NCBI GenBank assembly: GCA_029940695.1
Contig: JAPYUP010000002.1
Span: 1-64,000 of the forward strand
DNA length: 64,000 nt
Direction of reading: 5' to 3'
Source of the DNA: Candidatus Thalassarchaeaceae archaeon
Lineage (GTDB): Archaea; Thermoplasmatota; Poseidoniia; Poseidoniales; Thalassarchaeaceae
In this document: positions 1-64,000 of the stretch, in pieces
Numbering within the stretch: the first letter of the stretch is position 1
How the letters are laid out: each line of letters opens with the position of its first letter
Notes under the pieces: model-generated
Databases searched by the model: none
What the model was told of the DNA's origin: nothing
Seen by the model: the letters and a program-made list of their open reading frames with translations, nothing else
Made by a program: the position numbers and the translations under genes

Positions 1-3000
1 ATGCTGTACCCATCACCACTGTCATCGTCCATAAGCCCAGGGGGCGGGCACTCGAAGGACCAGTCGATTGGGGTGATTTCCTCAGGGATTCCTAGCTGCG
101 CGAACTCGTTGTCGCCCCAGCACGCCACCGAGCCGTTGTCCAGAACCGCGCAGGTGTGCGCATCGCCCGTCGAGAGCGTCGAGTCGGCGAATGCCGAGCC
201 CTCCTGGCCCCCGGCCTGGTAGTCCGCGTCGCAGGCCAGCGGCCTGTCCTCCACGTCGATGTACTGGTTCTCGCTCTCTATGGTCTGGTCGCCCATCCTC
301 TTGGCGTCGAATTGGACGTAGTAGTAGGTGCGGAGGTCGCACCCGAAGGAGTTGACCGTGAGGTTCCAGTGGAATGCCTCGGCCTCGCCGCCCAGGAACC
401 TGCGGCTCTCGCCGACCGTGACATCCTGGTCGTTCCAGCCGTACCTGTAGCACTCGTCGTACTCGTAGTCGGAGGTGTCCTGCTTCCAGTAGTGGCATGA
501 GGTGTACCCCCTGTAGGGTTGGTAGTTGGAGTCGTACAGGTGGTAGGGGGTGCCGTCGTCGAGGTCCAGGTCCCAGCGCATCTGGTAGCGACCCGGCTCG
601 AGGCTGTCGGGGACCTCGGTCCAAAGCCCAGGTTCCCAGTAGTCGTTAGCGTTCACGGACATGCCGATGTCCAAGCCCTCGGCATATTCGTTTGTGTAGT
701 TGAACGTCTGCGCGGGGAAGTCCTCGGCCTGGATGGTCAGCTGCAAGGAATAGACGTCGTCGTCGTCGAAGTTTTCGAACTGATAGAGGTTGAAGTATTG
801 CTCGAGGATCCCGTCCCCGTTGGCATCGGTGAGGTTGCTTGGGTTGATGGTTACAGAGCTGTTGGCCGTTAGGGTACCGATGGAGGAGCATGTCCCTATG
901 GGGCCGCAGTCGCCGTCGAAGATGAGGACATCCCCCACTGCGAGGAAGTCGATCTCCTGCCCGGACTGGTCGAAGGCGTCTAGGGACAGTGTCCAGTTCA
1001 TGTCATCGATTGGGGCGTGTGATGGATCGAAAATCTTGAGCGTGACCGCCTCGTACTCCTCGGCCTGGCCCGAGCACGTCGGGTCGTAGTACCGGCTGTA
1101 CGAGTCGACCTGGTGCCAGTTCTCCCTGTCCGCATCGTGCCAGTCCTGGTTGACGGTCTTCACGTATAGGTAGGCGAAGACGTCGACGTCGCACACTGAC
1201 CCGGCGCGGGTGAGGTCCCAGTGAAGTTCCAGCGCGGCATCGGTCCCGGTGTTCCACTCGTGGATGTCGTAGTGCCTGTACTTGCCGTCGACCCTGGTCA
1301 CCCACTCCAGCATGTAGTCGTAGCCGTCCTCGAGGTCGGTGATGTTCCAGACCATCGTGGTGGTGCCGTTGGCCAGCTCCTCGGTGTCATTGCCGGCATC
1401 GAAGGCGAACGACTCGACGTCGCCGCCGTCGACGTAGCCGATGACGTCGAAGCTCTCGTAATAGTAGTCGGCGAGGGTCTCGATCCCGAGGACCGAGACG
1501 TGGTAGAAGTAGGCCTCGAGGTAGCGGTAGCTGCCGAACTCGTCGACGGTCACGTCGAAGTAGACATAGTCGTCGTTGACCAGTCTGCGATCCTCGAAGA
1601 CCTTCTCGCTGCCCGAGGTCGGGCTGTAGTAGTTGTAGTGGAATTTCACCTCCTGGCCGCTGGTCGCTTGCCCCAGATCCCACCTGAACTCCCAGTCGCC
1701 GATCTCGAGGTCCTCGGGGGGGTCTGCCCACGAGGCGGTCGGCGAGTCCCTGGCCTGCAGAGTGATGATCTCGACTGGGTCCCCGGTGGTCCCGTCGCAC
1801 GGGGCAATCAGGAGATCGCTACCATATATCTGCAGCTTCGACCTGACCCAAACGTAGGAGTTCACCTGTATGTTGAGGTGTAACTCTACCTCGATGTCGC
1901 ACTCGTGGCCCTCGAGGGTAATCGACCAAGGTATGAATAGCGTCTGCGAAGCGTCGACAGTGAAGTCAGACTCGAACAGAGTGATGACCTCGTCGTCTGC
2001 TCTGACGAACACGAGCAGGTTGTAGTTCATGTCGATTACCGGGTTGTACATCCCGAACCTCATGCTGTTCGACCCGGAGGAGAGGGCGTAGGAGTTCCCG
2101 AAGTCGAGGATGGTATTGGTGCCGCCGATGGTGATGAGGTTGGAGGCGTCGGGGCATGACTCGACTTCGAGCTCCCTGTCGTAGTACTCGATGGTGCTGC
2201 CCGAGCTGTCCTGGATGTAAGCGTAGATCTCGACGTAGCACGTCCAACCATTTACCGAGTTGAGCTCGAATGTCACATCGCTGCCATCAGCCGTGAAGTA
2301 TTCCTCCCCCGAGTCGGTTGCCGCGGCGGTACTCCATGAGTAGTAGATGTAGTACTGCGCTCCGCTCAAGAGGTGCTGCGTGTTCCAGGCCATCTCTGCG
2401 GTCGAGGACTCGACCGAGTCGGGGTTCTCTTCCCAAGAGTCGCCATCGAGGGTGTACAGCACGATTGGATCGCCGTTGCACATGTTGGCGCTGCCAGCCG
2501 TTGTCTCGTTGGGTTCGTTCCAGTCGTACGTGGAGCCGCACATCTCGAACGAGCCGTCCCTGCCGGAGTCCCAACCGTAGCCGTCCCTGCTGTCGGCGTC
2601 CCACTCGACCATGAGGTCAGCGTCGTCCGAGTCGACGTTACGGGCGGCCAGATAGAGCCCCTCCTCGTCGCTGTCGATATAGAAGGAAAAGTCGGTGCCG
2701 TAGCTGAGGGAGAGGAAGCCACTGCCGTCGATGGTGGTCCCGTTGCTGATCTCACTGCCGTCGTTACCGCTGTCCTGCTGGTCGTGGTCGGAGACGTGCC
2801 AGCCGCCGAGGTCGCACGTCGACCCGGAGTTTGACAGCTCGAACCAGTTACTGCTTCCTGGGTAGGCCTCCGAAATAGTGATGTTCGCAGTCACGCAGTC
2901 CGCATGAGTAATCGTCATCAGCGGTGATTTGACATCATCGAGCTCGGCGTTTCGATTCAGCTTGGATGTCTGAATGGCGAGCAGGGGTGCCGAAGCCATC

Positions 3001-3053
3001 AGGGCCGCAAGCAAAAGGGCGGTCGCCGTCTGCCTCCGGCTTACGCTGAGCAT
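1..3053 (-). CDS. Giant secreted/surface protein with LTD-like and RCC1-like parts (3' end cut by window edge)
   Basis: Reading frame open on the minus strand from an ATG at 3053 to the window edge, about 1,017 residues without a stop. Residues 1-26 form a signal peptide (Arg-rich start, then a Leu/Ala-rich core). Roughly residues 45-170 resemble a lamin-tail (LTD) domain: 'SSNWFELSN', 'CDLGGWHVSD', then 'DGSGFLSLSYG'. The middle has several Asp/Tyr/Trp-rich beta-type repeats, each with Cys near 'C-D-(V/I/L)' motifs. At the truncated end 'TCAVLDNGSVACWGDN' is typical of an RCC1/BNR-type beta-propeller repeat. I infer an exported adhesin or surface-layer-associated protein; substrate unknown. 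A TATA-like box lies about 24 bases upstream of the ATG, suggesting a leaderless transcript. Marine Group II genomes are known to encode many large secreted proteins of this style. Confidence 0.8.
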   Translation of the reverse strand, partial: MLSVSRRQTATALLLAALMASAPLLAIQTSKLNRNAELDDVKSPLMTITHADCVTANITISEAYPGSSNWFELSNSGSTCDLGGWHVSDHDQQDSGNDGSEISNGTTIDGSGFLSLSYGTDFSFYIDSDEEGLYLAARNVDSDDADLMVEWDADSRDGYGWDSGRDGSFEMCGSTYDWNEPNETTAGSANMCNGDPIVLYTLDGDSWEENPDSVESSTAEMAWNTQHLLSGAQYYIYYSWSTAAATDSGEEYFTADGSDVTFELNSVNGWTCYVEIYAYIQDSSGSTIEYYDRELEVESCPDASNLITIGGTNTILDFGNSYALSSGSNSMRFGMYNPVIDMNYNLLVFVRADDEVITLFESDFTVDASQTLFIPWSITLEGHECDIEVELHLNIQVNSYVWVRSKLQIYGSDLLIAPCDGTTGDPVEIITLQARDSPTASWADPPEDLEIGDWEFRWDLGQATSGQEVKFHYNYYSPTSGSEKVFEDRRLVNDDYVYFDVTVDEFGSYRYLEAYFYHVSVLGIETLADYYYESFDVIGYVDGGDVESFAFDAGNDTEELANGTTTMVWNITDLEDGYDYMLEWVTRVDGKYRHYDIHEWNTGTDAALELHWDLTRAGSVCDVDVFAYLYVKTVNQDWHDADRENWHQVDSYSRYYDPTCSGQAEEYEAVTLKIFDPSHAPIDDMNWTLSLDAFDQSGQEIDFLAVGDVLIFDGDCGPIGTCSSIGTLTANSSVTINPSNLTDANGDGILEQYFNLYQFENFDDDDVYSLQLTIQAEDFPAQTFNYTNEYAEGLDIGMSVNANDYWEPGLWTEVPDSLEPGRYQMRWDLDLDDGTPYHLYDSNYQPYRGYTSCHYWKQDTSDYEYDECYRYGWNDQDVTVGESRRFLGGEAEAFHWNLTVNSFGCDLRTYYYVQFDAKRMGDQTIESENQYIDVEDRPLACDADYQAGGQEGSAFADSTLSTGDAHTCAVLDNGSVACWGDNEFAQLGIPEEITPIDWSFECPPPGLMDDDSGDGYS

Positions 3054-3070
3054 GCCCCTAGAGAGAATGG

Positions 3071-3083
3071 TGTAAATATTAAA
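3071..3083 (-). promoter_or_regulatory. TATA-like box for the secreted-protein gene
   Basis: The minus strand reads TTTAATATTTACA, centred about 24 bases before the ATG at 3053. That spacing would place transcription initiation at or next to the start codon, as in leaderless archaeal mRNAs. Inference from position and composition only. Confidence 0.45.
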
Positions 3084-3176
3084 CCTGCTATGGAAAACGA
3101 CGCATTCCATTGTTGCGGCAATAGGGTTTGTCTATAATGACTCGGGAATATCCCTTGCGAGTTCTTCATTGGGTAG

Positions 3177-4538
3177 GTGCCCCACCCGAAACTGATGGAG
3201 GAGTGGCCGGAGCCCGGGACGCCGGTGAGGCTGGTCGTCAAGACCTGGTCGGGCAAGGTGGAGCACCTCGGTCTCGCTCTGCCTCCCTCGGGCCCAAAGC
3301 TGATCACTGTGAAACTCCAGAACGGGTACAACGTCTCCTTCCCCGAGTCCTACGTTGATACGTTCGAACTGATTGAGGAGATGCCCACGATTGAGGAGCC
3401 AACCGTTCCCACGGTACCACAAGACGAGTCGCTCCCGCTGGTTCATCTCATCCACACAGGGGGTACGATAGCCAGCAAGGTCGACTACGCGACCGGAGCG
3501 GTAACAGCGAGGTTCGATCCGTACGAGCTGCTCGATGCCGTTCCAGAGCTGAGGGGGGTTGCGCGCATCCGCGCCGTCAAGCTCGGCAACATGTGGTCCG
3601 ACGACCTGCGGCCACGCCACTGGAACAGAATGCTGCGGGCGACCGAGGAGGCGTTCGCCGAGGGCGCGGTAGGGTGCGTCATTACGCACGGCACCGACAC
3701 CCTGCACCTGACTGCGGCCGCTATGTCGTACGGCTGGTCCGGACAGGGCGGCAGACCACCTGGAAAGATTGTGCTCACCGGATCGCAGCGCTCTCCCGAC
3801 AGGGGTTCCTCTGATGCCTCGGAGAACCTAATCGCCGCCGTCCACTGGGCCGCCTACGGCCCGCAACCCTCAGGATACCGTGACTCCGCTGTGGCCATCC
3901 TACACGCCGAGTCATCGGACGGCAGGTGCGCCGTCCTCCCCGGGTGCGCTTGCCGCAAGTACCACTCCTCCCGTAGAGATGCCTTCAAGCCGATTAATCA
4001 GGAGGCACTCGCCCACATCGACCTCACGAAGGAAGGCGCGTCGATAGACCACGAGCCTGAGGCGCACGACGCGAGGGTGGAGGCGATTGGCCCGATGCTG
4101 TTCGACGAGTCAGTCCGCATCGCCCAGTTCATCTCTGACGCGCACCTGCAGCCCGACATGGTGCAGGCGGCAATTGACGCGGGGTTCGACGCGCTCCTCT
4201 TCCACGGCACTGGCCTTGGACACCTACCGATTTCGGACCCCGAGGAGGACAGTCTCGAGAACACCCGCCTAAGGGTGATACTGGAGGACCACTGCGCTCA
4301 GGGAGGGGTAGTCGTCGTGGTCGCTCAGACCATCCACGGCCCGATCAACATGAACGTCTACTCAAAGGGCCGCAAGCAGCAGGAGATGGGAATCATCGGC
4401 CACGGCTCACTGTGCCCGCCCGGCTCTGGGCTCGTCAAACTGCACCACCTGCTCTCGGTGGGTGGGGGACGCGAGGCGGTGGCCGAAGGCTGGGCGAATG
4501 ACCTAGTGGGGGAGAACCCGCCCTTCTCTAGATCATGA
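3177..4538 (+). CDS. gatD: Glutamyl-tRNA(Gln) amidotransferase subunit D
   Basis: 453 residues. GatD is the asparaginase-like subunit of the archaeal GatDE amidotransferase; it releases ammonia from glutamine so that GatE can convert Glu-tRNA(Gln) to Gln-tRNA(Gln). Residues about 13-65 form the small N-terminal beta domain typical of GatD ('GTPVRLVVKTWSGKVEHLG'). Asparaginase motifs follow: 'HTGGTIAS' (93-100) with the nucleophile Thr, 'HGTDTL' (near 170), and 'TGSQRSPDRGSSD'. The start is GTG at 3177, with an in-frame ATG at 3195 as alternative. GatE is not in the window, so the partner is elsewhere. The family is archaea-specific and anchors the taxonomic call. Confidence 0.95.
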   Translation: MPHPKLMEEWPEPGTPVRLVVKTWSGKVEHLGLALPPSGPKLITVKLQNGYNVSFPESYVDTFELIEEMPTIEEPTVPTVPQDESLPLVHLIHTGGTIASKVDYATGAVTARFDPYELLDAVPELRGVARIRAVKLGNMWSDDLRPRHWNRMLRATEEAFAEGAVGCVITHGTDTLHLTAAAMSYGWSGQGGRPPGKIVLTGSQRSPDRGSSDASENLIAAVHWAAYGPQPSGYRDSAVAILHAESSDGRCAVLPGCACRKYHSSRRDAFKPINQEALAHIDLTKEGASIDHEPEAHDARVEAIGPMLFDESVRIAQFISDAHLQPDMVQAAIDAGFDALLFHGTGLGHLPISDPEEDSLENTRLRVILEDHCAQGGVVVVVAQTIHGPINMNVYSKGRKQQEMGIIGHGSLCPPGSGLVKLHHLLSVGGGREAVAEGWANDLVGENPPFSRS

Positions 4539-4556
4539 GTCGCCTCCGGTTTGCTG

Positions 4557-6134
4557 ATGAACCGGCTTGCGCTTGGGTCGGGCATGGCGGGCACCACACC
4601 GAGCGACGAACTCGATGCGAAGAGGATGGACGCCCGGTCCCCAGGGGATCGGGAGGTCGTGCAGAGGCTTCGTGTGGCGGGGGCTCGGACTGCTCGTGAG
4701 CGCATTGGTGAGTTGTTGGACGAAGGCTCGTTCGTCGAGGTCGATGCATTCGTCCGGCATCGCTCCGGGGACCACGGCATGCACATGCATACTCCCCTCG
4801 GTGACGGCGTGGTAGCCGGTCACGGGATGATCGACGGAAGGCGTGTGGTCTGCTTCTCCCAGGACTACTCGGTGTTCTCCGGCACGATGGGGGAAATGCA
4901 CGCCAAGAAGATCTCCAAGGTAGCCGAGTTCGCTGAGAAGGCGCAACTGCCGATTATAGGGATCTGGGATGGCGATGGCCAACGAGCCCATGAGGGCGTG
5001 ACCTCGCTGGGCTCGACCGGGGAGCTGCTCGACATCCTTGTCGCCTGCTCGGGTCGTGTGCCCATGGTCTCGATCGTGCTCGGCACGGTCTCTGGGACAA
5101 GTGCGCTCGCGGCCGGCCTCTCTGACTTCGTGATACTCGGCTCGGAGCGCGGCCGCATGTTCATGCGTAGCCCGTACACCATCCCCGAGATAATCGAGGG
5201 CGAGCTTGACGAGGATGAGCTAGGGGGTGCGGAGCAGCATGCAAGCAGGAGCGGGGTTGCCTGCCTGGTTGCAGATAGCGAGAGTAGTGCCTTCGACTTC
5301 GCAGCAGAGATCCTCTCATACCTACCTGACCACACCCTAGCCGAGCCGGCCGTGCTCAGAGGGGGGGACAAGTGGTCCCGCAAGTGCAAGGGCATGGGCA
5401 AGCTCGTGCCGCAGGACTCGGATCAGCCATACGACATGAGGAAGGTGATTGGACAAGTCGTGGATGACAAGCGCTTCCTGGAGCTCGCCCCCAGTTATGC
5501 CGAGAACGTTGTCATAGGCTTCGCTAGGCTCGATGGGCACTCGGTTGGAATCGTGGGCAACCAGCCCTCTGTGCTCGCCGGATGCCTCGACATCGACGCC
5601 TCGGTCAAGGCGGCCAGATTCATCCGCACCTGCGACTGCTACAATATCCCAATCATCACCTTCGTAGACGTTCCGGGCTTCCTTCCGGGAACCGTGCAGG
5701 AGTGGGGCGGAATCATCAGGCACGGCGCCAAGCTGCTGTACGCCTACGCCGAGGCGACCATTCCCAAGCTGACCGTGGTCACTAGGAAGGCGTATGGTGG
5801 GGCCTACTTGGCGATGAGTTGCAAGCACCTTGGCTCTGACTACAACGTCGCTTGGCCAACCGGCGAGCTCGCGGTGATGGGGGCCGAGGGGGCTGTCAAC
5901 ATCATCCACCGTGCCGAGCTCGCCAAGGCGGAGAACAGCGGTGCGATGCACGAGGAGCTCGTGCGCGAGTACCGGCAGAAGTTCGGTGACCCCTATGTGG
6001 CGGCACGACATGGCTGGCTCGACGATGTCGTCGAGCCGAGTGACACGCGCAGAGTCCTCGTGAGTGCGCTCAGGCCACTGCTCTCCAAGCGCGAGTGGGT
6101 GCCACCGAAGAAGCACGGCAACATTCCGCTGTGA
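4557..6134 (+). CDS. Acyl-CoA (propionyl/acetyl-CoA) carboxylase carboxyltransferase subunit
   Basis: About 525 residues, the usual length for PccB/AccD5-type carboxyltransferases, which move carboxyl from biotin to acetyl- or propionyl-CoA. Family landmarks: 'GARTARERIGELLD' near residue 45, 'FSQDYSVFSGTMGEMHAKKI' near 100, the CoA-site 'SGTSALAAGLSDF', and in the second crotonase half 'FVDVPGFLPGTVQEWGGIIRHG' with 'AYGGAYLAMSCKHLG'. ATG 4557 is used; TTG 4551 and ATG 4584 are also in frame. It lies 18 bases after gatD. The matching biotin carboxylase is far away at 45956-47320 and no biotin carrier gene was found in the window. Substrate preference cannot be read from the sequence with confidence. 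Confidence 0.93.
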   Translation: MNRLALGSGMAGTTPSDELDAKRMDARSPGDREVVQRLRVAGARTARERIGELLDEGSFVEVDAFVRHRSGDHGMHMHTPLGDGVVAGHGMIDGRRVVCFSQDYSVFSGTMGEMHAKKISKVAEFAEKAQLPIIGIWDGDGQRAHEGVTSLGSTGELLDILVACSGRVPMVSIVLGTVSGTSALAAGLSDFVILGSERGRMFMRSPYTIPEIIEGELDEDELGGAEQHASRSGVACLVADSESSAFDFAAEILSYLPDHTLAEPAVLRGGDKWSRKCKGMGKLVPQDSDQPYDMRKVIGQVVDDKRFLELAPSYAENVVIGFARLDGHSVGIVGNQPSVLAGCLDIDASVKAARFIRTCDCYNIPIITFVDVPGFLPGTVQEWGGIIRHGAKLLYAYAEATIPKLTVVTRKAYGGAYLAMSCKHLGSDYNVAWPTGELAVMGAEGAVNIIHRAELAKAENSGAMHEELVREYRQKFGDPYVAARHGWLDDVVEPSDTRRVLVSALRPLLSKREWVPPKKHGNIPL

Positions 6135-6142
6135 TAGACCAG

Positions 6143-6868
6143 TCACAGCGCGTCGAGGACCGTTTGCAGGGGCGGCAGGTCCGTTGCCCTCCCCGGTGCG
6201 AACAACTTCTTCCAAGCCATCAGGTGCTGCGCGGCAACCATGATTACGGCGAACTCGTCCGAGCCGGCACCCGGCCCGTAGGAAATGGACACCTCCGTGT
6301 TCGCCTCCAAATCCCTCGACTCGCCCCCACCCGGAGCCGTGTCCAAGTCGATTGCAATATCCGCCTCACCTTCACCGATGACCGCATCATCCCAAGGTCC
6401 GCTGACCAGACTTCTTCTTCCCTTCACAGAGATTATTCGCCCTCCCTCGGACGCCCAAGCTGCGGCGATGGCACGTGCAGCGGAGCCGCCGCCGCGCATG
6501 CGTAGTACCGAATCGCGAGGCTCCGTTCCGGTATGACGGCATGTGGCGACGAAGCCGACACCATCTGTGCTGGTACCGCTCCACTTCCCTCCTGCCCGCT
6601 TCAACTGGTTGATCGCGTTCACACCCTCAGGACCAGAGACGCCCAGTCTGCCTTGTGGAGAGTGCTTGAGGGGGGCGGTGCAGGAGAGCCACAACTCGCC
6701 TTTCAAATTCGCTGCTTGGCTCTCGAACTCATCGATACCGTCAGCCTCAATGAACACCTGCTCGGGTCCCACTAGTCCGAGATGGGCGCCTACGATGGAG
6801 AACAGCCTAGGTGTGAGGGAGTGGGAGATTGGGCACCCCGCGATGCCCCAGTATGCCGGCTCGTTCAC
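6143..6868 (-). CDS. aroE: Shikimate dehydrogenase
   Basis: 241 residues, slightly short for AroE (about 270). It reduces 3-dehydroshikimate to shikimate with NADPH in aromatic amino acid synthesis. 'WGIAGCPISHSLTP' near the N-terminus matches the substrate-binding start of the family. 'TAPLKHS' carries the catalytic Lys. 'GVNAINQL' and 'GTSTDGVGF' correspond to the conserved Asn/Asp motifs, and 'GGGSAARAIAAAWA' is the NADP-binding glycine loop. The start is GTG at 6868. The gene is convergent with the carboxyltransferase (8-base gap). The short C-terminal half suggests a trimmed family member rather than a pseudogene, because the frame is intact. Confidence 0.85.
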   Translation of the reverse strand: MNEPAYWGIAGCPISHSLTPRLFSIVGAHLGLVGPEQVFIEADGIDEFESQAANLKGELWLSCTAPLKHSPQGRLGVSGPEGVNAINQLKRAGGKWSGTSTDGVGFVATCRHTGTEPRDSVLRMRGGGSAARAIAAAWASEGGRIISVKGRRSLVSGPWDDAVIGEGEADIAIDLDTAPGGGESRDLEANTEVSISYGPGAGSDEFAVIMVAAQHLMAWKKLFAPGRATDLPPLQTVLDAL

Positions 6869-7028
6869 TAGGCGGCCCTGCGTGTTCTCAGCGATGAAGG
6901 TTTCAAGGGGGGCGCTTCGTCGAGGTCACATGATGAAGATGCTCGGGCTACCCACTAGGTCAGCAACTCTAGACGTGAACATTGGAGGGCGGTAGGCCCA
7001 CTGGGGCCTTCGTCTAGGTTGTGATTAG

Positions 7029-8087
7029 GTGCGTCGAGTCAAGCGGCTGGACGAGGGGGTTCGACTCAGGGTCGAGAGCGATGACGACCTATGGGTGCTG
7101 GCTCAACTTTGTCGTCCGGGATCGCTGATCGGGATGCTCTCGCATCGCCGAGACTCGATGACTGGGACGCGAGAGGGCGGCAGGGCTAGGAGCGCGGAGC
7201 GCAAGCCGATGTGGGTCCTACTCGATGCGATGGAGACTGCTTTTCAGCCATTTACTGACAACCTGCGCGTCCACGGCACAATCAAAGAGGCAAAGATCGA
7301 CATCGGCAGCCACCACACTCACGTCATCGGCGTCGGCGACGAGATTGAGGTCTCCCGAGAGGGTGGACTCCCCGCTGCTGATTTGTCACTGCTCAAGGAG
7401 TCGTTAGTAGCCGGTCGGCGCGCCAAGGCTGGGCTGCTCGTCATCGAATCTGACGAGGTGTCGGTCTTCGAGATCGCAGCGCACGGAATCAGGGATGTCT
7501 CACAGTTCACCATGCGTGGGGGTGGCAAGCGCCAGGGGGACTCGACCAGCGTCCGGCGAGGTTTCTTCGAGCGCGTCGCCAAGGAGATCCGCCTGGTGTT
7601 CCCCGATACCATGCCGCTGGTGTTGTGTGGGCCAGGCATGTCACGCGAAAGTTTCGAGGTTCAACTGAGGGCCTTGGGCGCGCAGAACAGCATCATCAAC
7701 GCAGCCACTTCGATTGGTGGGAGGTCGGCTGCCAACGAGGTCCTAGCAGAGGGGCTGGCTGATGCCTTGCTGGGCGAGCACGCGTTGGTTCAGCAGATTC
7801 GTGCCATCGAAGAAGGGCTCAAGCGGATCTCGACTGAGGGCTCGGTCACCTACGGAATAGATTCAGTGGCTGACGCTGCCCAGCAGGGCGCCGTGGAGAC
7901 GCTGGTCATAGTCGCCTCGATGCTGCGCTCTAGCGACGACTCCTCAAGGGTTAGGTGGGAGGTCATCGCCTCCCAAGTCGAGGCTTCCCGAGGCAGTGTC
8001 ATCCAAAGCTCCATCGACCATGATGCCGGTCAGCAACTGGTCGGGCTGGGTGGTGCCATCGCCCTCCTAAGGTGGAAGGTTGAGTAG
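7029..8087 (+). CDS. pelA: mRNA surveillance protein pelota
   Basis: 352 residues, normal for archaeal pelota (eRF1-like). It binds stalled ribosomes with aEF1A/ABCE1 and promotes subunit dissociation. The N-terminal Lsm-like domain is recognisable around residues 12-130 ('GVRLRVESDDDLWVLAQL', 'LRVHGTIKE', 'GSHHTHVIGVGDEIEV'). The central eRF1_2-like domain contains 'AGLLVIESDEVSVFEI' and 'RGFFERVAKEI', and the C-terminal eRF1_3-like domain ends with 'GLGGAIALLRWKVE'. It lacks the GGQ hydrolysis motif, as expected for pelota. The start is GTG at 7029. A 160-base upstream gap separates it from divergent aroE and holds no recognisable gene. Confidence 0.93.
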   Translation: MRRVKRLDEGVRLRVESDDDLWVLAQLCRPGSLIGMLSHRRDSMTGTREGGRARSAERKPMWVLLDAMETAFQPFTDNLRVHGTIKEAKIDIGSHHTHVIGVGDEIEVSREGGLPAADLSLLKESLVAGRRAKAGLLVIESDEVSVFEIAAHGIRDVSQFTMRGGGKRQGDSTSVRRGFFERVAKEIRLVFPDTMPLVLCGPGMSRESFEVQLRALGAQNSIINAATSIGGRSAANEVLAEGLADALLGEHALVQQIRAIEEGLKRISTEGSVTYGIDSVADAAQQGAVETLVIVASMLRSSDDSSRVRWEVIASQVEASRGSVIQSSIDHDAGQQLVGLGGAIALLRWKVE

Positions 8088-8122
8088 GCAATACTCATCA
8101 CGGCACGGCCGGAGCGTCCGCT

Positions 8123-8782
8123 GTGGGAACCGGCGCAGTGCGCATCGTGGGCTTCGGCCGCCCGGATAGGAGCGACCGAGCCTCGGTGGTTCTATCAGCT
8201 GCGGCCGAGATTGGGGCAATCGCCGTGCACGTTAGTCCGGAAGGGAGCACCAGCTTCGATACGATGGATCAGGGGGCTCTGGACTGGCGAGCCGCGCTCG
8301 ACTCGGCGCACTGGTTGGTGAACTCCTCCTCCACTGTCCTCGAGGGGGATGCTCCTCGGGGCGCCTGGGGGGCCTCGATGGCCTTCGCGGAGCTGGAGGG
8401 CAGCCGCTCGGTGATGGTAGTCGGCATGCCCGATAGCCCGGAACTTCTAGCCGAGGCTTGGGGGTCTGTGATTGAGCGAATTCGGCAGATTCACCTCCTG
8501 TTCTTCGAGTCCGATGCCTTGGGGGCGATCGCCGACCTCGAGGGCATCGAGCCCGAGTCCCTCCTTTCCAGTGTCAGGGACAGGGGGCTCGTACCCATAG
8601 TCTGCAGCTACGAGCCGGGAACTCGCAAGGCGTGCGTCGAGCACGCGCTAGGATCCACCGAGGTCCACACGAGCGCGACGATGGACTCAGAGTCATGGCT
8701 GGCAGCCTTCCTGTGCAAACTCCCCCTCTCAGGCTCTGGTAAACTGGGATTGGAAAAAGCTGCTAGGGCAGGAACCGACTGA
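8123..8782 (+). CDS. Degenerate PfkB/ribokinase-like protein
   Basis: 219 residues, much shorter than PfkB kinases (about 300). The order of segments resembles the middle and C-terminal part of KDG-kinase-type PfkB proteins: 'DWRAALDSAHWLVNSSS', an Ala-rich helix, 'SVMVVGMPDSPELLAEAW', a segment like the 'neeEa' strand ('LFFESDALGAIADLEG'), and a final 'SWLAAFLCKLPL'. The diagnostic C-terminal motif (DTTGAGD-type, with the catalytic Asp) is not visible, so kinase activity is doubtful. It follows pelota by 35 bases and may be cotranscribed with it. The family assignment is weak; it could simply be a lineage-specific Rossmann-like protein. Confidence 0.4.
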   Translation: MGTGAVRIVGFGRPDRSDRASVVLSAAAEIGAIAVHVSPEGSTSFDTMDQGALDWRAALDSAHWLVNSSSTVLEGDAPRGAWGASMAFAELEGSRSVMVVGMPDSPELLAEAWGSVIERIRQIHLLFFESDALGAIADLEGIEPESLLSSVRDRGLVPIVCSYEPGTRKACVEHALGSTEVHTSATMDSESWLAAFLCKLPLSGSGKLGLEKAARAGTD

Positions 8783-8862
8783 ATAACCGGTATTTGCACC
8801 CGTCGAACGGATACCCCTTTTGAAGGGGCACCCATTCGGCCCGACCTGCGAGGAACACGGGG

Positions 8863-9993
8863 ATGCCAATCAAACTAGGACCGGCTGGAGTACCTCTCTC
8901 TTGCAAGGGCAGGACGATAGTCGAGGGCATGGACGACATCACCGTCCTCGGACTCGACGCGATGGAGGTCCAGACAGTCCGAACTATCCAACCACAGCAC
9001 TTCGACCAATACTGGCAGGCAGGGATATTGTCGTGGAACTCAGACTTTGAAATGAACATGCACGGACCCTACTATGCCGAGCTCCTAGGCAGCACGAGAG
9101 AACGGAACAGGACCCTCTCCAAGATGGAGACAAGCCTGCAGGCTGGCAAGATCATCAACGCTAGGCACCTCACTTTTCACGTCGGCCCTTACGGCGACAA
9201 TGAGCCGGGCTCGGAGACGAACGAGCAGGTCGCCAACGTTCTCGCAGGAGTGGTGGACAGGGTCAGAGAGGTTTGGGGGGACGCCGAGGAGGAGGAGGAC
9301 TACGCAGCATTCCCCTGGGTTCACGAGGCCGAGCCGTCGCTGGTGGGCGTCGAGACATCAGGACAACAGGATCTATGGGGCACCGTCGAGGAGGTCCTAG
9401 AGGTCTGCAACCATGTCGAGGGAACTGTCCCGGTCCTCAATATGGGTCACATACACGCGCGCGGGCACGGGAGACTGAGAACCAGTGAGGACTATGCGGA
9501 GTTGTTCGACCAAGCTAGGGAAACCTTCGGAGGCTCGACCTTCTACTGCCACTTCGCCGGAGTCGAGCACAGGATGGGGAACGCCCTGCATTACACCCAG
9601 ATTAAGAAGTCGGACCTGAAGTTCGAGCCATTTGCCGAGTACCTCGCTGAGGAAGGAGACTGGATGGACATCACGATCATCTCGGACTCTCCCCTGCTCG
9701 AGCACGACGCGATGTACATGCTCCAGCACTATGACAAGGCGAGACAGCGGCTGCTGGAGATCCGCGCCCGTGACGATCGCAGGGCCAAGCTCGCCGCTCA
9801 GACTGGCATGGATCCCGAGGAACTCAAACAAAAGGAGGAGGATGCTGCTGCGGCTAGGAAGTCGCAACTCGAAGAGGAGCATGGCAAGACAACGAAGAAG
9901 CCGGCCAAGAAGCCGGCAGTCAAGGAGAGTTCAAGCAAAGGTGGCAAGATGATGTCATCCGATGAGAAAAAGGACGAGGACAACGCTTCCTAG
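8863..9993 (+). CDS. Endonuclease IV-like (AP endonuclease family 2) protein with charged tail
   Basis: 376 residues. Residues about 1-310 look like the xylose-isomerase/endonuclease IV TIM barrel. Metal-ligand candidates lie in 'ARHLTFHVGPYGDN', 'LVGVETSGQQDLWG', 'VPVLNMGHIHARGHG', 'TFYCHFAGVEHRMGN' and 'ITIISDSPLLEHDAMYM', in the order expected for Nfo. Known members cleave DNA 5' to abasic sites. Residues about 315-376 are a Lys/Glu/Ala-rich low-complexity tail ('KKPAKKPAVKESSSK') that is probably disordered and may bind nucleic acid; such tails are not typical of bacterial Nfo. Initiation at ATG 8863 fits the conserved first strand ('IKLGPAGVPLSCKG'). Confidence 0.8.
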   Translation: MPIKLGPAGVPLSCKGRTIVEGMDDITVLGLDAMEVQTVRTIQPQHFDQYWQAGILSWNSDFEMNMHGPYYAELLGSTRERNRTLSKMETSLQAGKIINARHLTFHVGPYGDNEPGSETNEQVANVLAGVVDRVREVWGDAEEEEDYAAFPWVHEAEPSLVGVETSGQQDLWGTVEEVLEVCNHVEGTVPVLNMGHIHARGHGRLRTSEDYAELFDQARETFGGSTFYCHFAGVEHRMGNALHYTQIKKSDLKFEPFAEYLAEEGDWMDITIISDSPLLEHDAMYMLQHYDKARQRLLEIRARDDRRAKLAAQTGMDPEELKQKEEDAAAARKSQLEEEHGKTTKKPAKKPAVKESSSKGGKMMSSDEKKDEDNAS

Positions 9994-10047
9994 ATTAATT
10001 CAGTCTCGGAAGGCTTGAAGTCGGAACCATACTAGCGGGAACGCTAC

Positions 10048-10123
10048 GGGACTGTAGCTCAGTTGGGAGAGCGCCGCACTGAAGATGCGGAGGCCGCTGG
10101 TTCAAGTCCGGCCAGTCCCACCA
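10048..10123 (+). tRNA. tRNA-Phe (GAA), CCA encoded
   Basis: Complete cloverleaf. Acceptor GGGACTG (10048-10054) pairs with CAGTCCC (10113-10119). The D-arm is at 10057-10072, anticodon stem CCGCA/TGCGG is at 10074-10090 with loop CTGAAGA, and anticodon GAA is at 10081-10083. The T-loop is TTCAAGT. The discriminator A and the CCA end (10121-10123) are in the DNA. There is no intron. Confidence 0.97.
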
Positions 10124-10171
10124 CTCTTCGCATGCCCATCATGGTGGCTTGGCCGATGGCTGCTGCTCCGT

Positions 10172-11032
10172 TCAACTGGCATCATCCAGAACACTAGCTT
10201 GTAGAGTGTGAAGTTTGGCGATGCCAGCCGTTGCGGCATCGACCATGGCATCAAGCTCCTCCCTCGTGTAGGTAGCCTCCTCTCCGGTCCCCTGGACCTC
10301 CACGAAGCCGCCATCGCTAGTCATCACGACGTTCATATCGACGTCGGCATTGCTGTCCAAGTCATAATCCAAGTCAGTTCTGACTTCACCTCCGACCATT
10401 CCGACGCTGAGGGCAGCGACGTCGTTGGCCATGACGGCCGACTCGTGCTCTGCTTGCTTCTCTTCGGAGAGCACTGGTGGCGCCACGCCCTTGCGGACAT
10501 CATCCCTGGATAGCCTGAGGTCGGCGGGAAGGCACTCGCCGGATGCGATGAGCCTACGAATGGCCAGTCTGAGGCCGATGTTGGCAGCCGTGATAGAAGC
10601 GCACCGAGTCCCCCCGTCGGCGTTGAGGACGTCGCAGTCAACTGTCAGAGCGACCGGGCCCAGCTGATCTAAGTCGACAGCGCCGCGCATGGAGCGGGCG
10701 ACCAGTCGCTCAATCTCATGGGTCCTTCCCTTGGCTCCGCTGCGCTCCCTGCGAAACCTAGTATCAGTCGAGCCCGGCAGGAGCGAGTACTCTGCGTGCA
10801 CCCACCCTCGGTCGGCATCGCGTGGGAACCAGCGAGGCAGGGACGTCGCCTTGGTGATACACACGAGGACGTGGGTCTCGCCCTGGCAGTAGAGCAGGGA
10901 AGCGAGAGCGTTTTGGGTGAAGTCGAGCGTAACCTCAATCCCTCGGATCTCGTCGTTCCCCCGATCGCTGTTGCTAACACCGGTCTTTATCTTCGCCATG
11001 TCCGGGCGAGTCCGGCTATCCAGATGAATCAT
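10172..11032 (-). CDS. rph: RNase PH family exoribonuclease (bacterial-type RNase PH)
   Basis: 286 residues, somewhat longer than bacterial RNase PH (about 240). The family trims RNA 3' ends phosphorolytically. Signature segments: 'AEYSLLPGSTDTRFRRE' (80-97), 'GRTHEIERLVARSMR' (102-116), and 'TVDCDVLNADGGTRCASI' (130-147). The GRTxEIxRLxxRSxR and DCDVxxADGGTR forms are those of RNase PH rather than archaeal exosome Rrp41, where the second motif usually reads V-x-Q-A-D-G. About 40 C-terminal residues extend the family core. ATG 11032 overlaps the mogA stop as ATGA, indicating translational coupling; ATG 10999 ('MAKIKTGVS') is an alternative start. Confidence 0.82.
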   Translation of the reverse strand: MIHLDSRTRPDMAKIKTGVSNSDRGNDEIRGIEVTLDFTQNALASLLYCQGETHVLVCITKATSLPRWFPRDADRGWVHAEYSLLPGSTDTRFRRERSGAKGRTHEIERLVARSMRGAVDLDQLGPVALTVDCDVLNADGGTRCASITAANIGLRLAIRRLIASGECLPADLRLSRDDVRKGVAPPVLSEEKQAEHESAVMANDVAALSVGMVGGEVRTDLDYDLDSNADVDMNVVMTSDGGFVEVQGTGEEATYTREELDAMVDAATAGIAKLHTLQASVLDDAS

Positions 11033-11580
11033 TCGCGTCTGGCGTGGGGCGGGCGAAAGGCATCGACCATGGCGGGGTCTGTGGTGATGTACGGCCCGCC
11101 AATCAAATCTACGCAGTAGGGTACGGCTGCGAAGACCTCATCCAGAATCTCATGGATTGAGCGTGGCGAGCCTGGGAGGTTTAGAACCAGTGAGGATCCA
11201 CGAATCCCAGCGGTCTGGCGGGACAGTATAGCAGTTGGCACGTGCTTCAGAGAAACTGCGCGCATCTGCTCGCCAAAGCCGGGAAGCATCCGCTCACAGA
11301 CTGACTCCGTGGCTTCTGGGGTCACGTCCCTTGGTGCCGGCCCCGTTCCCCCCGTGGTCACGACCACCGAGCAACCCTCAGTGTCCAGAAGTTCCACCAG
11401 CGCCGCCTCGATTGCATCCTGTTCGTCTGCAACGACCCTTCGAAGCACCTCCCACGGAGAGGTAAGCGCCGCTTCTAGGAAGCGCTCTATGGCCGGTCCG
11501 CTGAGGTCATCGTAGTCTCCCGCGCTCGCCCGGTCAGAGGCTGTCAATATCCCGAATCGGCACACATCGCTGCCTGTCAT
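11029..11580 (-). CDS. mogA: MogA/MoaB-family molybdenum cofactor protein
   Basis: About 183 residues from ATG 11580. MogA/MoaB proteins adenylylate molybdopterin before molybdate insertion. Seen: 'FGILTASDRASAGDYDDLSGPAI' start, then the MPT-binding 'VVVTTGGTGPAPRDVTPEAT' with the conserved TGGTG, and 'LVLNLPGSPRSIHEILDEV' near the C-terminus. A longer reading to 11649 adds a poorly conserved hydrophobic stretch, so the ATG at 11580 is preferred. The stop overlaps the rph start by 4 bases. Other molybdenum cofactor genes (moaC, moaE) are about 47-50 kb downstream. Confidence 0.9.
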   Translation of the reverse strand: MTGSDVCRFGILTASDRASAGDYDDLSGPAIERFLEAALTSPWEVLRRVVADEQDAIEAALVELLDTEGCSVVVTTGGTGPAPRDVTPEATESVCERMLPGFGEQMRAVSLKHVPTAILSRQTAGIRGSSLVLNLPGSPRSIHEILDEVFAAVPYCVDLIGGPYITTDPAMVDAFRPPHARRE

Positions 11581-11815
11581 CGTACCTTCAGGCGGGGCGA
11601 TGCAGAAAATCGCGTCGGTCAGCAGGAGTAACGTCATGGACACGTTCAAAGACCGTCGATTCGAACTCGCGTCTCCGGAGGTAATGAGGTGCCACGTCTA
11701 CCCCAACATGCACCGACAATCGTTTCCCGAACAACGTCACGTCGTGTGTCATCCCGGTCTTTCGCATCGGTGGTTGAAATAGGCTCAGCACCCATCCACT
11801 GATACAGGTGAGACC

Positions 11816-13504
11816 ATGACAGAAGGAATATATGCAAACCAGATTGCTATTGTGATGCAAGAATGCCCCGAAGCCGATGAGGATGGTATCGGCAAGGAGT
11901 TCGCGAGGTACGAGGAGGAGTTCCTAATTCCTCCCGAGGACGCCCTGCGCTCGGTCATCAGGAAGTTCCAAGCGGCCACGGGTAAGGAGATCACCTCTGG
12001 AATCTCGGCACCCGTTCGAGCGGAGAAGAAGGTCAACAGATTCTCCGAGTTAGGCGCCGACGACAAGAACGTATCCATCGAAGTCGCCGTCGTGACCTAC
12101 ACCCCCCGGATCCAGACAGTCAAGGGCGAGGAGCGTCAGGTCGCCTTCGGTTGGATCGAAGATAACCCATGGGAGTCGAGTTCCAAAAGGGAGCGCTGGG
12201 ACTTCAAGGATTGGGGGGAGAAGAGTGAGAGTCTCGCTCCCGGCTCGATTGTCAGGCTCGAGGGTGCCTCTGTGAACGAGTGGAACGACAAGCGCTCTTT
12301 GAACATCAACCGAACAACCAGAGTCACCATTCTCAGGGAAGGCGGGGCAGCAGCCCCCCAGATCAACGACGAGCCGCTTAGCATTTCCAAGGCATCGGAG
12401 ATAGAGGGCTACGTGAACGTGGTCGCGAGGATACTGACCTCCAAGCCTGACGTCATAGTCAAACGTGACGGGAGTGGACAGATCGACGTCGTCAGGGGAA
12501 GTCTTGCCGACCCCAGTGGGAGCATTGGGTTCCTCTCTTGGGTGCCGTTCGAGCATCAGGAGGGCTCACTGGTCAAGATAGTTGGAGCCTCGGTTCGTAA
12601 GTTCAGGGATACTCCGGAGATCAACATCAGCGATGGAACTGTCATCGAGCCATACCACGACACCGCATTCCCCAACATGAGCGAGCTCTCTGCTTCATCG
12701 AAGTCCACGATTGCCGACCTCAGGAATGGTATGAGAGACGTAGAGGTCACCCTTCAGGTCGAGTCATGGAACCAGAGGACCTTCGATGGCAAAGATGGCT
12801 TACAGAGAGTGGTCCGCAGTGGAGATGTCATCGATCCCAGCGGTAGGTGCAGGCTGACCGCATGGTGTGAGTTCGACCCAAAGCCGGGAGATTTCATACA
12901 CATAGAGGGAGGCAGAGTCCAGTTCTGGCAGGGTTCCCCTGACCTCGTGATTGACCAGATTGAACAGGTCATCGATCTATCCGACCCACCTTGGAAGAAG
13001 ATTGACCCAGAGGGCCACTGGATCGATTTGGACCTCACTGACATAGTCAACGGGGGCTCAAGAAGAGGGATTAGGACATTGGGAACGGTCGTTGCGGTCC
13101 GGCCCGACTCGGGCATCGTCGAGCGCTGTCCGGAGTGTCGCCGCGTCCTTCGGGACAGTGCCTGCATGGAGCATGGCCCCCAACGTGGGCATGAGGACCT
13201 GCGCCTCAGGTTCGTCATTGACAATGGCGTCTCGAACGCCTCGCTCCTGATGTCGAGAGAGCCGGCGGAGGCTTTTCTGGGCATTGGAATGGACGGGGTG
13301 AGAGACCAAATCGCAAGCGAGGGTCAGGACGGGTTTATCGCCTCACTGAAGACTAGGGTGCTTTCTGGGGCAATGGTCGTCCATGGCCGCACCATAGTTG
13401 ACGATTATGGGGCGATGGTGCTAGCGGACACAGCGGAGCTCGAGGCGTCTAGCCCCTCCGAGGCTGCTCAGGAAATCATACAGAAATGGGGTGTGTTACT
13501 ATGA
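11816..13504 (+). CDS. rpa: Replication protein A, large multi-OB-fold subunit with zinc finger
   Basis: 562 residues. It binds single-stranded DNA during replication and repair. After an N-terminal helical segment (1-75), at least three OB-fold stretches are visible: 'VRLEGASVNEWNDKRSLNINRTTRVTIL', 'VKIVGASVRKFRDTPEINISDGTVIEP', and 'IHIEGGRVQFWQGSPDLVIDQIEQVI'. A zinc finger near residues 434-452 has Cys-x2-Cys, then Cys-x2-His ('CPECRRVLRDSACMEHG'). The C-terminal part resembles the RPA70 C domain. Its stop overlaps the ATG of the next gene (ATGA), so the two are translated together. The 235-base gap to mogA serves as a divergent promoter region. Confidence 0.9.
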   Translation: MTEGIYANQIAIVMQECPEADEDGIGKEFARYEEEFLIPPEDALRSVIRKFQAATGKEITSGISAPVRAEKKVNRFSELGADDKNVSIEVAVVTYTPRIQTVKGEERQVAFGWIEDNPWESSSKRERWDFKDWGEKSESLAPGSIVRLEGASVNEWNDKRSLNINRTTRVTILREGGAAAPQINDEPLSISKASEIEGYVNVVARILTSKPDVIVKRDGSGQIDVVRGSLADPSGSIGFLSWVPFEHQEGSLVKIVGASVRKFRDTPEINISDGTVIEPYHDTAFPNMSELSASSKSTIADLRNGMRDVEVTLQVESWNQRTFDGKDGLQRVVRSGDVIDPSGRCRLTAWCEFDPKPGDFIHIEGGRVQFWQGSPDLVIDQIEQVIDLSDPPWKKIDPEGHWIDLDLTDIVNGGSRRGIRTLGTVVAVRPDSGIVERCPECRRVLRDSACMEHGPQRGHEDLRLRFVIDNGVSNASLLMSREPAEAFLGIGMDGVRDQIASEGQDGFIASLKTRVLSGAMVVHGRTIVDDYGAMVLADTAELEASSPSEAAQEIIQKWGVLL

Positions 13505-14439
13505 TAGCCCAGACCACGCGGAAACGGGTTCGGCAGAGCGCGGTGAGAATCTTCGCGCAGGAGTTCGCTGAGGCTTCTCTAATCGAAGAGGGTACAGGAG
13601 AGTACGAGCCATCCTTCGTCGTCACCAAACTGGGGGCCAAGGTCAATCGTTCCCTTGTTGGGGGTGTCATCGACAGGATTGAGCGCCGCGAGGGAAATAG
13701 CGGCCCGTATTACTCTGGCCAAATCAGGGACCCTACCGGCGCCCATTACTTCGACGTGGCGTCGTTCCAGCCTGAGCTTCATGCCGACACCGAGGAGCTG
13801 TTGGCCAGATTCGAGTCAGGAGATCGCTTCCTGTTGATTATGGTCGGTCGGGCGCGGTGGTTCGAGTCAGAGGACGGTGGCATTTTCACCTCGATACGTG
13901 CCGAGGACTTCACAGTCGTTGACAAGGATCGCTACAAGAGTTGGTTGGTCGAGGCGGCAGATGCGACCCTGAGACGCCTCGATGCGCACTCCACGTCGAT
14001 GGAGAGCGAACTGAACCCAGCTGCTCTGGAAGCAGCAGGCGTTCCGCCAGACCTGGTGGACGGCCTGATCCTCTCCAGAGGGCACTACGCCGACTTCGAT
14101 TCCGAGGGATACCGTGTTGGCGTGCTGCAGGCGCTCTCGCTAGCAAGTGGTAGAACGGACTCCTTGGAGTCTGTCGCTCCGGCACCGGAGCCAGAGCAGA
14201 CCCAACCAGCAGAACAGACAGAGTCGCTAACCGGACCCGTCGATGCCCGCCAGGTGATTCTCGATCTGCTTTCATCCAAAGGGGACGAATTAGTGGATTA
14301 CGACTCCCTAGTGGGTGCCTGCACATCAGCGGGAGCATTGAGAGAAGAGGCCGAGGATGCGATTGAGAACCTCAGAGATATCAGTGGAGAGATCCACGAG
14401 CCCCGGTTCGGATTCTTCCAATTACTGCAAGATGGCTAG
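13501..14439 (+). CDS. RPA-associated OB-fold protein (COG3390-like)
   Basis: 312 residues from ATG 13501, which overlaps the RPA stop. One OB-fold at about residues 40-140 ('VGGVIDRIERREGNSGPYYSGQIRD' region) is followed by an acidic linker with Pro/Glu/Gln repeats (about 220-240) and a C-terminal winged-helix-like region ending 'HEPRFGFFQLLQDG'. The gene order RPA then RPA-associated protein is conserved in euryarchaea, where the second gene encodes an accessory RPA subunit. I infer a heteromeric ssDNA-binding complex. The C-terminal winged-helix is like that of RPA32, which recruits repair partners. Confidence 0.8.
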   Translation: MIAQTTRKRVRQSAVRIFAQEFAEASLIEEGTGEYEPSFVVTKLGAKVNRSLVGGVIDRIERREGNSGPYYSGQIRDPTGAHYFDVASFQPELHADTEELLARFESGDRFLLIMVGRARWFESEDGGIFTSIRAEDFTVVDKDRYKSWLVEAADATLRRLDAHSTSMESELNPAALEAAGVPPDLVDGLILSRGHYADFDSEGYRVGVLQALSLASGRTDSLESVAPAPEPEQTQPAEQTESLTGPVDARQVILDLLSSKGDELVDYDSLVGACTSAGALREEAEDAIENLRDISGEIHEPRFGFFQLLQDG

Positions 14440-15392
14440 GCGTCCCCGTCAAGGATGAGCGACTCGACTTCGGCCAACTTGTTCCTGATTCTCTCTATTG
14501 TGGACCCGGTGTCCTCGCTGATTCCTATTCCTGTGATTACGGAGTCCATCGCTGCGCCCTTGACCTCGGCGATGTTTGTAGCGACCATGAGTACCCTGTG
14601 CCTGACGAACCGCTCGTCTAGAGGCCACCCCCTGCGCCTAGCTAAGCGGAGGAGGAGTTCCTTCTCCTCTTGGCCCCATGCTCCGCCATGGCCCCTCAGA
14701 ATGGTTCCTACCATCCGCTCAAGGTCCTCGACCCGGACCTGGATAGTCAACAAGTCGCCTTGCACTGAGGCTGTCTGTTTGTCTATTCCTAGCACTAGGG
14801 AGTCCCTCGCGTCCTCGATCACCGCCTTCGTTGGCAACGCTTGGAAGTCGACGTCTTGCGCTGGCCTCTCGACTGGACTTTCAGCGGTTTCCTCAGTCTG
14901 TGGTGCCTCGAACATCGGAGCTTGGAGTCCATTTCTCCTCAGGCTCCTCTTGATGCGCCCCCAGCCGTTGACCTGACTAGTCAGAACTCCAGCGACCCTT
15001 CCCATGAGCACGGTCCTGTTCCCCGTCAAGTCTAACTCGAGTCTCTTGCAGAGCTCGTGCAGGTCGTCGCGACCCATCTCAGCAAGATATTCGATGGTAA
15101 GCCTCCTAGAGTCGTAATTGAGGTGGAGCCAGAGACGCTGGCGCCTCTCTTTGTGGGAACCTGAAGACTTGATGCCGAAAACCTTCAAGATCCCCCCAGT
15201 CTCCTTGTGGGACATCGCTTGGATACTCTCCCACGATAAATCGAGGTCTGGAATGACCTCTTCGCAAATCAGTTTGGCCCGGAGAACCTCTACCGAGCCG
15301 CTCTTCGAGATTCCGCACTCTTCAGCCCTTTGTCTGAGCTTCTGAAGACGGGCCGTGTACAGCGAACTCAGCAACTCGGAGTCTACCTGCAT
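14436..15392 (-). CDS. SAP-domain-containing protein of unknown function
   Basis: 318 residues. The N-terminal part (about 8-50) has the SAP pattern: 'LYTARLQKLRQRAEECGISKSGSVEVLRAKL'. A second similar stretch lies around 95-130 ('MGRDDLHELCKRLELDLTGNRTVLMGRVAGVL'). SAP modules bind DNA in eukaryotes and bacteria. The C-terminal half is helical and may be coiled ('KQTASVQGDLLTIQVRVEDLERMVG'). It ends 4 bases inside the convergent RPA-associated gene, and a related role in DNA metabolism is only a guess. ATG 15392 is preferred over 15407. No enzymatic motif is seen. Confidence 0.6.
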   Translation of the reverse strand: MQVDSELLSSLYTARLQKLRQRAEECGISKSGSVEVLRAKLICEEVIPDLDLSWESIQAMSHKETGGILKVFGIKSSGSHKERRQRLWLHLNYDSRRLTIEYLAEMGRDDLHELCKRLELDLTGNRTVLMGRVAGVLTSQVNGWGRIKRSLRRNGLQAPMFEAPQTEETAESPVERPAQDVDFQALPTKAVIEDARDSLVLGIDKQTASVQGDLLTIQVRVEDLERMVGTILRGHGGAWGQEEKELLLRLARRRGWPLDERFVRHRVLMVATNIAEVKGAAMDSVITGIGISEDTGSTIERIRNKLAEVESLILDGDA

Positions 15393-15493
15393 GGAACCAC
15401 TATGCACCTCGCCCGAAGGAGTCTTTGTTATCGCTTGCCCTCACGGGCGGTTGCGCTCATGGGTTTTTTCCGTGGCGTGGTAATCACGAGAGT

Positions 15494-16558
15494 TCAGAGA
15501 ACGATGAAAGGCGGGGCCTCTGCATCGGACGGGTGGTCCTTGGGAACCTCCCTAGAGGCCTCCTTGAGCAATTGTCCCCAGTCCCTGATGGCAGATTGGA
15601 TCGCATACTCATAGTCAAGACGGGACACGAGGCGGTTCAGAGCAAGGGTCCTGCGGCCATCCTCAGAGATGAGCTCCATCCTGAGTTCGACTTGTACCTC
15701 GTCCTCTAGGACCTCGCCATCGGGACTCTGGAAGGTCCCCTCCAAAATGGGGTCCTTCTCTTCCTCGGCCTGCCTTAGTAGTGAGCCGATATGGCGGTGT
15801 CGTACTTGGAGGCCAATGATACCAGCAAGATGGTTGTCCAGCTCATTCAGCACCCTGCTCTGAGCCCAAAGCGCGGTATTGCCCTCTGCCTCGGTGACTC
15901 TCATGGAGACGGTTGATGGGAACCTCGCTCGCGCGATTAGTGCGATTAGGTCGGAGAACGGAGGAGGTAGGAAGTGCGCCCCTCCCCTCTCCTTGGGAAA
16001 TGATAGGAGGGTGTGTCGGCGCTCTGATTGGTTGGAAGACTCGTAGACTGCCCTGGATATAACAAAGCCGTCAATCTCGCCACGTTCTTGCAGTCCCCCC
16101 AACCACCTCGCCCTCTCGATCGCCTCGTCCGGAGCTGAGGCGGCCGAGCCTTCCAGTGGGATCTCCTTCGGTGCCATGACCGCCAAGTCTGATCGGGCCC
16201 TGAGCAACTGCCTGCGGACCAGCTCCGAGTTGGTGACGATGATGGCGGACTTTGGCTGGTAGTACAATCGGTCACCTGAGACGAGGACTAGGTTCGGTCT
16301 CCTGGGAGTTCTTGCTCCAATTATCTCACAACCCGATTGAGCTATTTCGGACTCCCTGCCATGCATGATCGTAGCCGGGATGGCTAGGATATCGACGTGG
16401 CCGTTGCTGAGCTGTTCCAATCCGACATCGAAGTCCGGGACCCGTTGGACCTCGGATTGTATGTCCTGGACATCAGAGGATTCGAAGAACGAAGTCATGG
16501 GTACGTAGACCGGGCAGTCCGCGGTATCCAGCGCCCCCACCACTAACTGGTCATTCAT
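15494..16558 (-). CDS. Divergent HemC-like (porphobilinogen deaminase fold) protein, catalytic Cys absent
   Basis: 354 residues. Segment order matches hydroxymethylbilane synthase: 'LEQLSNGHVDILAIPATIM' (usual GEVDIAVHSLKDVP position), 'GARTPRRPNLVLVS' (usual AxxxRxDPRD), 'SAIIVTNSELVRRQLLRARSDL' (usual GTSSxRRxAQL), 'ERARWLGGLQERGEIDGFVISRAVY' (usual GNVxTRLxKL), and 'FLPPPFSDLIALIARA' (usual PAxGQGxxAI). The C-terminal 'GGC' that anchors the dipyrromethane cofactor is replaced by 'DNHLAG', and the catalytic Asp segment is not conserved, so deaminase activity is unlikely. The start is ATG 16558. It lies upstream of the SAP protein, on the same strand. Confidence 0.5.
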   Translation of the reverse strand: MNDQLVVGALDTADCPVYVPMTSFFESSDVQDIQSEVQRVPDFDVGLEQLSNGHVDILAIPATIMHGRESEIAQSGCEIIGARTPRRPNLVLVSGDRLYYQPKSAIIVTNSELVRRQLLRARSDLAVMAPKEIPLEGSAASAPDEAIERARWLGGLQERGEIDGFVISRAVYESSNQSERRHTLLSFPKERGGAHFLPPPFSDLIALIARARFPSTVSMRVTEAEGNTALWAQSRVLNELDNHLAGIIGLQVRHRHIGSLLRQAEEEKDPILEGTFQSPDGEVLEDEVQVELRMELISEDGRRTLALNRLVSRLDYEYAIQSAIRDWGQLLKEASREVPKDHPSDAEAPPFIVL

Positions 16559-16651
16559 CGCATCCACCTCAAGGGAGGGAGCACGCCTCGTGCTCGACTA
16601 AGCCGCGTGCGCACCTGTTGATATAGGCGACCCTAGGGGTAGAACTGTACT

Positions 16652-17635
16652 ATGGGCGCCATGCAACACAAAATAAGGAGCCTAGAATCAGTCAGGGACT
16701 TGGTCGACGAGGCCCTCGAGAACCTAGTGCTCGAACGGCTGTCGTCGACTGGTGAGGGGCCTGCAATGATGCTCGCCAGAGATGTGCTGCTGGCTGGCGG
16801 CAAGAGGTACAGGCCTATTCTGACGCTCCTCGCCTTCGAGGCGACCGGTGGCACTGACTTGGGAAAAATAGTGGACCTGGCTGTTGCGGCCGAGCTGATT
16901 CACACGGCGACTCTGGTTCATGATGACATCAATGACCAATCCAGGACACGTCGTGGAAGACCTGCCGTCCATGCCACGCATGGTATTTCCCACGGCGTCA
17001 TCGCTGGAGACTACCTATTTGTGCTTGCATTCGAGCGTTGCGGAGGCTACGAAGCAAGGATAGTTGAGAGGGTAGCTGCCGCGTGCATTCAAGTAGCAAG
17101 TGGCGAGCTTCTTCAGCTCAAGCACATCGGTGACCTGGGAACCAAGCCCGAGGACTACTACGGCATCATCGATGGCAAAACCGCAGGCACGTTTGCCACC
17201 GTTTGCTCCTGCGCTGCGATCTACACTGGCTCCTCGGAGGACTACATCAAACCAATGGAGTCTTACGGAAAAGAGCTCGGTAGAGCCTTCCAGCTCGTCG
17301 ACGACCTGCTCGATCTAACGGGTGATCCATCCATGGGAAAGCCCAGAGGGACGGACGCCCAGGAGGGCAAGATGACTCTGCCTATCATCCACGCCCTGAC
17401 TATGCTGCATGGCGTGGAGCGGGAGCAACTGGCGGACGTCCTTACGAACTTCGGTGACGACAGGATGCAGGAGTTGATTGGGTTGCTGGAGAAGGCTGGA
17501 TCGTTCGATTACTCTCGCCAGCTCATTTCGAACCATGTCGAAAGGGCCCTGTGGCACCTACACAAGATACCTGCGAGCAACGCTAGGGATCTGATGGCTG
17601 ACATTGCCAAGATGTCCCAGACTCGAACGGCCTAA
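16652..17635 (+). CDS. idsA: Geranylgeranyl (polyprenyl) diphosphate synthase
   Basis: 327 residues, normal for short-chain trans-prenyltransferases that build the C20 precursor of archaeal lipids. 'GGKRYRPIL' lies near residue 50. The first Asp-rich motif is present as 'LVHDDIND' followed by 'RTRRGRPAVH', and the second Asp-rich motif as 'FQLVDDLLDLTGD'. 'GKTAGTF' and 'KMTLPIIHAL' are also typical. The first motif has DDxxD spacing, with Ala/Leu residues near position -5 that fit C15-C20 products. It is followed 20 bases later by a geranylgeranyl reductase, so the pair forms a lipid-biosynthesis operon. Confidence 0.93.
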   Translation: MGAMQHKIRSLESVRDLVDEALENLVLERLSSTGEGPAMMLARDVLLAGGKRYRPILTLLAFEATGGTDLGKIVDLAVAAELIHTATLVHDDINDQSRTRRGRPAVHATHGISHGVIAGDYLFVLAFERCGGYEARIVERVAAACIQVASGELLQLKHIGDLGTKPEDYYGIIDGKTAGTFATVCSCAAIYTGSSEDYIKPMESYGKELGRAFQLVDDLLDLTGDPSMGKPRGTDAQEGKMTLPIIHALTMLHGVEREQLADVLTNFGDDRMQELIGLLEKAGSFDYSRQLISNHVERALWHLHKIPASNARDLMADIAKMSQTRTA

Positions 17636-17655
17636 GTTAGACGAGGCGATACGAG

Positions 17656-18756
17656 ATGCCTGAGAACGAGGCCTGGGACGTCATCATAGTAGGGGGGGGG
17701 CCTGCGGGGAGCACCACTGCTAGGTATGCCGCTGAGGGCGGACTGAGAGTTCTGGTAATCGATGGCAGAGATCCAATTGGGTCCCCGCTCCAATGCGGCG
17801 AACTTGTTCCGGCGAATGATGAGATGCGCAGGCTCTGTCCGGACGTGCCCGATATCGATGATCTGTTCAGAACGCCAGAGCATGCAATCTCGAGGCTAAC
17901 AGACAAGATGCACATAGTCCCCCCTAATGGCAAACCACTGAAATTCGACTTCGAAGGTATGATTCTCGACAGGATTGCCCATGATGAAGCGTTGGTCGAG
18001 CTTGCCATCTCAAGGGGTGCTGAGTATCTTCTGGGGACTAGGGTTGAGAGAGTCGAGGGTGACGCCGTGCTCCTGAAAGACGGGAGGAGGCTTGAAGCTA
18101 GTGTAATTGTAGGGGCTGCAGGTCACAATGACCCTATCAAAATAGGGCACTGGGAGGAGAATGTGCTCAACATCCCGGTCAAGTTCGTCCTCATGGATGG
18201 AGATTTCTCTAACGCAGTTGAGTTGCACTTCGGCTCTGTGGCCCCCGGTGGCTATGCCTGGGCATTCCCGAAGCAAGGGGGTGCTAACGTCGGTCTTGGC
18301 ATACAGAGGAGGCTCTCGAAGGGAAGGAGCCTGAACGATTACGCTGACGACTTCTTCGCCAGATACGGGGGAGAGGTGACTTTCAGAGGGGCCGGCTCAC
18401 TCCCCATGTCAGGCACTATCAAATCGTTCGTGAAGGGAAATTACCTGCTGGTAGGTGACGCCGCAGGTATGGTGCTGCCTTCGAATGGGGCTGGAATCAC
18501 AATCGCGATGATTGGTGGTAGGATTGCCGGACAGGTCATCGCCGAGCATGTCACCATAGGGACGCCCCTCATAGAGTACGAGCGACGATGGGGCAGACAG
18601 ATGGGCAAGGTGATGAGGAACTCCAAGCGGTCCTTTAGGTTGGGCAGCCTTGTCTTCAGGCTGCCAGACTGGATGGTGAACCTGAGCTTCAATCGACTGA
18701 CAAGGGGAATCATCTGGCGGGCTGTGACCTGTCGAAGGATGTTCTGGATTCTATGA
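17656..18756 (+). CDS. Geranylgeranyl reductase family flavoprotein
   Basis: 366 residues. Digeranylgeranylglycerophospholipid reductases saturate the isoprenoid chains of archaeal lipids using FAD. 'DVIIVGGGPAGSTTARYAAEGG' (residues 8-29) is the Rossmann FAD-binding loop. 'LVGDAAGMVLPSNGAGI' near 265 is the second FAD motif (GD), followed by 'TIAMIGGRIAGQ'. 'YAWAFPKQGGANVGLG' is the family's conserved PxxY/F-W-x-FP region. It is downstream of the prenyl synthase and is probably cotranscribed with it. It overlaps the convergent methyltransferase by 6 bases. Confidence 0.9.
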   Translation: MPENEAWDVIIVGGGPAGSTTARYAAEGGLRVLVIDGRDPIGSPLQCGELVPANDEMRRLCPDVPDIDDLFRTPEHAISRLTDKMHIVPPNGKPLKFDFEGMILDRIAHDEALVELAISRGAEYLLGTRVERVEGDAVLLKDGRRLEASVIVGAAGHNDPIKIGHWEENVLNIPVKFVLMDGDFSNAVELHFGSVAPGGYAWAFPKQGGANVGLGIQRRLSKGRSLNDYADDFFARYGGEVTFRGAGSLPMSGTIKSFVKGNYLLVGDAAGMVLPSNGAGITIAMIGGRIAGQVIAEHVTIGTPLIEYERRWGRQMGKVMRNSKRSFRLGSLVFRLPDWMVNLSFNRLTRGIIWRAVTCRRMFWIL

Positions 18757-19479
18757 AGGTGCTCGGGCGCTCCAAATCGTGGCCATCCCGGGAAACACCA
18801 CCTTTGCCTTGGTGCCCTCGAACCCGACGTCGTCAAGCATCCTGACGTAGTCCTTTGTGGTGCCGAATCCCGCGTAGGTCTTCGTCAGCCATTTCCATGG
18901 GTGGTCGCGTTGGCCACACACCAACCTTGCGTAGGACCCCACCCAGACCCTCATCCAAAAGAGACCCAGTAAACCGTGGACTCGGTTCATCTTGGCTGGG
19001 TCCACGATTACAATCGATCCCCCGGGCTTGAGGACACGCAGAGACTCGGTGAGCCCCGCCCTCTTGTCATACCAGTCGCGGAAGGAGAACAACGAGCATA
19101 TCGCATCGAAGGAGTCGTTCTCAAAGGGAAGATTCTCTGCGGTTCCCTCGACGAATTTCGCCGGGCTGTCGCCGTGCTGGGACCGCTTCGCGTTGACCCG
19201 GGTCTCAGCGGCTCCGAGCATCTCGGGAATGGGGTCGAGGCAGATTAGTTCTCCCCCCTTGACGTCCTCTGCGAAGCTGCCGGGTCCGCAACCAATCTCA
19301 AGAACACGGCCCTCGGGGAGCATCTCGCGAACCATTCTGCGCCACTTCGAGACCTGTCCGAGGGTTGCGAACCGGTTTATCCGGTCATAGAAGGGAATGG
19401 TCGCCACTAGGTTGCGCTGAAGCTCGTTCCACTCTCCTTCCTCGATTCGCCCAACGTCCACGCCCCCTCCTCGGCCCAT
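18751..19479 (-). CDS. UbiE/Coq5-like SAM-dependent methyltransferase
   Basis: 242 residues. 'FYDRINRFATLGQVSKWRRMV' near the N-terminus and SAM motif I 'VLEIGCGPGSFAEDV' (about 60) match UbiE-type C-methyltransferases, with 'GTAENLPFENDSFDAICSLFSFRDW' as the family's motif II/III. Such enzymes methylate quinones. Given the neighbouring lipid genes, a role on a prenylated quinone or lipid is likely but unproven. The 3' end overlaps geranylgeranyl reductase by 6 bases. It is divergent from the ATP synthase operon (about 107 bases between starts). Confidence 0.75.
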   Translation of the reverse strand: MGRGGGVDVGRIEEGEWNELQRNLVATIPFYDRINRFATLGQVSKWRRMVREMLPEGRVLEIGCGPGSFAEDVKGGELICLDPIPEMLGAAETRVNAKRSQHGDSPAKFVEGTAENLPFENDSFDAICSLFSFRDWYDKRAGLTESLRVLKPGGSIVIVDPAKMNRVHGLLGLFWMRVWVGSYARLVCGQRDHPWKWLTKTYAGFGTTKDYVRMLDDVGFEGTKAKVVFPGMATIWSARAPS

Positions 19480-19585
19480 CCTCTATTTGGTTGAATCTCG
19501 AAACGGCCTTCGAGGTCCGTCTAGTAGGGTCATGGTCAATATGATAAACTCCTCAACAATGCGGCATTCACCCAAGGGTGGACGC

Positions 19586-19903
19586 ATGGCTAGGGACGAA
19601 GTTTTGAGATCTATTAAGGAAGCCGAAGAGAAGACTAGGGTCAAGTTGGAGAAGGCGCGCACGGACGCCTCGAACATAACAAGCAAAGCTCGTGCTAAGG
19701 AGGCCGACACCATCGCCTCCGGGCTGCAAAACGCCGAGGCGGAGGCACAGTCCATGCTCAATGAGGCGAGAGAGGATGCGGGCAAAGAGGCTGACTCGGT
19801 CCGGGCCGAGGGTGAAGCCGCTCTTGCAGCGATTCACGAGCACGGTGAGAAGAACCGTTCCTCTGCGGTCGATGCGGTGCTCGACGCGTTCCTCCAATCA
19901 TAG
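19586..19903 (+). CDS. atpH: A-type ATP synthase subunit H (peripheral stalk)
   Basis: 105 residues from ATG 19586, nearly all one alpha-helical coiled coil rich in Glu, Lys and Ala ('RSIKEAEEKTRVKLEKARTD' start). AtpH pairs with subunit E to make the stator stalks. First gene of the nine-gene operon, as in many euryarchaea. An in-frame extension back to 19487 is not supported by composition. The gap before subunit I is 40 bases. Confidence 0.85.
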   Translation: MARDEVLRSIKEAEEKTRVKLEKARTDASNITSKARAKEADTIASGLQNAEAEAQSMLNEAREDAGKEADSVRAEGEAALAAIHEHGEKNRSSAVDAVLDAFLQS

Positions 19904-19943
19904 AAAACCAACAGAGTTGACTGATAGGATCGGAGTTGGAAGA

Positions 19944-22307
19944 ATGGGACAGTTTACTACCCAAGGGATGTCGCGCCTGACCGCTGCAGGCTCGCTCTCC
20001 GTGGTCGATGAAGCAGTTCGCTCTCTCGCCGATTTGAAGGCAATCCACCTCCTAGATTATCCAGGTGACGAGGAGGGTTTTGACTTAGGGAGCCCCGCTG
20101 ATGAATCCGAGGAGATCGGTCGCGATCTCAACCGTTACCGTAGCGCATCCTCACAACTTGAGCTCAGCGGCCCGAAAAAACTGCTTGGGTCCGTGCCTAT
20201 TCGTAGTCATCTGGACGGAGAGCTCCCCTCTCGCGTCGAGGTGATGCTCGAACACTTGGATCGGGCCGATGCCATCGACAGCGAACTCTCCAGCATGGAA
20301 GAAGAAGAAGGAGCTTTGGAATTACTGCGGCCACTGGGCCTCGAACTCGGCCTGCTTTCAGGTTACGAGTCCCTAGCCGTCTTCGTAGGCACCGTGAAGG
20401 ATGTTCTCCGAGCCGAGTCCTGTGCTCCTGGTGGCATTGTAATGATCAAGGGTGACAAGCCAACTGTGGTCGCAGTGTTCTGCGAAAACGGTTCTGCGAA
20501 CGAAGTGCAGTCAGAGTTGGGAGAAGCAGGGTTCTCCGCTATCTCGGTTCCTGATGGCGAGGGCTCGATAGTGGCTCGACAGGAATTGCTCGCTGCGAGG
20601 CGTGACGAACTGCTGGAAGAGCGCTCTGCCCTACAGGGTGAGTTGGACAGTTGGGCCGAGGTCAATGGTGCGATCCTGCTGGGGGGAATCGAACTCCTAG
20701 AAAGGGACATGGCATTGGCACTTGGGCCAATTAAAGTCGCAGTCAGTGGTCACGCCTTCGTTATTGATGGGTGGGTAGAGAGTTCTCGCTCCGAAGAGGT
20801 CGGTGCAGTTCTTTCCAAAACCTGCGAGGTCATCGACATCGTGCCGTTCAAAATAGCCCCTGGGGGCGGGGGGCACGCTCACCATGGATCCGAACTCAAA
20901 CTACCCCCAATCAAGTTCGCTGATCGGCGTGCGAGCAAGCCGATGGAGTTGCTCACCGATCTGATGGGTCGCCCTCGCTACGGCAAGATAGACCCGACAC
21001 TGTTCATGTTCTTCACCTACCCCCTGTTCTTCGGACTCATTCTTGGAGACATACTATACGGTGCTGCCACGATATTATTCGGCTATTTCCTCTACACGAG
21101 AATCGGGCATACTGAGACCGGTCTCCTTGCCTCCAAGTTCGTTGCCTACATAGGCATGGCCGCAGTGGTCTTCGGATACATCTACGGTGAGTTCGCCGGA
21201 TTTGAAATTCTACCACACGGCCACTGCGACATAGAGGCAATCGTCGGCGCGCATGCGTGTGAGGTTGCGCATGGGCACTGGCATTGGGGGGCATCGAGCG
21301 CTCCGGATTGGGCTACATGGCTCACAGCCTTGTACCCCTCCGGCGGAGAGATCTACTACGAGTGGTCATGGGATTTCGGTGGACTGGTTATTGCCTTCCC
21401 CCTCCATAGGGTAGTACCAAATTCGGCCGGTGGCAACCTTCAGGATTTGCTCCTTCTGACGATCTACATGGGTGCAGTCCACGTTCTATTAGGCCTGATA
21501 CTCGGATTCCGTGACGTCTGGCTCCACGGAGACAGCCATGGCAATACTGGTCCAGTTGTTGCATTTTTCGATCGCGGTTCGTGGATATTCATCTTGATGG
21601 GTGGTTACATCTTCGCCAAGGGCTTCCTCGGACTGAAAGACGCCCCCGGCGACGAGATGCTTACAATGTTGCAGAACTACGGTGGCATACTAATTGTCAT
21701 CGGCGTACTGATGCTCAGTTATGCCAGCTACAAATACCATGGGATGCCCGTATTCATCGCAGCACTGCTCGGACCCATCGAGGGCATCGGCATGATGCCG
21801 ACAATCATCTCCTATGTGCGGCTGTTCGCTGTGGGAGTTGCCGGTGTCAAGATAGCAGAGACTGGAAACGAAATGCTATACGGTCACATCGAAGATGGGC
21901 ACGCAACTGGCATGTTAGGGGTGCTGGATGATCTAGCACATAATCACGACATCTCTGGTGTGATGCTATTGCTCCTGTTGCTACCTGTCATCGTTCCCTT
22001 CTTGGTCAAATTCGGTAAGATTTCCCTGCCGGTCAACATTTCCTTCGGCAGGATGTTTCTAGGTGGCTTCCTTCTATCGGGATTTCTTGGATTCGCCCTC
22101 GGCGCCGGTAACAATGTCTTCATGCTGATGATTCTCTTCTTCTCTTGGCTCGGGGTACAGATCTTCGCGTGGATACTGGGACTTGTCAGTCCAAACATTC
22201 ACACGGCCCGACTCCACGTAGTCGAGTGGATGAAGCAGTTCTACGAAGCCGTCGGTGACAAGTTCGAGCCATTCGGGTTCACTGCCCGAGTTGTGGAGGT
22301 AGAGTAA
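19944..22307 (+). CDS. atpI: A-type ATP synthase subunit I (membrane a subunit)
   Basis: 787 residues from ATG 19944 (alternative ATG 19968). The N-terminal cytoplasmic half (about 1-330) is alpha/beta and coiled. The C-terminal half has seven or so membrane helices, beginning 'LFMFFTYPLFFGLILGDILYG'. 'LGPIEGIGMMPTIISYVRLFAVGVAGVKIA' contains the essential Arg of the proton or sodium channel (SYVRLFAVGVA). This is the stator part of the ion pathway facing the K ring. Spacing to K is 46 bases. There is a His-rich insert around 'HGHCDIEAIVGAHACEVAHGHWHW', in an extracellular loop by topology prediction. Confidence 0.93.
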   Translation: MGQFTTQGMSRLTAAGSLSVVDEAVRSLADLKAIHLLDYPGDEEGFDLGSPADESEEIGRDLNRYRSASSQLELSGPKKLLGSVPIRSHLDGELPSRVEVMLEHLDRADAIDSELSSMEEEEGALELLRPLGLELGLLSGYESLAVFVGTVKDVLRAESCAPGGIVMIKGDKPTVVAVFCENGSANEVQSELGEAGFSAISVPDGEGSIVARQELLAARRDELLEERSALQGELDSWAEVNGAILLGGIELLERDMALALGPIKVAVSGHAFVIDGWVESSRSEEVGAVLSKTCEVIDIVPFKIAPGGGGHAHHGSELKLPPIKFADRRASKPMELLTDLMGRPRYGKIDPTLFMFFTYPLFFGLILGDILYGAATILFGYFLYTRIGHTETGLLASKFVAYIGMAAVVFGYIYGEFAGFEILPHGHCDIEAIVGAHACEVAHGHWHWGASSAPDWATWLTALYPSGGEIYYEWSWDFGGLVIAFPLHRVVPNSAGGNLQDLLLLTIYMGAVHVLLGLILGFRDVWLHGDSHGNTGPVVAFFDRGSWIFILMGGYIFAKGFLGLKDAPGDEMLTMLQNYGGILIVIGVLMLSYASYKYHGMPVFIAALLGPIEGIGMMPTIISYVRLFAVGVAGVKIAETGNEMLYGHIEDGHATGMLGVLDDLAHNHDISGVMLLLLLLPVIVPFLVKFGKISLPVNISFGRMFLGGFLLSGFLGFALGAGNNVFMLMILFFSWLGVQIFAWILGLVSPNIHTARLHVVEWMKQFYEAVGDKFEPFGFTARVVEVE

Positions 22308-22353
22308 TCACATCAGATTCCAATGCTATGCATGGAGAAAGGAGAATGAAAGA

Positions 22354-22677
22354 ATGAAGAATATGAAGTTGACGAGATTGAGTATGCGATTGTTGCTAGT
22401 GCTATCAGGTTTGACTCTGATTGCTAGCGTGGTTACCGCACAGGGAGGCACGCCGAGTGACTCCGGGTTTGCTGAGAGTGATACCATGGCCAAGCTGGCC
22501 GCGGGCATTGCACTGGCGGGTTGCGGCATCGGAACTGGCCTAGGACAAGGACAGATTGGTGCAGCAGCAGTCGGCTGGGTGGCTGAAGACGGCTCTAAGT
22601 TAGGGCTTGCAATGCTATTCACCGTGTTGCCTGAGACCATACTGATTTTCGGATTCCTTGCAATGTTCATACTGTGA
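22354..22677 (+). CDS. atpK: A-type ATP synthase subunit K (c-ring proteolipid)
   Basis: 107 residues. A Met/Lys-rich start and hydrophobic residues 10-28 look like a cleavable signal peptide ending 'SVVTAQGG'. The mature part has two membrane helices forming a single hairpin: helix 1 'GIALAGCGIGTGLGQGQIGAAAVG', helix 2 'FTVLPETILIFGFLAMFIL'. The ion-binding Glu is in 'LPETI'. A Gln in helix 1 plus Glu-Thr in helix 2 is the arrangement seen in some Na+-binding rings, so coupling ion deserves attention. An N-terminal signal is unusual for this subunit. Confidence 0.9.
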   Translation: MKNMKLTRLSMRLLLVLSGLTLIASVVTAQGGTPSDSGFAESDTMAKLAAGIALAGCGIGTGLGQGQIGAAAVGWVAEDGSKLGLAMLFTVLPETILIFGFLAMFIL

Positions 22678-22714
22678 ATGTTCGGGATGAAGAACAGGAT
22701 AAGGAGAACTACAC

Positions 22715-23314
22715 ATGACGTTAGATGCACTTGCAATTGAAATTGACAAGGCGGCGGATGAAGAGGCGAAAGCCATAACCGATGCTGCCAAGGCAAAAGC
22801 CGAGGACATCGTCGCAGAAGCCGAGCGCAAACTGAAGTCGCTACGCAGTGACATTCTCTCCAAAACTGAGAGGGAGTGCTCTCAAATCAAGACCGAAATG
22901 ATTGCCTCGGCTAGACAGGCCAATCAGAAGTCGATTCTCATTGCGCGCAGGGAAGAGCTCGACGTGACCAAAGTGTCTGTTAGGGAGATGGTTAAATCGA
23001 CCAATCTGAAGGGCCGTTCCGCCCTGCTCAAATCACTCGTCGCAGAAGCTAAGGATGATGCGAAGACGGAGCTCACGCGGGGCAAGAAGGGCAAGAAGAA
23101 GATGATCCTGAGGCCCGTGAGAGTCGATCGTTCAGTTCTGAAGAAGAGTGGGGACGACTTTGTAGTCAGTGATGACATCGATGGTCTAGGTGGCTTCGTT
23201 CTTGAGACACCGGACGGCTCGGTAGTCCTCGACTACCGCTTCGATGCACTTTTGGAGAATTCTTGGACCAGAGCTCTCCCTGCGGTGACGTCGACACTGT
23301 TCGGAGAGAATTGA
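22715..23314 (+). CDS. atpE: A-type ATP synthase subunit E (peripheral stalk)
   Basis: 199 residues. Residues 1-115 form a long charged helix ('IDKAADEEAKAITDAAKAKA' region) and residues about 120-199 a globular C-terminal domain ('DDIDGLGGFVLETPDGSVVLDYRFD'), which is the AtpE pattern. Forms stator with H. The usual conserved GG in 'GLGGFVL' is present. Spaced 37 bases after K, with subunit C next. Confidence 0.9.
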   Translation: MTLDALAIEIDKAADEEAKAITDAAKAKAEDIVAEAERKLKSLRSDILSKTERECSQIKTEMIASARQANQKSILIARREELDVTKVSVREMVKSTNLKGRSALLKSLVAEAKDDAKTELTRGKKGKKKMILRPVRVDRSVLKKSGDDFVVSDDIDGLGGFVLETPDGSVVLDYRFDALLENSWTRALPAVTSTLFGEN

Positions 23315-23330
23315 AGAAGGAGTGAGAGTG

Positions 23331-24395
23331 ATGGCGACAGTAACGACTGGGCAATCCAATTGGGCCAACGCATCAGCGCGTGGCAAGGCTCGCAAGGCTG
23401 GGTTGATTGACGATACACGCATGCGCCAGTTGCTGCAACAGTCCCCGGACTCAATCGCCGCCAGCATCGCCGAATTCGGCTATCGGGACGAACTCGACAA
23501 GTATGCTGGTAGTCTAAGCGGCGTAGACCTGATCGAGGCCGCATTGAACCACAACATGGACCGGGACCTTAAGCAGGTGCTCGGTTTCTGCCAAGGGCAC
23601 TTGAAGGGTCTGGTATCCATCTACACGGAGAGATTCACCTATCAGAAGGTGAAGGCCGCCCTCAGAGCGATTCACAGTGGCGTTTCGCTGGACGTCGTGG
23701 CTAGCCAGGTTCTGCCTGAACAAAACGAAGCTAATCTCCAATGGCTGGAGTTGGTCAACAACACGGAAACACTGCAAGACGCCGTTTCGGCGCTCGATGG
23801 AACGCAATTCGGACGTGCACTCGCCGACCTCGATGGGAACAATGACCTGATGGCTATCGAGGATGCGCTCGACCGCCACTACTACTCTGCTGCCACGAAG
23901 AAGCTGCGTGAAGGCACGACTCGCCATCCGATGCTTCTTCGCTACCTGCGAACGGAAATAGACCATAGAAACGTGATCAACCTGTTTCGCATTCTCAAGC
24001 AGAAAATGCCTGCTGAGAAGCGTAGCGAGTTGATGATCTCTGGTGGCAGGGCGATCACATCGACGTTGTTGCGTCAAGCGGCAGAGGCGGAAAACGAGGA
24101 GTCTTTGCTCGAAATTCTCAGGCGCGCCCCTGGATTCGACGACAGCGGCTTCGACGAGGCGCTGGCCGAGTCAAGAGAGGGGGGGACTCTTGACCCGATT
24201 GTGAATCTCCTAAACATTCAGAGACTGGAATTGCTGAATCGGATGAATATGCTCAATCCTCTGTCGGCGTTTCCTCTAATCTACTATATCGAAAGAAAAG
24301 TGCTAGAGGTGCGCAATCTACGCTTACTCGTGCGTGGGAAGGCAGTAGATCTTCCCAACGATGTCATCGCATCACATCTAAGGCTGGGACTATGA
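23331..24395 (+). CDS. atpC: A-type ATP synthase subunit C (central-stalk adaptor)
   Basis: 354 residues from ATG 23331 (GTG 23322 also in frame). Helical V-type C/d family protein that links the K ring to the D/F rotor. Residues 'SANYANARVRA'-like start here as 'QSNWANASARGKARKAGL'. The C-terminal 'LVRGKAVDLPNDVIASHLRLGL' is typical of AhaC. The preceding gene ends 16 bases earlier, consistent with one operon. Confidence 0.9.
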   Translation: MATVTTGQSNWANASARGKARKAGLIDDTRMRQLLQQSPDSIAASIAEFGYRDELDKYAGSLSGVDLIEAALNHNMDRDLKQVLGFCQGHLKGLVSIYTERFTYQKVKAALRAIHSGVSLDVVASQVLPEQNEANLQWLELVNNTETLQDAVSALDGTQFGRALADLDGNNDLMAIEDALDRHYYSAATKKLREGTTRHPMLLRYLRTEIDHRNVINLFRILKQKMPAEKRSELMISGGRAITSTLLRQAAEAENEESLLEILRRAPGFDDSGFDEALAESREGGTLDPIVNLLNIQRLELLNRMNMLNPLSAFPLIYYIERKVLEVRNLRLLVRGKAVDLPNDVIASHLRLGL

Positions 24396-24408
24396 GGGGG
24401 AACTAAGA

Positions 24409-24708
24409 GTGGAGATAGCAATAGTCGGGACCCCCGAATTCACCCTAGGTTTCCAACTCGCGGGCATCACACGCCTGCACAACCCAGAGAGCATAGAGGA
24501 GACGGGCGACGTCCTGCGATCGATGATAGAGGAGGATGAAGTCGGTATCATCGTCATCGATGCGGCCGAACTCACGAGTCTGCCGGAGAAGTTGCGTCAG
24601 CGCCTGTCCGACAGCATTTCGCCCACAGTTCTGGGCATCGGGACCCAGGAGGATAATACCCTCCGAGAGTCCATTAAGTCGGCTCTAGGAGTCGACCTTT
24701 GGAAGTGA
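24409..24708 (+). CDS. atpF: A-type ATP synthase subunit F (rotor)
   Basis: 99 residues, standard length. 'EIAIVGTPEFTLGFQLAGI' is the hallmark N-terminal strand-helix of AtpF ('VIGDxdtvtGFrLaGi'). 'EDEVGIIVIDAAELTSLPEKLRQRL' follows. Binds subunit D in the central shaft. The start is GTG at 24409, with a purine-rich stretch (GGGGAA) upstream. Confidence 0.92.
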   Translation: MEIAIVGTPEFTLGFQLAGITRLHNPESIEETGDVLRSMIEEDEVGIIVIDAAELTSLPEKLRQRLSDSISPTVLGIGTQEDNTLRESIKSALGVDLWK

Positions 24709-24738
24709 TTCCTCAAGAGAAAAAAAGGAAGTGAAAAT

Positions 24739-26481
24739 ATGAGTGAAGATAATGGAATAATTTACAGAATCTCTGGGCCGGTTGTCACCGCAGTGGGTAT
24801 CACCCCGAGAATGTACGAAGTGGTGCGAGTAGGCGATGAAGGGCTGATGGGAGAAGTAATCGAATTGCATGGTGACCAATCGGTCATTCAGGTGTATGAG
24901 GAGACATCCGGTGTCAAGCCCGGGGAGCCAGTCATCAGGACGGGGCAGACCCTGTCCGTAAAACTGGGTCCGGGTCTGTTGACCCAAATCTACGACGGCA
25001 TCCAGCGTCCCCTCGCGGACCTAGAGGCCACTATGGGTGTGTTCATCACACGAGGAGTAGATGCCGACGGACTCGATATGAAGAAGGAGTGGGAGTTCAA
25101 CGCGACCGTCGCGATTGGCGACGAGGTCTCAGGGGGTGACGTGATCGGCACTGTCCAAGAGACCGAGACCGTCGAGCACAGGGTAATGGTGCCGCCCGGT
25201 ACCAGCGGCAAGGTAGCCAGCATCCAGTCGGGCAAGTTCAACATCACCGCTACGGTGTGCTCACTTGAAGATGGAACAGAGATAGCGATGATGCAGGAGT
25301 GGCCGGTGCGAACACCAAGGCCGTTTGTACAGAAGTACGCTCCCGACGTTCCGCTAGTCACAGGTCAGAGGATTCTCGACTTTCTATTCCCTCTCGCAAA
25401 GGGCGGCACGGCTGGTATTCCAGGGCCCTTCGGGTCCGGTAAGACGGTTGCTCAGCAGCAACTTGCCAAGTGGTCGGACGCTCAAATCGTTGTATACATC
25501 GGCTGCGGTGAACGAGGGAATGAGATGACTGAGGTTCTAAGCGAGTTCCCTCATCTTATTGATCCAAACACCGGCAAACCCCTGATGAACAGGACCACTA
25601 TGATTGCCAACACCTCCAACATGCCAGTGGCTGCCCGCGAAGCTTCGGTTTACACTGGAATCACCATCGCCGAGTACTTCCGCGACATGGGTTACGATGT
25701 TGCTCTGATGGCCGACTCCACCAGCAGGTGGGCTGAGGCCATGCGTGAAATCTCATCCCGTTTGGAAGAGATGCCGGGCGAGGAGGGCTATCCCGCTTAC
25801 CTGTCAAGCCGATTGGCTGAGTTCTACGAACGAGCCGGTCGTGTGGAGACTCTAGCCGGGGACGACGGCTCGGTCTCCGTTATCGGAGCCGTGTCCCCAC
25901 CTGGTGGTGACATCTCAGAGCCAGTCAGCCAAGGAACTCTGAGAATCGTCAAGGTATTCTGGGGTCTAGACGCCGGTCTCGCACGGCAGCGACACTTCCC
26001 TGCCATCAACTGGCTCAGTTCGTACAGCCTGTACCCACAGGCCCTCGACCCATGGTACCGCGATAACATAGCCAGCGACTACCCAGAGGTCCGGACCAAG
26101 ATCAGCAGTCTGCTCCAAATCGAGGCCGAGCTCCAGGAAATTGTCCAGTTGGTCGGCTCGGACGCACTGCCGGTAGACCAGCAACTGACTCTAGAGGTGG
26201 CGCGAATGATTCGCGAGTACTTCCTCCAGCAGAACGCATTCCACGATGTCGACACATTCAGCTCCCTCAGCCTGCAGTACACCATGGCCAAGGCCATCTT
26301 GACCTTCCAGGAAGAGGCGGAGAAAGCCATCGCCGGGGGGGCCAGTCTCGAGGAGGTCGTCAACGTGCCCGCGCGCACCGACCTCATGAGGGGCCGCTTC
26401 GAACAGGGCTACGATGTACGCATCGATGAGTTACTCGGGGAGATGTCGAAACAGATCGCCGGGACTAGGGAGGATAACTAA
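24739..26481 (+). CDS. atpA: A-type ATP synthase catalytic subunit A
   Basis: 580 residues. Catalytic ATPase subunit. The P-loop is 'GPFGSGKT' (residues 230-237), preceded by the A-specific non-homologous insert (about 110-200). '[43 protein letters not shown]' carries the conserved Arg/Glu catalytic residues. 'SSYSLY' and the C-terminal helical domain are intact. The start at ATG 24739 has a purine-rich site (AAAGGAAGTG) just upstream. There is no sign of an intein. Confidence 0.97.
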
Positions 26482-26494
26482 GGGGGTGCCATGA

Positions 26495-27880
26495 ATGAGC
26501 GGAAAAGAATACAGGACAATTACTGACGTAAAGGGACCATTGGTCTTCCTCGAGAAGACCGAACCAGTGGCCTTCGGAGAGATCGTGCAACTTCGACTAT
26601 CTGACGGCTCGATGAAGAACGGACAGGTACTGGACACCAGCGACGAGCAAGTCATCGTTCAGGTCTTCGAGGGAACCGCCTCGGTCGACCGGCAGACGGG
26701 GGTCAGATTCCTCGGTGACGTATTTCGACTGCCCGTGAGCAAGGACCTCGTTGGAAGGATTCTAGCCGGTAACGGCAAGCCCAGAGACGGGGGCCCCGAG
26801 ATTGTTGCCGAAGAGATGGCGGACATCATCGGAGCAGCCATCAACCCATATAGCCGAGAGAGCCCTGAGCAATTCATCCAGACCGGCATCTCTGCAATCG
26901 ATGCCTGTACCACCCTGGTACGCGGTCAGAAGTTGCCAATCTTCTCGGCATCAGGTCTGCCGCACAACGACATAGCCCTGCAGATCGCCCGACAAGCCAA
27001 GCTCATCGATAGCGACGACGACTTCGTCGTCGTTTTCTGCGCGATGGGAATCACAGCTGAGGAGTACAACTTCTTCGTTCACGACCTCGAACGCACCGGT
27101 GCCATGGAGAACGCGGTGCTGTTCGTCAACCTAGCCGATGACCCGGCGGTCGAGCGGCTGATCACACCGCGACTGGCCCTAACAGCAGCGGAGTATTTGG
27201 CCTTCGAGCACGACTACCACGTGCTAGTCATCTACACTGACATGACCAACTACTGTGAATCCCTCCGGCAAATCGGAGCCGCCCGAGAGGAAGTCCCGGG
27301 TCGACGTGGTTACCCCGGTTACATGTACACCGATCTGGCCATGCTGTACGAGCGTGCTGGAATCATCAAGGGCAAGAAGGGGAGCATCACACAGTTCCCT
27401 ATTCTCACTATGCCCGGAGACGATATCACTCATCCGATACCGGATCTTTCGGGATACATCACCGAGGGGCAGATTGTGATTTCTCGTGAACTGCACCAGA
27501 AGGGAATCTACCCTCCGATCAACGTGCTTCCTTCCCTGTCCCGACTGATGAACGCCGGCATAGGCGAGGGCAAGACCCGCGAAGACCACAAATCGGTCTC
27601 CGACCAGTTGTACGCCGCCTACGCCCAAGGGCGCGAGTTGCGTGGCTTAGTTGCCATCGTAGGTGAGGACGCACTGAACGAGCGCGACCTGCAGATGCTG
27701 AAGTTCGCGGATATCTTCGAGGATCAGTTCCTGAGGCAGAGCCGCGATGACGACCGCTCGATTAATGAGGGCACTCTCGACCTCGCTTGGAACCTGTTGA
27801 CCAATATCGATACCAAGTTCCTCGTGAGGCTCGATCAGAAGTGGATCGACAAGTACCACCCCACGGAGAAGAAGTCCTGA
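26495..27880 (+). CDS. atpB: A-type ATP synthase regulatory subunit B
   Basis: 461 residues, typical. Lacks a functional P-loop: the equivalent reads 'SASGLPHN', as in archaeal B subunits. '[35 protein letters not shown]' matches the family's signature (Arg finger region). Spacing after A is 13 bases. It forms the A3B3 hexamer. Confidence 0.97.
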
Positions 27881-27908
27881 GGGTGACATTTTCGCTGGAG
27901 GTGACAGG

Positions 27909-28526
27909 ATGGCACTCGACATCAAACCGACCCGCAGCGAGTTGATTACCCTCAAGCGCCGCATCAAGCAAACCGAAAACGGGTACAACCTGCTCAAGAT
28001 GAAGCGCGACGGGCTTTTCCACGAGTTCAGGGCCCTGCTGTCCGAGATGATTGCAGCCAGAGAAGAGCTTGTCGGGACTTACAGGGACGCTGTCCGGGCG
28101 ATTGGGCTGGCCAGCGCCATGGAAGGCGGCCTCGCTGCAAAGAGCGCCGCAATAGCCATCTCACGTCATCCCGAGGTCACAGTAACTCGTCGCAACATCA
28201 TGGGCGTAGTAGTTCCAAGCGTGGTAGGGACAAATCTGACTACGTCCATCGACGAACGTGGAACTGGCCTAATCGGCGGCTCTGCATACATCGACGAGGC
28301 ATCGGATTCGTACTCTACACTGGTTGAGAAAATAGTCAGAGCAGCCGAGATGGAGGCGACTCTCAAACGACTGCTCGTTGAGATTGAAGCGACCAAGCGT
28401 CGTGTCAACGCCCTCGAGTACGTGGTCATACCCCAGATGGAAGAGGCCCGCAACTTCATCCAACTCCGTTTGGAGGAGATGGAGCGTGAGGAGACATTCC
28501 GTCTGAAGCGCTTCAAGAACAAATGA
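27909..28526 (+). CDS. atpD: A-type ATP synthase subunit D (rotor shaft)
   Basis: 205 residues, two long antiparallel helices. 'IKPTRSELITLKRRIKQTENGYNLLKMKRDGL' is the AtpD N-terminal signature and 'RRVNALEYVVIPQMEEARNFIQLRLEEMEREETFRLKRFK' the C-terminal one. It ends the operon. The next gene starts 74 bases later and is functionally unrelated, so a terminator or weak promoter probably lies between them (28527-28600). Confidence 0.95.
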   Translation: MALDIKPTRSELITLKRRIKQTENGYNLLKMKRDGLFHEFRALLSEMIAAREELVGTYRDAVRAIGLASAMEGGLAAKSAAIAISRHPEVTVTRRNIMGVVVPSVVGTNLTTSIDERGTGLIGGSAYIDEASDSYSTLVEKIVRAAEMEATLKRLLVEIEATKRRVNALEYVVIPQMEEARNFIQLRLEEMEREETFRLKRFKNK

Positions 28527-28600
28527 GCCCCATGGCTCTCCTGACTTAGAGCGAGGGGTCAAATCGGACCCCCTCCCGCATGGCTGTGTCAGGTGAGTGC

Positions 28601-31018
28601 ATGTCAGACTCGGAACCCATCGTCATCGATACTGAGACTTGGGGTTCGCAGGAACTGTGCGAAGTCATCGTCTCAAGGTACTTCGTCCTAGGTAACGAGG
28701 GGGCGACTCCCGCATCCTGGGAGGTACGAGGGCTCGATGACAAGGACGCTAGCAATCAGCTGGTTCGACTGAACAGGCACCTAAAGCCGCTTGGCATGGT
28801 GGGCGTCCTCGAAGACAGGAATCCACCGATTCTATCAATCGCTCGATATCCCTCGAGCCATTCTGTTCTGCGGACGTGGCAGCAGGTTCTGGTATGGTTC
28901 CTGATGGCAGGGTTCATGACCATGGTCGGAGCGAGTTGGCTGGCGAGGTACGAGACTGAGAGCAAAGCCCTACAGACAAGCACGTTAGGCCAGTCCGCCC
29001 TCTTCTTCACGCTCCCCATCGTGGTCTCCCTCCTGATAGCGAGTCACCTGAGAAGCGTCGTCGCGAAGCGCTACGGTGTCGAGATTGGCCACATGGTCCC
29101 AATCGTATTCCCCATTCCGATGCCCTCTTGGCCTTTCGGAATTGTCGGCGTCATGGGGCAGCGCCGTACCGACCTGCTACCCATGCCCAATCGAAGGGCT
29201 CTTGGGCTGATCGAGATCGTAGTTCCTCTGACACTCTTCGTTGCCGGCACTTCGCTTACCATAGTCGGATTGAGTTTCACATCCAGCACTCCGCCGAGCC
29301 TCGATGAGGCCCCTGTAGTCTTCGAGGCCAATGCGATAGTCCAGATTCTCTCTGCGTCCTGGTTGGGAGAGGACTTCGGCATCAGGCTCCAGTGGCTTCA
29401 CCCCACTGGAATTGCGGGTATTGGTCTGTCTATCATCGGCTGGGGGCTGATGCTGCCGATTCCGGGATTCCCCGGTGACAGGGCGCTACACTCCCTAATC
29501 GGACCATCTGAGATGAGGGACAGCAGCGTCCAGACGTCCATCTTCGTCGTGATGCTAGTAGTTCTGGTGCTCGTGTTCACTGCCTCGGACTACATGCCGT
29601 GGATCTTCCTCGCTCTCGTCGGGGCCTGGCAGAGGTTCAGTCCTGAGATCGTTCCACAGCCATTTGTCGTGGACGAGTACGCTGGATTGGACAATCAAGT
29701 GAGGGGGAGACTGGCGTCCATAGTGCTCGTCGTACTGATTGCCGGCTTCCCAGGCATGATGCCTTCGAGCCTGCTAGGTGACTATGATGCAGGACTCTCT
29801 ACTGAGAGTTGGCCCGATGAGTTGGCGGTTCAGCCCGGCGAGGAGTTATCCTACTTGCTAGTGCTCGAGCCTGAAGGAGTCCTACCAGTAACAGGATGGC
29901 TGCAGATGCGAATCGAGGGGGGGATGTCGAGTCAATGGGGTATCTCATCCGAATGCCTCGACTTACGGGGGACTTGCCCGTTCTCAGGCGTCCTACAAGC
30001 CAACACAGGCGAGGTCTCCATCACAATCACCCCACCAGAGACCAGTGTCGTTCCACACTCCCTGAGAATCCTAATCGATGTCCAGGGAAACCAGAAGGAG
30101 CACGTCATCGGGCTCATTCACACTGGCTCCTCCGGACCGCTCCAGACGTTCTGGGCTCTTGTGGACGGTGGCGTCAACCCATTAATCTGCATTGACGTGA
30201 GAATCTCAGAGGGCGATTCCGGCAACCTGACCACAAATGACCCGTATTGGGGCTTCGCGAACGATACCGAGCTGCGCCCTGGGCTGCAAGAGATCTGTCT
30301 GAGGGGTCACGAGGGAGCAATGCAGTCCTCCGAGGGCACGGACGAGCAACACAGGAAGTTAGGCCCCGAGGTAGTGTTCGAACGCGACGACGGTTCGAAC
30401 GAGACCTGGCAATTGGCAATCGAGGGCTCTGAGCCGGCATTGTATATCTCTGGGGGCGAGTGGTCGCTTCCGAGTTGGTTCGCAGCCGGCTCTGAGAACG
30501 TCATCTATCATGCTGACAGCGGCTCGGCATTCTGCCCATCGAGCGATATGGCCGCAGAAGTGGACACGAGCGAGAACTGGTCGAGGACGCTTGAGGACTA
30601 CTCGCCCATCCAAATCACCGGTGATCGTGGTGGGAACGGAACTCTGGGCCTAGGTGACATTGGCTGGATAGCCGTGTGCTCGGGAGATGGTATAATCGAG
30701 TCCTATCGAATCGTTGAGGGAGTCGATGTGTTGATTGTCCCGGGTAGCATCGGGCAGGGGCTAGATTCCTCTGAATTTGTCCTTCACAACAGAGGTGGCG
30801 AACAGCTTTCGGTCTCTGTCGAATGGCACGGGGACTCGCCAGAGAGCGGTATCTGGGACGTTTCCATTCCGGATTTCGTCGAGTCAGGTGGCTCGGCTGT
30901 TTTGGGGGCCTTCCCCACAGGTGAGCTCCCTCTTCTTCGAGCCTTGTGGGTATCCGCAGACGAAGACGGGATTGTGGTCCACCTTGCCGCCCGATGCCCG
31001 ACAGTGGGGTGTGCATGA
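28601..31018 (+). CDS. S2P (M50)-like membrane protein lacking protease residues, with large ectodomain
   Basis: 805 residues from ATG 28601 (AGGTGAG eight bases upstream; ATG 28580 is possible). Residues 1-75 are soluble. The membrane part (about 85-380) follows the EGY/S2P layout: hydrophobic helix, 'RYGVEIGHMVPIVFPIPMPS', 'FGIVGVMGQRRTDLLPMPNRRAL' (usual GTFGAxIxxxSPxPNRxAL), then 'LHPTGIAGIGLSIIGWGLMLPIPGFPGDRAL' (usual HPxAxAGWxGLxVTxLNLxPxGxLDGG). The HExxH helix is replaced by 'IASHLRSVVAK' and LDGG by 'PGDRA', so zinc binding and proteolysis are unlikely. The C-terminal ~400 residues are an extracytoplasmic beta-rich region with several Cys pairs. Function unknown; perhaps a pseudoprotease chaperone or receptor. 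Confidence 0.6.
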   Translation: MSDSEPIVIDTETWGSQELCEVIVSRYFVLGNEGATPASWEVRGLDDKDASNQLVRLNRHLKPLGMVGVLEDRNPPILSIARYPSSHSVLRTWQQVLVWFLMAGFMTMVGASWLARYETESKALQTSTLGQSALFFTLPIVVSLLIASHLRSVVAKRYGVEIGHMVPIVFPIPMPSWPFGIVGVMGQRRTDLLPMPNRRALGLIEIVVPLTLFVAGTSLTIVGLSFTSSTPPSLDEAPVVFEANAIVQILSASWLGEDFGIRLQWLHPTGIAGIGLSIIGWGLMLPIPGFPGDRALHSLIGPSEMRDSSVQTSIFVVMLVVLVLVFTASDYMPWIFLALVGAWQRFSPEIVPQPFVVDEYAGLDNQVRGRLASIVLVVLIAGFPGMMPSSLLGDYDAGLSTESWPDELAVQPGEELSYLLVLEPEGVLPVTGWLQMRIEGGMSSQWGISSECLDLRGTCPFSGVLQANTGEVSITITPPETSVVPHSLRILIDVQGNQKEHVIGLIHTGSSGPLQTFWALVDGGVNPLICIDVRISEGDSGNLTTNDPYWGFANDTELRPGLQEICLRGHEGAMQSSEGTDEQHRKLGPEVVFERDDGSNETWQLAIEGSEPALYISGGEWSLPSWFAAGSENVIYHADSGSAFCPSSDMAAEVDTSENWSRTLEDYSPIQITGDRGGNGTLGLGDIGWIAVCSGDGIIESYRIVEGVDVLIVPGSIGQGLDSSEFVLHNRGGEQLSVSVEWHGDSPESGIWDVSIPDFVESGGSAVLGAFPTGELPLLRALWVSADEDGIVVHLAARCPTVGCA

Positions 31019-31968
31019 TGCGTATTGCAATCCTAGGCGTGGGTTCGGTCGGAGGGGTACTGGTCGGTGCTCTCGCTGACACCCAAGTTGGGTTGCTATG
31101 CGTATCTAGGGGGGAGACCGTCGCCTCCCTACGAGTTGGGTTGGTGATTCACACTCCCGAGGGCGCTATCGAGATGGTATCTCCGGACCGCTATGACGTC
31201 ATAGACAGCGAGGAGGGGCCGATTCCCGACATACATGTCGGAACTTACGACGTTGCCATCATCGCTGGGAAGGCCTCGTCAACGCCAATACTAGCATCGC
31301 TAGCCGAGGAGGTCCTGTCACCGAGTGGGCTCGCCATCAGCATCCAGAATGGACTGGGGCACGCCGAGACGCTCACACATAGAATAGGCCGCAAGCGCGT
31401 CCTCGGAGGCTCGACCACTCACTCGGCGTGGAGGGACGGAGATGGCTCAGTACATTGGTCCGGCAGGGGTGTGGTCGAATTCGGACAACTGGACGGGGCC
31501 GATATGACTGGTATTTCGAAGGAATTACACGATGCGCTGGAGACGGCGGGTTTGAGCCCCAAGTGGTCCTCCGACATTCAGAGCGTGATTTGGAGGAAGC
31601 TGCTCATCAACGTCGCCATAAATCCGGTTTGCGCCATCGCCGGAGTGCGTAACGGTGCCCTCGCTCAGGTGCCCGAGTTGTGGGAGCAGTCGATAGCGGC
31701 CATGCGAGAGGCCGAACTCGTCGCTCGAGCGGCTGGAATTGATGTGGGCGATGGTGACATCGAAGATTACCTGCGCGAGGTCGTCATAGCCACATCGGAC
31801 AACCGAGTCTCCATGCTGCAGGACCTGATGGCAGGGCGAAGGACCGAGATAGACTCACTTTGTGGCGAAGTCGTTGCCAAAGGGGATGAGTTCGGTGTGC
31901 CGACGCCTAGAAACGAGATGCTTCTTGCACTCGTAAGAGGCATTGAGATGTCCCAGCGCCACGACTAG
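31015..31968 (+). CDS. panE: 2-dehydropantoate 2-reductase (ApbA/PanE family)
   Basis: 317 residues. 'MMRIAILGVGSVGGVLVGALA' is the NADP Rossmann start. 'SIQNGLGHAETL', 'GGSTTHSAWRDGDGSVHWSG' and 'WRKLLINVAINPVCAIAGVRNGAL' contain the family's conserved Asn, Lys (in RKL) and Asn residues; the C-terminal 'TEIDSLCGEVV' has the usual E-x-D-x-L-x-G pattern. It makes pantoate for CoA synthesis. The ATG overlaps the preceding stop (ATGA), so translation is coupled to the S2P-like gene. ATG 31018 is equally possible. It ends 4 bases inside the convergent aquaporin gene. Confidence 0.88.
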   Translation: MMRIAILGVGSVGGVLVGALADTQVGLLCVSRGETVASLRVGLVIHTPEGAIEMVSPDRYDVIDSEEGPIPDIHVGTYDVAIIAGKASSTPILASLAEEVLSPSGLAISIQNGLGHAETLTHRIGRKRVLGGSTTHSAWRDGDGSVHWSGRGVVEFGQLDGADMTGISKELHDALETAGLSPKWSSDIQSVIWRKLLINVAINPVCAIAGVRNGALAQVPELWEQSIAAMREAELVARAAGIDVGDGDIEDYLREVVIATSDNRVSMLQDLMAGRRTEIDSLCGEVVAKGDEFGVPTPRNEMLLALVRGIEMSQRHD

Positions 31969-32633
31969 GCAGTAGTGGCCTTGTAAGCGTAAGCAGCAAC
32001 GCAGCCGCCTGCTATCTGAGGGACTAGGTGCATCCAAACATCAGCCGAGTCCAGCGCTCCAGTGACCAACAGAGAGGTGGTTACCGCGGGATTGAACGAG
32101 GCGCCGGAGATGCCGCCCACAGTCAGAGCGCCAGCGAGGACCACGAAGGCAATCGCGGCGCCGTAGTACTGGTTTCCCTCAGTCGCTTCCGAGGTCGCGA
32201 CGTGGAGAATCACGTATGCTAGCGCGAAAGTGAACAACAGCTCGGCGGTTACGGCCGATGTCGGGTCCATGTCTAGAGCGGTGACGCTGGTGTCCCTCAA
32301 CAGCAGGTTGCCCGCGACAAGAGCAGCGACTGCACCCGCTGCGACTTGTGTGAGGATGTACGGCACGACGTCGGACCTGTCGCAAGCCCCCCTCAAGTAG
32401 ACGGAAATCGTTACGGCGGGGTTGTAGTGGGCACCCGAGACGTGGCCTCCAGCGTATATCATCACCATCAGCGTGGAGCCGATGGCAAAGGGCGCCAATG
32501 CCCCTGCGGACTCCATTACCGCTGCTGTGCAGACCGTTAGTGACAGGAAGAATGTCCCGATGAATTCCGTTATCAGCTTGGCCTGCATGGTGTGTTCCGA
32601 CATGGTAACTCTGCTTCGCGCGCCGTCCATCAA
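31965..32633 (-). CDS. Aquaporin / MIP-family channel
   Basis: 222 residues with six membrane helices. Both pore motifs are intact: 'SGAHYNPAVT' in the first half and 'SGASFNPAVT' in the second. N-terminal 'KLITEFIGTFFLSLTV' matches the MIP start, probably initiating at M12 or M16 because the first 15 residues are not conserved. Whether it passes water or small solutes such as glycerol cannot be decided here; a glyceroporin usually has Asp after the second NPA-x-R position, and here Val-Thr follow. Overlaps mutM by 4 bases (coupled). Confidence 0.9.
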   Translation of the reverse strand: MMDGARSRVTMSEHTMQAKLITEFIGTFFLSLTVCTAAVMESAGALAPFAIGSTLMVMIYAGGHVSGAHYNPAVTISVYLRGACDRSDVVPYILTQVAAGAVAALVAGNLLLRDTSVTALDMDPTSAVTAELLFTFALAYVILHVATSEATEGNQYYGAAIAFVVLAGALTVGGISGASFNPAVTTSLLVTGALDSADVWMHLVPQIAGGCVAAYAYKATTA

Positions 32634-33523
32634 CGTTGGCAGACGGGACAGAAGAATGTCGATCTGTTGGACTGGACAATCCTGCTGACCGTCCCCGGGC
32701 AGCCGTACCCGAGGCAGGGTTCGTTCTCCCTGCCGTAGACCAGAAAGTTGTGTGTGAAGTACCCCATCGCGTCGTCCCCGTCGACGCCCCGGAAGTCCTG
32801 CAGGGTCGAGCCGCCGGCGTCGATTGCCTCAGTGATGACGTCGTGTGTCGCACCGGTGATCCTCTCAACCCTCCTAGTCACTGCCGACCTGCCAGCCACG
32901 CTGGCTGCAGATCTCCTAGGAGAGACCCCTGCGCGATGAAGGATTTCGCAGACGTAGATGTTGCCTAGTCCCGCCACCGTCTTCTGGTCCAGCAGAGCGG
33001 ACTTGATAGGAGTCCTTCGGCCTCTGAGTCTCTCCGCTAGTTCCATTGGAGTCAGGTGATTGGGGGTCGGCTCGGGCCCGAGGCTTGCAAGCAGTTTGTG
33101 GCTATCCTGCTGGTCCGTAGGGAAGCAGTCCATTATCCCGAATCGACGATGGTCGGAATAGACTGCCCTGCTTCCGTTCCCAAGGTGAATCACGACCCAG
33201 TCGTGGGGGCCCTCCCCGCTTCCCACCGATGTCCCATTGGCGAACTTTCCTGGCCTGCTATCAAGATCATCCCCGAGCAGGGTCCATCGGCCGCTCATCC
33301 CCAAGTGGCAGAGCCATGTAAGTCCCCCTTCCAGTCTGATCAGGAGGTATTTGGCACGCCGGTCCACCCGCTCGATCAGCCTTCCTTGGAGCATCCTATC
33401 GAATTCCTCTGGGAATGGGAATCTGAGATCGCCCCTGCGGAGTTCCACCTCCCTAATCCTACGGCCGACAAGATGGTACTCAAGACCACGACGGACCGTC
33501 TCGACCTCAGGCAGCTCAGGCAT
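32630..33523 (-). CDS. mutM: Formamidopyrimidine-DNA glycosylase
   Basis: 297 residues. The N-terminal 'MPELPEVETVRRGL' gives the catalytic Pro2 and Glu3. 'RRAKYLLIRLEGG' has the conserved Lys and 'SGRWTL' the substrate strand. A helix-two-turn-helix appears as 'LLDQKTVAGLGNIYVCEILHRAGVSPRR', and the C-terminal zinc finger is 'CLGYGC...FFCPVCQR' (Cys-x4-Cys, Cys-x2-Cys). Removes oxidised purines such as 8-oxoG from DNA. Fpg is mainly bacterial; its presence in an archaeon is consistent with acquisition by transfer. Translationally coupled to the downstream aquaporin. Confidence 0.95.
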   Translation of the reverse strand: MPELPEVETVRRGLEYHLVGRRIREVELRRGDLRFPFPEEFDRMLQGRLIERVDRRAKYLLIRLEGGLTWLCHLGMSGRWTLLGDDLDSRPGKFANGTSVGSGEGPHDWVVIHLGNGSRAVYSDHRRFGIMDCFPTDQQDSHKLLASLGPEPTPNHLTPMELAERLRGRRTPIKSALLDQKTVAGLGNIYVCEILHRAGVSPRRSAASVAGRSAVTRRVERITGATHDVITEAIDAGGSTLQDFRGVDGDDAMGYFTHNFLVYGRENEPCLGYGCPGTVSRIVQSNRSTFFCPVCQR

Positions 33524-33617
33524 ATCTCTCGATTAGAGAGAGGGACCATTACCCTTGGGAATCCAATCGTAATAGGTCATCGTAGAGTTAATCTCCAATG
33601 GAAACCTCCGGAATATC

Positions 33618-34004
33618 ATGGAGCAGGATTCGGAGGTGCCGGGAACTGTCGTTCTAGACGGTAGCCCCAACGTCTCAGAGGGAGTAGCGCCAGAGCAGAT
33701 CTATGTGCAGGCGGGCCAGCCCGGCCTAGGCGGGATGCCCCCTGCAACCAACGCCACCGTGGCGCTTATCCTATCCATAGTGGGGCTGTTGATGTGCTTC
33801 CACTGCACCGCAATACCTGGAGTCATTCTCGCCAACGGGGCCCTCGTGACAACGAATCAATACCCCAACCACCCAGATGCAGGCGTTGCCAAGGCAGCAC
33901 AGGTTGTCGGATGGATTGCAATAGTCATTTATTCACTTGTGTTCTTGGCGTACCTGGCACTCGTTGGCTTCGTTGGTCTGGCAATTTGGTCAGAAGGCGC
34001 GTAG
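33618..34004 (+). CDS. DUF4190-like small membrane protein
   Basis: 128 residues. About 45 soluble, Pro/Gly-rich residues are followed by two membrane helices: 'NATVALILSIVGLLMCFHCTAIPGVILANGAL' and 'VGWIAIVIYSLVFLAYLALVGFV'. The pattern 'A-x-x-S-L-I-L-G-I-x-x-x' with Gly-rich helices resembles DUF4190 proteins of unknown function. ATG 33618 matches the N-terminus. It is convergent with the fibrillarin gene, overlapping its end by 15 bases. Confidence 0.6.
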   Translation: MEQDSEVPGTVVLDGSPNVSEGVAPEQIYVQAGQPGLGGMPPATNATVALILSIVGLLMCFHCTAIPGVILANGALVTTNQYPNHPDAGVAKAAQVVGWIAIVIYSLVFLAYLALVGFVGLAIWSEGA

Positions 34005-34745
34005 AGAGCATCTGAAGACTACGTGCTGCTCCTCCAGTCCTGCGAGGTCTATCCTCTCGACTACCTCGAGCTCTGACTCTCCCAGAATGCGTTCAGCTTT
34101 GGCGAAGCGGGAGTCGTCATCGCCGTCCGATGCCCGCTCGCTGGCGGCCTTCAGGCTTAGCAGGCCCACGCCGTTCAGTCCGAGGAAGGCGGTTGCCATG
34201 TTGACGAAGGTCTCGGCCTGATCGGCGATGCTGAGGTCTTGGTGAATCCAGTCTGCCTTACCTCTGATGAAGGGAGCGATCGTCTCGGGGCGTCGGGCAT
34301 CGCCCAGCACTGGGACCAAGCCACTCCTGCGCTCGGCCAAGGTCGCCAGGTCCCTCATCATCCTAGGGGATATCTCCACTGCAACAACCTGTCCACCGTG
34401 GTGGTTGCCAGCACCGCAGACGATGTCATGGATATGGCTGACAGTCCCCCCGCTAGAGGCTCCAAGGTAGAGGCAGGTGGATCCGGTCTGGGGGAGCAGT
34501 TCTGAGGGATCGTCCCCCGTCCTCTGTAGGGCTGCGGCGACTTTCGACTTGGTCGGATCCCACTTCCTCCACTCGATACGCCCGTCCCTCTTTCGACGCT
34601 CGCCCCTGACCGATACGCCCCTCACGGCGTTCCGCGTCCATAGGCTCCTGCCCTCTCTCCTCGCTCCCCAACCGAGCGGGACCGGACGATTGGACAGAGG
34701 ATCACCCTCTCTTCGGAGGTTTTGGGAACTTCGCCTTGATGGCAT
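33990..34745 (-). CDS. flpA: Fibrillarin-like 2'-O-methyltransferase
   Basis: 251 residues from ATG 34745. It is the SAM-dependent catalytic subunit of C/D-box sRNPs that 2'-O-methylate rRNA and tRNA. 'IEWRKWDPTKSKVAAAL', then SAM motif 'CLYLGASSGGTVSHIHDIV', 'GQVVAVEISPRMMRDL' and 'ADWIHQDLSIADQAETFV' are standard. No start codon exists in this frame between the nop5 stop (34702) and the conserved core, so translation must begin within nop5 (ATG 34745 or 34751), giving a 44-50 base overlap. The frame stays open far upstream to 35228, but that part is antisense-like coding shadow within nop5. Confidence 0.9.
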   Translation of the reverse strand: MPSRRSSQNLRREGDPLSNRPVPLGWGARREGRSLWTRNAVRGVSVRGERRKRDGRIEWRKWDPTKSKVAAALQRTGDDPSELLPQTGSTCLYLGASSGGTVSHIHDIVCGAGNHHGGQVVAVEISPRMMRDLATLAERRSGLVPVLGDARRPETIAPFIRGKADWIHQDLSIADQAETFVNMATAFLGLNGVGLLSLKAASERASDGDDDSRFAKAERILGESELEVVERIDLAGLEEQHVVFRCSLRAF

Positions 34746-35706
34746 TGACATGGCCGTTAATCTCATCGATCTGTTCCTGACTCCACGGCACACCGCCGAA
34801 GTGATCGACTCGGACGGCGATGCTCGCCTTGCCGGCAAGGAAGCGGGCGATCTTGCCGCGGACCCATCTTGGGGAGCGGCTAACCTGAGGCATGGAGAAC
34901 AGAATTGCTCCGTGCTTTGGAGGGGGGGCTCCCCTTCTGTGAGCTGCCATAGCCGCATGGGCGCCGAGAACCTGCAGGGAGCCAGAGGGCATCCTAGACA
35001 GGCGTTCCCTGCCACGCGCAAGGACCACGAGTTTGGCCGCGCCGAGCGGACCAATGAGCGCGCTGAGCGATGGTATGTAGCTGGAGGCAATCTCTCGGAT
35101 TGCATCCTCGTGCTCTTGTAGCCTCTGTGTTGATGTGACGACGCCAATAGCGTGGCTCTTGAGTGCCGTCCACTCGATTTTCGTTGGCGCGTGTACGGGA
35201 GGGGAGACACCGAGGGCTTCGGCTGCATCTGTAATCTTCGAAGCGCCTGCTATCGCTGGAGGAATCTGGGCCCTCTGGCCATCCAAGTCTGCCTCGGTGA
35301 TGAACAGCCCCGCCCACTCGACGCAGCGCGCCTCGTTTGTCGTCCAGGCCGACCTCAACTCTACAGTAGCGGAGACTAGCATGTCTAAGCGTCTGTCGAC
35401 ATCGCCTGCTGCATCCGCCACTCCCCTCTTGGCCAACATCGTAGTAGCCTCTTGGAGCAGCTTTCTCTCATCCTCATCAAGTTCAGGCCAATCAGGATTG
35501 GAGAGAGCGCCGAGAGGATCTGGTGTCGCCTCGGGGAAGCGCTCGAGGAGGGTCCTCATCTCTGGGACGAGTCTGCCTGTTTGGAGTTGAGCTAGCCGAT
35601 TGGTGAGGGTGGAAAATGTCCTGTGACCGTCCCAAGCGACTTCGTCCAGCACGTTTCCATCTTCGTCGAGGACACGTGCCAACCTCCAATCATAGTGCAT
35701 TTTCAC
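34702..35706 (-). CDS. nop5: Nop5/Nop56-family C/D-box sRNP core protein
   Basis: 334 residues. It bridges fibrillarin and L7Ae on C/D sRNAs. The Nop domain segment (about 190-320) contains 'YIPSLSALIGPLGAAKLVVLARGRERLSRMPSGSLQVLGAH', followed by 'PKHGAILFSMPQVSRSPRWVRGKIARFLAGKASIAVRVDHFGG', all strongly conserved. The N-terminal fibrillarin-binding part and coiled coil (about 75-180) are present but divergent. C-terminal tail 'NAIKAKFPKPPKRG'. Directly upstream of flpA in an overlapping pair, the typical archaeal order. Confidence 0.95.
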   Translation of the reverse strand: MKMHYDWRLARVLDEDGNVLDEVAWDGHRTFSTLTNRLAQLQTGRLVPEMRTLLERFPEATPDPLGALSNPDWPELDEDERKLLQEATTMLAKRGVADAAGDVDRRLDMLVSATVELRSAWTTNEARCVEWAGLFITEADLDGQRAQIPPAIAGASKITDAAEALGVSPPVHAPTKIEWTALKSHAIGVVTSTQRLQEHEDAIREIASSYIPSLSALIGPLGAAKLVVLARGRERLSRMPSGSLQVLGAHAAMAAHRRGAPPPKHGAILFSMPQVSRSPRWVRGKIARFLAGKASIAVRVDHFGGVPWSQEQIDEINGHVNAIKAKFPKPPKRG

Positions 35707-35834
35707 ATGCCACCCAAGACGTATTTCCGCTTGAACGGTGCGGAAGGCATCGAAAAGCGTTCAAACGAATGGTTGAAGAGTCAGTCGGGTCAGCGATGCT
35801 TGGTTCGCGTTTCTGCGGTAATGGTGCGAGAGAG

Positions 35835-36215
35835 ATGTTCTGTCCTGAGTGCGGTTCTCTATCCTACCCCGATTCCAATGGTTGGGTAAAGTGCCCTGAC
35901 TACAAATGCGGATATGAGGGACCCTTGTCAGGAACAGATGGGAAGGGCTCCGAATTCACTGACCCGATGACCGGTAAGACCATCGATCTCTCCAAGGCGA
36001 GGGCGACGACGTCCTCCAAGTCTCTCAAACACCTGACCGAGGTGGTTGAGGAGGAAGGGCCAAGGGGCACGCTTAGAGTTGGGGACTATATCTGTCCCAA
36101 ATGCGATGGCAACAGGACTTTCGTAGAGCTTCGTCAGACTAGGGCCTCGGACGAACCTGAGACCAAGATTTGTACATGTGAGACCTGTGGCCACAGATGG
36201 CGGGAATACCAGTAA
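35835..36215 (+). CDS. tfs: Transcript cleavage factor TFS
   Basis: 126 residues. N-terminal zinc ribbon 'MFCPECGSLSYPDSNGWVKCPDYKCGY' and C-terminal TFIIS-like ribbon 'YICPKCDGNRTFVELRQTRASDEPETKICTCETCGHRWREY'. The acidic hairpin residues Asp-Glu ('SDEPET') that activate RNA cleavage in RNA polymerase are conserved, so it should be active. ATG 35835 is chosen because TFS begins at the first Cys pair. Followed by pcn (71 bases). Confidence 0.95.
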   Translation: MFCPECGSLSYPDSNGWVKCPDYKCGYEGPLSGTDGKGSEFTDPMTGKTIDLSKARATTSSKSLKHLTEVVEEEGPRGTLRVGDYICPKCDGNRTFVELRQTRASDEPETKICTCETCGHRWREYQ

Positions 36216-36286
36216 TATCACCGATGTGGCTGACCAATAAGCATCAAGAGCCTTCTATTACGAAAAGGGCGGGAGGGCGTGTGCGG

Positions 36287-37036
36287 ATGCTGAGGATTAC
36301 CGCTAAACAGCAGCTGATGAGGGAGATTGTCGACATTCTCTCCGTGCTCACTGACGAGGCAAAACTCGTCTGGGGCGAGAAGGGGCTAGGTGTCAGTGTG
36401 GTCGATGGCTCCCACGTTGCCCTCCTGTCCGCTACTATTGCAGACGAGTGCTTCGAGATGTACGAAGTAGAGCCAGTCGAGATTGGGCTCGAACTAGGCA
36501 AGATGAGGGACCTCCTCACCCTCGCTGGACCGAGTGACCTCGTGGAGATGGATTACGACGAGGCAGTTGGTGCTATCAACGTCAGGGTGGGAGAGGTTCA
36601 CCGAATTCTCAGAGGGCTTGATACGAGCATCATGGACGATCCCAACCTCCCTCAGTTAGACTTTCAATCGAAGGCTGCCATCGGCTCCGAGAAGCTCTCA
36701 AGAGCGCTTCGTGCTGCGAAATTCGTAGGCGAGCTGGTGGACCTGAGCATGGACAAAAACCAGATGACGGTGTCGGTAACTGTAGAGGCTGGTGAGGGCG
36801 TAAACGTCCGCTTCGAATCTGGAGAATTAAGTGAATTATCCTGTGCTTCCCCCACACACTCAACCTACTCCCTACAGTTCCTCGACCCGCTCACAAGGAA
36901 ACTCGCGGGCGGACTGACGAACGAGGTCACTCTTGAGTTTCAGGACAAGTACCCACTCAGACTGACTTGGATGAGCAACGAGGGCGGTGCGAAATGGACC
37001 TACTTCCTAGCACCCAGAGTGATGAATGACCCGTGA
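36287..37036 (+). CDS. pcn: DNA polymerase sliding clamp (PCNA)
   Basis: 249 residues from ATG 36287. It forms the trimeric ring that tethers DNA polymerase and repair factors. 'LSVLTDEAKLVWGEKGLGVSVVDGSHVALLSATI' is the first domain's signature. The interdomain stretch and 'GELVDLSMDKNQMTVSVTVEAGEG' and the C-terminal 'KYPLRLTWMSNEGGAKWTYFLAPRV' match the family. Single-copy in the window; next to tfs, a common euryarchaeal arrangement. GTG 36281 is an alternative start. Confidence 0.95.
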   Translation: MLRITAKQQLMREIVDILSVLTDEAKLVWGEKGLGVSVVDGSHVALLSATIADECFEMYEVEPVEIGLELGKMRDLLTLAGPSDLVEMDYDEAVGAINVRVGEVHRILRGLDTSIMDDPNLPQLDFQSKAAIGSEKLSRALRAAKFVGELVDLSMDKNQMTVSVTVEAGEGVNVRFESGELSELSCASPTHSTYSLQFLDPLTRKLAGGLTNEVTLEFQDKYPLRLTWMSNEGGAKWTYFLAPRVMNDP

Positions 37037-37069
37037 ACTCATCAATGAGGCCCCTCAGGCAAAACTGAG

Positions 37070-38155
37070 ATGGTTGCTAGCGTCTGCGTCATCGTCCCAA
37101 CCATCCGAAATGCCGTTGAGCTGGAAGTAGCGCTGGACGGACTATCCAACCAGACCCATCCTGAGGTCGACGTCCTAGTAGTAGGGTCCGCCGACGACCC
37201 GGGTCGCCAAGTCGCAGAGTCCAGAGGTGTGCGCTACTTGGATGACATGGGTTCGCGGACCAGGGCGGATGCCTGCAACGTCGCGATAGAAGCCACGAAA
37301 TCCGATATCGTTCTGTTCACCGATGACGACGTAATCGTCCCCAATGACTGGGTTGCCAATCTAGTGAGGTGGTTTGATCGACCCGAGGTAGCAGGTGTGG
37401 GGGGGCCGAACTTCGCGCCCCTAGAGTCGTCGACGCTGTGGCAGCGAGTGATTGACGTCTCCTTTTGCAATCGCGTCTTCACTGCAGGTACCAACTATGG
37501 CAGACAGGCTAAGGGTAGCCTCGAGGAGGTTGAGCAGCTTCCCGGCGTGAATTCCGCATACAGGAGGTCTGTGCTTGCGGAGGTCGATGGGTTCGATTCG
37601 GGTGCGATTGGCGCGGAGGATGTGATACTGGACCATAGGATTAGGTTAGCGGGACACAGGCTATGGTCCGATGGAAGTGCAGTTATGTGGCACAGACGGC
37701 GCAATCTCGGCCGCGTAAAGAAGCAGATTCGCAATTACGGATTGGTCAGGACTCTTGCTAGCATGGAATACCCAGGACTCTGGAGCTGGAGCCACACGCT
37801 CGTTGCCGCATTCCCTCCCTTGGTCCTCCTCTCCCTCTCCCTGTTCGTCTGGGGTGCTCTGAACGGTGGTCTGGCGTGGCCTGAGTTCTGGGACATCTCT
37901 GCGGAAGCTGTGCCAATGAGCCCGGAGAGGTTGGCTGTCCACCAACTCCCGACGCTCGCTATCGTGTACAACCTAATCGCGTGGTTCGGAGCGGCTAGTG
38001 GGAGTTCTCCGAATCGAGCTCCCTTGACCGTGTTCCTCTCTTCACTAGTGACCTACATGCTGCATTGGAACTACGGATTGGGCATCCTGCAAGGTCGGTG
38101 GAGGATAGTTACGGGTCGTCTTGGCCTCCAGATTGACGATAGGACCAGAGGATAG
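37070..38155 (+). CDS. Family 2 glycosyltransferase, membrane-anchored
   Basis: 361 residues. GT-A fold: 'SVCVIVPTIRNAVELEVALDGLSNQT' start, the metal-binding 'IVLFTDDDVIVPNDW' (DxD), and 'LPGVNSAYRRSVLAEVDGFDSGAIGAEDVILDHRIRLAG' with the acceptor-side ED. Two or three C-terminal membrane helices ('AAFPPLVLLSLSLFVWGAL' and later stretches) anchor it. It probably transfers a sugar to a lipid carrier or glycan for cell-surface modification. 33 bases after pcn and unlikely to be functionally related to it. Confidence 0.85.
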   Translation: MVASVCVIVPTIRNAVELEVALDGLSNQTHPEVDVLVVGSADDPGRQVAESRGVRYLDDMGSRTRADACNVAIEATKSDIVLFTDDDVIVPNDWVANLVRWFDRPEVAGVGGPNFAPLESSTLWQRVIDVSFCNRVFTAGTNYGRQAKGSLEEVEQLPGVNSAYRRSVLAEVDGFDSGAIGAEDVILDHRIRLAGHRLWSDGSAVMWHRRRNLGRVKKQIRNYGLVRTLASMEYPGLWSWSHTLVAAFPPLVLLSLSLFVWGALNGGLAWPEFWDISAEAVPMSPERLAVHQLPTLAIVYNLIAWFGAASGSSPNRAPLTVFLSSLVTYMLHWNYGLGILQGRWRIVTGRLGLQIDDRTRG

Positions 38156-38157
38156 AT

Positions 38158-40053
38158 TCAGACTTCGTCCACGCTCAGCTCACCGGTTTGGATTGACCAT
38201 TGGGAGGCGTAGACGTTGTCGTTGTTCAGAAGTTCGTTGTGGGTTCCACGCTCGACAATCGCTCCATCGACCATGGCGACGATCTCGTCCGCGTTGCGAA
38301 TCGTAGCGAGGCGGTGAGCCACAGCGATGGTGATTCTCTGCTCGTGTCCGTTAGAGCCGCCGAACAGGGACTGCTGGATACGCTTCTCGGTCTCGGAGTC
38401 GAGAGAGGCGCTGGCCTCATCGAGGATTAGGAGGTCCGGGTCGTTTAGAAGGGCTCGAGAGAGGCTGATTCGGGCACGCTGCCCGCCAGAGAGCATTACC
38501 CCCCTATCGCCCACCATAGTGTCTATGCCATCGGGCATCTCGGACACGAACTCCCAAGCGCCGGCTGTCTCGAGGGCCTGTTGGACCTGCTCGTCTGAGG
38601 TTTCGCGTGCATAGGCGACATTGTCGCGAACAGTGCCAAAGAACATGAATGGATCCTGTGAGACGAAGCCAACTCGGTCTCGGACCGATTCTATCGCGTA
38701 GTCATTGATGTCTATTCCATTTACCAGCACCCTGCCTTGCTGGGGCTCGTAGAAGCGCTCAACGAGTTTGAGAATGGTGCTCTTTCCTGCTCCGGTGTGA
38801 CCCATCACGCCGAGGAAGTCGCTCGAAGTCGCGGAGAAAGAAATCCCGTTAAGCGCGTTGATTTTGGAGGTAGGGTATGCGAACGTCACATCGTCGAAGG
38901 AGATCGTCCTAATCGGGCCTTCGAGCGGAATCGCGTCTGGCTTGTCGAAAATCGATGGCTCCAGGTCAATTAGTGCGAACACCCGCTTTGAAGCCGCTTC
39001 TCCCCTCTGGAGTTGGTTCAGAAGCATCCCGAGTATGAACATCGGCATGGTCATCCTCGTTGATATGAGCAGGAAGGTAACGAACTGCCCGACAGTGATT
39101 TCACCAGACTCCATCAGCCATCCACCAGCCGATACCAACAGCCCGAAGGAAAGACCCGCGACAACATAGATACCGGGAATGAATCGGTTCCGCAGGTTGG
39201 AGGCGTGAATGGCTTGATCTCTGTATTCGCCGCTCTCACTCTCGACGCGAGAACGCTCGAATTCGCTGGCGTTGTAGGCCTGCACGACTGTAATTCCAGA
39301 CAAGACATTCTCGAGAATCGCGACGATTCCACCAGTGCTCTCGCGTTGCTTCCTGTATCGCCTCTGGACCCTAGTCGAGAACCAAACCACCATGGGTATG
39401 ATGAGAACAAGCGGAATGAATAGAATCAGTGCCAGCTTCGGAGACATCCAGAACATTATCGCGTAGGCCCCGGTGAAGGTGATGATGATTCGAATCATAC
39501 TGGTACTGGAATCGGAGACGACGTCCTCCAGTTGTGCGACGTCGGCCGACAGCACGGACATCAGATTACCTGTCTGTCGAGTCTCGAAGTAGGAGGCTTC
39601 CATCGCCATCAGGCTTGTGGTCGCATCCATCCTGATGTCGTGCTGGACCTTGTAGGCCGTTGACTGCCAGAGGAACTCGCTGAGGCCTTGGAAAACAGCG
39701 AGAAAAGAAAAGGAGACGAGGATCAATAGGCCGAATCCGATTTCGACGGGAGCTATCGGTCCAATCGACGGCAAGAGGTCAGAGTTGACAAGGGACTCTA
39801 TTGTCGAGTCTGTGTAGACCTTGTTCTGGTAGTAGTCGGCAGCCATTCCGATTGCGATGAAAGGTATGAGGTCGAAGGCCCGGGCCACGGCGTTGGCTGC
39901 AATGCCCCCCATGGCCCTCCTCCAGTAGCGTTTGATGTAGGGCACTATCCGCCATATCTTGCGGCCGACCACCTGCTTCTCGTCTGAGAGGTCGGACTCG
40001 TCCTTACTGATTCCAATTCTCTCTGAGGAAGTTCTCCCATCTTTGTCTGACAC
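38158..40053 (-). CDS. ABC exporter, fused membrane and ATPase domains
   Basis: 631 residues. Half-transporter of the MsbA/MDR type: six membrane helices across residues about 45-340, then a nucleotide-binding domain with Walker A 'GHTGAGKST' (near 420), Q-loop 'GFVSQDPFMFFGTV', signature 'MLSGGQRARISLSRALL', Walker B 'LLILDEASASLD' and the H-loop in 'ITIAVAHRLATI'. Dimerises to export lipids or hydrophobic compounds. Substrate unknown. Starts at about 60 bases from tRNA-Gly; ends 3 bases from the convergent glycosyltransferase. Confidence 0.93.
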   Translation of the reverse strand: MSDKDGRTSSERIGISKDESDLSDEKQVVGRKIWRIVPYIKRYWRRAMGGIAANAVARAFDLIPFIAIGMAADYYQNKVYTDSTIESLVNSDLLPSIGPIAPVEIGFGLLILVSFSFLAVFQGLSEFLWQSTAYKVQHDIRMDATTSLMAMEASYFETRQTGNLMSVLSADVAQLEDVVSDSSTSMIRIIITFTGAYAIMFWMSPKLALILFIPLVLIIPMVVWFSTRVQRRYRKQRESTGGIVAILENVLSGITVVQAYNASEFERSRVESESGEYRDQAIHASNLRNRFIPGIYVVAGLSFGLLVSAGGWLMESGEITVGQFVTFLLISTRMTMPMFILGMLLNQLQRGEAASKRVFALIDLEPSIFDKPDAIPLEGPIRTISFDDVTFAYPTSKINALNGISFSATSSDFLGVMGHTGAGKSTILKLVERFYEPQQGRVLVNGIDINDYAIESVRDRVGFVSQDPFMFFGTVRDNVAYARETSDEQVQQALETAGAWEFVSEMPDGIDTMVGDRGVMLSGGQRARISLSRALLNDPDLLILDEASASLDSETEKRIQQSLFGGSNGHEQRITIAVAHRLATIRNADEIVAMVDGAIVERGTHNELLNNDNVYASQWSIQTGELSVDEV

Positions 40054-40109
40054 AGTCTACGGGGGGAGCGAGCACCGTTTGAATACATCAGTCGGTGAAC
40101 TTGATGTCG

Positions 40110-40183
40110 TGGTGCGCCGGCCGGGATTTGAACCCGGGCCATGAGCTTGGAAGGCTCAGATGCTACCCCTACATCACCGACGC
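40110..40183 (-). tRNA. tRNA-Gly (TCC), CCA encoded
   Basis: The minus strand cloverleaf starts GCGTCGG (40183-40177), which pairs with CCGGCGC (one G-T pair). The anticodon loop CTTCCAA, inside stem TGAGC/GCTCA, gives anticodon TCC. The T-arm reads CCGGG-TTCAAAT-CCCGG, and discriminator A plus CCA end at 40110. There is no intron. Confidence 0.96.
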
Positions 40184-40265
40184 TCGGACAGTCGAGCATC
40201 GACCCGCTATAAACCGATTCGGTGTTCTCACAGGCCTTCAAAAGCGAGAGCGCGCGGCAAGGCTC

Positions 40266-40469
40266 ATGCTAGTCCGACAACGTCTTGGAATAGCGGTGAT
40301 GATCCTGTTCCTACCTATCAACGGCCCTCTGTGGAGGATGGCTATCGAGTCTCTTGGGCAGACCATCCCCATCGGGGAGTTCTCTTTCTTCTCCCTTTCA
40401 GTTCTGCTGTTCGTTATTGGGGCCCTGATGATTTTCACTCCCGAACTGGAGTTGGGTCAAAGGTCATAG
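40266..40469 (+). CDS. Small two-helix membrane protein
   Basis: 67 residues starting ATG 40266: hydrophobic 'LGIAVMILFLPINGPLW' and 'FSFFSLSVLLFVIGALMIF' segments separated by 'ESLGQTIPIGE'. The longer frame back to 40095 runs across the tRNA-Gly gene and is not credible. No homologous family recognised. It ends 13 bases inside the convergent hydrolase gene. Real coding is moderately likely from composition; it could be a lineage-specific small membrane protein. Confidence 0.4.
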   Translation: MLVRQRLGIAVMILFLPINGPLWRMAIESLGQTIPIGEFSFFSLSVLLFVIGALMIFTPELELGQRS

Positions 40470-41341
40470 AGAGCCTTGGGCCAGTCTATGTGGATATTCG
40501 TCATCAGATTGGTGACCTCATCCCTATCCCATCCATCTGAAAGCAGAGAATCGCAGAGCTCGCGGGTCCTCCTTGGTACGGTCTTCGGTCCCAGAACCGC
40601 CCCCGGTCTGCGCGGGTCGTCGAGGTAGTCGGTCTCCATACCCCATGGAGCACATGCGCTGCGGGCACTACCAGTCAGTGCCTCCACACTCCCCTTGCCA
40701 ACACTAACCGTGGCCGACAAACCGTGAGTGAATCCTGCGCTGACATCGGGAGGGGCATAGTGCCTGACTGCCTGATTCAATGGAAGACCGGCCTTGCCAC
40801 AGAGCTCAGAGAGCTCCCTACATGTCTTCTCCCCGTTGTCCTCGACATGCAACTGTATCGCCACGCCAGCGCCTGATGCCATCGACATGATCTCTAGTAG
40901 CAGATCGTTGGCGGCTGTCCAAGTCATCTCGTCTACGGGATAGTGGGGGCGGCCGACCTCGCCAAGGCAATTGGCCTCACCGGCCTCGATGTGGTCCAAA
41001 GCTAGGCCGACTGCCTCGATGTGGAGTTCAGTTGAACGCTCTAGGCCAAGCGGTTCGATTTGATGTTCCCATGCCACGGGATGAGGGCCGAGCACCACAC
41101 CTACGTCAACGCCGTGAGTGTCTCTGACCTCGTTGGCCATGCCCAAAGTCTCGGAGTAAGCGAATCGGTAGCCATCGATGTCGGTTGGCAGGGCCCCTGA
41201 GAACCCCGGCTTGTGTACCAGCATTATTCCGGTCCCTCCACTCTGCACGAAATCGGAGATTGCCTTCAAGAATCTGTTCTCACGATCCAAGTGCATGTGT
41301 TGGTCTAGAATTGGGCCTTTCCACACTCTACCCTCGAGCAT
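40457..41341 (-). CDS. TatD/urease-superfamily metal-dependent hydrolase (COG1831-like)
   Basis: 294 residues from ATG 41341. TIM-barrel amidohydrolase features: 'GPILDQHMHLDREN' with the HxH metal motif near residues 14-16, 'GGTGIMLVHKPGF', 'GEVGRPHYPV', 'IQLHVEDNG', 'VRHYAPP' and 'METDYLDDP' (catalytic Asp). This matches the archaeal predicted hydrolase family COG1831, related to TatD. Substrate unknown. The longer frame to 41500 overlaps the next gene and is rejected. Downstream of the TBP-like gene with 4 bases between, so likely one operon. Confidence 0.75.
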   Translation of the reverse strand: MLEGRVWKGPILDQHMHLDRENRFLKAISDFVQSGGTGIMLVHKPGFSGALPTDIDGYRFAYSETLGMANEVRDTHGVDVGVVLGPHPVAWEHQIEPLGLERSTELHIEAVGLALDHIEAGEANCLGEVGRPHYPVDEMTWTAANDLLLEIMSMASGAGVAIQLHVEDNGEKTCRELSELCGKAGLPLNQAVRHYAPPDVSAGFTHGLSATVSVGKGSVEALTGSARSACAPWGMETDYLDDPRRPGAVLGPKTVPRRTRELCDSLLSDGWDRDEVTNLMTNIHIDWPKALYDL

Positions 41342-41345
41342 GATC

Positions 41346-41873
41346 TCACGCCAAAGCGCCTTCGGCCTCGAGTTGGGAGAACCAGTAGTCGACGGCCATC
41401 TCAGCAACGCCCTTAGATGGCTGTCCAAGGACCAGGCCCTGTCCATTGTTGAACAGCAGGATCGTGCATCTGTGCCTCTTTGCATCGATCCTGAGTGCAT
41501 CCAACCTTAGATCGTGCTCTGCCTCGGAGAATCTCTCCCCCGCGAGCCCTAGGAAAACTGCCCTGCCGAGCGAGAAGCTCGCTAGCATGTCCCCCTTCTC
41601 AACGATCAGGCCAGACTCTGGCATGCCAATGCCGAGGAGGAACTCCTCGGCGATCAGGGTAGCCGCCTCGATGTTAGATATGCCGTGGACCAAAATCGAG
41701 CCCTGAGGCTCGATGACAAGCGTGGAGCGGGGGTTCTCGTGGCCGACGACAGCGTAGGCCCCGTTGCTTCGTCCCCCACCCATCTGTACGGCATCTTCGA
41801 GGGTGACTGGAATCAGGGGGATGAATCTGAAAACCTGTGTCTCGACCTCAATGTTGGCTCGTTCGTCGGTCAT
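41346..41873 (-). CDS. TBP-like (TATA-binding-protein fold) protein, divergent
   Basis: 175 residues. Two repeats resemble the TBP saddle halves: 'STLVIEPQGSILVHGISNIEAATLIAEEF' and 'CTILLFNNGQGLVLGQPSKGVAEMAVDYW'. Each has the TBP pattern of a hydrophobic strand, then Gly, hydrophobic strand, then a helix ('LIFxSGKxVxTGaxSxexAxxA'). The four DNA-intercalating Phe residues of canonical TBP are not evident, so DNA binding by the usual mode is doubtful. The first gene of the cluster (41870) overlaps it by 4 bases. Length is close to TBP (about 180). The assignment rests on pattern only. Confidence 0.5.
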   Translation of the reverse strand: MTDERANIEVETQVFRFIPLIPVTLEDAVQMGGGRSNGAYAVVGHENPRSTLVIEPQGSILVHGISNIEAATLIAEEFLLGIGMPESGLIVEKGDMLASFSLGRAVFLGLAGERFSEAEHDLRLDALRIDAKRHRCTILLFNNGQGLVLGQPSKGVAEMAVDYWFSQLEAEGALA

Positions 41874-42664
41874 GCCTCCACCTCCATGGTCTCCACTGCC
41901 CGGCAGGCCAAGAGACTAGCCTCGATGGCGGGAACATGGGCCTGTTGAACGGGTGCCAACAGTGTAGCCCCCCTCGTTTCGCTTTCATCAATCCTACTGT
42001 TTCTGAGATCTGACAACGCACCTCTCAGACGCGCAGCGATACGGACATCCCGCTCTTCGATGAGTTCGTCCGTCAATCCTTGTCGCTCTTCTAGCCACCA
42101 AGCGGCGCACACTGTGGCTGCTGCACCGAGGTCGGCGTCTATCCCATTGAATGGGGTGACTTTGGGGATGGCCAGCTTGCGTGACTTGGCCCACCTCTTC
42201 GATCTCCATATGGTAGCAAGTAGGTTGCGAATTCTAACTTGCTCGTCGGCGCATCTTGCGAGCCAGTCCGCCCATTCCCCATCGTCCAAGTCGGGGATAA
42301 TGGAGTAGATGGGCATCCCGCCCCTAGAGTTATGTGCGTGGTGCAGAAGGCGAATTGGCTCAGGGTCGGGGATTGCAGGTCCCTCCACCTCTAAGTCTCG
42401 CAGGTCCTTGACCAGCATGCCAAGAGTGGTGCCAGAGGCGGCGGCGGACTCGACGTGGACGCCGTTGCTGCGTTTGTCCTGCTCCTCCTCCTCCATCATC
42501 GCTTCGAGTTCGTCAGAGGATGCCAGGAGGGCCAAACCATCCCATTCACGGGGCCTTAGAGATGCTGGCATCCTGATGCAGGGCAGGTAGGGCCATAACA
42601 CGATAGTACCACCATCGGGATCATCGTGGACTGAGGGTTCCCAGCGCAATTCCGGTATGGCCAC
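41870..42664 (-). CDS. Unknown protein coupled to TBP-like gene
   Basis: 264 residues from GTG 42664 ('MAIPELRWEP'); the ORF extends to 42742 without conserved sequence. No family recognised. 'GTIVLWPYLPCIRMPASLRPREWDGLALLASSDE' is followed by an acidic stretch 'LEAMMEEEEQD', then a basic segment with 'WRSKRWAKSRKLAIPK' and a helical C-terminus. ATGA overlap with the TBP-like gene means the two proteins are probably made together; a functional partnership is inferred. Confidence 0.55.
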   Translation of the reverse strand: MAIPELRWEPSVHDDPDGGTIVLWPYLPCIRMPASLRPREWDGLALLASSDELEAMMEEEEQDKRSNGVHVESAAASGTTLGMLVKDLRDLEVEGPAIPDPEPIRLLHHAHNSRGGMPIYSIIPDLDDGEWADWLARCADEQVRIRNLLATIWRSKRWAKSRKLAIPKVTPFNGIDADLGAAATVCAAWWLEERQGLTDELIEERDVRIAARLRGALSDLRNSRIDESETRGATLLAPVQQAHVPAIEASLLACRAVETMEVEA

Positions 42665-42768
42665 ACGCTTCCGAGACGCCGCCTTCGGTTCAATACAACG
42701 GTGAAAGCGGAATTGTCGAGTTCGGAATACTGTAGCATTCAAGGGTGATGGGCTTTCAAGCAGGGTTG

Positions 42769-43224
42769 ATGGAGATCAGTGGGCCCTACTCGCTTGAACC
42801 CGTGGTATTGCTGAATGAGGTGTTCCCCGGCCACACTAATGCCATGAACACGCTCTACGGTGGTAGGCTGATGTCAATAATGGACACCGCCGCGGGAATG
42901 TCGGCTTCGAAGTTTGCTCATCGGGAGTTCGTCACCGTTTCCGTAGATGCCCTGAAGTTCAGGAGGCCGGCATTCCAAGGTGACGTCATAAGGACTACAG
43001 CTAGAGTTGTGTGGACTTCTCCGAGGACTGCGGGCGTCCACGTGATCTCATGCAGACTCTCGCGTTCGGAGTGGGAGGGGGAAGAGATTTGCTCCGGCTT
43101 CTACTTCATGGTCGCGGTCAATGAGTCGATGAAGCCTGTTCAGATTCCCCAGTTCACACCAGAGACAGATGAAGAAAAGGCCTTGTGGGAGATGGTGGAT
43201 GCGGCTCGAAAAGCCATGAGATAA
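42769..43224 (+). CDS. Acyl-CoA thioesterase (hotdog fold, YciA-like)
   Basis: 151 residues from ATG 42769 (GTG 42745 and ATG 42748 upstream in frame). 'VFPGHTNAMNTLYGGRLMSIMDTAAGMSA' carries the conserved acidic catalytic segment (usual N-x-x-G-xx-GG-xLxxxxDxxa). 'VTVSVDALKFRRPAFQGDVI' is the second hotdog strand and motif. Hydrolyses acyl-CoA, role in fatty-acid turnover. Oriented divergently from the unknown/TBP-like cluster, with about 100 bases between starts. Confidence 0.85.
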   Translation: MEISGPYSLEPVVLLNEVFPGHTNAMNTLYGGRLMSIMDTAAGMSASKFAHREFVTVSVDALKFRRPAFQGDVIRTTARVVWTSPRTAGVHVISCRLSRSEWEGEEICSGFYFMVAVNESMKPVQIPQFTPETDEEKALWEMVDAARKAMR

Positions 43225-43342
43225 TCTGCGATTGCGTGCTACTGCAAAGTTACGGCGATGTACCCCCTGTGCTACAAGTGGTTCAACTGGTTCTTCCAAT
43301 GCCCATGCACTTATACCCTGCAAGAGCCGCTCGGTCCACTGG

Positions 43343-44992
43343 ATGTACTTAGCCGGGCCGAAAGGCCCGACGGAGAAGAGGAATGCGGAGCTAATCGGCG
43401 GACTCTCTTTAGTCGGGACGCGAGGAACCTTCTGCGCTGTTCTAACGGAGCGGCAGCTGACCATCGAAAGATTCGATGGTAAGGGCGTCAGGCTAGACTT
43501 GGCTGCAATAGATAGAATGAGGCATCTGAAGGTCCCTCTCCTTCCTGCTGGAACCGTGCCACTAGGAATTCTGATTATCTATCTCGGAATCACCACAATC
43601 GTGTCACCATGGCAATGGCTAGCAATCGGGACAGGGGTTTTCGTCATCACGTTAAACTTCCTGTCCAGATATTCAATACTCGCAATCGAAACCAGTTCGG
43701 AGGATCGGCATCTGGTGTCTGGAGATGAGGGGAATCTGCTTAAACTGTGCATGATGGTCGATAGAGTGAGGCATGGGAGCACAATCGAGGAAGCTCTTGT
43801 AGGCTTGGAGAGCTTGGAGACGGAGTTGCCCACATTCCCAGCCATGAGGGACGCCAAGGGGCTTCTTACAGCTCCAGCAGAGATGCCATCGAATCCAAAC
43901 TCAGTAGTGTCTGCGGACCCTGTGATTGGAGTTCACCGTGACGCTGTGAAGATGGAAGAAGATCCAATTGCCCTAGACGAGCCCACTATACCGGCGCACG
44001 TCGTGAGCCTGAATCGCGAGCCCGAAGCCGTCCAGGCCCCACTGTACCAGCACGGTCCAGTCATCACATCCGACCAAAATGCCTACGAGAGAGCATGGGG
44101 TGGAAGGCAGGCTCCCTCATGGTATGCTGAGAAGAACCTCGACAAAAACAGCGGTAACAGGATGGATTCGGCCATCACGGACGCCGCTCAGGGTTTGGAC
44201 CTCTTCGCCAGTGGGGGGATTTTCGACTCTGATTCACCAATCGTGACCCAGGAAGAAAGCGAACTCCTGCCTTCCTACGGATTTGGTGATGTGGACGCTG
44301 CTCCCGACTATACGCAACGCCGCCTGTCTAGCTCTCAAATGATTAAGATGGCCCAAAGCGGTTCAGTAGTACCTGACGAGCCTTACCGTAGGTCCATCCT
44401 ACCTCCGCCGACAGAGGAAGCAGTGCGAGAGGAATGCAAGGCGGGTGTCGTGCGTCAGGCGAGGGCGAAGCAGGAGTTGAATCGGCGAACGAGCTTCGAG
44501 ATTATGCAGCAACCAGCGAGCCTAGAAGAATACCCCGCATTGAACAAGTTGGCCGCAACCATGGTATCTAACAGAGTATCGAAGAGTAACAGGGGTGTAA
44601 TGGGATTTTCCTCAGGCTGGTTAGGCAGGCTCCTGAGGCCCAGCGGCGGAGTCCCTAGAGTATATTCACCAAGTCGGAGGGACGTAAGTGCGATTGGCAA
44701 AGAGTCGAAAAAGGGCCTTTCCCGCTTCCAGTCGTCACAACACATGAGGCTTAGGAGCGACCAAGAGCACCAAGCCGAAGTCGGAGAGAGAATCAGGAGT
44801 ATGCGGTCAGCAACGGGGGCGTCATCTGCACGGGACACCCTAGATTCCATCGTCTCGAGGTTGGCGAGTGGCGAAGAGGAGTCCCCCAGGTTGCTCGAAG
44901 CGGCGATCGATTCGCTCAGATTCAACCAACTCAAGCCCACTTCCTCTAAGGAGGACCCGCACCCTCTACCAGGAATCAGACGACTTGGGTGA
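43343..44992 (+). CDS. Unknown membrane protein with long disordered C-terminus
   Basis: 549 residues from ATG 43343. The N-terminal ~55 residues contain 'GTFCAVLTERQLTIERFDGKG', like the first strands of a bacterial PH-type domain, then two membrane helices near residues 70-115 ('AGTVPLGILIIYLGITTIV', 'WLAIGTGVFVITLNFL'). The remainder (about 130-549) is low in hydrophobic residues and appears disordered, with many Ser, Glu, Arg and Gln. No enzymatic motif. The start is uncertain: the frame stays open from 43232, and a short aromatic-rich ORF (43258-43482) overlaps in another frame. Possible scaffold protein. Confidence 0.5.
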   Translation: MYLAGPKGPTEKRNAELIGGLSLVGTRGTFCAVLTERQLTIERFDGKGVRLDLAAIDRMRHLKVPLLPAGTVPLGILIIYLGITTIVSPWQWLAIGTGVFVITLNFLSRYSILAIETSSEDRHLVSGDEGNLLKLCMMVDRVRHGSTIEEALVGLESLETELPTFPAMRDAKGLLTAPAEMPSNPNSVVSADPVIGVHRDAVKMEEDPIALDEPTIPAHVVSLNREPEAVQAPLYQHGPVITSDQNAYERAWGGRQAPSWYAEKNLDKNSGNRMDSAITDAAQGLDLFASGGIFDSDSPIVTQEESELLPSYGFGDVDAAPDYTQRRLSSSQMIKMAQSGSVVPDEPYRRSILPPPTEEAVREECKAGVVRQARAKQELNRRTSFEIMQQPASLEEYPALNKLAATMVSNRVSKSNRGVMGFSSGWLGRLLRPSGGVPRVYSPSRRDVSAIGKESKKGLSRFQSSQHMRLRSDQEHQAEVGERIRSMRSATGASSARDTLDSIVSRLASGEEESPRLLEAAIDSLRFNQLKPTSSKEDPHPLPGIRRLG

Positions 44993-45955
44993 TTACAGGC
45001 CGACGATTCTGCGATACCGGTCCAGCCTCGCATGGTATAGGCCCCGTTCCAGACCTTGTAACTTTGAGGAGCCGAGGCCTCCAATGGTGAAAGATGAGGT
45101 GACGACAGCGTGAACCAGAGCTGCTCGAATCGCCTCGACGTCGTTCAATGCTCCGGGCCGACCCGAGATGTTTGCTAGGAAGGCCCCCGCAAAGGAATCC
45201 CCGCACCCGGTAGGGTCGACGATGTCGTTGGTCGGGAAGGCTGGCAGAGAGAAAATCCCACAAGGGAAGTTGGCCAGAACTCCCCCGGAGCCTCGCTTGA
45301 TGATTAAGGCACTCGGGCCCCTGCCAGCGGATTCGCCTCCGTGGAGAGCAGATCCGGACAGGATGGGTTGAATTGCTCGGGTAAAAATGTCCTCGCCCGA
45401 AATCGCACAGACCTCCTCTTCGTTTAGAATGGCGATATCGGCCTTTCTCAATGCCAGTGAGAGCTGCTCGAACTCGGTTTCGATCCACAGCATGAAGGTG
45501 TCAACCGCAGATATCTCGACATTCGGGCATTGGTCAAGGACGGAAACCTGTGTACTAGGATGCGTATTGGCGCAGAAGAGGACCTTCGGAGAAATCCATG
45601 GACTGGGAATCTCAGGATCGAAGTCTCCCAGAACGTTCACCTCGGTCGAGATAGTCTCCACGTTTTCCATCGTACCCTCGTACCTTCCCGACCACCTGAA
45701 CGTCTTGCCCTCCAACCTCGCTACGCCTGAGAAGTCGAGACCCAACCCCTCTAGCACTGACTGGTGCTGCTCGGAGAAATCAGCACCCACGGGGGCCACT
45801 AACCCTACTCTGGGCATTCGACTGGGGGACACTGGCATGTGGAATGAGGCCGAGACTCCGGCATGCACTGCTGAGCCGCCTAGTATGTCTGAGCCACTAG
45901 CGAACGCGGTCTCGATGTCGTCGTAGCCAATGCTCCCGACGATGACCATCTCCAA
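44993..45955 (-). CDS. PfkB-family carbohydrate/nucleoside kinase
   Basis: 320 residues. 'VIVGSIGYDDIETAFASGSDILGGSAVHAGVSAS' is the PfkB N-terminal pattern (Asp and GGxxxN-like). The C-terminal signature 'FPTNDIVDPTGCGDSFAGAFLANI' carries the catalytic Asp, with the canonical GAGD anion hole changed to GCGD. It has 'ILNEEEVCAISGE' and 'SALIIKRGSGGVL'. Phosphorylates a sugar or nucleoside; substrate not determinable. The start TTG 45955 (alternative ATG 45949) lies directly after the biotin carboxylase stop. Confidence 0.85.
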   Translation of the reverse strand: MEMVIVGSIGYDDIETAFASGSDILGGSAVHAGVSASFHMPVSPSRMPRVGLVAPVGADFSEQHQSVLEGLGLDFSGVARLEGKTFRWSGRYEGTMENVETISTEVNVLGDFDPEIPSPWISPKVLFCANTHPSTQVSVLDQCPNVEISAVDTFMLWIETEFEQLSLALRKADIAILNEEEVCAISGEDIFTRAIQPILSGSALHGGESAGRGPSALIIKRGSGGVLANFPCGIFSLPAFPTNDIVDPTGCGDSFAGAFLANISGRPGALNDVEAIRAALVHAVVTSSFTIGGLGSSKLQGLERGLYHARLDRYRRIVGL

Positions 45956-47320
45956 TTAACGACCCCCTGAGAGTAACCCTGGATGAGTGTCCAAGTAGTC
46001 GGTGGTGATGTTCCTTTCCCTGAAGTCGGACTCATCCAGAATGGCTCGATGCAATGGTATCAGAGTGTCGACACCCAGTAGGATGATCTCATCCAGCGCA
46101 GCATCGAGCCTGACAATCGCCTCCTCCCTTGAGGGGGCCCACGCAATGACCTTGGCAAGGAGAGAGTCGAAAGCATCTGGCATGTCATATCCAGTGTGTG
46201 CATGAGAGTCTATCCTGACACCCGGTCCGCCTGGCCAATGGCACTCCCAAACCTTGCCGGGAGAGGGAGTCAAGGTCACTGGATTCTCAGCGTTTATCCT
46301 CGCCTGAATAGCATGGCCATCCCACCTGACGTCTTGCTGGGACAAGGGGAGATCTTCTCCCGCGGCGACTTGGATGCCCAAGGAAACCAAATCCAACCCA
46401 GTAATCATTTCGGTGACGGTGTGCTCGACTTGAACTCGTGGATTGGCCTCCATGAAGAAGAACTCGCCCTCGGCATCCCTCAGGAACTCGAAGGTCGCTA
46501 GGCCTTGGTATCCGATTGCCTCCGCGCCGGCCACCACAAGCGCGCCGATTTCCTGTCTGACATCTTCACTAAGCCAAGGTCCCTCTTCGAGAATCTTCTG
46601 ATGGCGACGTTGGATCGAGCAGCATCGCTCGCCGAGGTGTATCGCCTTGCTGCCATCACCCAGAACCTGGAACTCGATGTGCTCGGCGTCACCGATGAAC
46701 TTCTCAAGAAAGACTCGATCATCGCCGAATGCAGATGCTGCCATACCTTGACATAGTCTCAGCGCAGATTGAAAGTCTTCCTTTTTCCCTACTACCTGCA
46801 TCCCGATTCCACCACCCCCAGAGGCGGCTTTGATGATAAGCGGGAAACCGATCTCTGCGGCAATCTCAAATGCCTCTTCAGGATTAGCAATCGGTTTGTC
46901 CGAGCCCCTCGCCACAGGAATGCCAGCATTTGACATCGCCTCCCGGGCAGCAATCTTGTCTCCGAGCAGGCGGAGGGACTCGGGACTAGGGCCGATGAAT
47001 GTGACGCCCTCGTCAGCGAGGCGTTGGGCGAATGCTGCGTTCTCGGCGAGGAATCCATAACCAGGGTGTACGGCATCTGCGCCGACGTCCTTGGCTGCGG
47101 CGACGATGGCCTCGATGTCCAGATAAGAGGCCAGTGGATCGTCACGGGGTATGTAATATCCCTCGTCTGCTAGCCTGACGGGCAGAGATAAGCGGTCCTC
47201 CCTGCCATGGATGACAACTGCCTCCATGCCCATCGAGCGCAGAGAGCGTAGGATGCGGAGCGCAATCTCTCCACGGTTCGCGATAAGGACACGTCGGAAC
47301 ACGTTCCCTGCTGAGTGCAC
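45956..47320 (-). CDS. Acyl-CoA carboxylase, biotin carboxylase subunit
   Basis: 454 residues, an ATP-grasp enzyme that carboxylates biotin. 'RVLIANRGEIALRILRSLRSMG' start, 'HPGYGFLAENAAFA', P-loop-like 'IIKAASGGGGIGMQVV', and 'FFMEANPRVQVEHTVTEMITGLDLV' with the catalytic Arg are all typical. The C-terminal domain is complete, but no biotin carrier domain is fused. Partner carboxyltransferase is at 4557-6134. GTG start at 47320; the conserved first strand starts only seven residues later, so a small N-terminal extension is possible. Followed directly by a PfkB kinase. Confidence 0.93.
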   Translation of the reverse strand: MHSAGNVFRRVLIANRGEIALRILRSLRSMGMEAVVIHGREDRLSLPVRLADEGYYIPRDDPLASYLDIEAIVAAAKDVGADAVHPGYGFLAENAAFAQRLADEGVTFIGPSPESLRLLGDKIAAREAMSNAGIPVARGSDKPIANPEEAFEIAAEIGFPLIIKAASGGGGIGMQVVGKKEDFQSALRLCQGMAASAFGDDRVFLEKFIGDAEHIEFQVLGDGSKAIHLGERCCSIQRRHQKILEEGPWLSEDVRQEIGALVVAGAEAIGYQGLATFEFLRDAEGEFFFMEANPRVQVEHTVTEMITGLDLVSLGIQVAAGEDLPLSQQDVRWDGHAIQARINAENPVTLTPSPGKVWECHWPGGPGVRIDSHAHTGYDMPDAFDSLLAKVIAWAPSREEAIVRLDAALDEIILLGVDTLIPLHRAILDESDFRERNITTDYLDTHPGLLSGGR

Positions 47321-47348
47321 GTTCGTATGAGTGAATCGGCCTACGAAA

Positions 47349-48629
47349 TCAGTAGACGTCCCTGAGGTATCGCTTCTCTGTTTTCATCAGTCCGGTCTCG
47401 ACAAAGTCCTTTGCCTCGTCCGGGCTCATACTACCATACTCAACGCAGATTTCAATGAGAGTACTGTGGACGTCTTTGGCCATGTAATTCTTGTCACCAC
47501 AGACGTAGAAGTACGCGCCATTTTCAATCCAGTTCCAAATCTCCTCACCGTGCTGCTTCATGAGGTGCTGCACGTAGACCTTCTCAGGGCCAGCTCTGGA
47601 CCAAGCCAGATCGTGCTTGGAAAGGACGCCTCGTTCCTTCCAGTCATCCATTTCGTCCCTGTAGTAATACTCTCCCTCTTCGGTCCAGTCTCCGAAGAAG
47701 AGCCAATTGCGCCCGTTCGCTCCATCGATGTCTCGCTGTTGAAGAAAAGCCCTGAATGGGGCGATTCCAGTACCTGGGCCGACCATGATGATGTCAGTCG
47801 ATCCGTCTTGGGGGAGGACAAACGAGCGAGTCGGGGACATGAATGCCCCTACTTGCGTCACGTTGGTGTCGCATCTATCGGCCATGAATCCGGTGCAGAG
47901 CCCGGTTCGGTCCCTGTCGTGGTGATTGTAACGGACTATGGCTACGGTCAGATGAACAGTGCCTTGCTCGAAGTCGGGACTGCTGGCAATCGAATAGAGA
48001 CGCGGCTTGAGCCTGTCCATGCCATCGACCAACTGTTGTGGCGAGAACCCGATGTGCCCGAAGTCGGCGATGGCGTCGATGTAGTCCCTCGACCATATGT
48101 AGTCCTCCATAGAACTAGGATCGGAGGTCAGATTACTCCAGAGCGTGGCTGCTGGGTCTCCGGAAGCTCCAATCTCAACGTAGTCCTCCGGGATATCTTC
48201 GTCGGTGCCGCTGCCTTGCCAATCCATCAACAGTGAACCATCCGAGGTGGAGTAGCGCTGACGTCTCACGATCCTCATCTCGATTAGCCCTGTGTCGTTT
48301 GACAGGCGGTCCCCTAGGCCCCCGATCCATTTCTTAGAGACACGATGGATCTCGTATCTATCAGTGAGGGCTTCCCTCAGGGTACAGTCTCCAAGGTGAG
48401 TCTCGACCTCTTCTTCTCCTGAGAAGTTGGTAACGGATAGGAGGGCCTCGACCAAATCCGGAGGGCACCTTGGAATGATGCCGAGAGCGTCTCCGGCCTT
48501 GTATGCCATGCCCGAGCCCTCCAAATCGAACACGATGTGTCTAGTCTCCTTACGAGAACCATTTCCATTGAGGATGAAATTTTGGGTAGGGGTAGAGTGA
48601 AACGGGTTCTTCGCACTCCAGTCGGACAT
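47349..48629 (-). CDS. CysJ/CPR-like FAD/NADPH reductase domain protein (no flavodoxin domain)
   Basis: 426 residues. Corresponds to the FAD-binding and NADPH-binding portion of sulfite reductase/CPR flavoproteins. 'ETRHIVFDLEGSGMAYKAGDALGIIPRCP' is the FAD domain start, 'RLKPRLYSIASSP' the FAD motif, 'MVGPGTGIAPFRAFLQQR' the NADPH pyrophosphate loop, 'FYVCGDKNYMAKDVHSTL' the NADPH motif. The C-terminus ends in Tyr, as expected for the FAD-stacking aromatic residue. There is no N-terminal flavodoxin module, so electrons must go to a separate partner. ATG 48629. Its start lies head-to-head with the MBL hydrolase (about 106 bases). Confidence 0.85.
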   Translation of the reverse strand: MSDWSAKNPFHSTPTQNFILNGNGSRKETRHIVFDLEGSGMAYKAGDALGIIPRCPPDLVEALLSVTNFSGEEEVETHLGDCTLREALTDRYEIHRVSKKWIGGLGDRLSNDTGLIEMRIVRRQRYSTSDGSLLMDWQGSGTDEDIPEDYVEIGASGDPAATLWSNLTSDPSSMEDYIWSRDYIDAIADFGHIGFSPQQLVDGMDRLKPRLYSIASSPDFEQGTVHLTVAIVRYNHHDRDRTGLCTGFMADRCDTNVTQVGAFMSPTRSFVLPQDGSTDIIMVGPGTGIAPFRAFLQQRDIDGANGRNWLFFGDWTEEGEYYYRDEMDDWKERGVLSKHDLAWSRAGPEKVYVQHLMKQHGEEIWNWIENGAYFYVCGDKNYMAKDVHSTLIEICVEYGSMSPDEAKDFVETGLMKTEKRYLRDVY

Positions 48630-48735
48630 GCCTTCACTCTCAGTAACTGGGAGTTGTAGTTCGTTTATGAACGAATGCGGAGGGGGTGCTCCTCACGAAG
48701 CGAAGCATCAAGTCTCGGAGCCTCTAACGCAAGCC

Positions 48736-49527
48736 ATGGCGGAGGTTCTGTTCCTCGGAACCGGCAACGCATTCTCTCCCCCGGGGAGGATGCACGCCTT
48801 GGCCCTAATCGACGGCATAGTTCTGATCGACGCGCCGCCCACCGTCCTTCCGCAACTCAGGCGCGCGGGCATTTCGCCCTCGGATGTTCAGCACCTACTA
48901 ATCACCCACTGGCACGCCGACCACACCTTCGGGTTTCCGTTCCTGATGCTCGACAGGGAGTGGCTGGCCCCGGATAGAAATGCTCGGAATACGTTGAGTA
49001 TTCACTCTAGACCAGGGGGCAGGGAGCGTCTGAGTGAGCTCTGCGAAGTCGGTTTCCCCGGTAGTCTTGACGCCGCGCTCAGGGAACGGGCAGCTTGGTA
49101 CGAAGATGGGTGTGGATCTCTGGAAGGAACACAATGGAACTACGACAGGTTCCCCGTCAGTCACACTCCCGAGACTGATCCTCACGGGTACAAGCTGATG
49201 CACGAGAGTGGAACTACGATTCTCCACTGCGGGGACTCGGGGCCGTGCCAAGAAATCGAAGAACGGGCTCCGGATTCAGATGTCGTAATCCTAGAAATGG
49301 GGGTGCCCGACTATGTTGACAGTCCCCATCATCACAACCCGTCTCAAGTAATTTCGTTCTCTGAGCGACACCCTAATGCCATGGTTCTGGTCACGCACAA
49401 CTTCGCCCGATCGCCGGATAGCGACCATGGATTCGAAATACCTGAGTTACCTAGTAGAATCCAACAACTCAACGACGGGAATCGTCTTGAAATCGATGAT
49501 AACGGAGAGTTATCGTTGATAAATTAA
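48736..49527 (+). CDS. MBL-fold metallo-hydrolase (RNase Z-like)
   Basis: 263 residues from ATG 48736. 'VLFLGTGNAFSPPGR' start, metal motif 'LLITHWHADHTFGFPF' (HxHxDH), 'TTILHCGDSGPCQEI' with the metal Asp, and 'MVLVTHNFARSPDSDHGFEIP' with a late His. The layout resembles ribonuclease Z/arylsulfatase-type hydrolases, but no exosite arm typical of tRNase Z is seen, so the substrate is uncertain. The frame to 48628 is unlikely. Downstream is the 405-base AT-rich region. Confidence 0.8.
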   Translation: MAEVLFLGTGNAFSPPGRMHALALIDGIVLIDAPPTVLPQLRRAGISPSDVQHLLITHWHADHTFGFPFLMLDREWLAPDRNARNTLSIHSRPGGRERLSELCEVGFPGSLDAALRERAAWYEDGCGSLEGTQWNYDRFPVSHTPETDPHGYKLMHESGTTILHCGDSGPCQEIEERAPDSDVVILEMGVPDYVDSPHHHNPSQVISFSERHPNAMVLVTHNFARSPDSDHGFEIPELPSRIQQLNDGNRLEIDDNGELSLIN

Positions 49528-49932
49528 CATTTAATTATTTAACCCATATTTATACTGTAAATTCAATTCTGTACTTCCAATAGCAATAATGGATTCTCTG
49601 GAAGCAGATTCTGTATAGTCCCGAAGTTGTGAATCCCTTCAAACTTCTCAGTTTGTAAATACAAAGGTATCTGAGGTTTCTAAATGTAAAAAATGCATTG
49701 ATAAAATATGGAGGAAACGATTGATTGCATGCTGTAACTTAGTATTGTATCCATTGTCCCTTGATTGTTAACATACACGTTACAAGACGTGTGGAATGTA
49801 TCGTAAATCGCGATCTTGCAAGACACTCTTATTACCCCCGACTACTTCGGTTCGAGGTACACACTTGCTAGCAATGAATCCACTGGGGTGGAGGATTAGC
49901 CATGAGTGGGTTTATTGCGTCGGTGTTAATTA
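49528..49932. other. AT-rich non-coding region upstream of cdc6, candidate replication-origin component
   Basis: 405 bases, conspicuously A/T-rich against GC-rich surroundings, with no credible ORF. It contains 8-base palindromes ATCGCGAT (49807-49814) and CTTGCAAG (49815-49822), an inverted repeat ACACGT/ACGTGT (49775-49780 with 49787-49792), and TCCACTGG (49879-49886), which is the core of archaeal origin recognition boxes (CCAGTGGA on the other strand). Archaeal origins commonly lie beside cdc6/orc1 in such regions. Also contains the cdc6 promoter near 49905-49920. Inference, not a demonstrated origin. Confidence 0.55.
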
Positions 49933-51171
49933 ATGGAAGGAAATATTTTCGAGAAAATTCTCGGACAAGATAGCCTCTTCACCGATAGAAAGGCCTTCGA
50001 CCACGCGTTCGAACCCTCGCGCCTGCCACATAGGGAGCACGAGGTAGATGCGCTCGTGCGGAACCTAGTCGACGCGCTCAATGGGCACATCCCCTCGAAC
50101 ATGCTCCTTTACGGTGTTCCTGGATCGGGAAAGACCGTAGTAACTAGGTTCGTGCTAGGACAACTCCGAGAGAAGGGAAACGAGATGGGGCAGTTCGTGA
50201 ATACCTACGAAATCAACTGCAGGAACGTGGATACGAAGTACAGGGTTGTTCAGACCATTGCGAGTCAGTTGGCACAACGGGGCGACCCGCCCGTGCCGTT
50301 TACCGGATGGCCGACAGATAGGGTGCTCGAGACTCTGATTATGAGGATGAGCAGGGCTGGAGGAGTTCACATAATTGTACTCGACGAGGTTGACAACCTA
50401 GTCGGCCGAGCAGGAGATGACCTGCTATATGCACTGACTAGTCTGAACACGGTGCTCGATAATGGTCGATGCTCGATTATAGGTATCAGCAACGATTTGC
50501 ATTTCACACAGCATCTGGATCCAAGGGTGAGCTCGAGACTCAGTCAGGAGGATGTGGTTTTCCACCCCTACGTTGCGACTGAGATTCAGAACATTCTCGG
50601 CGAGCGCGCTTCGATGGGCATTAGGGAGGACGTGCTCGAACAAGGCGTGATTAGGCTGTGCGCAGCGCTCGCTGCTCAGGAGCACGGGGATGCGCGGAGA
50701 GCTCTGGACCTGCTCAGAATCTCCGTTCAAAAGGCTGAGCAAAGGGCCCAGTCAAAGGTCGATATCAAACACGTGAGGCTGGCTCAGAGCCAGTTGGAGT
50801 ACGATCAGGTGACGCCGGTGCTCAAAACGCTGCCCCTGCACCAAAAGCTCGTTCTTTTCTCAATCTGCTTGAATGAGGAGAATGGCCTGAGAAACATCTC
50901 GACCGGCGAAGTCTACCGAACCTATGCAGATGCCTGTGCCAAAATCAGCATCGAACCACTGACCACCAGGCGCGTTTCGTCGCTGTTGAACGAGCTCGAT
51001 ACCATCGGACTGATCATGGCGAGAAACGTCAGCAAAGGTAGAGGAGGTCGGAGTAAGCAAGTCAACTCGGCCATCCCAAAGGCCATAGACGCGATATCCT
51101 TGATGAGTGAGAGTGAGCCACTAATCAAAGAGGCCTCCTTTGGAAAGTACCATCTCCAAGTTAATCTTTGA
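49933..51171 (+). CDS. cdc6: Orc1/Cdc6 replication initiator
   Basis: 412 residues. AAA+ ATPase that binds origin ORB sites and loads MCM. Walker A 'GVPGSGKT' (61-68), Walker B 'IIVLDEVDNL' (near 150), sensor-1 'IGISNDLHF', sensor-2 'GDARRALDLLR'. The C-terminal winged helix (about 310-412) includes 'KLVLFSICLNEENGLRNISTGEVY' and 'RRVSSLLNELDTIGLI'. ATG 49933 follows TTAATTA; a T-rich box near 49910 suggests leaderless or short-leader transcription. Overlaps the next gene's possible TTG start by 4 bases. Confidence 0.96.
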   Translation: MEGNIFEKILGQDSLFTDRKAFDHAFEPSRLPHREHEVDALVRNLVDALNGHIPSNMLLYGVPGSGKTVVTRFVLGQLREKGNEMGQFVNTYEINCRNVDTKYRVVQTIASQLAQRGDPPVPFTGWPTDRVLETLIMRMSRAGGVHIIVLDEVDNLVGRAGDDLLYALTSLNTVLDNGRCSIIGISNDLHFTQHLDPRVSSRLSQEDVVFHPYVATEIQNILGERASMGIREDVLEQGVIRLCAALAAQEHGDARRALDLLRISVQKAEQRAQSKVDIKHVRLAQSQLEYDQVTPVLKTLPLHQKLVLFSICLNEENGLRNISTGEVYRTYADACAKISIEPLTTRRVSSLLNELDTIGLIMARNVSKGRGGRSKQVNSAIPKAIDAISLMSESEPLIKEASFGKYHLQVNL

Positions 51172-51221
51172 GCGAAACGGTTCCGACAACGGTTATACCG
51201 AAAGGGCAGGTCGCCGGCTCG

Positions 51222-51746
51222 ATGTCAAAAGATGACTCCGAGTGGATGAATGCACTGCTGAGGCCGAGCAGCCCCCTGTCCGCCGGTGCCATATTTATCG
51301 GACTTTGGGTACTCTTCCTCACCACTGTAAACATCGTTAGCGGCGCTTACTCGCCGGGCCACAAGGTCCTGTGGATTGACTTTCTGACCGATGGCATCTC
51401 GACTAACACCGAGGAAATGGGCTTGGTTCTCGATGACGCGGTGTTCGGGACTCTCGGTGTGGCGATTCTAGCTGCTGGCATAGTTGGCATGGGCAAGTCT
51501 CGCGAGGACGGCTTCGCAGGCTGGTTCCGTGAACTGCCCCACGATCCGATCTTCACCAGTCTGTTGTCATCGAAAGATGGGTTTGCCAGGACGTTGGCAA
51601 GCTGGATGATTCTAGCAGGACTTGCTTTCTATCTCGTGTGGAGTGCATTGAACACAACTTGGGTCGATCCCGGGGTGTACTCGGTCACGATTGCCTTGGT
51701 AGCCTTTGGATTTGGACTCCACATGCTACAAGCGTCGGAGTCGTAA
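51222..51746 (+). CDS. Multi-pass membrane protein of unknown function
   Basis: 174 residues from ATG 51222 (TTG 51168 overlaps the cdc6 stop and is possible). Four membrane helices: near residues 18-36 ('AGAIFIGLWVLFLTTVNIV'), 75-95, 125-145 and 152-170. Preceded by an acidic 'SKDDSEWMNALL' segment. No family recognised. Its immediate position downstream of cdc6 could simply reflect readthrough; no role in replication is implied by sequence. Confidence 0.6.
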   Translation: MSKDDSEWMNALLRPSSPLSAGAIFIGLWVLFLTTVNIVSGAYSPGHKVLWIDFLTDGISTNTEEMGLVLDDAVFGTLGVAILAAGIVGMGKSREDGFAGWFRELPHDPIFTSLLSSKDGFARTLASWMILAGLAFYLVWSALNTTWVDPGVYSVTIALVAFGFGLHMLQASES

Positions 51747-52766
51747 TCAATCACCGCTATCAAACCCACACAGCAGCTTCCTGCAACGCTGTTTGGATTC
51801 CTCGCTGCACCATCTGACGACGACGCCTCTGCCCGGCTGACCGTAGAGCACCACCGAGCCCAACGGAGCCAAGGGATGCAATATTAGTGGGGCAAGGTCC
51901 TCTTCTCCTACTACTTCTATGAGGTAGGTCGAACCGTCTTTCATCCAAGAGGAGACTGCGTGCTCGCAGGCTTCCAATAGTGAGGGAGTGAGGGACCCGG
52001 CGGGACTCTCGCACTGCAGCACTCGGTCGTATGCGGAGGGATCGAGAGCTTCGGCGCCTTCCCATGGCTCCCTCCTAGTTAGTCCGTCAACTAGGGCGAT
52101 GTCGGCGGGTCGGCCAAGGTCCTGCAGCGTGTGGACGGTTACGTCCCCGATGGCGATGACCGGCCCCCGTTCAAACTCGATGAGAGCAATCACCTCTGAC
52201 ATAGCTATGGAAGGATCAGCCTCTGGTCCCGGTACCAACTGGCCGAACGGATCCTTGAGCTCTGCCTCGACCGCGGGAGTCAGGCTGATTTTGCCCTCCC
52301 TCACCGAGTTCGGGATCCAAGGCATACCCGTGCGGTCAATCTCTCCATTCCTGATTCGAGAGCTTGAGAGCGGCTCCCCATCCCAAGCCATGAGGGGCTC
52401 CACCTCGATGACCTCTAGCGGCTGAAGGTGGTTCTGAAATCTCATTGAATTGATTTCGTCGCATGTAGACCGCGTCTCTGGGGTGCAGATAATGGCCCCA
52501 GCCTCTGGATGAGTGGGGGCTGGACCGTAAGGATCGTCGAGGACTCCAAAACTGATGCGCTCAGATGACTTCGGGGCCAATCTATCGCGTATGTCCTGAC
52601 AACGCTCCTCCCAACTCAGTACCCGAGGATCCTTGGAGAGGGCGGATGAATCTGAGGTTATCCACACCTCCAAAGAGGTGCAGGCATCGAGCGATCTCTC
52701 GATGAATCGATAATGGCCATCATGGAAGCGATCGAAGGTGCCGCCGATGAGGCCGACTTCATGCAT
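51747..52766 (-). CDS. Fusion: phosphopantetheine adenylyltransferase + GTP-dependent dephospho-CoA kinase
   Basis: 339 residues from ATG 52766. Residues 1-155 are an archaeal-type CoaD nucleotidyltransferase: 'GLIGGTFDRFHDGHYRFI' (H-x-G-H-like) and 'EPLSSSRIRNGEI' (the R-I-R-x-G motif). Residues about 165-339 match the DUF359 GTP-dependent dephospho-CoA kinase: 'EFERGPVIAIGDVTVHTLQDLGRPADIALVDGLTRR', with the conserved Asp residues (GDV, VDG). Together they would catalyse the last two steps of CoA synthesis, parallel to eukaryotic COASY but with unrelated kinase. The longer ORF start 52841 is not conserved. Confidence 0.85.
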   Translation of the reverse strand: MHEVGLIGGTFDRFHDGHYRFIERSLDACTSLEVWITSDSSALSKDPRVLSWEERCQDIRDRLAPKSSERISFGVLDDPYGPAPTHPEAGAIICTPETRSTCDEINSMRFQNHLQPLEVIEVEPLMAWDGEPLSSSRIRNGEIDRTGMPWIPNSVREGKISLTPAVEAELKDPFGQLVPGPEADPSIAMSEVIALIEFERGPVIAIGDVTVHTLQDLGRPADIALVDGLTRREPWEGAEALDPSAYDRVLQCESPAGSLTPSLLEACEHAVSSWMKDGSTYLIEVVGEEDLAPLILHPLAPLGSVVLYGQPGRGVVVRWCSEESKQRCRKLLCGFDSGD

Positions 52767-52804
52767 CAGGATTCCGCCTGTAGGCCATGCTTTGAGTGCT
52801 GTGG

Positions 52805-53120
52805 AAAAATGTGTGCCCCGGGGCGTAACGGCTACCTTCACAGCGTAGCTCGGGTGCCTGACCCACCCCGGGACGTCTGTCGGATTGCGGGGTAGTCCCT
52901 TGATTCATTCTATACAGTCCTCAGGGGACCTAACGCAATCCGGCCACCTGAATTGCGCCAACGATCACACCGCACAGACGGTCACGCTGGTCTTCGACAG
53001 GTGGTCACCCATTCCGTGGTGCCGTGTTTCATCCTCTACCTCCGGCGAGGGGGGTTCGTCCACACGGTGTTGCCGGTTGGGCATCATGCGGCACCCTGAG
53101 ACGCACAAGAACCCAACGGT
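52805..53120. ncRNA. Structured RNA candidate in 388-base intergenic region
   Basis: The intergenic stretch 52767-53154 has no credible ORF but is dense in complementary pairs. A long hairpin is formed by 52881-52889 with 52934-52942 (9 bp) extended by 52895-52903 with 52921-52929 (9 bp, one G-T). Further pairs: 52831-52835 with 52845-52849, 52944-52950 with 52998-53004, and 52852-52858 with 53090-53096 (7 bp). On the minus strand a GC palindrome (52815-52824) is followed by a T-run, resembling a terminator, and an A/T box occurs near 53143-53150. Length and structure fit an RNase P or SRP-type RNA, but conserved motifs of neither were found. Strand unresolved, minus slightly favoured. Confidence 0.4.
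52815..52824 (-). terminator. Possible terminator of the structured RNA
   Basis: Perfect 10-base GC palindrome (GCCCCGGGGC) followed on the minus strand by ACACATTTTT. Hairpins are not required for archaeal termination, but the T-run is compatible with it. Weak. Confidence 0.3.
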
Positions 53121-53154
53121 GGTTGAAAAGTGCGGATTCCGACGTATTTTCGTA

Positions 53155-55764
53155 TCAAGAAAGGTCTGAGTGGAACCCCGAGAGACCTAGAATTAGTCGC
53201 TCGGCCACCGACTGATCTCCATCCATCATCATCTCAATAGTAAATTTCGGCCATCTCTCGGTCGGTTGGGCGAGCCACCCTACTAGACTGTGCGTTCTAC
53301 CAGAGACAGGCGGAGTCTTGTCACGCGCGGACTCGAGGGCGTCCAGTAAGTCCATCAACGGGTCGAGATTCTTCGTAGAGATCTCGTCGCTGGAAATGCT
53401 TCGTATCCTATTCTGTAGCGATTGTATCAACTCGGGATCACAACCTGGGTGTGTGATCGAAGAGAGGCCGGGAGCAACACATTCCTCACCAATGGGACGC
53501 AGGATGGTTGCGCACCATGGAGACCGGTGAGAAAATAGGTCATCCATGCTATCCTCCTGCAGAAGTCGCATTAGTATCTCAGAGGAGATTGGGGCCCACC
53601 ATCCCGGCGGCAAATCTCTTCGAAAATGCCGAATTGCCTCTAAGTCAGCCTTTTGTTCGCCCAAAGTGTGGCTCAGCAGTTTGGACCACGTATTGAGGCA
53701 ATGACCCTCTGGTAACTGCAATCCTCGCTCCCTGATTCTTTGAATCATCTCTTCGTGCTCTCTGGGTGAGCTCTGAGTGTTGTCGTACAGCCATGATACG
53801 CCCCTCAACGCAGAAAGGGATTCCCCGGGAGGTTCTGACAACCATGCCTCCACTGCCCAGCCAAGAAGGTCACCATGGGAGTCGTCGGGCAGCCATGCCG
53901 AATTCTGGATAAATTGAGAGGCTAACCAAGCCGCACCTCTGTTTGCTTGGGTTGGATCTATGGCTGGCCATGATCGAAGTAGGTTGTCAGGATCCTCTCT
54001 GAGCTTCGCGGTAATCTTCTCTGCGTATAGTTCCAATACCGAATCGGATGCTTGGTCGGCAATGCTGGAAATCTTGTCTATGGGGAGATGGTCGACATCC
54101 AAGAGGGCGAGCCATTCTGGGTCCATCCTGGTTGACAGGCGTTGCCACCTTGGCCACCTTGCCCACTGAGGCGAGGCGACCCAAGCTGCAAGTGGGTACC
54201 TCGCCTCCATCTGGTTGGCCCACTCCTCATCACCCTCAGGAAACTGTGACGCTGCTGAGCCGACGATTGATGCCATGTCTCCATCAAGCTTCAAAGGGGT
54301 GAATTCGTGACTAGGGGTACGTCCGAGAATATCCCAAGGAGAAATTGTGTACTGTTCGTTGTCATGGGATGATGCGATAGCCTTGGCCTCCTCCATTAGA
54401 CGAATCGGAATTGCCTTGCCGCCTTTTGTGGAGAAATTCAGCCATGGAAGAGTCCTCAAACGATCCAAACCCAATCTGTCGAGACTCGCGAAGGGGGGCA
54501 TCATCTCATCCAATAGCACCAATCTCAAGTTCGGGTGCGATGCAACGATCGATAGTATATCGTTTGGCAAGTGAGCCGCTATCTCTAGGACGAGCGGGGT
54601 CCCGTCAACTTCCTGCAAGGACCAGAGAATGAGTGACTCGCTGGCAGACTTCCCCAGGCCTCTGAGGTCGACTAGTCGGATGGATGATTCCTCGGTCGAA
54701 AAGCTCGCGCTGCCCCAATCCCTCCTGAAACGTCGCCATGTCGAGTCGTCGGTCTTGACTCTCCTGGAAGTCGAAATTCTGTCACGGATAGCCTGTAGTC
54801 TCCTACGTCGCTCGTGGTCAGTCAGCCTTGGATGCGCCCTCTGTATCCAATAATCCAGTGCTGACATTGGATACTCTCTGCCCTCCAAGTGTAAACCACC
54901 CAAATCAGCGACCACTATTGCATTCGACTTTGCTGATCTGAGCAGGACCGATCTGGGGAGCCTCTCCTTTATCGGTGCAGCGACAGGCTGGTTCGGACGG
55001 ACAACAGGGGCCATCTCATGGCACGAGCCCAAGACCCATGGGCCGCGGTGGTAAGCGAGTTCGTCGAGTGGTGGGTCTGGCTTAGAGCGCGGCGGTGAGA
55101 ACCACGCCCCCGGAGAGACGGTGATTGACGGATCCTCGTCGAGCAACCTTGCCCTCATCACACCAACAACCGGAGCCTGGCCCACGTACGCCTCGATCCT
55201 CTCTGGGTCTGCGAGGTTTGGGGGGGCTTCCACCACTTCCATGTTGCCGAGATCGAACCAGCGCGGAGAACGCTCTGTTAGCACGGCCCAATTCCAAGAC
55301 ACCCCCTGGTTTCTAGTCGAAGCAGGATGGTCGCCTGAGGGCGGTGGTAGGCGATTTGGTATTAGCACCAGGGGATCACTAGGGGGAGTGAGAAAACAAA
55401 GGAGGAGGTTTGTCTCATCCCGAGAGAGAATGCAGTAACCATTCCGATTTGAGGGTAGTTCGGTTACTGTCAACGCCTTCGACCACTCGTCGTCCTGCAG
55501 CGTCATCCATCCCTTCTCAGTCAAGCGGATTTGTGATCCACGGCTCCCGGGGGGCAAGTCGCTAGAAACCAAGTTCTCTTCCCTCATTCTGCGAATCTCG
55601 GCCGATGCGTGAGGTACCCTCAGTCCCGAATCCACCGCTAGTTCGCTCACAGTTGCTTCACCCTCTGCGAGCCTAGAAATGAGCCTCGAACGGTGCTTGC
55701 TTCTGATTCTACGAGGTGAGATAGAATAGGCCCGTCCCATATCACTCTCGGAACCAATTGACAC
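53155..55764 (-). CDS. Large winged-helix protein of unknown function next to AT-rich island
   Basis: 869 residues. The N-terminal ~90 residues form a MarR/ArsR-like winged helix: 'RSKHRSRLISRLAEGEATVSELAVDSGLRVPHASAEIRRM' (helices plus recognition helix) then 'SQIRLTEKGWMTLQDDE' (wing). The remaining ~780 residues match no family I know. There is a beta-rich part to about 300, then Trp-rich helical repeats, including a 'WARWPRWQRLSTRMDPEWLALL' type segment. It begins at GTG 55764 with AGGTGAT (55771-55776 on complement) nine bases upstream and TTTATT box at about 55781-55786. A regulator or replication-linked factor is possible but not shown. Confidence 0.6.
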   Translation of the reverse strand: MSIGSESDMGRAYSISPRRIRSKHRSRLISRLAEGEATVSELAVDSGLRVPHASAEIRRMREENLVSSDLPPGSRGSQIRLTEKGWMTLQDDEWSKALTVTELPSNRNGYCILSRDETNLLLCFLTPPSDPLVLIPNRLPPPSGDHPASTRNQGVSWNWAVLTERSPRWFDLGNMEVVEAPPNLADPERIEAYVGQAPVVGVMRARLLDEDPSITVSPGAWFSPPRSKPDPPLDELAYHRGPWVLGSCHEMAPVVRPNQPVAAPIKERLPRSVLLRSAKSNAIVVADLGGLHLEGREYPMSALDYWIQRAHPRLTDHERRRRLQAIRDRISTSRRVKTDDSTWRRFRRDWGSASFSTEESSIRLVDLRGLGKSASESLILWSLQEVDGTPLVLEIAAHLPNDILSIVASHPNLRLVLLDEMMPPFASLDRLGLDRLRTLPWLNFSTKGGKAIPIRLMEEAKAIASSHDNEQYTISPWDILGRTPSHEFTPLKLDGDMASIVGSAASQFPEGDEEWANQMEARYPLAAWVASPQWARWPRWQRLSTRMDPEWLALLDVDHLPIDKISSIADQASDSVLELYAEKITAKLREDPDNLLRSWPAIDPTQANRGAAWLASQFIQNSAWLPDDSHGDLLGWAVEAWLSEPPGESLSALRGVSWLYDNTQSSPREHEEMIQRIRERGLQLPEGHCLNTWSKLLSHTLGEQKADLEAIRHFRRDLPPGWWAPISSEILMRLLQEDSMDDLFSHRSPWCATILRPIGEECVAPGLSSITHPGCDPELIQSLQNRIRSISSDEISTKNLDPLMDLLDALESARDKTPPVSGRTHSLVGWLAQPTERWPKFTIEMMMDGDQSVAERLILGLSGFHSDLS

Positions 55765-55839
55765 GAACTATCACCTACAAATAAAGTCACATTGTAACCT
55801 AGTATTAAATTATGCTATTTCATTACATTTAATTACATA

Positions 55840-55851
55840 TTTCCACTGGAA
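55840..55851 (-). promoter_or_regulatory. Mini-ORB-like Orc1/Cdc6 binding site
   Basis: 12-base match to TTCCAGTGGAAA on the minus strand, set in AT-rich non-coding DNA 4.7 kb from the cdc6 stop. The core is an inverted repeat, TTCCA-CTGGAA. Confidence 0.5.
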
Positions 55852-55949
55852 TAATTACTGCTTCCAATTGTGCACCGGATATTGGTGGTGATTATCAACA
55901 GTATTGTGTCACTATCTGTAACCAACGAGACGAAATACATACAGAAGCG

Positions 55950-55956
55950 TTATATC
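55950..55956 (+). promoter_or_regulatory. TATA-like box of the small winged-helix gene
   Basis: TTATATC, 66 bases before the ATG at 56022. This implies a leader of about 40 bases carrying the AGGTGAT ribosome-binding site at 56010-56016. Confidence 0.4.
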
Positions 55957-56021
55957 ACCATCCGCCTTCCTGTGAAAGACGGCTCGAAAACAGAGTCGTG
56001 GATAGCACCAGGTGATAGAAA

Positions 56022-56273
56022 ATGAGAACAACTAGACTAAGGCAGAAGATTAAGAAATTCCTAGATGAGAGAGGCGAGGCGAATACGACCGAGATCCTCG
56101 AACACGTGAACTCTACGATGAGGCACGGGACAACACCTCAACAGCTTGGTAACGTCCTATCGAAGGACAAGGACATTCTCAAGGTCGCCACCACCAAACG
56201 CGGTGGCGCGCTATCGGGAAGGTACGAGATATGCGTGTGGCAGGTCCGCCCGGGCGCGCTTGACAAGAACTGA
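56022..56273 (+). CDS. Small winged-helix-like DNA-binding protein
   Basis: 83 residues. 'LRQKIKKFLDERGEANTTEILEHVNSTMRHGTTPQQLGNVLS' reads as helix-helix-recognition helix of a winged-helix domain, followed by 'ILKVATTKRGGALSGRYEICVW' as the wing. Starts with ATG 56022 after a strong AGGTGAT site. Convergent with the aldolase gene, whose stop directly abuts its own. Likely a lineage-specific regulator; target unknown. Confidence 0.65.
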   Translation: MRTTRLRQKIKKFLDERGEANTTEILEHVNSTMRHGTTPQQLGNVLSKDKDILKVATTKRGGALSGRYEICVWQVRPGALDKN

Positions 56274-57338
56274 TTAGACTTCCAGTTCCTCGCTCCAATC
56301 ACCGCTGCGTGCCAATCTGTTCATTTTGGCACGGTGGGAGAAGGCGCGTTGGCTGGCGGCGTCGAAGTCGTCTCCCGAGCCAGCCCACTTCATCAGGGCC
56401 TCGGACTGGAGTGCCCTGCCATAAGAGTACGAAAGTTGCCACGGGTGCTCGATATCCATCTTGTTCATCAGATTCAGGTGGGCCGTGGCGTCCTCGTCAG
56501 ACTGCCCTCCGGAAAGGAAGACGATGCCGGGGAGATTGTGGGGGACGTGCTGGGTAAGGCAATCTACGGTCATTTGGGCGACCCTCTCCCTCGATATCTG
56601 GGTCTCGCATCCCTTGCCGGCAATCACCATGTTCGGTTTGAGCAGGGAGCCGGGGATATGGACGCCTTGGGCAGCACACTCAGCGAAAGTTGCATCTAGG
56701 GTAGTGGATGTGACTTCGAAGCAACGCTGGGCATCATGTTCCCCCTCCATCAGGACTTCTGGTTCGATGATGGGCACTAGGCCCTGCTCCTGACAGATGG
56801 CAGCATACCGTGCGAGTGCGTGGGCGTTGGCGGAGACGCAGGCCTCGCTTGGAATGCCATCTCCGATTCTGATTACAGCGCGCCACTTGGCGAAGCGGGC
56901 ACCCAAAGCGAAATACTCGGTGCAGCGTTCCCTGAGGCCATCGAGTCCCTCTGTCACCTTCTCATCTGCGTGATGTGCTAGGTCCTTGGCACCAGTGTCG
57001 ACCTTGATTCCAGGGTGAATGCCCCTAGAAGAGAGTGCATCAGGAATCAGGGTCCCATCGTCCATGGACTGGCGTATCGTCTCATCAAATAGGATCACTC
57101 CGCTGACGGCCGACTCATAGCCTTCGGTGGCGAACAGGTTGGCGCGATACGCACGCCTCGCCTCTGACGATGGTTCTACTCCGACTGCTTGCAGTCTGTT
57201 TGACATCGTTCCGTTGCTCTCATCAGCAGCTAGAACGCCCCTCCCAGGAGCCACTAGTTCCCTAGCTGTTCTCTCCAAGAGCTCCTTGTCCAATCCCAGA
57301 CCTCGCTCCACGGAGGGTGGAGTCAGAAAAGAAGCCAT
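56274..57338 (-). CDS. fba: Class I fructose-bisphosphate aldolase (glycolytic, bacterial/eukaryal type)
   Basis: 354 residues. Schiff-base aldolase: 'GRGVLAADESNGTMSNRL' start motif, 'VSGVILFDETI', 'GIHPGIKVDTG', 'GARFAKWRAVIRI' with an active-site Lys, 'IIEPEVLMEGEHD', Schiff-base Lys in 'SLLKPNMVIAGKG' (near 233), and 'GIVFLSGGQSDEDAT'. Normal family length. This is the aldolase A/B-type family, not the DhnA-type common in archaea, which suggests acquisition by transfer. Immediately upstream of glpX in the opposite order of the pathway, both on the minus strand, 48 bases apart. Confidence 0.93.
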   Translation of the reverse strand: MASFLTPPSVERGLGLDKELLERTARELVAPGRGVLAADESNGTMSNRLQAVGVEPSSEARRAYRANLFATEGYESAVSGVILFDETIRQSMDDGTLIPDALSSRGIHPGIKVDTGAKDLAHHADEKVTEGLDGLRERCTEYFALGARFAKWRAVIRIGDGIPSEACVSANAHALARYAAICQEQGLVPIIEPEVLMEGEHDAQRCFEVTSTTLDATFAECAAQGVHIPGSLLKPNMVIAGKGCETQISRERVAQMTVDCLTQHVPHNLPGIVFLSGGQSDEDATAHLNLMNKMDIEHPWQLSYSYGRALQSEALMKWAGSGDDFDAASQRAFSHRAKMNRLARSGDWSEELEV

Positions 57339-57386
57339 CGTCGGAAATCTCTGTGACTCAGCAGCGTTTGAGGGCGGGAATTCTCC

Positions 57387-58340
57387 CTATGCGTCGATCT
57401 CGGAGGAGACGAGCCTGTGAACCCCTGAAGAGACCTCGATGACCTCTGATTGCACGGAGGCCCTCTCGTTGCCTAGGAACTCGACGCCTCTGGTTCGGCC
57501 ACTGCACACGCCGGTGCCTATGAAGACCGAGTCCTCCGATGCGCAGAGCTCATCGCGAGCCCAGATTCGCTCGATGTCGCCTTCTATCATGAGCTCGGCA
57601 CGCTCCCGGTGCCCTTCGTTCTTGAACACGAGGCGTCCCTCGAACGAAGCATCGAGCCCACGCAAAGCAGTGGCGGTGATGACTCCCTCGGGTGCTGCCC
57701 CTATGCCCATCAGCATGTCGATCTGAGAATTTGGGTCCGCGGCATCGAGGGCGGCAGAGATGTCCCCGTCACCTATGAGCATTATATCGGCATCGAGCGC
57801 ACGCAAGTCACGGAGAAGGTCCTCGTGCCGGGGGCGGTCCATGACCACGATTCGGAGTTCGTTCGGACGCTTGTCGAGAGCCGCGCATGCCGCCTCGACG
57901 TTGTAGGCCACGTCGGCCTCTAGGCTGACTTCGCCAGCGATGGCCGCGGGCCCAGCAATCTTGTCCATGTAGCAGTCTGGAGCGTGGAGCAGAGATCCCC
58001 TCGGGCCCGCTGAAAGGACTGCCATGGCGTTCGGAAGGTCCAGAGCTACGTGGTTGGTGCACTCCAAGGGGTCGACTGCGATGTCAATTGAAATTGCAGA
58101 GGGGTCCCCCTGCATTGAGCCGAGCGGTTCTCCAATCCAAAGCATGGGCGCATCGTCGCGCTCTCCCTCCCCGATGGCGACCCTGCCGTCGAACGGCACG
58201 GTGTCGAAAACCGCTCGCATGGCCTCGACTGCAGCTCCATCGGCTGCCTTGCGATCACCGCGGCCCTTCCATTTGGCAGCGGCCACAGCAGCGGCCTCGG
58301 TCGCACGCAGAAAGTGCGGAACCAAATCGGTAGTCGCCAT
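57387..58340 (-). CDS. glpX: Fructose-1,6-bisphosphatase class II
   Basis: 317 residues from ATG 58340. 'FLRATEAAAVAAAKWKGRGDRKAADGAAVEAMR' is the GlpX start, 'GRVAIGEGERDDAPMLWIGEPLG' and 'SIDIAVDPLECTNHVALDLPNAMAVLS' the metal-binding motifs. The usual DPxxGT reads DPLECT here, so one normally conserved Gly is Cys; the metal-ligand Asp and Thr remain. 'IGIGAAPEGVITATAL'-like segment is 'MGIGAAPEGVITATALRGL'. Gluconeogenic partner of the neighbouring aldolase. GlpX is mostly bacterial. Confidence 0.9.
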   Translation of the reverse strand: MATTDLVPHFLRATEAAAVAAAKWKGRGDRKAADGAAVEAMRAVFDTVPFDGRVAIGEGERDDAPMLWIGEPLGSMQGDPSAISIDIAVDPLECTNHVALDLPNAMAVLSAGPRGSLLHAPDCYMDKIAGPAAIAGEVSLEADVAYNVEAACAALDKRPNELRIVVMDRPRHEDLLRDLRALDADIMLIGDGDISAALDAADPNSQIDMLMGIGAAPEGVITATALRGLDASFEGRLVFKNEGHRERAELMIEGDIERIWARDELCASEDSVFIGTGVCSGRTRGVEFLGNERASVQSEVIEVSSGVHRLVSSEIDA

Positions 58341-58365
58341 GTGGCTGGGAGGGGGGGCGAGACGT

Positions 58366-58866
58366 TCAATCCTGCGGGTCACCCTTTGACTTCCTTACCA
58401 CGTGGACGTCCTGTACTCTGGCGTTCGGGTACTGGCCCTCGGAGTCCTTCTCAATCGGCTTGAGCATATCCCAAGCACACAAAAGCCCGGCGCTGACGCC
58501 ACACAGCGCTTCCATCTCCACCCCTGTCGTCCAGTGAGTCCGAACCGAAACAGTGCAACGCAATCCTGCTTTCTCGACCTCCCAGTCGACCGTGCAGCCT
58601 TCGATTGGCACGGGGTGGCAGTGCGGCAGGGTCCTAGGGGTCTCCTTGACAGCCTGGATTGAAGCAACAGTGGATGCCTCGCGCACGTCTCCCTTGGGCG
58701 AGCGGCCATTCGCGACCACGTCTAGTCCCTCGGGGGACAGCGTCAGAACACCAGTTGCAACGGCCTCACGGGCGACGACCGGTTTTGAGCCGACGTCTAC
58801 GATACCGGTCCACGAGCCATCCATAACCACACCAGACACCCCTCGGATAGGATGCTCCCTCTTCAT
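58366..58866 (-). CDS. moaC: Cyclic pyranopterin monophosphate synthase (MoaC)
   Basis: 166 residues from ATG 58866. Early molybdenum-cofactor enzyme. 'VVAREAVATGVLTLSPEGLDVV' and 'SPKGDVREASTVASIQAVKETPRTLPHCHPVPIEG' carry the conserved Lys/Gly/Asp and LCHP-like (PHCHP) motifs; 'TGVEMEALCGVSAGLLCAWDMLKPIEK' has the catalytic Asp/Met/Lys region. The frame remains open to 59301 but that part overlaps the opposite-strand ferredoxin gene. MoaA is not in the window. Confidence 0.9.
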   Translation of the reverse strand: MKREHPIRGVSGVVMDGSWTGIVDVGSKPVVAREAVATGVLTLSPEGLDVVANGRSPKGDVREASTVASIQAVKETPRTLPHCHPVPIEGCTVDWEVEKAGLRCTVSVRTHWTTGVEMEALCGVSAGLLCAWDMLKPIEKDSEGQYPNARVQDVHVVRKSKGDPQD

Positions 58867-58918
58867 AGGCTCGCAAGATTGGCATTGGGATGAAATACCA
58901 ACATGTGGATTGGGTAGT

Positions 58919-59179
58919 ATGGCGGAGGCGTTCCGTGACAGGGCCACCCCCGGGACGGTGCCGATCCTGATATCGGGCTTGGCACACGACAGGCCCGCTA
59001 CCGATGGTGTCAAGCTGCAGGTGATCGACGACCTCTGCGTTGGCTGCTCGTACTGCCTGATGGCTTGCAAAGACGATGCCCTAGTCGTCGAAGGGCTGTG
59101 CGAGGTCATCGAGCAGAATTGCACCGACTGCCTCCTATGCCTGCTGTGGTGCCCGACGGGCGCCTTAGTGTATGCATGA
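58919..59179 (+). CDS. Small two-cluster [4Fe-4S] ferredoxin-like protein
   Basis: 86 residues from ATG 58919. Two cluster motifs: 'DLCVGCSYCLMACKDDAL' (Cys-x2-Cys-x2-Cys-x3-Cys) and 'NCTDCLLCLLWCPTGAL' (Cys-x2-Cys-x2-Cys-x3-Cys-Pro). An N-terminal 'RDRATPGTVPILISGLAHDRP' strand precedes them. The second cluster has the typical Pro after the fourth Cys and the first has Lys there. Overlaps the next gene by 8 bases, so it probably feeds electrons to the downstream flavoprotein. Confidence 0.8.
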   Translation: MAEAFRDRATPGTVPILISGLAHDRPATDGVKLQVIDDLCVGCSYCLMACKDDALVVEGLCEVIEQNCTDCLLCLLWCPTGALVYA

Positions 59180-60533
59180 GGTGGAATTAGTGGGGAAATC
59201 GAAGGCCGTAGTGATTGGTGCGGGCGTCGGGGGGCTGTCATCGGCAGCCCAACTCGCACAGACAGGAAAGTACGATGTCTCGGTATACGAGAGGATGTCA
59301 TTCGCTGGCGGTCGCTTCACTCAACACGACCACGACGGGTTTCAGATTCCCACTGGCGCGGTCCACATGATTCCGCACGGGTGCAAAGGGCCATTCGCAG
59401 ACCTCCTGTTGGGGAAGCGTAGCAAAGGAGGGCTGGATCTCGGGCGTCACGGCGTCGAGTTCCTCCCGACGACCAAGTTCGCTTGCCAACTCAAGGACGG
59501 CAGCCTCTACGGCGCTGATTCTGTCTATGGTATCCTGCCTTGGTTCCCAATGAAAAATGCGCTGAACCTGCCCCGGCTCCTCGCTAAGCGCGCCAAGCGG
59601 CCCTGGGGGAATGAGACCGAGGATGGACGAACATGGCTGAAGCGCTTGTTCACGGACGACTTCATTGACTTCTTGGATGCGTTTTCCAACTTCGCCATCA
59701 GCCTGCGCTTCGACCAGATGCCTGCCTCGACAGTCATCAGGATACTGCAGAACTCATTCTGGAGCGACAGGCCCTATATTCCCAAAGGCGGGTGCAAGGG
59801 AGTGATTGATGGATTGAAGGCTGATTTGAAGCAGCATGGGGCGCGAGTCAAGTTATCGCACGAGATTACCGAGATTCTTCCCGGTGAGGCGGAGGAGTCC
59901 ACCAAGGAGAAGCGATTCTGCATAGGCGTGAGGCGCCGGGGCAGGGAAAACCCGACTTGGTTAGGTGCCGATGCAATAGTCCACAATGGCGGGCACCCAA
60001 ACCTCCTGAGCTCCCTCTCTGATGACTTCGAGGTGGCAGAGGGCGTCCGTGAACAGGTCGCGAACACACAGGCAGTCGGCGGAATCGGATTCGTCTTCGA
60101 CCTCGACGACGAGATTCCACACCGTGACAGTGGTGTAACGATGCTGCCGAACCTCGACAGAGTAGGCGGATACGTGATACCGACATTCTCGGAGCCTGGA
60201 TTGGCCCCCGAGGGAAGACACATGATGATCACACACCAGTACGTCCCCGACCCCAGCGTGAAGTCCGAGATTTCCAAAGGTAGGGATGATCTCTACGAAG
60301 CGATACCATGGCTCTCCGACCACGGCGAGGAGTTGTGCGTGCACACCTACCATAGGAACTGGCCGTGCAACCGCGCCCCACAGGGCGCGGAGTTACCGGC
60401 TGACATCGGGGTCGAGGGTATCAGGCTCGTTGGGGATGGAGTGAAGGGACATGGGTGGATGATGGTAGAGGGGATTGCGGCCAACGTCCCTAGCGCTGTG
60501 AGAGACGTCAGCAGAACAATGGATGGGGCCTAG
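59172..60533 (+). CDS. Phytoene desaturase-like FAD oxidoreductase
   Basis: 453 residues. 'KAVVIGAGVGGLSSAAQLAQTGKYDVSVYERMSFAGGRF' is the CrtI-type FAD start with the GG-R/F motif. 'IRLVGDGVKGHGWMMVEGIAANVPSAV' is the C-terminal FAD motif. Related to carotenoid desaturases and isoprenoid reductases (amine-oxidase superfamily). Substrate unknown; a lipid or isoprenoid is plausible. Translation is coupled to the ferredoxin by an 8-base overlap. It is convergent with moaE. Confidence 0.8.
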   Translation: MHEVELVGKSKAVVIGAGVGGLSSAAQLAQTGKYDVSVYERMSFAGGRFTQHDHDGFQIPTGAVHMIPHGCKGPFADLLLGKRSKGGLDLGRHGVEFLPTTKFACQLKDGSLYGADSVYGILPWFPMKNALNLPRLLAKRAKRPWGNETEDGRTWLKRLFTDDFIDFLDAFSNFAISLRFDQMPASTVIRILQNSFWSDRPYIPKGGCKGVIDGLKADLKQHGARVKLSHEITEILPGEAEESTKEKRFCIGVRRRGRENPTWLGADAIVHNGGHPNLLSSLSDDFEVAEGVREQVANTQAVGGIGFVFDLDDEIPHRDSGVTMLPNLDRVGGYVIPTFSEPGLAPEGRHMMITHQYVPDPSVKSEISKGRDDLYEAIPWLSDHGEELCVHTYHRNWPCNRAPQGAELPADIGVEGIRLVGDGVKGHGWMMVEGIAANVPSAVRDVSRTMDGA

Positions 60534-60965
60534 TCAGCCGAGCCCGGCCTTCCATACCTCTCCGTCCACGCGGACTTCCTTCTTCCATAGCGGTGCCTGC
60601 CCCTTCAGCTCGGAAATCAGCCACGAGCAGGCAGCGAAGCCCTCCGCTCGATGGGCAGAGCCCACATGAATGCATACGATTGGCTCACCTGGCCCCACCG
60701 AGCCGGTTCTATGGGCCATCACCACAGAGCTGACTCCGAAACTGTCCACGGCTTGCTCGGCGAGGCTCTCAAGGACACTGAGGAGCATCTCCTCCCAGGC
60801 ATCGAACTCCAGTCGCTCAACGCGGACTCCGTCCTCCCGTCCCCGTGTCAGGCCGACGAAGCTGATGACGCTGCCGCAACCATCGGCGTCGACCAGCGCT
60901 CGGAGCGCTTCGGGGTCGAGTATGTCTTCGGCGACTTCGACGTGGACACTGCCTGTGCTGGACAT
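60534..60965 (-). CDS. moaE: Molybdopterin synthase catalytic subunit (MoaE)
   Basis: 143 residues from ATG 60965. 'GCGSVISFVGLTRGREDGVRVERLEFDAWEEMLL', 'MAHRTGSVGPGEPIVCIHVGSAHRAEGFAACSWLISELKGQAPLWKKEVRVDG' carries the MoaD-binding and catalytic Lys/Arg motifs. Makes molybdopterin with MoaD, which is not seen in the window. Ends one base before the convergent phytoene desaturase-like gene. Starts about 100 bases from the divergent second flavoprotein. Confidence 0.92.
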   Translation of the reverse strand: MSSTGSVHVEVAEDILDPEALRALVDADGCGSVISFVGLTRGREDGVRVERLEFDAWEEMLLSVLESLAEQAVDSFGVSSVVMAHRTGSVGPGEPIVCIHVGSAHRAEGFAACSWLISELKGQAPLWKKEVRVDGEVWKAGLG

Positions 60966-61064
60966 GCTCTCGGCACCTGAGCGTTGGCATTCCTGCTTCA
61001 ATCCGCCGCTACGAACCATTCATTCCCGAACCGCCGGTCGCCGAAACCAGAGTGGGGACTGGAG

Positions 61065-62357
61065 ATGCGCACCGAGCCGCCCGGGGGGCACGAAGCAACC
61101 GCAGAACGGAGAGCCGCACGAAAAGCAGTAGAATTGGCGGAGCCGATTCACATCCTAGGCGCTGGTCTGTCAGGGTTGGCTGCGGCAGCCACGCTCGCTA
61201 GCGCTGGGAGGAATGTCCACGTTCACGATATCCGCGAGGACAGTGGAGCGCGGTTCGATGGTGACTTCCAGGGCATCGAGAACTGGACCAGTGACGCTGA
61301 CTTCTTCGACGAGATGCGTGACTGGGGGCTTGATCCTAGCGAATTCAAGTCGGATGCGTTCGACGTCATCGACCTAGTCCACCCCGACGATGTGATCACC
61401 CAGCCTAGCACAGACAGCGTCGCCTTCAGAGTCGTACAGAGGGGTACCGAAGGGCACACCATCGACCAAGGGCTCAAGCGCATGGCCATCGAGGCAGGCG
61501 CTGAGATTCACTACGGCACGCGGAGGGAGCCCGGGGACTGTCACATTGTCGCCGCAGGGCCGAGGGAGTCCAGCGCAGTGGCCTTCGGCGAGATCTTTCA
61601 CACCGACCACCCCAACCACGTAACCTTCCAACTGAACGACAAGCTGGCACCTGGTGCCTACTCCTATCTCATCATAATCGATGGCATAGGCCTGATCTGC
61701 ACTTGCTTGTGGCGCCAGCAGCGCAAGAGCACTCGCCACCTCAACGAGACAATCGCTTGGTACGAGCAGCACTATGACCTGAACAGGAGGCCAATCAAGC
61801 GAGTGGGTGGTAAGGGAGACTTCGGTCTACCGACGCGGTACGTCCACGAGGGGCGCTACTACGTCGGGGAAGCCGGTGGGCTACAGGACTTCATGTGGGG
61901 TTTCGGTATGCGCTATGCCATCACCAGCGGCGTGCTCGCGGCGAAGGCCGTGCTGGGGGAATGCGACTACGAAACAGAGGTACGACGGCGCCTAGTTCCA
62001 CTGGTTAGGGCAAGTGCAATCAATCGCTTCCTGATGAACAGAGTCGGAAATCGCGGCTTCAAGATGGTCGCGAGATACTGGATGTGGAACCAGAGTCGCA
62101 AGGGCGACGGACTTGCATTCATGCGCTGGCTCTACAAACCCGGCTTGGGGCGGAGAACAATCTGGCCGATGGTTAGGCTCGGAATGCTACGTCGCAAGCA
62201 GCTGACCGACGGTAGGACAGTGCACCGCATGCCGTTCAGGAAGGCCCTCAAGAGAGACATTTGGGAGCCGGGTGCAAGGGCGATGGAGATAGGAGAGGAG
62301 TGGCGGTCGGTCCAACGAGGCGAGAGGATGAAGCCACGTGGGGAATCTGACTCCTGA
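61065..62357 (+). CDS. FAD-dependent oxidoreductase of the geranylgeranyl reductase type
   Basis: 430 residues from ATG 61065. 'PIHILGAGLSGLAAAATLASAG' is the FAD loop, 'YYVGEAGGLQDFMWGFGMRYAITSGVLAAKAV' corresponds to the second FAD motif and following helix found in geranylgeranyl reductases. Substrate unknown; probably an isoprenoid or lipid. The C-terminal ~80 residues are basic and amphipathic ('RLGMLRRKQLTDGRTVHRM'), perhaps a membrane-binding surface. Independent from the 17.7 kb paralogue. Confidence 0.75.
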   Translation: MRTEPPGGHEATAERRAARKAVELAEPIHILGAGLSGLAAAATLASAGRNVHVHDIREDSGARFDGDFQGIENWTSDADFFDEMRDWGLDPSEFKSDAFDVIDLVHPDDVITQPSTDSVAFRVVQRGTEGHTIDQGLKRMAIEAGAEIHYGTRREPGDCHIVAAGPRESSAVAFGEIFHTDHPNHVTFQLNDKLAPGAYSYLIIIDGIGLICTCLWRQQRKSTRHLNETIAWYEQHYDLNRRPIKRVGGKGDFGLPTRYVHEGRYYVGEAGGLQDFMWGFGMRYAITSGVLAAKAVLGECDYETEVRRRLVPLVRASAINRFLMNRVGNRGFKMVARYWMWNQSRKGDGLAFMRWLYKPGLGRRTIWPMVRLGMLRRKQLTDGRTVHRMPFRKALKRDIWEPGARAMEIGEEWRSVQRGERMKPRGESDS

Positions 62358-62385
62358 AGGTGCATCGAGGCTCCGTTTGGTTGAT

Positions 62386-63267
62386 ATGGCGTCCCTCGGT
62401 GGAATCTCCATGACATCGTGGCCTGAGCTGGAGCCGATGCAGAACAATCTGGTGAACTACGGGGTCACCGACAACGGCATCGCCGTCATCGAGCTGTCCT
62501 CTGACTCGTCCGGAGAGCCCTGGACAGAGGGCAAGACCTCGGTCAACACCTACACCCATGCCATGATGCGTGACATCGACGAGGCCGTGCTGCGCGCCCG
62601 CTTCGACGATGACGTCGCTGTGATCATCCTCACCGGGCACGGCGAGAAGTTCTTCTCAGCAGGAGCGAGCATCAGCATGCTCGACTCAGTGAGTCCCGGC
62701 TTCAAGTACTTCTTCTGTCTTCACGCCAACGAGACTCTCAGCAGGCTCGAGCAGACCCCCAAGCTGGTCATAGCCGCCCTGAACGGCCACGCAGTCGGCG
62801 GAGGGCTCGAGATCGCGATGTCCGCCGATATCCGCGTCGCCCGCAAGGACTCGGGGCAAGTCGGCCTGCCAGAGGTGTCCCTAGGCGTGCTCGCCGGGAC
62901 CGGTGGCACCGCTAGGCTCTCTCGCCTCGTCGGCAAGGCGAAGGCGATGGAGATTATGGTGACTGGCAGGAAGTTCTCGTACGAGGAGGCCAAGGACATT
63001 TCCCTGGTCCACGACATCTGGGATGGCAGCCTCGAAGAATTCCAACAGGACGTCATTGACTATGCCGGCCAGTTCACCCTTCCAATGGCAGCCAGCAAGG
63101 CGATTGGGAACATCAAGCGCAGCGTCCAGAGTGGAATGGAGATCCCGCTCGAGTACCACCTCGCATTGGAGCGCGAGCTGCAGTCGGACCTGTTCCAGAG
63201 CTCGGATGCCAAGGAAGGCATAGCCGCCTACGTCGAGAAGAAGACGCCGCGCTTCAAGGGCAAGTGA
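62386..63267 (+). CDS. Enoyl-CoA hydratase/isomerase family protein
   Basis: 293 residues from ATG 62386 (ATG 62410 possible). Crotonase fold: 'VAVIILTGHGEKFFSAGASISML' (oxyanion-hole loop 1), 'AALNGHAVGGGLEIAMSADIRVA' (loop 2), 'VGLPEVSLGVLAGTGGTARLSRLVG' with the catalytic Glu. Role in beta-oxidation or related CoA chemistry; exact reaction not resolved. Long N-terminal segment before the core ('MQNNLVNYGVTDNGIAVIELSSDS') is usual. Confidence 0.9.
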   Translation: MASLGGISMTSWPELEPMQNNLVNYGVTDNGIAVIELSSDSSGEPWTEGKTSVNTYTHAMMRDIDEAVLRARFDDDVAVIILTGHGEKFFSAGASISMLDSVSPGFKYFFCLHANETLSRLEQTPKLVIAALNGHAVGGGLEIAMSADIRVARKDSGQVGLPEVSLGVLAGTGGTARLSRLVGKAKAMEIMVTGRKFSYEEAKDISLVHDIWDGSLEEFQQDVIDYAGQFTLPMAASKAIGNIKRSVQSGMEIPLEYHLALERELQSDLFQSSDAKEGIAAYVEKKTPRFKGK

Positions 63268-63279
63268 GTCGCTGGTCCG

Positions 63280-63666
63280 CTACGGCTGAAACCTCATGAT
63301 TGTCTCAATCGGACAGTTGTCAACTACTGCGATGCCATAGTCATACATCTCCGAGACCCATCTCTCATCGTTCATTTCCGACTGGGACCAAATGATCTTG
63401 ATGTCGCCATACCACTGCATTCGCTGAGATATTCTGGATACCAAGTCCCAATGGTCTAAGTCACCTAGTAGAATGATGACATCCACTTGGGAGTCTATGT
63501 CTTCAATTGTCTCGTGGGCATTCAAGTCGATATTTTCTAAGCGAGTGGATTGCAGGCACACCATGTGAACCGCTCTACCAAGTTTCCTCAGAGCCCCAGT
63601 CAGCTTGTGGATATCCTGATTGAAATCTTGTTTTGTTCCGATAATTGCCCAGTTTTCCTGCTCCAT
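63280..63666 (-). CDS. CoA-binding domain protein (YccU-like)
   Basis: 128 residues from ATG 63666. 'NWAIIGTKQDFNQDIHKLTGALRKLGRAVHMVCLQS' is the Rossmann-like start of CoA_binding family proteins, and 'IKIIWSQSEMNDERWVSEMYDYGIAVVDNCPIETIMRF' matches the end (usual 'VWMQxGxxxxxxxxxAxxxGxxVVxDxCxxxE'). Function unknown, no catalytic residues. ORF start 63726 is probably too long. Separated from the enoyl-CoA hydratase by 12 bases, convergent. Confidence 0.7.
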   Translation of the reverse strand: MEQENWAIIGTKQDFNQDIHKLTGALRKLGRAVHMVCLQSTRLENIDLNAHETIEDIDSQVDVIILLGDLDHWDLVSRISQRMQWYGDIKIIWSQSEMNDERWVSEMYDYGIAVVDNCPIETIMRFQP

Positions 63667-63874
63667 CGCCCACTCCGCTGCTGCCCGCCCCCCAGTCAAC
63701 CTGAGCGTGTGCAAGTCGATGCCCACATCCCTAGAAGTGAAGCCGTGCCCCTAAGTCCTCGCCCGAACATAGTCGAACAAATATTGGTGTGAATCATCAC
63801 ACCTTCCATGTTCGGCGAACTAATTATTCGATGAAACCCCTCCGACCTACTGGCGAGAAAGTCGGGGTTTGGGC

Positions 63875-64000
63875 ATGAATACGAGGAAGGGTTTGCGTGG
63901 CAGAAGGATTCCCAATACTGATGGAAGTGAGATCGCTAGGGGCATTTCCCTGTCGATCAAGAGACTGATGGATCGCCGTATCATCCTTGTCGACGAATCG
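63875..64000 (+). CDS. Truncated gene at window edge, possible ClpP-like start
   Basis: 42 residues from ATG 63875 with no stop before the edge. 'ISLSIKRLMDRRIILVDES' loosely resembles the 'xxLLxxRIIFLxxxI' strand of ClpP/SppA-type peptidases. This is too short to assign; the call is only a hint. Confidence 0.25.
   Translation, partial: MNTRKGLRGRRIPNTDGSEIARGISLSIKRLMDRRIILVDES

Follow-up and report, generated by a model that had tools for sequence, protein, structure and literature searches.

In the window, i.e., the whole stretch of 64,000 nucleotides analysed here, a non-coding gap of 257 bp (55765-56021) separates the divergent genes of wh869 and of a DUF3860 protein and harbors a palindrome of the mini-ORB type, raising the question of whether this island is part of a replication origin or rather serves the adjacent genes. 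The A+T content of the gap amounts to 63%, compared to 43% for the whole window. The palindrome (A1, Table 1) is located 4.67 kb from the cdc6 stop codon (position 51171) on the downstream side of that gene, in full agreement with a previous sequence-only reading, which had described a 12-base mini-ORB core in A/T-rich non-coding DNA about 4.7 kb past the cdc6 stop. The exact 12-mer is present once in the window, where simple arithmetic predicts about 0.008 copies on both strands. Searching the island for structured RNA did not result in any Rfam match.

Table 1. Position and properties of genes and sequence elements of the cdc6-DUF3860 locus in the window.
Feature	Position	Strand	Description
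orc1/cdc6-1	49933..51171	+	Distance to DUF3860 of 5-6 kb maintained throughout the order
wh869	53155..55764	-	869-residue protein; N-terminal HTH_5-like winged helix (weak match), otherwise no Pfam family; fast evolving
A2	55302..55321	-	ORB with G-string, within the wh869 coding sequence; TTCGACTAGAAACCAGGGGG
Likely TATA box, wh869 gene	55802..55810	-	ATTTAATAC (ATTTATTA in relatives); conserved A/T block just beyond the element; putative promoter role
Element containing A1	55822..55852	+	About 31 bp; [GA]TTACATTTNRTTAYANATTTCCASTGGARA; single copy per genome
Two direct repeats	55822-55828, 55832-55838	+	ATTACAT/GTTACAT; 10 bp (one helical turn) apart; occupying the place of the G-string beside A1
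A1	55840..55851	-	Mini-ORB palindrome without G-string; TTCCAGTGGAAA (plus strand, TTTCCACTGGAA)
TGTAACCA block, sense opposite	55917..55924	+	Conserved; about 30 bp ahead of the DUF3860 TATA-like box
Likely TATA box, DUF3860 gene	55949..55957	+	GTTATATCA; putative promoter role
DUF3860 gene	56022..56273	+	PF12976, 83 aa; probable winged helix; relative of PDB 2od5

Wherever one contig carries both genes, cdc6 and DUF3860 are linked at a distance of 5-6 kb without being adjacent. Among the genomes searched, DUF3860 was found only in Ca. Poseidoniales and, at 98.8% identity, it is the most conserved protein compared in this block (cdc6, 88%; wh869, 57%). A single-sequence structure model of DUF3860 (pLDDT 66) shows the order helix-helix-helix-strand-strand. 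Besides, a distant paralogue is encoded elsewhere (G000:C41:654-869), and tandem duplicates are present in several genera. The neighborhood of cdc6 in the window also includes, both on the minus strand, a cytidylyltransferase-like domain fused to DUF359 (51747-52841) and a MoaC domain protein (58366-59301).

A chance origin of A1 can be dismissed, as the palindrome is embedded in an element conserved once per genome across the order and always upstream of DUF3860. Mean column identity of this element is 0.92 in 23 genus loci, compared to 0.74 in the rest of the gap. Of 60 genomes of Ca. Poseidoniales (Marine Group II), 44 contain a corresponding 29-bp pattern in exactly one copy, which is placed upstream of DUF3860 every time; the reversed control had no matches in the same 60-genome search, and the pattern itself was not found among the sampled genomes of the phylum outside the order. 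Conservation in relatives, on which the sequence-only reading had made its palindrome depend, is thereby established. The element is found 165-169 nt from the DUF3860 start in nearly every genus locus read, and the second family of the order shows the same block, usually 172-176 nt ahead of DUF3860; values of 213-214 or about 450 nt are observed in cases of a deviating promoter or tandem gene copy. On the minus strand, the element stands just ahead of the conserved wh869 TATA-like box. On the plus strand, TGTAACCA and then the DUF3860 TATA-like box, the latter being conserved more strongly than any other block of the gap (identity 0.95-0.96), follow about 75 nt beyond it.

Bare palindromes elsewhere, on the other hand, are mostly due to chance. 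Many scattered mini-ORBs were considered and rejected, the bare palindrome being no commoner in the other family than a reversed control (counts summed by hand). Over all contigs of the genome from which the window derives, TTCCASTGGAA is found at four sites and the reversed control at none. Apart from A1, two of these sites (L001 and L003) lie within long ORFs and score as non-ORBs, and the remaining one (L002) is an ORB in the mcm promoter.

For scoring complete ORBs, a position weight matrix (PWM) was trained on the locus of a beta-CASP nuclease gene alone and then applied to the window and its relatives. A1 achieves the top core score of the window (21.6) at a full ORB score of -0.7; it matches the dyad core TTCCASTGGAAA exactly and is missing the G-string (GGGG, 4 nt past the core). 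By definition, mini-ORBs lack this G-string. The top full-PWM score of the window (20.2; runner-up, 1.1) is obtained for a second site, A2, which was first detected by a pattern search for core plus G-string and combines a core bearing two mismatches with an intact G-string. A2 is situated within wh869 at a distance of 520 bp from A1, with coding DNA between the two, and recurs at the equivalent position in nearly all DUF3860 loci read. Since the site also encodes peptide, codon usage was tested with 54 sequences and 148 scored columns. The Ser and Gly codons of A2 are the two most constant of all 148 columns (TCC in 50 of 52, GGG in 50 of 50), whereas all four codons are in use at the other conserved Gly columns of wh869, a protein showing only 25% identity between the families. 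Hence, A2 is constrained as DNA, kept as a site and not merely as peptide.

Among the best 150 model matches in 60 genomes, 131 are located at just three loci, with 57 matches (34 genomes) at the beta-CASP gene, 47 (one in each of 47 genomes) at mcm and 27 at the cdc6-DUF3860 locus. Similarly, the four top PWM matches in the 1.29 Mb sampled from the complete relative CM001443.1 are the beta-CASP pair, the site upstream of mcm and A2, with scores of 29-35 (next, 17). The mcm ORB is in mcm orientation in all 47 genomes (in the 47th, the mcm start was placed by hand) and about 20 bp ahead of a TATA-like box; in the window's own genome it is found at C39:16050-16069 (L002:1492-1511). A mini-ORB-like core often lies 50-53 bp further upstream and is the best core match in 12 of 17 loci, with varying mismatches. 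At the beta-CASP locus, a diverging ORB pair with G-strings is placed between the nuclease gene and an oxidoreductase-like gene (CM001443.1 192379-213686, L323; L284-L363). Such a pair, 144-174 bp apart around a core of 65% A+T, is present in 71 of 72 beta-CASP loci and in none of 635 control windows. The assembly of the window's own genome does not contain this locus. In several fragmented assemblies, the beta-CASP gene is found 1.9-2.5 kb from a contig end (G005:C38, G012:C3, G013:C28, G022:C32, G027:C2, and G030:C2), which might reflect a tendency of assemblies to break in the vicinity of the candidate origin. Besides, the Poseidoniales beta-CASP locus appears on contigs titled Rhodobiaceae and Flavobacteriales (L295, CALDQY010000197.1; L329, NYSX01000075.1), probably by binning contamination. 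Neither an account of a Poseidoniales origin nor a description of an ORB-bearing mcm promoter in archaea was found in the literature searched, which was largely without subscription papers.

The palindrome had initially been suggested to mark an origin, with a skew extremum expected close to it. As the window's own genome consists of 44 contigs, skew partition was run on CM001443.1 (2,064,136 bp). AT skew at fourfold sites breaks close to 0.12 Mb and close to 1.24 Mb, i.e., 0.36-0.58 Mb off the cdc6-DUF3860 locus at 1.824 Mb, and no significant partition of this chromosome was obtained with GC skew. A local strand switch at the cdc6-DUF3860 locus was not detected in six genomes either (p = 0.44 for AT, 0.84 for GC). 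Across the beta-CASP locus, fourfold sites change from -0.105 to +0.072 in AT skew (p = 1e-8) and from +0.069 to -0.092 in GC skew (p = 3e-11), with both gene orientations in agreement. Likewise, the beta-CASP locus is the only one of the three ORB loci with the usual origin architecture, two inverted ORBs on either side of an A/T-rich core; no such pair is present at the cdc6-DUF3860 locus. An origin 5' of cdc6 was considered as well and rejected: the 400 nt upstream are A/T-rich but weakly conserved, with a mean identity of 0.58 in 23 genus loci, and contain no ORB.

The cdc6-DUF3860 locus, therefore, is in all likelihood not the main origin, and this conclusion is independent of the origin call for the beta-CASP locus. 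The cdc6 linkage, the mini-ORB and the A/T-rich gap would all suit the primary chromosomal origin originally proposed, but with skew breakpoints this distant, no local switch, a palindrome devoid of the G-string and a better ORB pair at the beta-CASP locus, such a function is extremely unlikely. The related proposal of an origin zone extending over the 869-residue gene holds insofar as a full ORB is indeed found inside this gene and the cdc6 link is order-wide, while the origin function itself is unsupported.

The diverging pair at the beta-CASP gene is probably the best origin candidate of the Poseidoniales. This assignment is based on the way the ORBs are arranged and on the local switch in the pooled data and not on global geometry, as the global skew does not fit. 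In CM001443.1, a breakpoint fixed at the beta-CASP locus performs no better than random (267 versus a random median of 282), and the sign of the local switch is opposite to that of the long arcs, so that a single beta-CASP origin with matching global skew was rejected. The sign is instead that of a sharp, strand-corrected AT-skew switch at about 1.23 Mb (L130, L219, L131), almost exactly opposite the beta-CASP locus. No ORB was found at this switch, which may represent a terminus or else an origin of another type.

Strand composition is blind to a rarely used origin, and two ORB-type sites near cdc6 are compatible with a weak origin as well. If the locus served as an origin that is secondary, late or dormant, Cdc6-1 would be loaded close to the gene encoding it, at both A1 and A2, with the A/T-rich gap unwinding on rare occasions. 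Besides the two sites, the gap, the proximity of cdc6 and the constraint on A2 as DNA, several origins are known in some archaea (PMC4010727), and Sulfolobus oriC3 lies beside a winged-helix initiator gene. Nevertheless, the six genomes without strand switch, the position of A2 in coding DNA far from a G-string-less A1, unlike the compact beta-CASP pair, and the mcm case, showing that ORBs also occupy promoters in Poseidoniales, make a secondary origin unlikely.

We instead favor, at a probability of roughly 0.55, the island being an Orc1/Cdc6-linked regulatory element in the divergent wh869/DUF3860 promoter, with the main origin located elsewhere, most likely at the beta-CASP ORB pair. A1 would then combine a mini-ORB for Orc1/Cdc6 with GTAAC-type repeats immediately ahead of the wh869 TATA box, and Cdc6-1 bound to it would set transcription of the divergent gene pair. 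A GTAAC-binding protein, for which DUF3860 is a candidate, may help or oppose Cdc6-1 at A1, and A2 may act as auxiliary operator within wh869, either by looping or as a roadblock. Together, A1 and A2 would form one initiator-binding locus controlling two winged-helix genes. From the sequence we infer binding of Orc1/Cdc6 to A1 and A2, its transcriptional effect and direction as well as the role of A2. The nearest parallel is the mcm promoter of the same genomes. A1 is directed at the wh869 TATA box over a comparable distance, and its conserved flank is on the side of this box. In both cases, the distance to the gene varies little, with 165-176 nt between element and DUF3860 in the genus and in most of the genomes read from the other family, and 64-99 bp between ORB and mcm in 46 of 47 genomes.

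As A1 is without G-string and ORB-like on its core only, it is possibly the site of another protein. DUF3860 or wh869 might bind here for autoregulation, with a merely coincidental mini-ORB likeness. In line with this, A1 is flanked by two probable winged-helix genes, its conserved flank consists of GTAAC repeats instead of a G-string, and the core of the element drifts from the ORB dyad in some genera, for example, to TTTCTTATGGAA. However, no other site in the window matches the ORB core better than A1 when scored with a model trained independently, and a complete ORB is conserved in its vicinity, rendering an operator for another protein quite improbable. Even less can be said for a sink of the initiator comparable to E. 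coli datA, at which ORBs would titrate Cdc6 and time initiation while leaving nearby genes unregulated. The intragenic A2, yet kept as DNA, would be in accordance with titration, but datA-like sites carry clusters of boxes, whereas just one or two are present here and close to TATA-like boxes, so that a sink is very unlikely.

The promoter reading of the island can be compared with known systems at several levels. A1 and A2 share the dyad core of archaeal ORBs and mini-ORBs, A2 with two mismatches and with its GGGG at the spacing of Methanomassiliicoccales ORBs (PMC4153887, Table 2). They differ from these in the GTAAC repeats of A1 and in the location of A2 within a coding sequence, and binding to both is predicted. 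In the sister lineage Methanomassiliicoccales, ORBs flank orc1/cdc6.1 (PMC4153887), whereas those of the Poseidoniales are found at three other places. With the cdc6-adjacent oriC of Pyrococcus, Sulfolobus (oriC1) and haloarchaea, the locus has ORB-type sites, an A/T-rich gap and linkage to cdc6-1 in common, but it is positioned 5-6 kb downstream of cdc6 and shows neither a strand switch nor a compact inverted pair.

DnaA boxes occur at bacterial promoters. As at initiator-controlled promoters, an initiator-type box is found just ahead of a TATA-like box at both mcm and wh869/DUF3860, for which position and conservation suggest a corresponding role. In Poseidoniales, the boxes correspond to the replication initiator itself and not to a dedicated non-initiator paralogue; haloarchaeal Orc1-2, for comparison, is a damage-response regulator (PMC9738581). 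Tentatively, and at somewhat less than even odds, the Orc1/Cdc6-1 of Poseidoniales may also regulate transcription. Its regulon would be tiny, shared by the whole order and recognizable from the initiator's own ORBs, and would comprise mcm and wh869/DUF3860, one of these ORBs being inside a coding sequence.

For the Poseidoniales, abundant uncultured marine archaea, a specific candidate origin at a distance from cdc6 is now available, and all three conserved initiator-box loci could be probed with one purified protein. In addition, a predicted protein-binding DNA site is found to be preserved within a fast-evolving gene. If the proposed role is true, the locus would represent an archaeal counterpart to the control of replication genes by DnaA, with an origin uncoupled from cdc6. 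By means of these loci, the question of whether initiators of archaea control replication genes in the manner of DnaA can be addressed directly through binding and expression.
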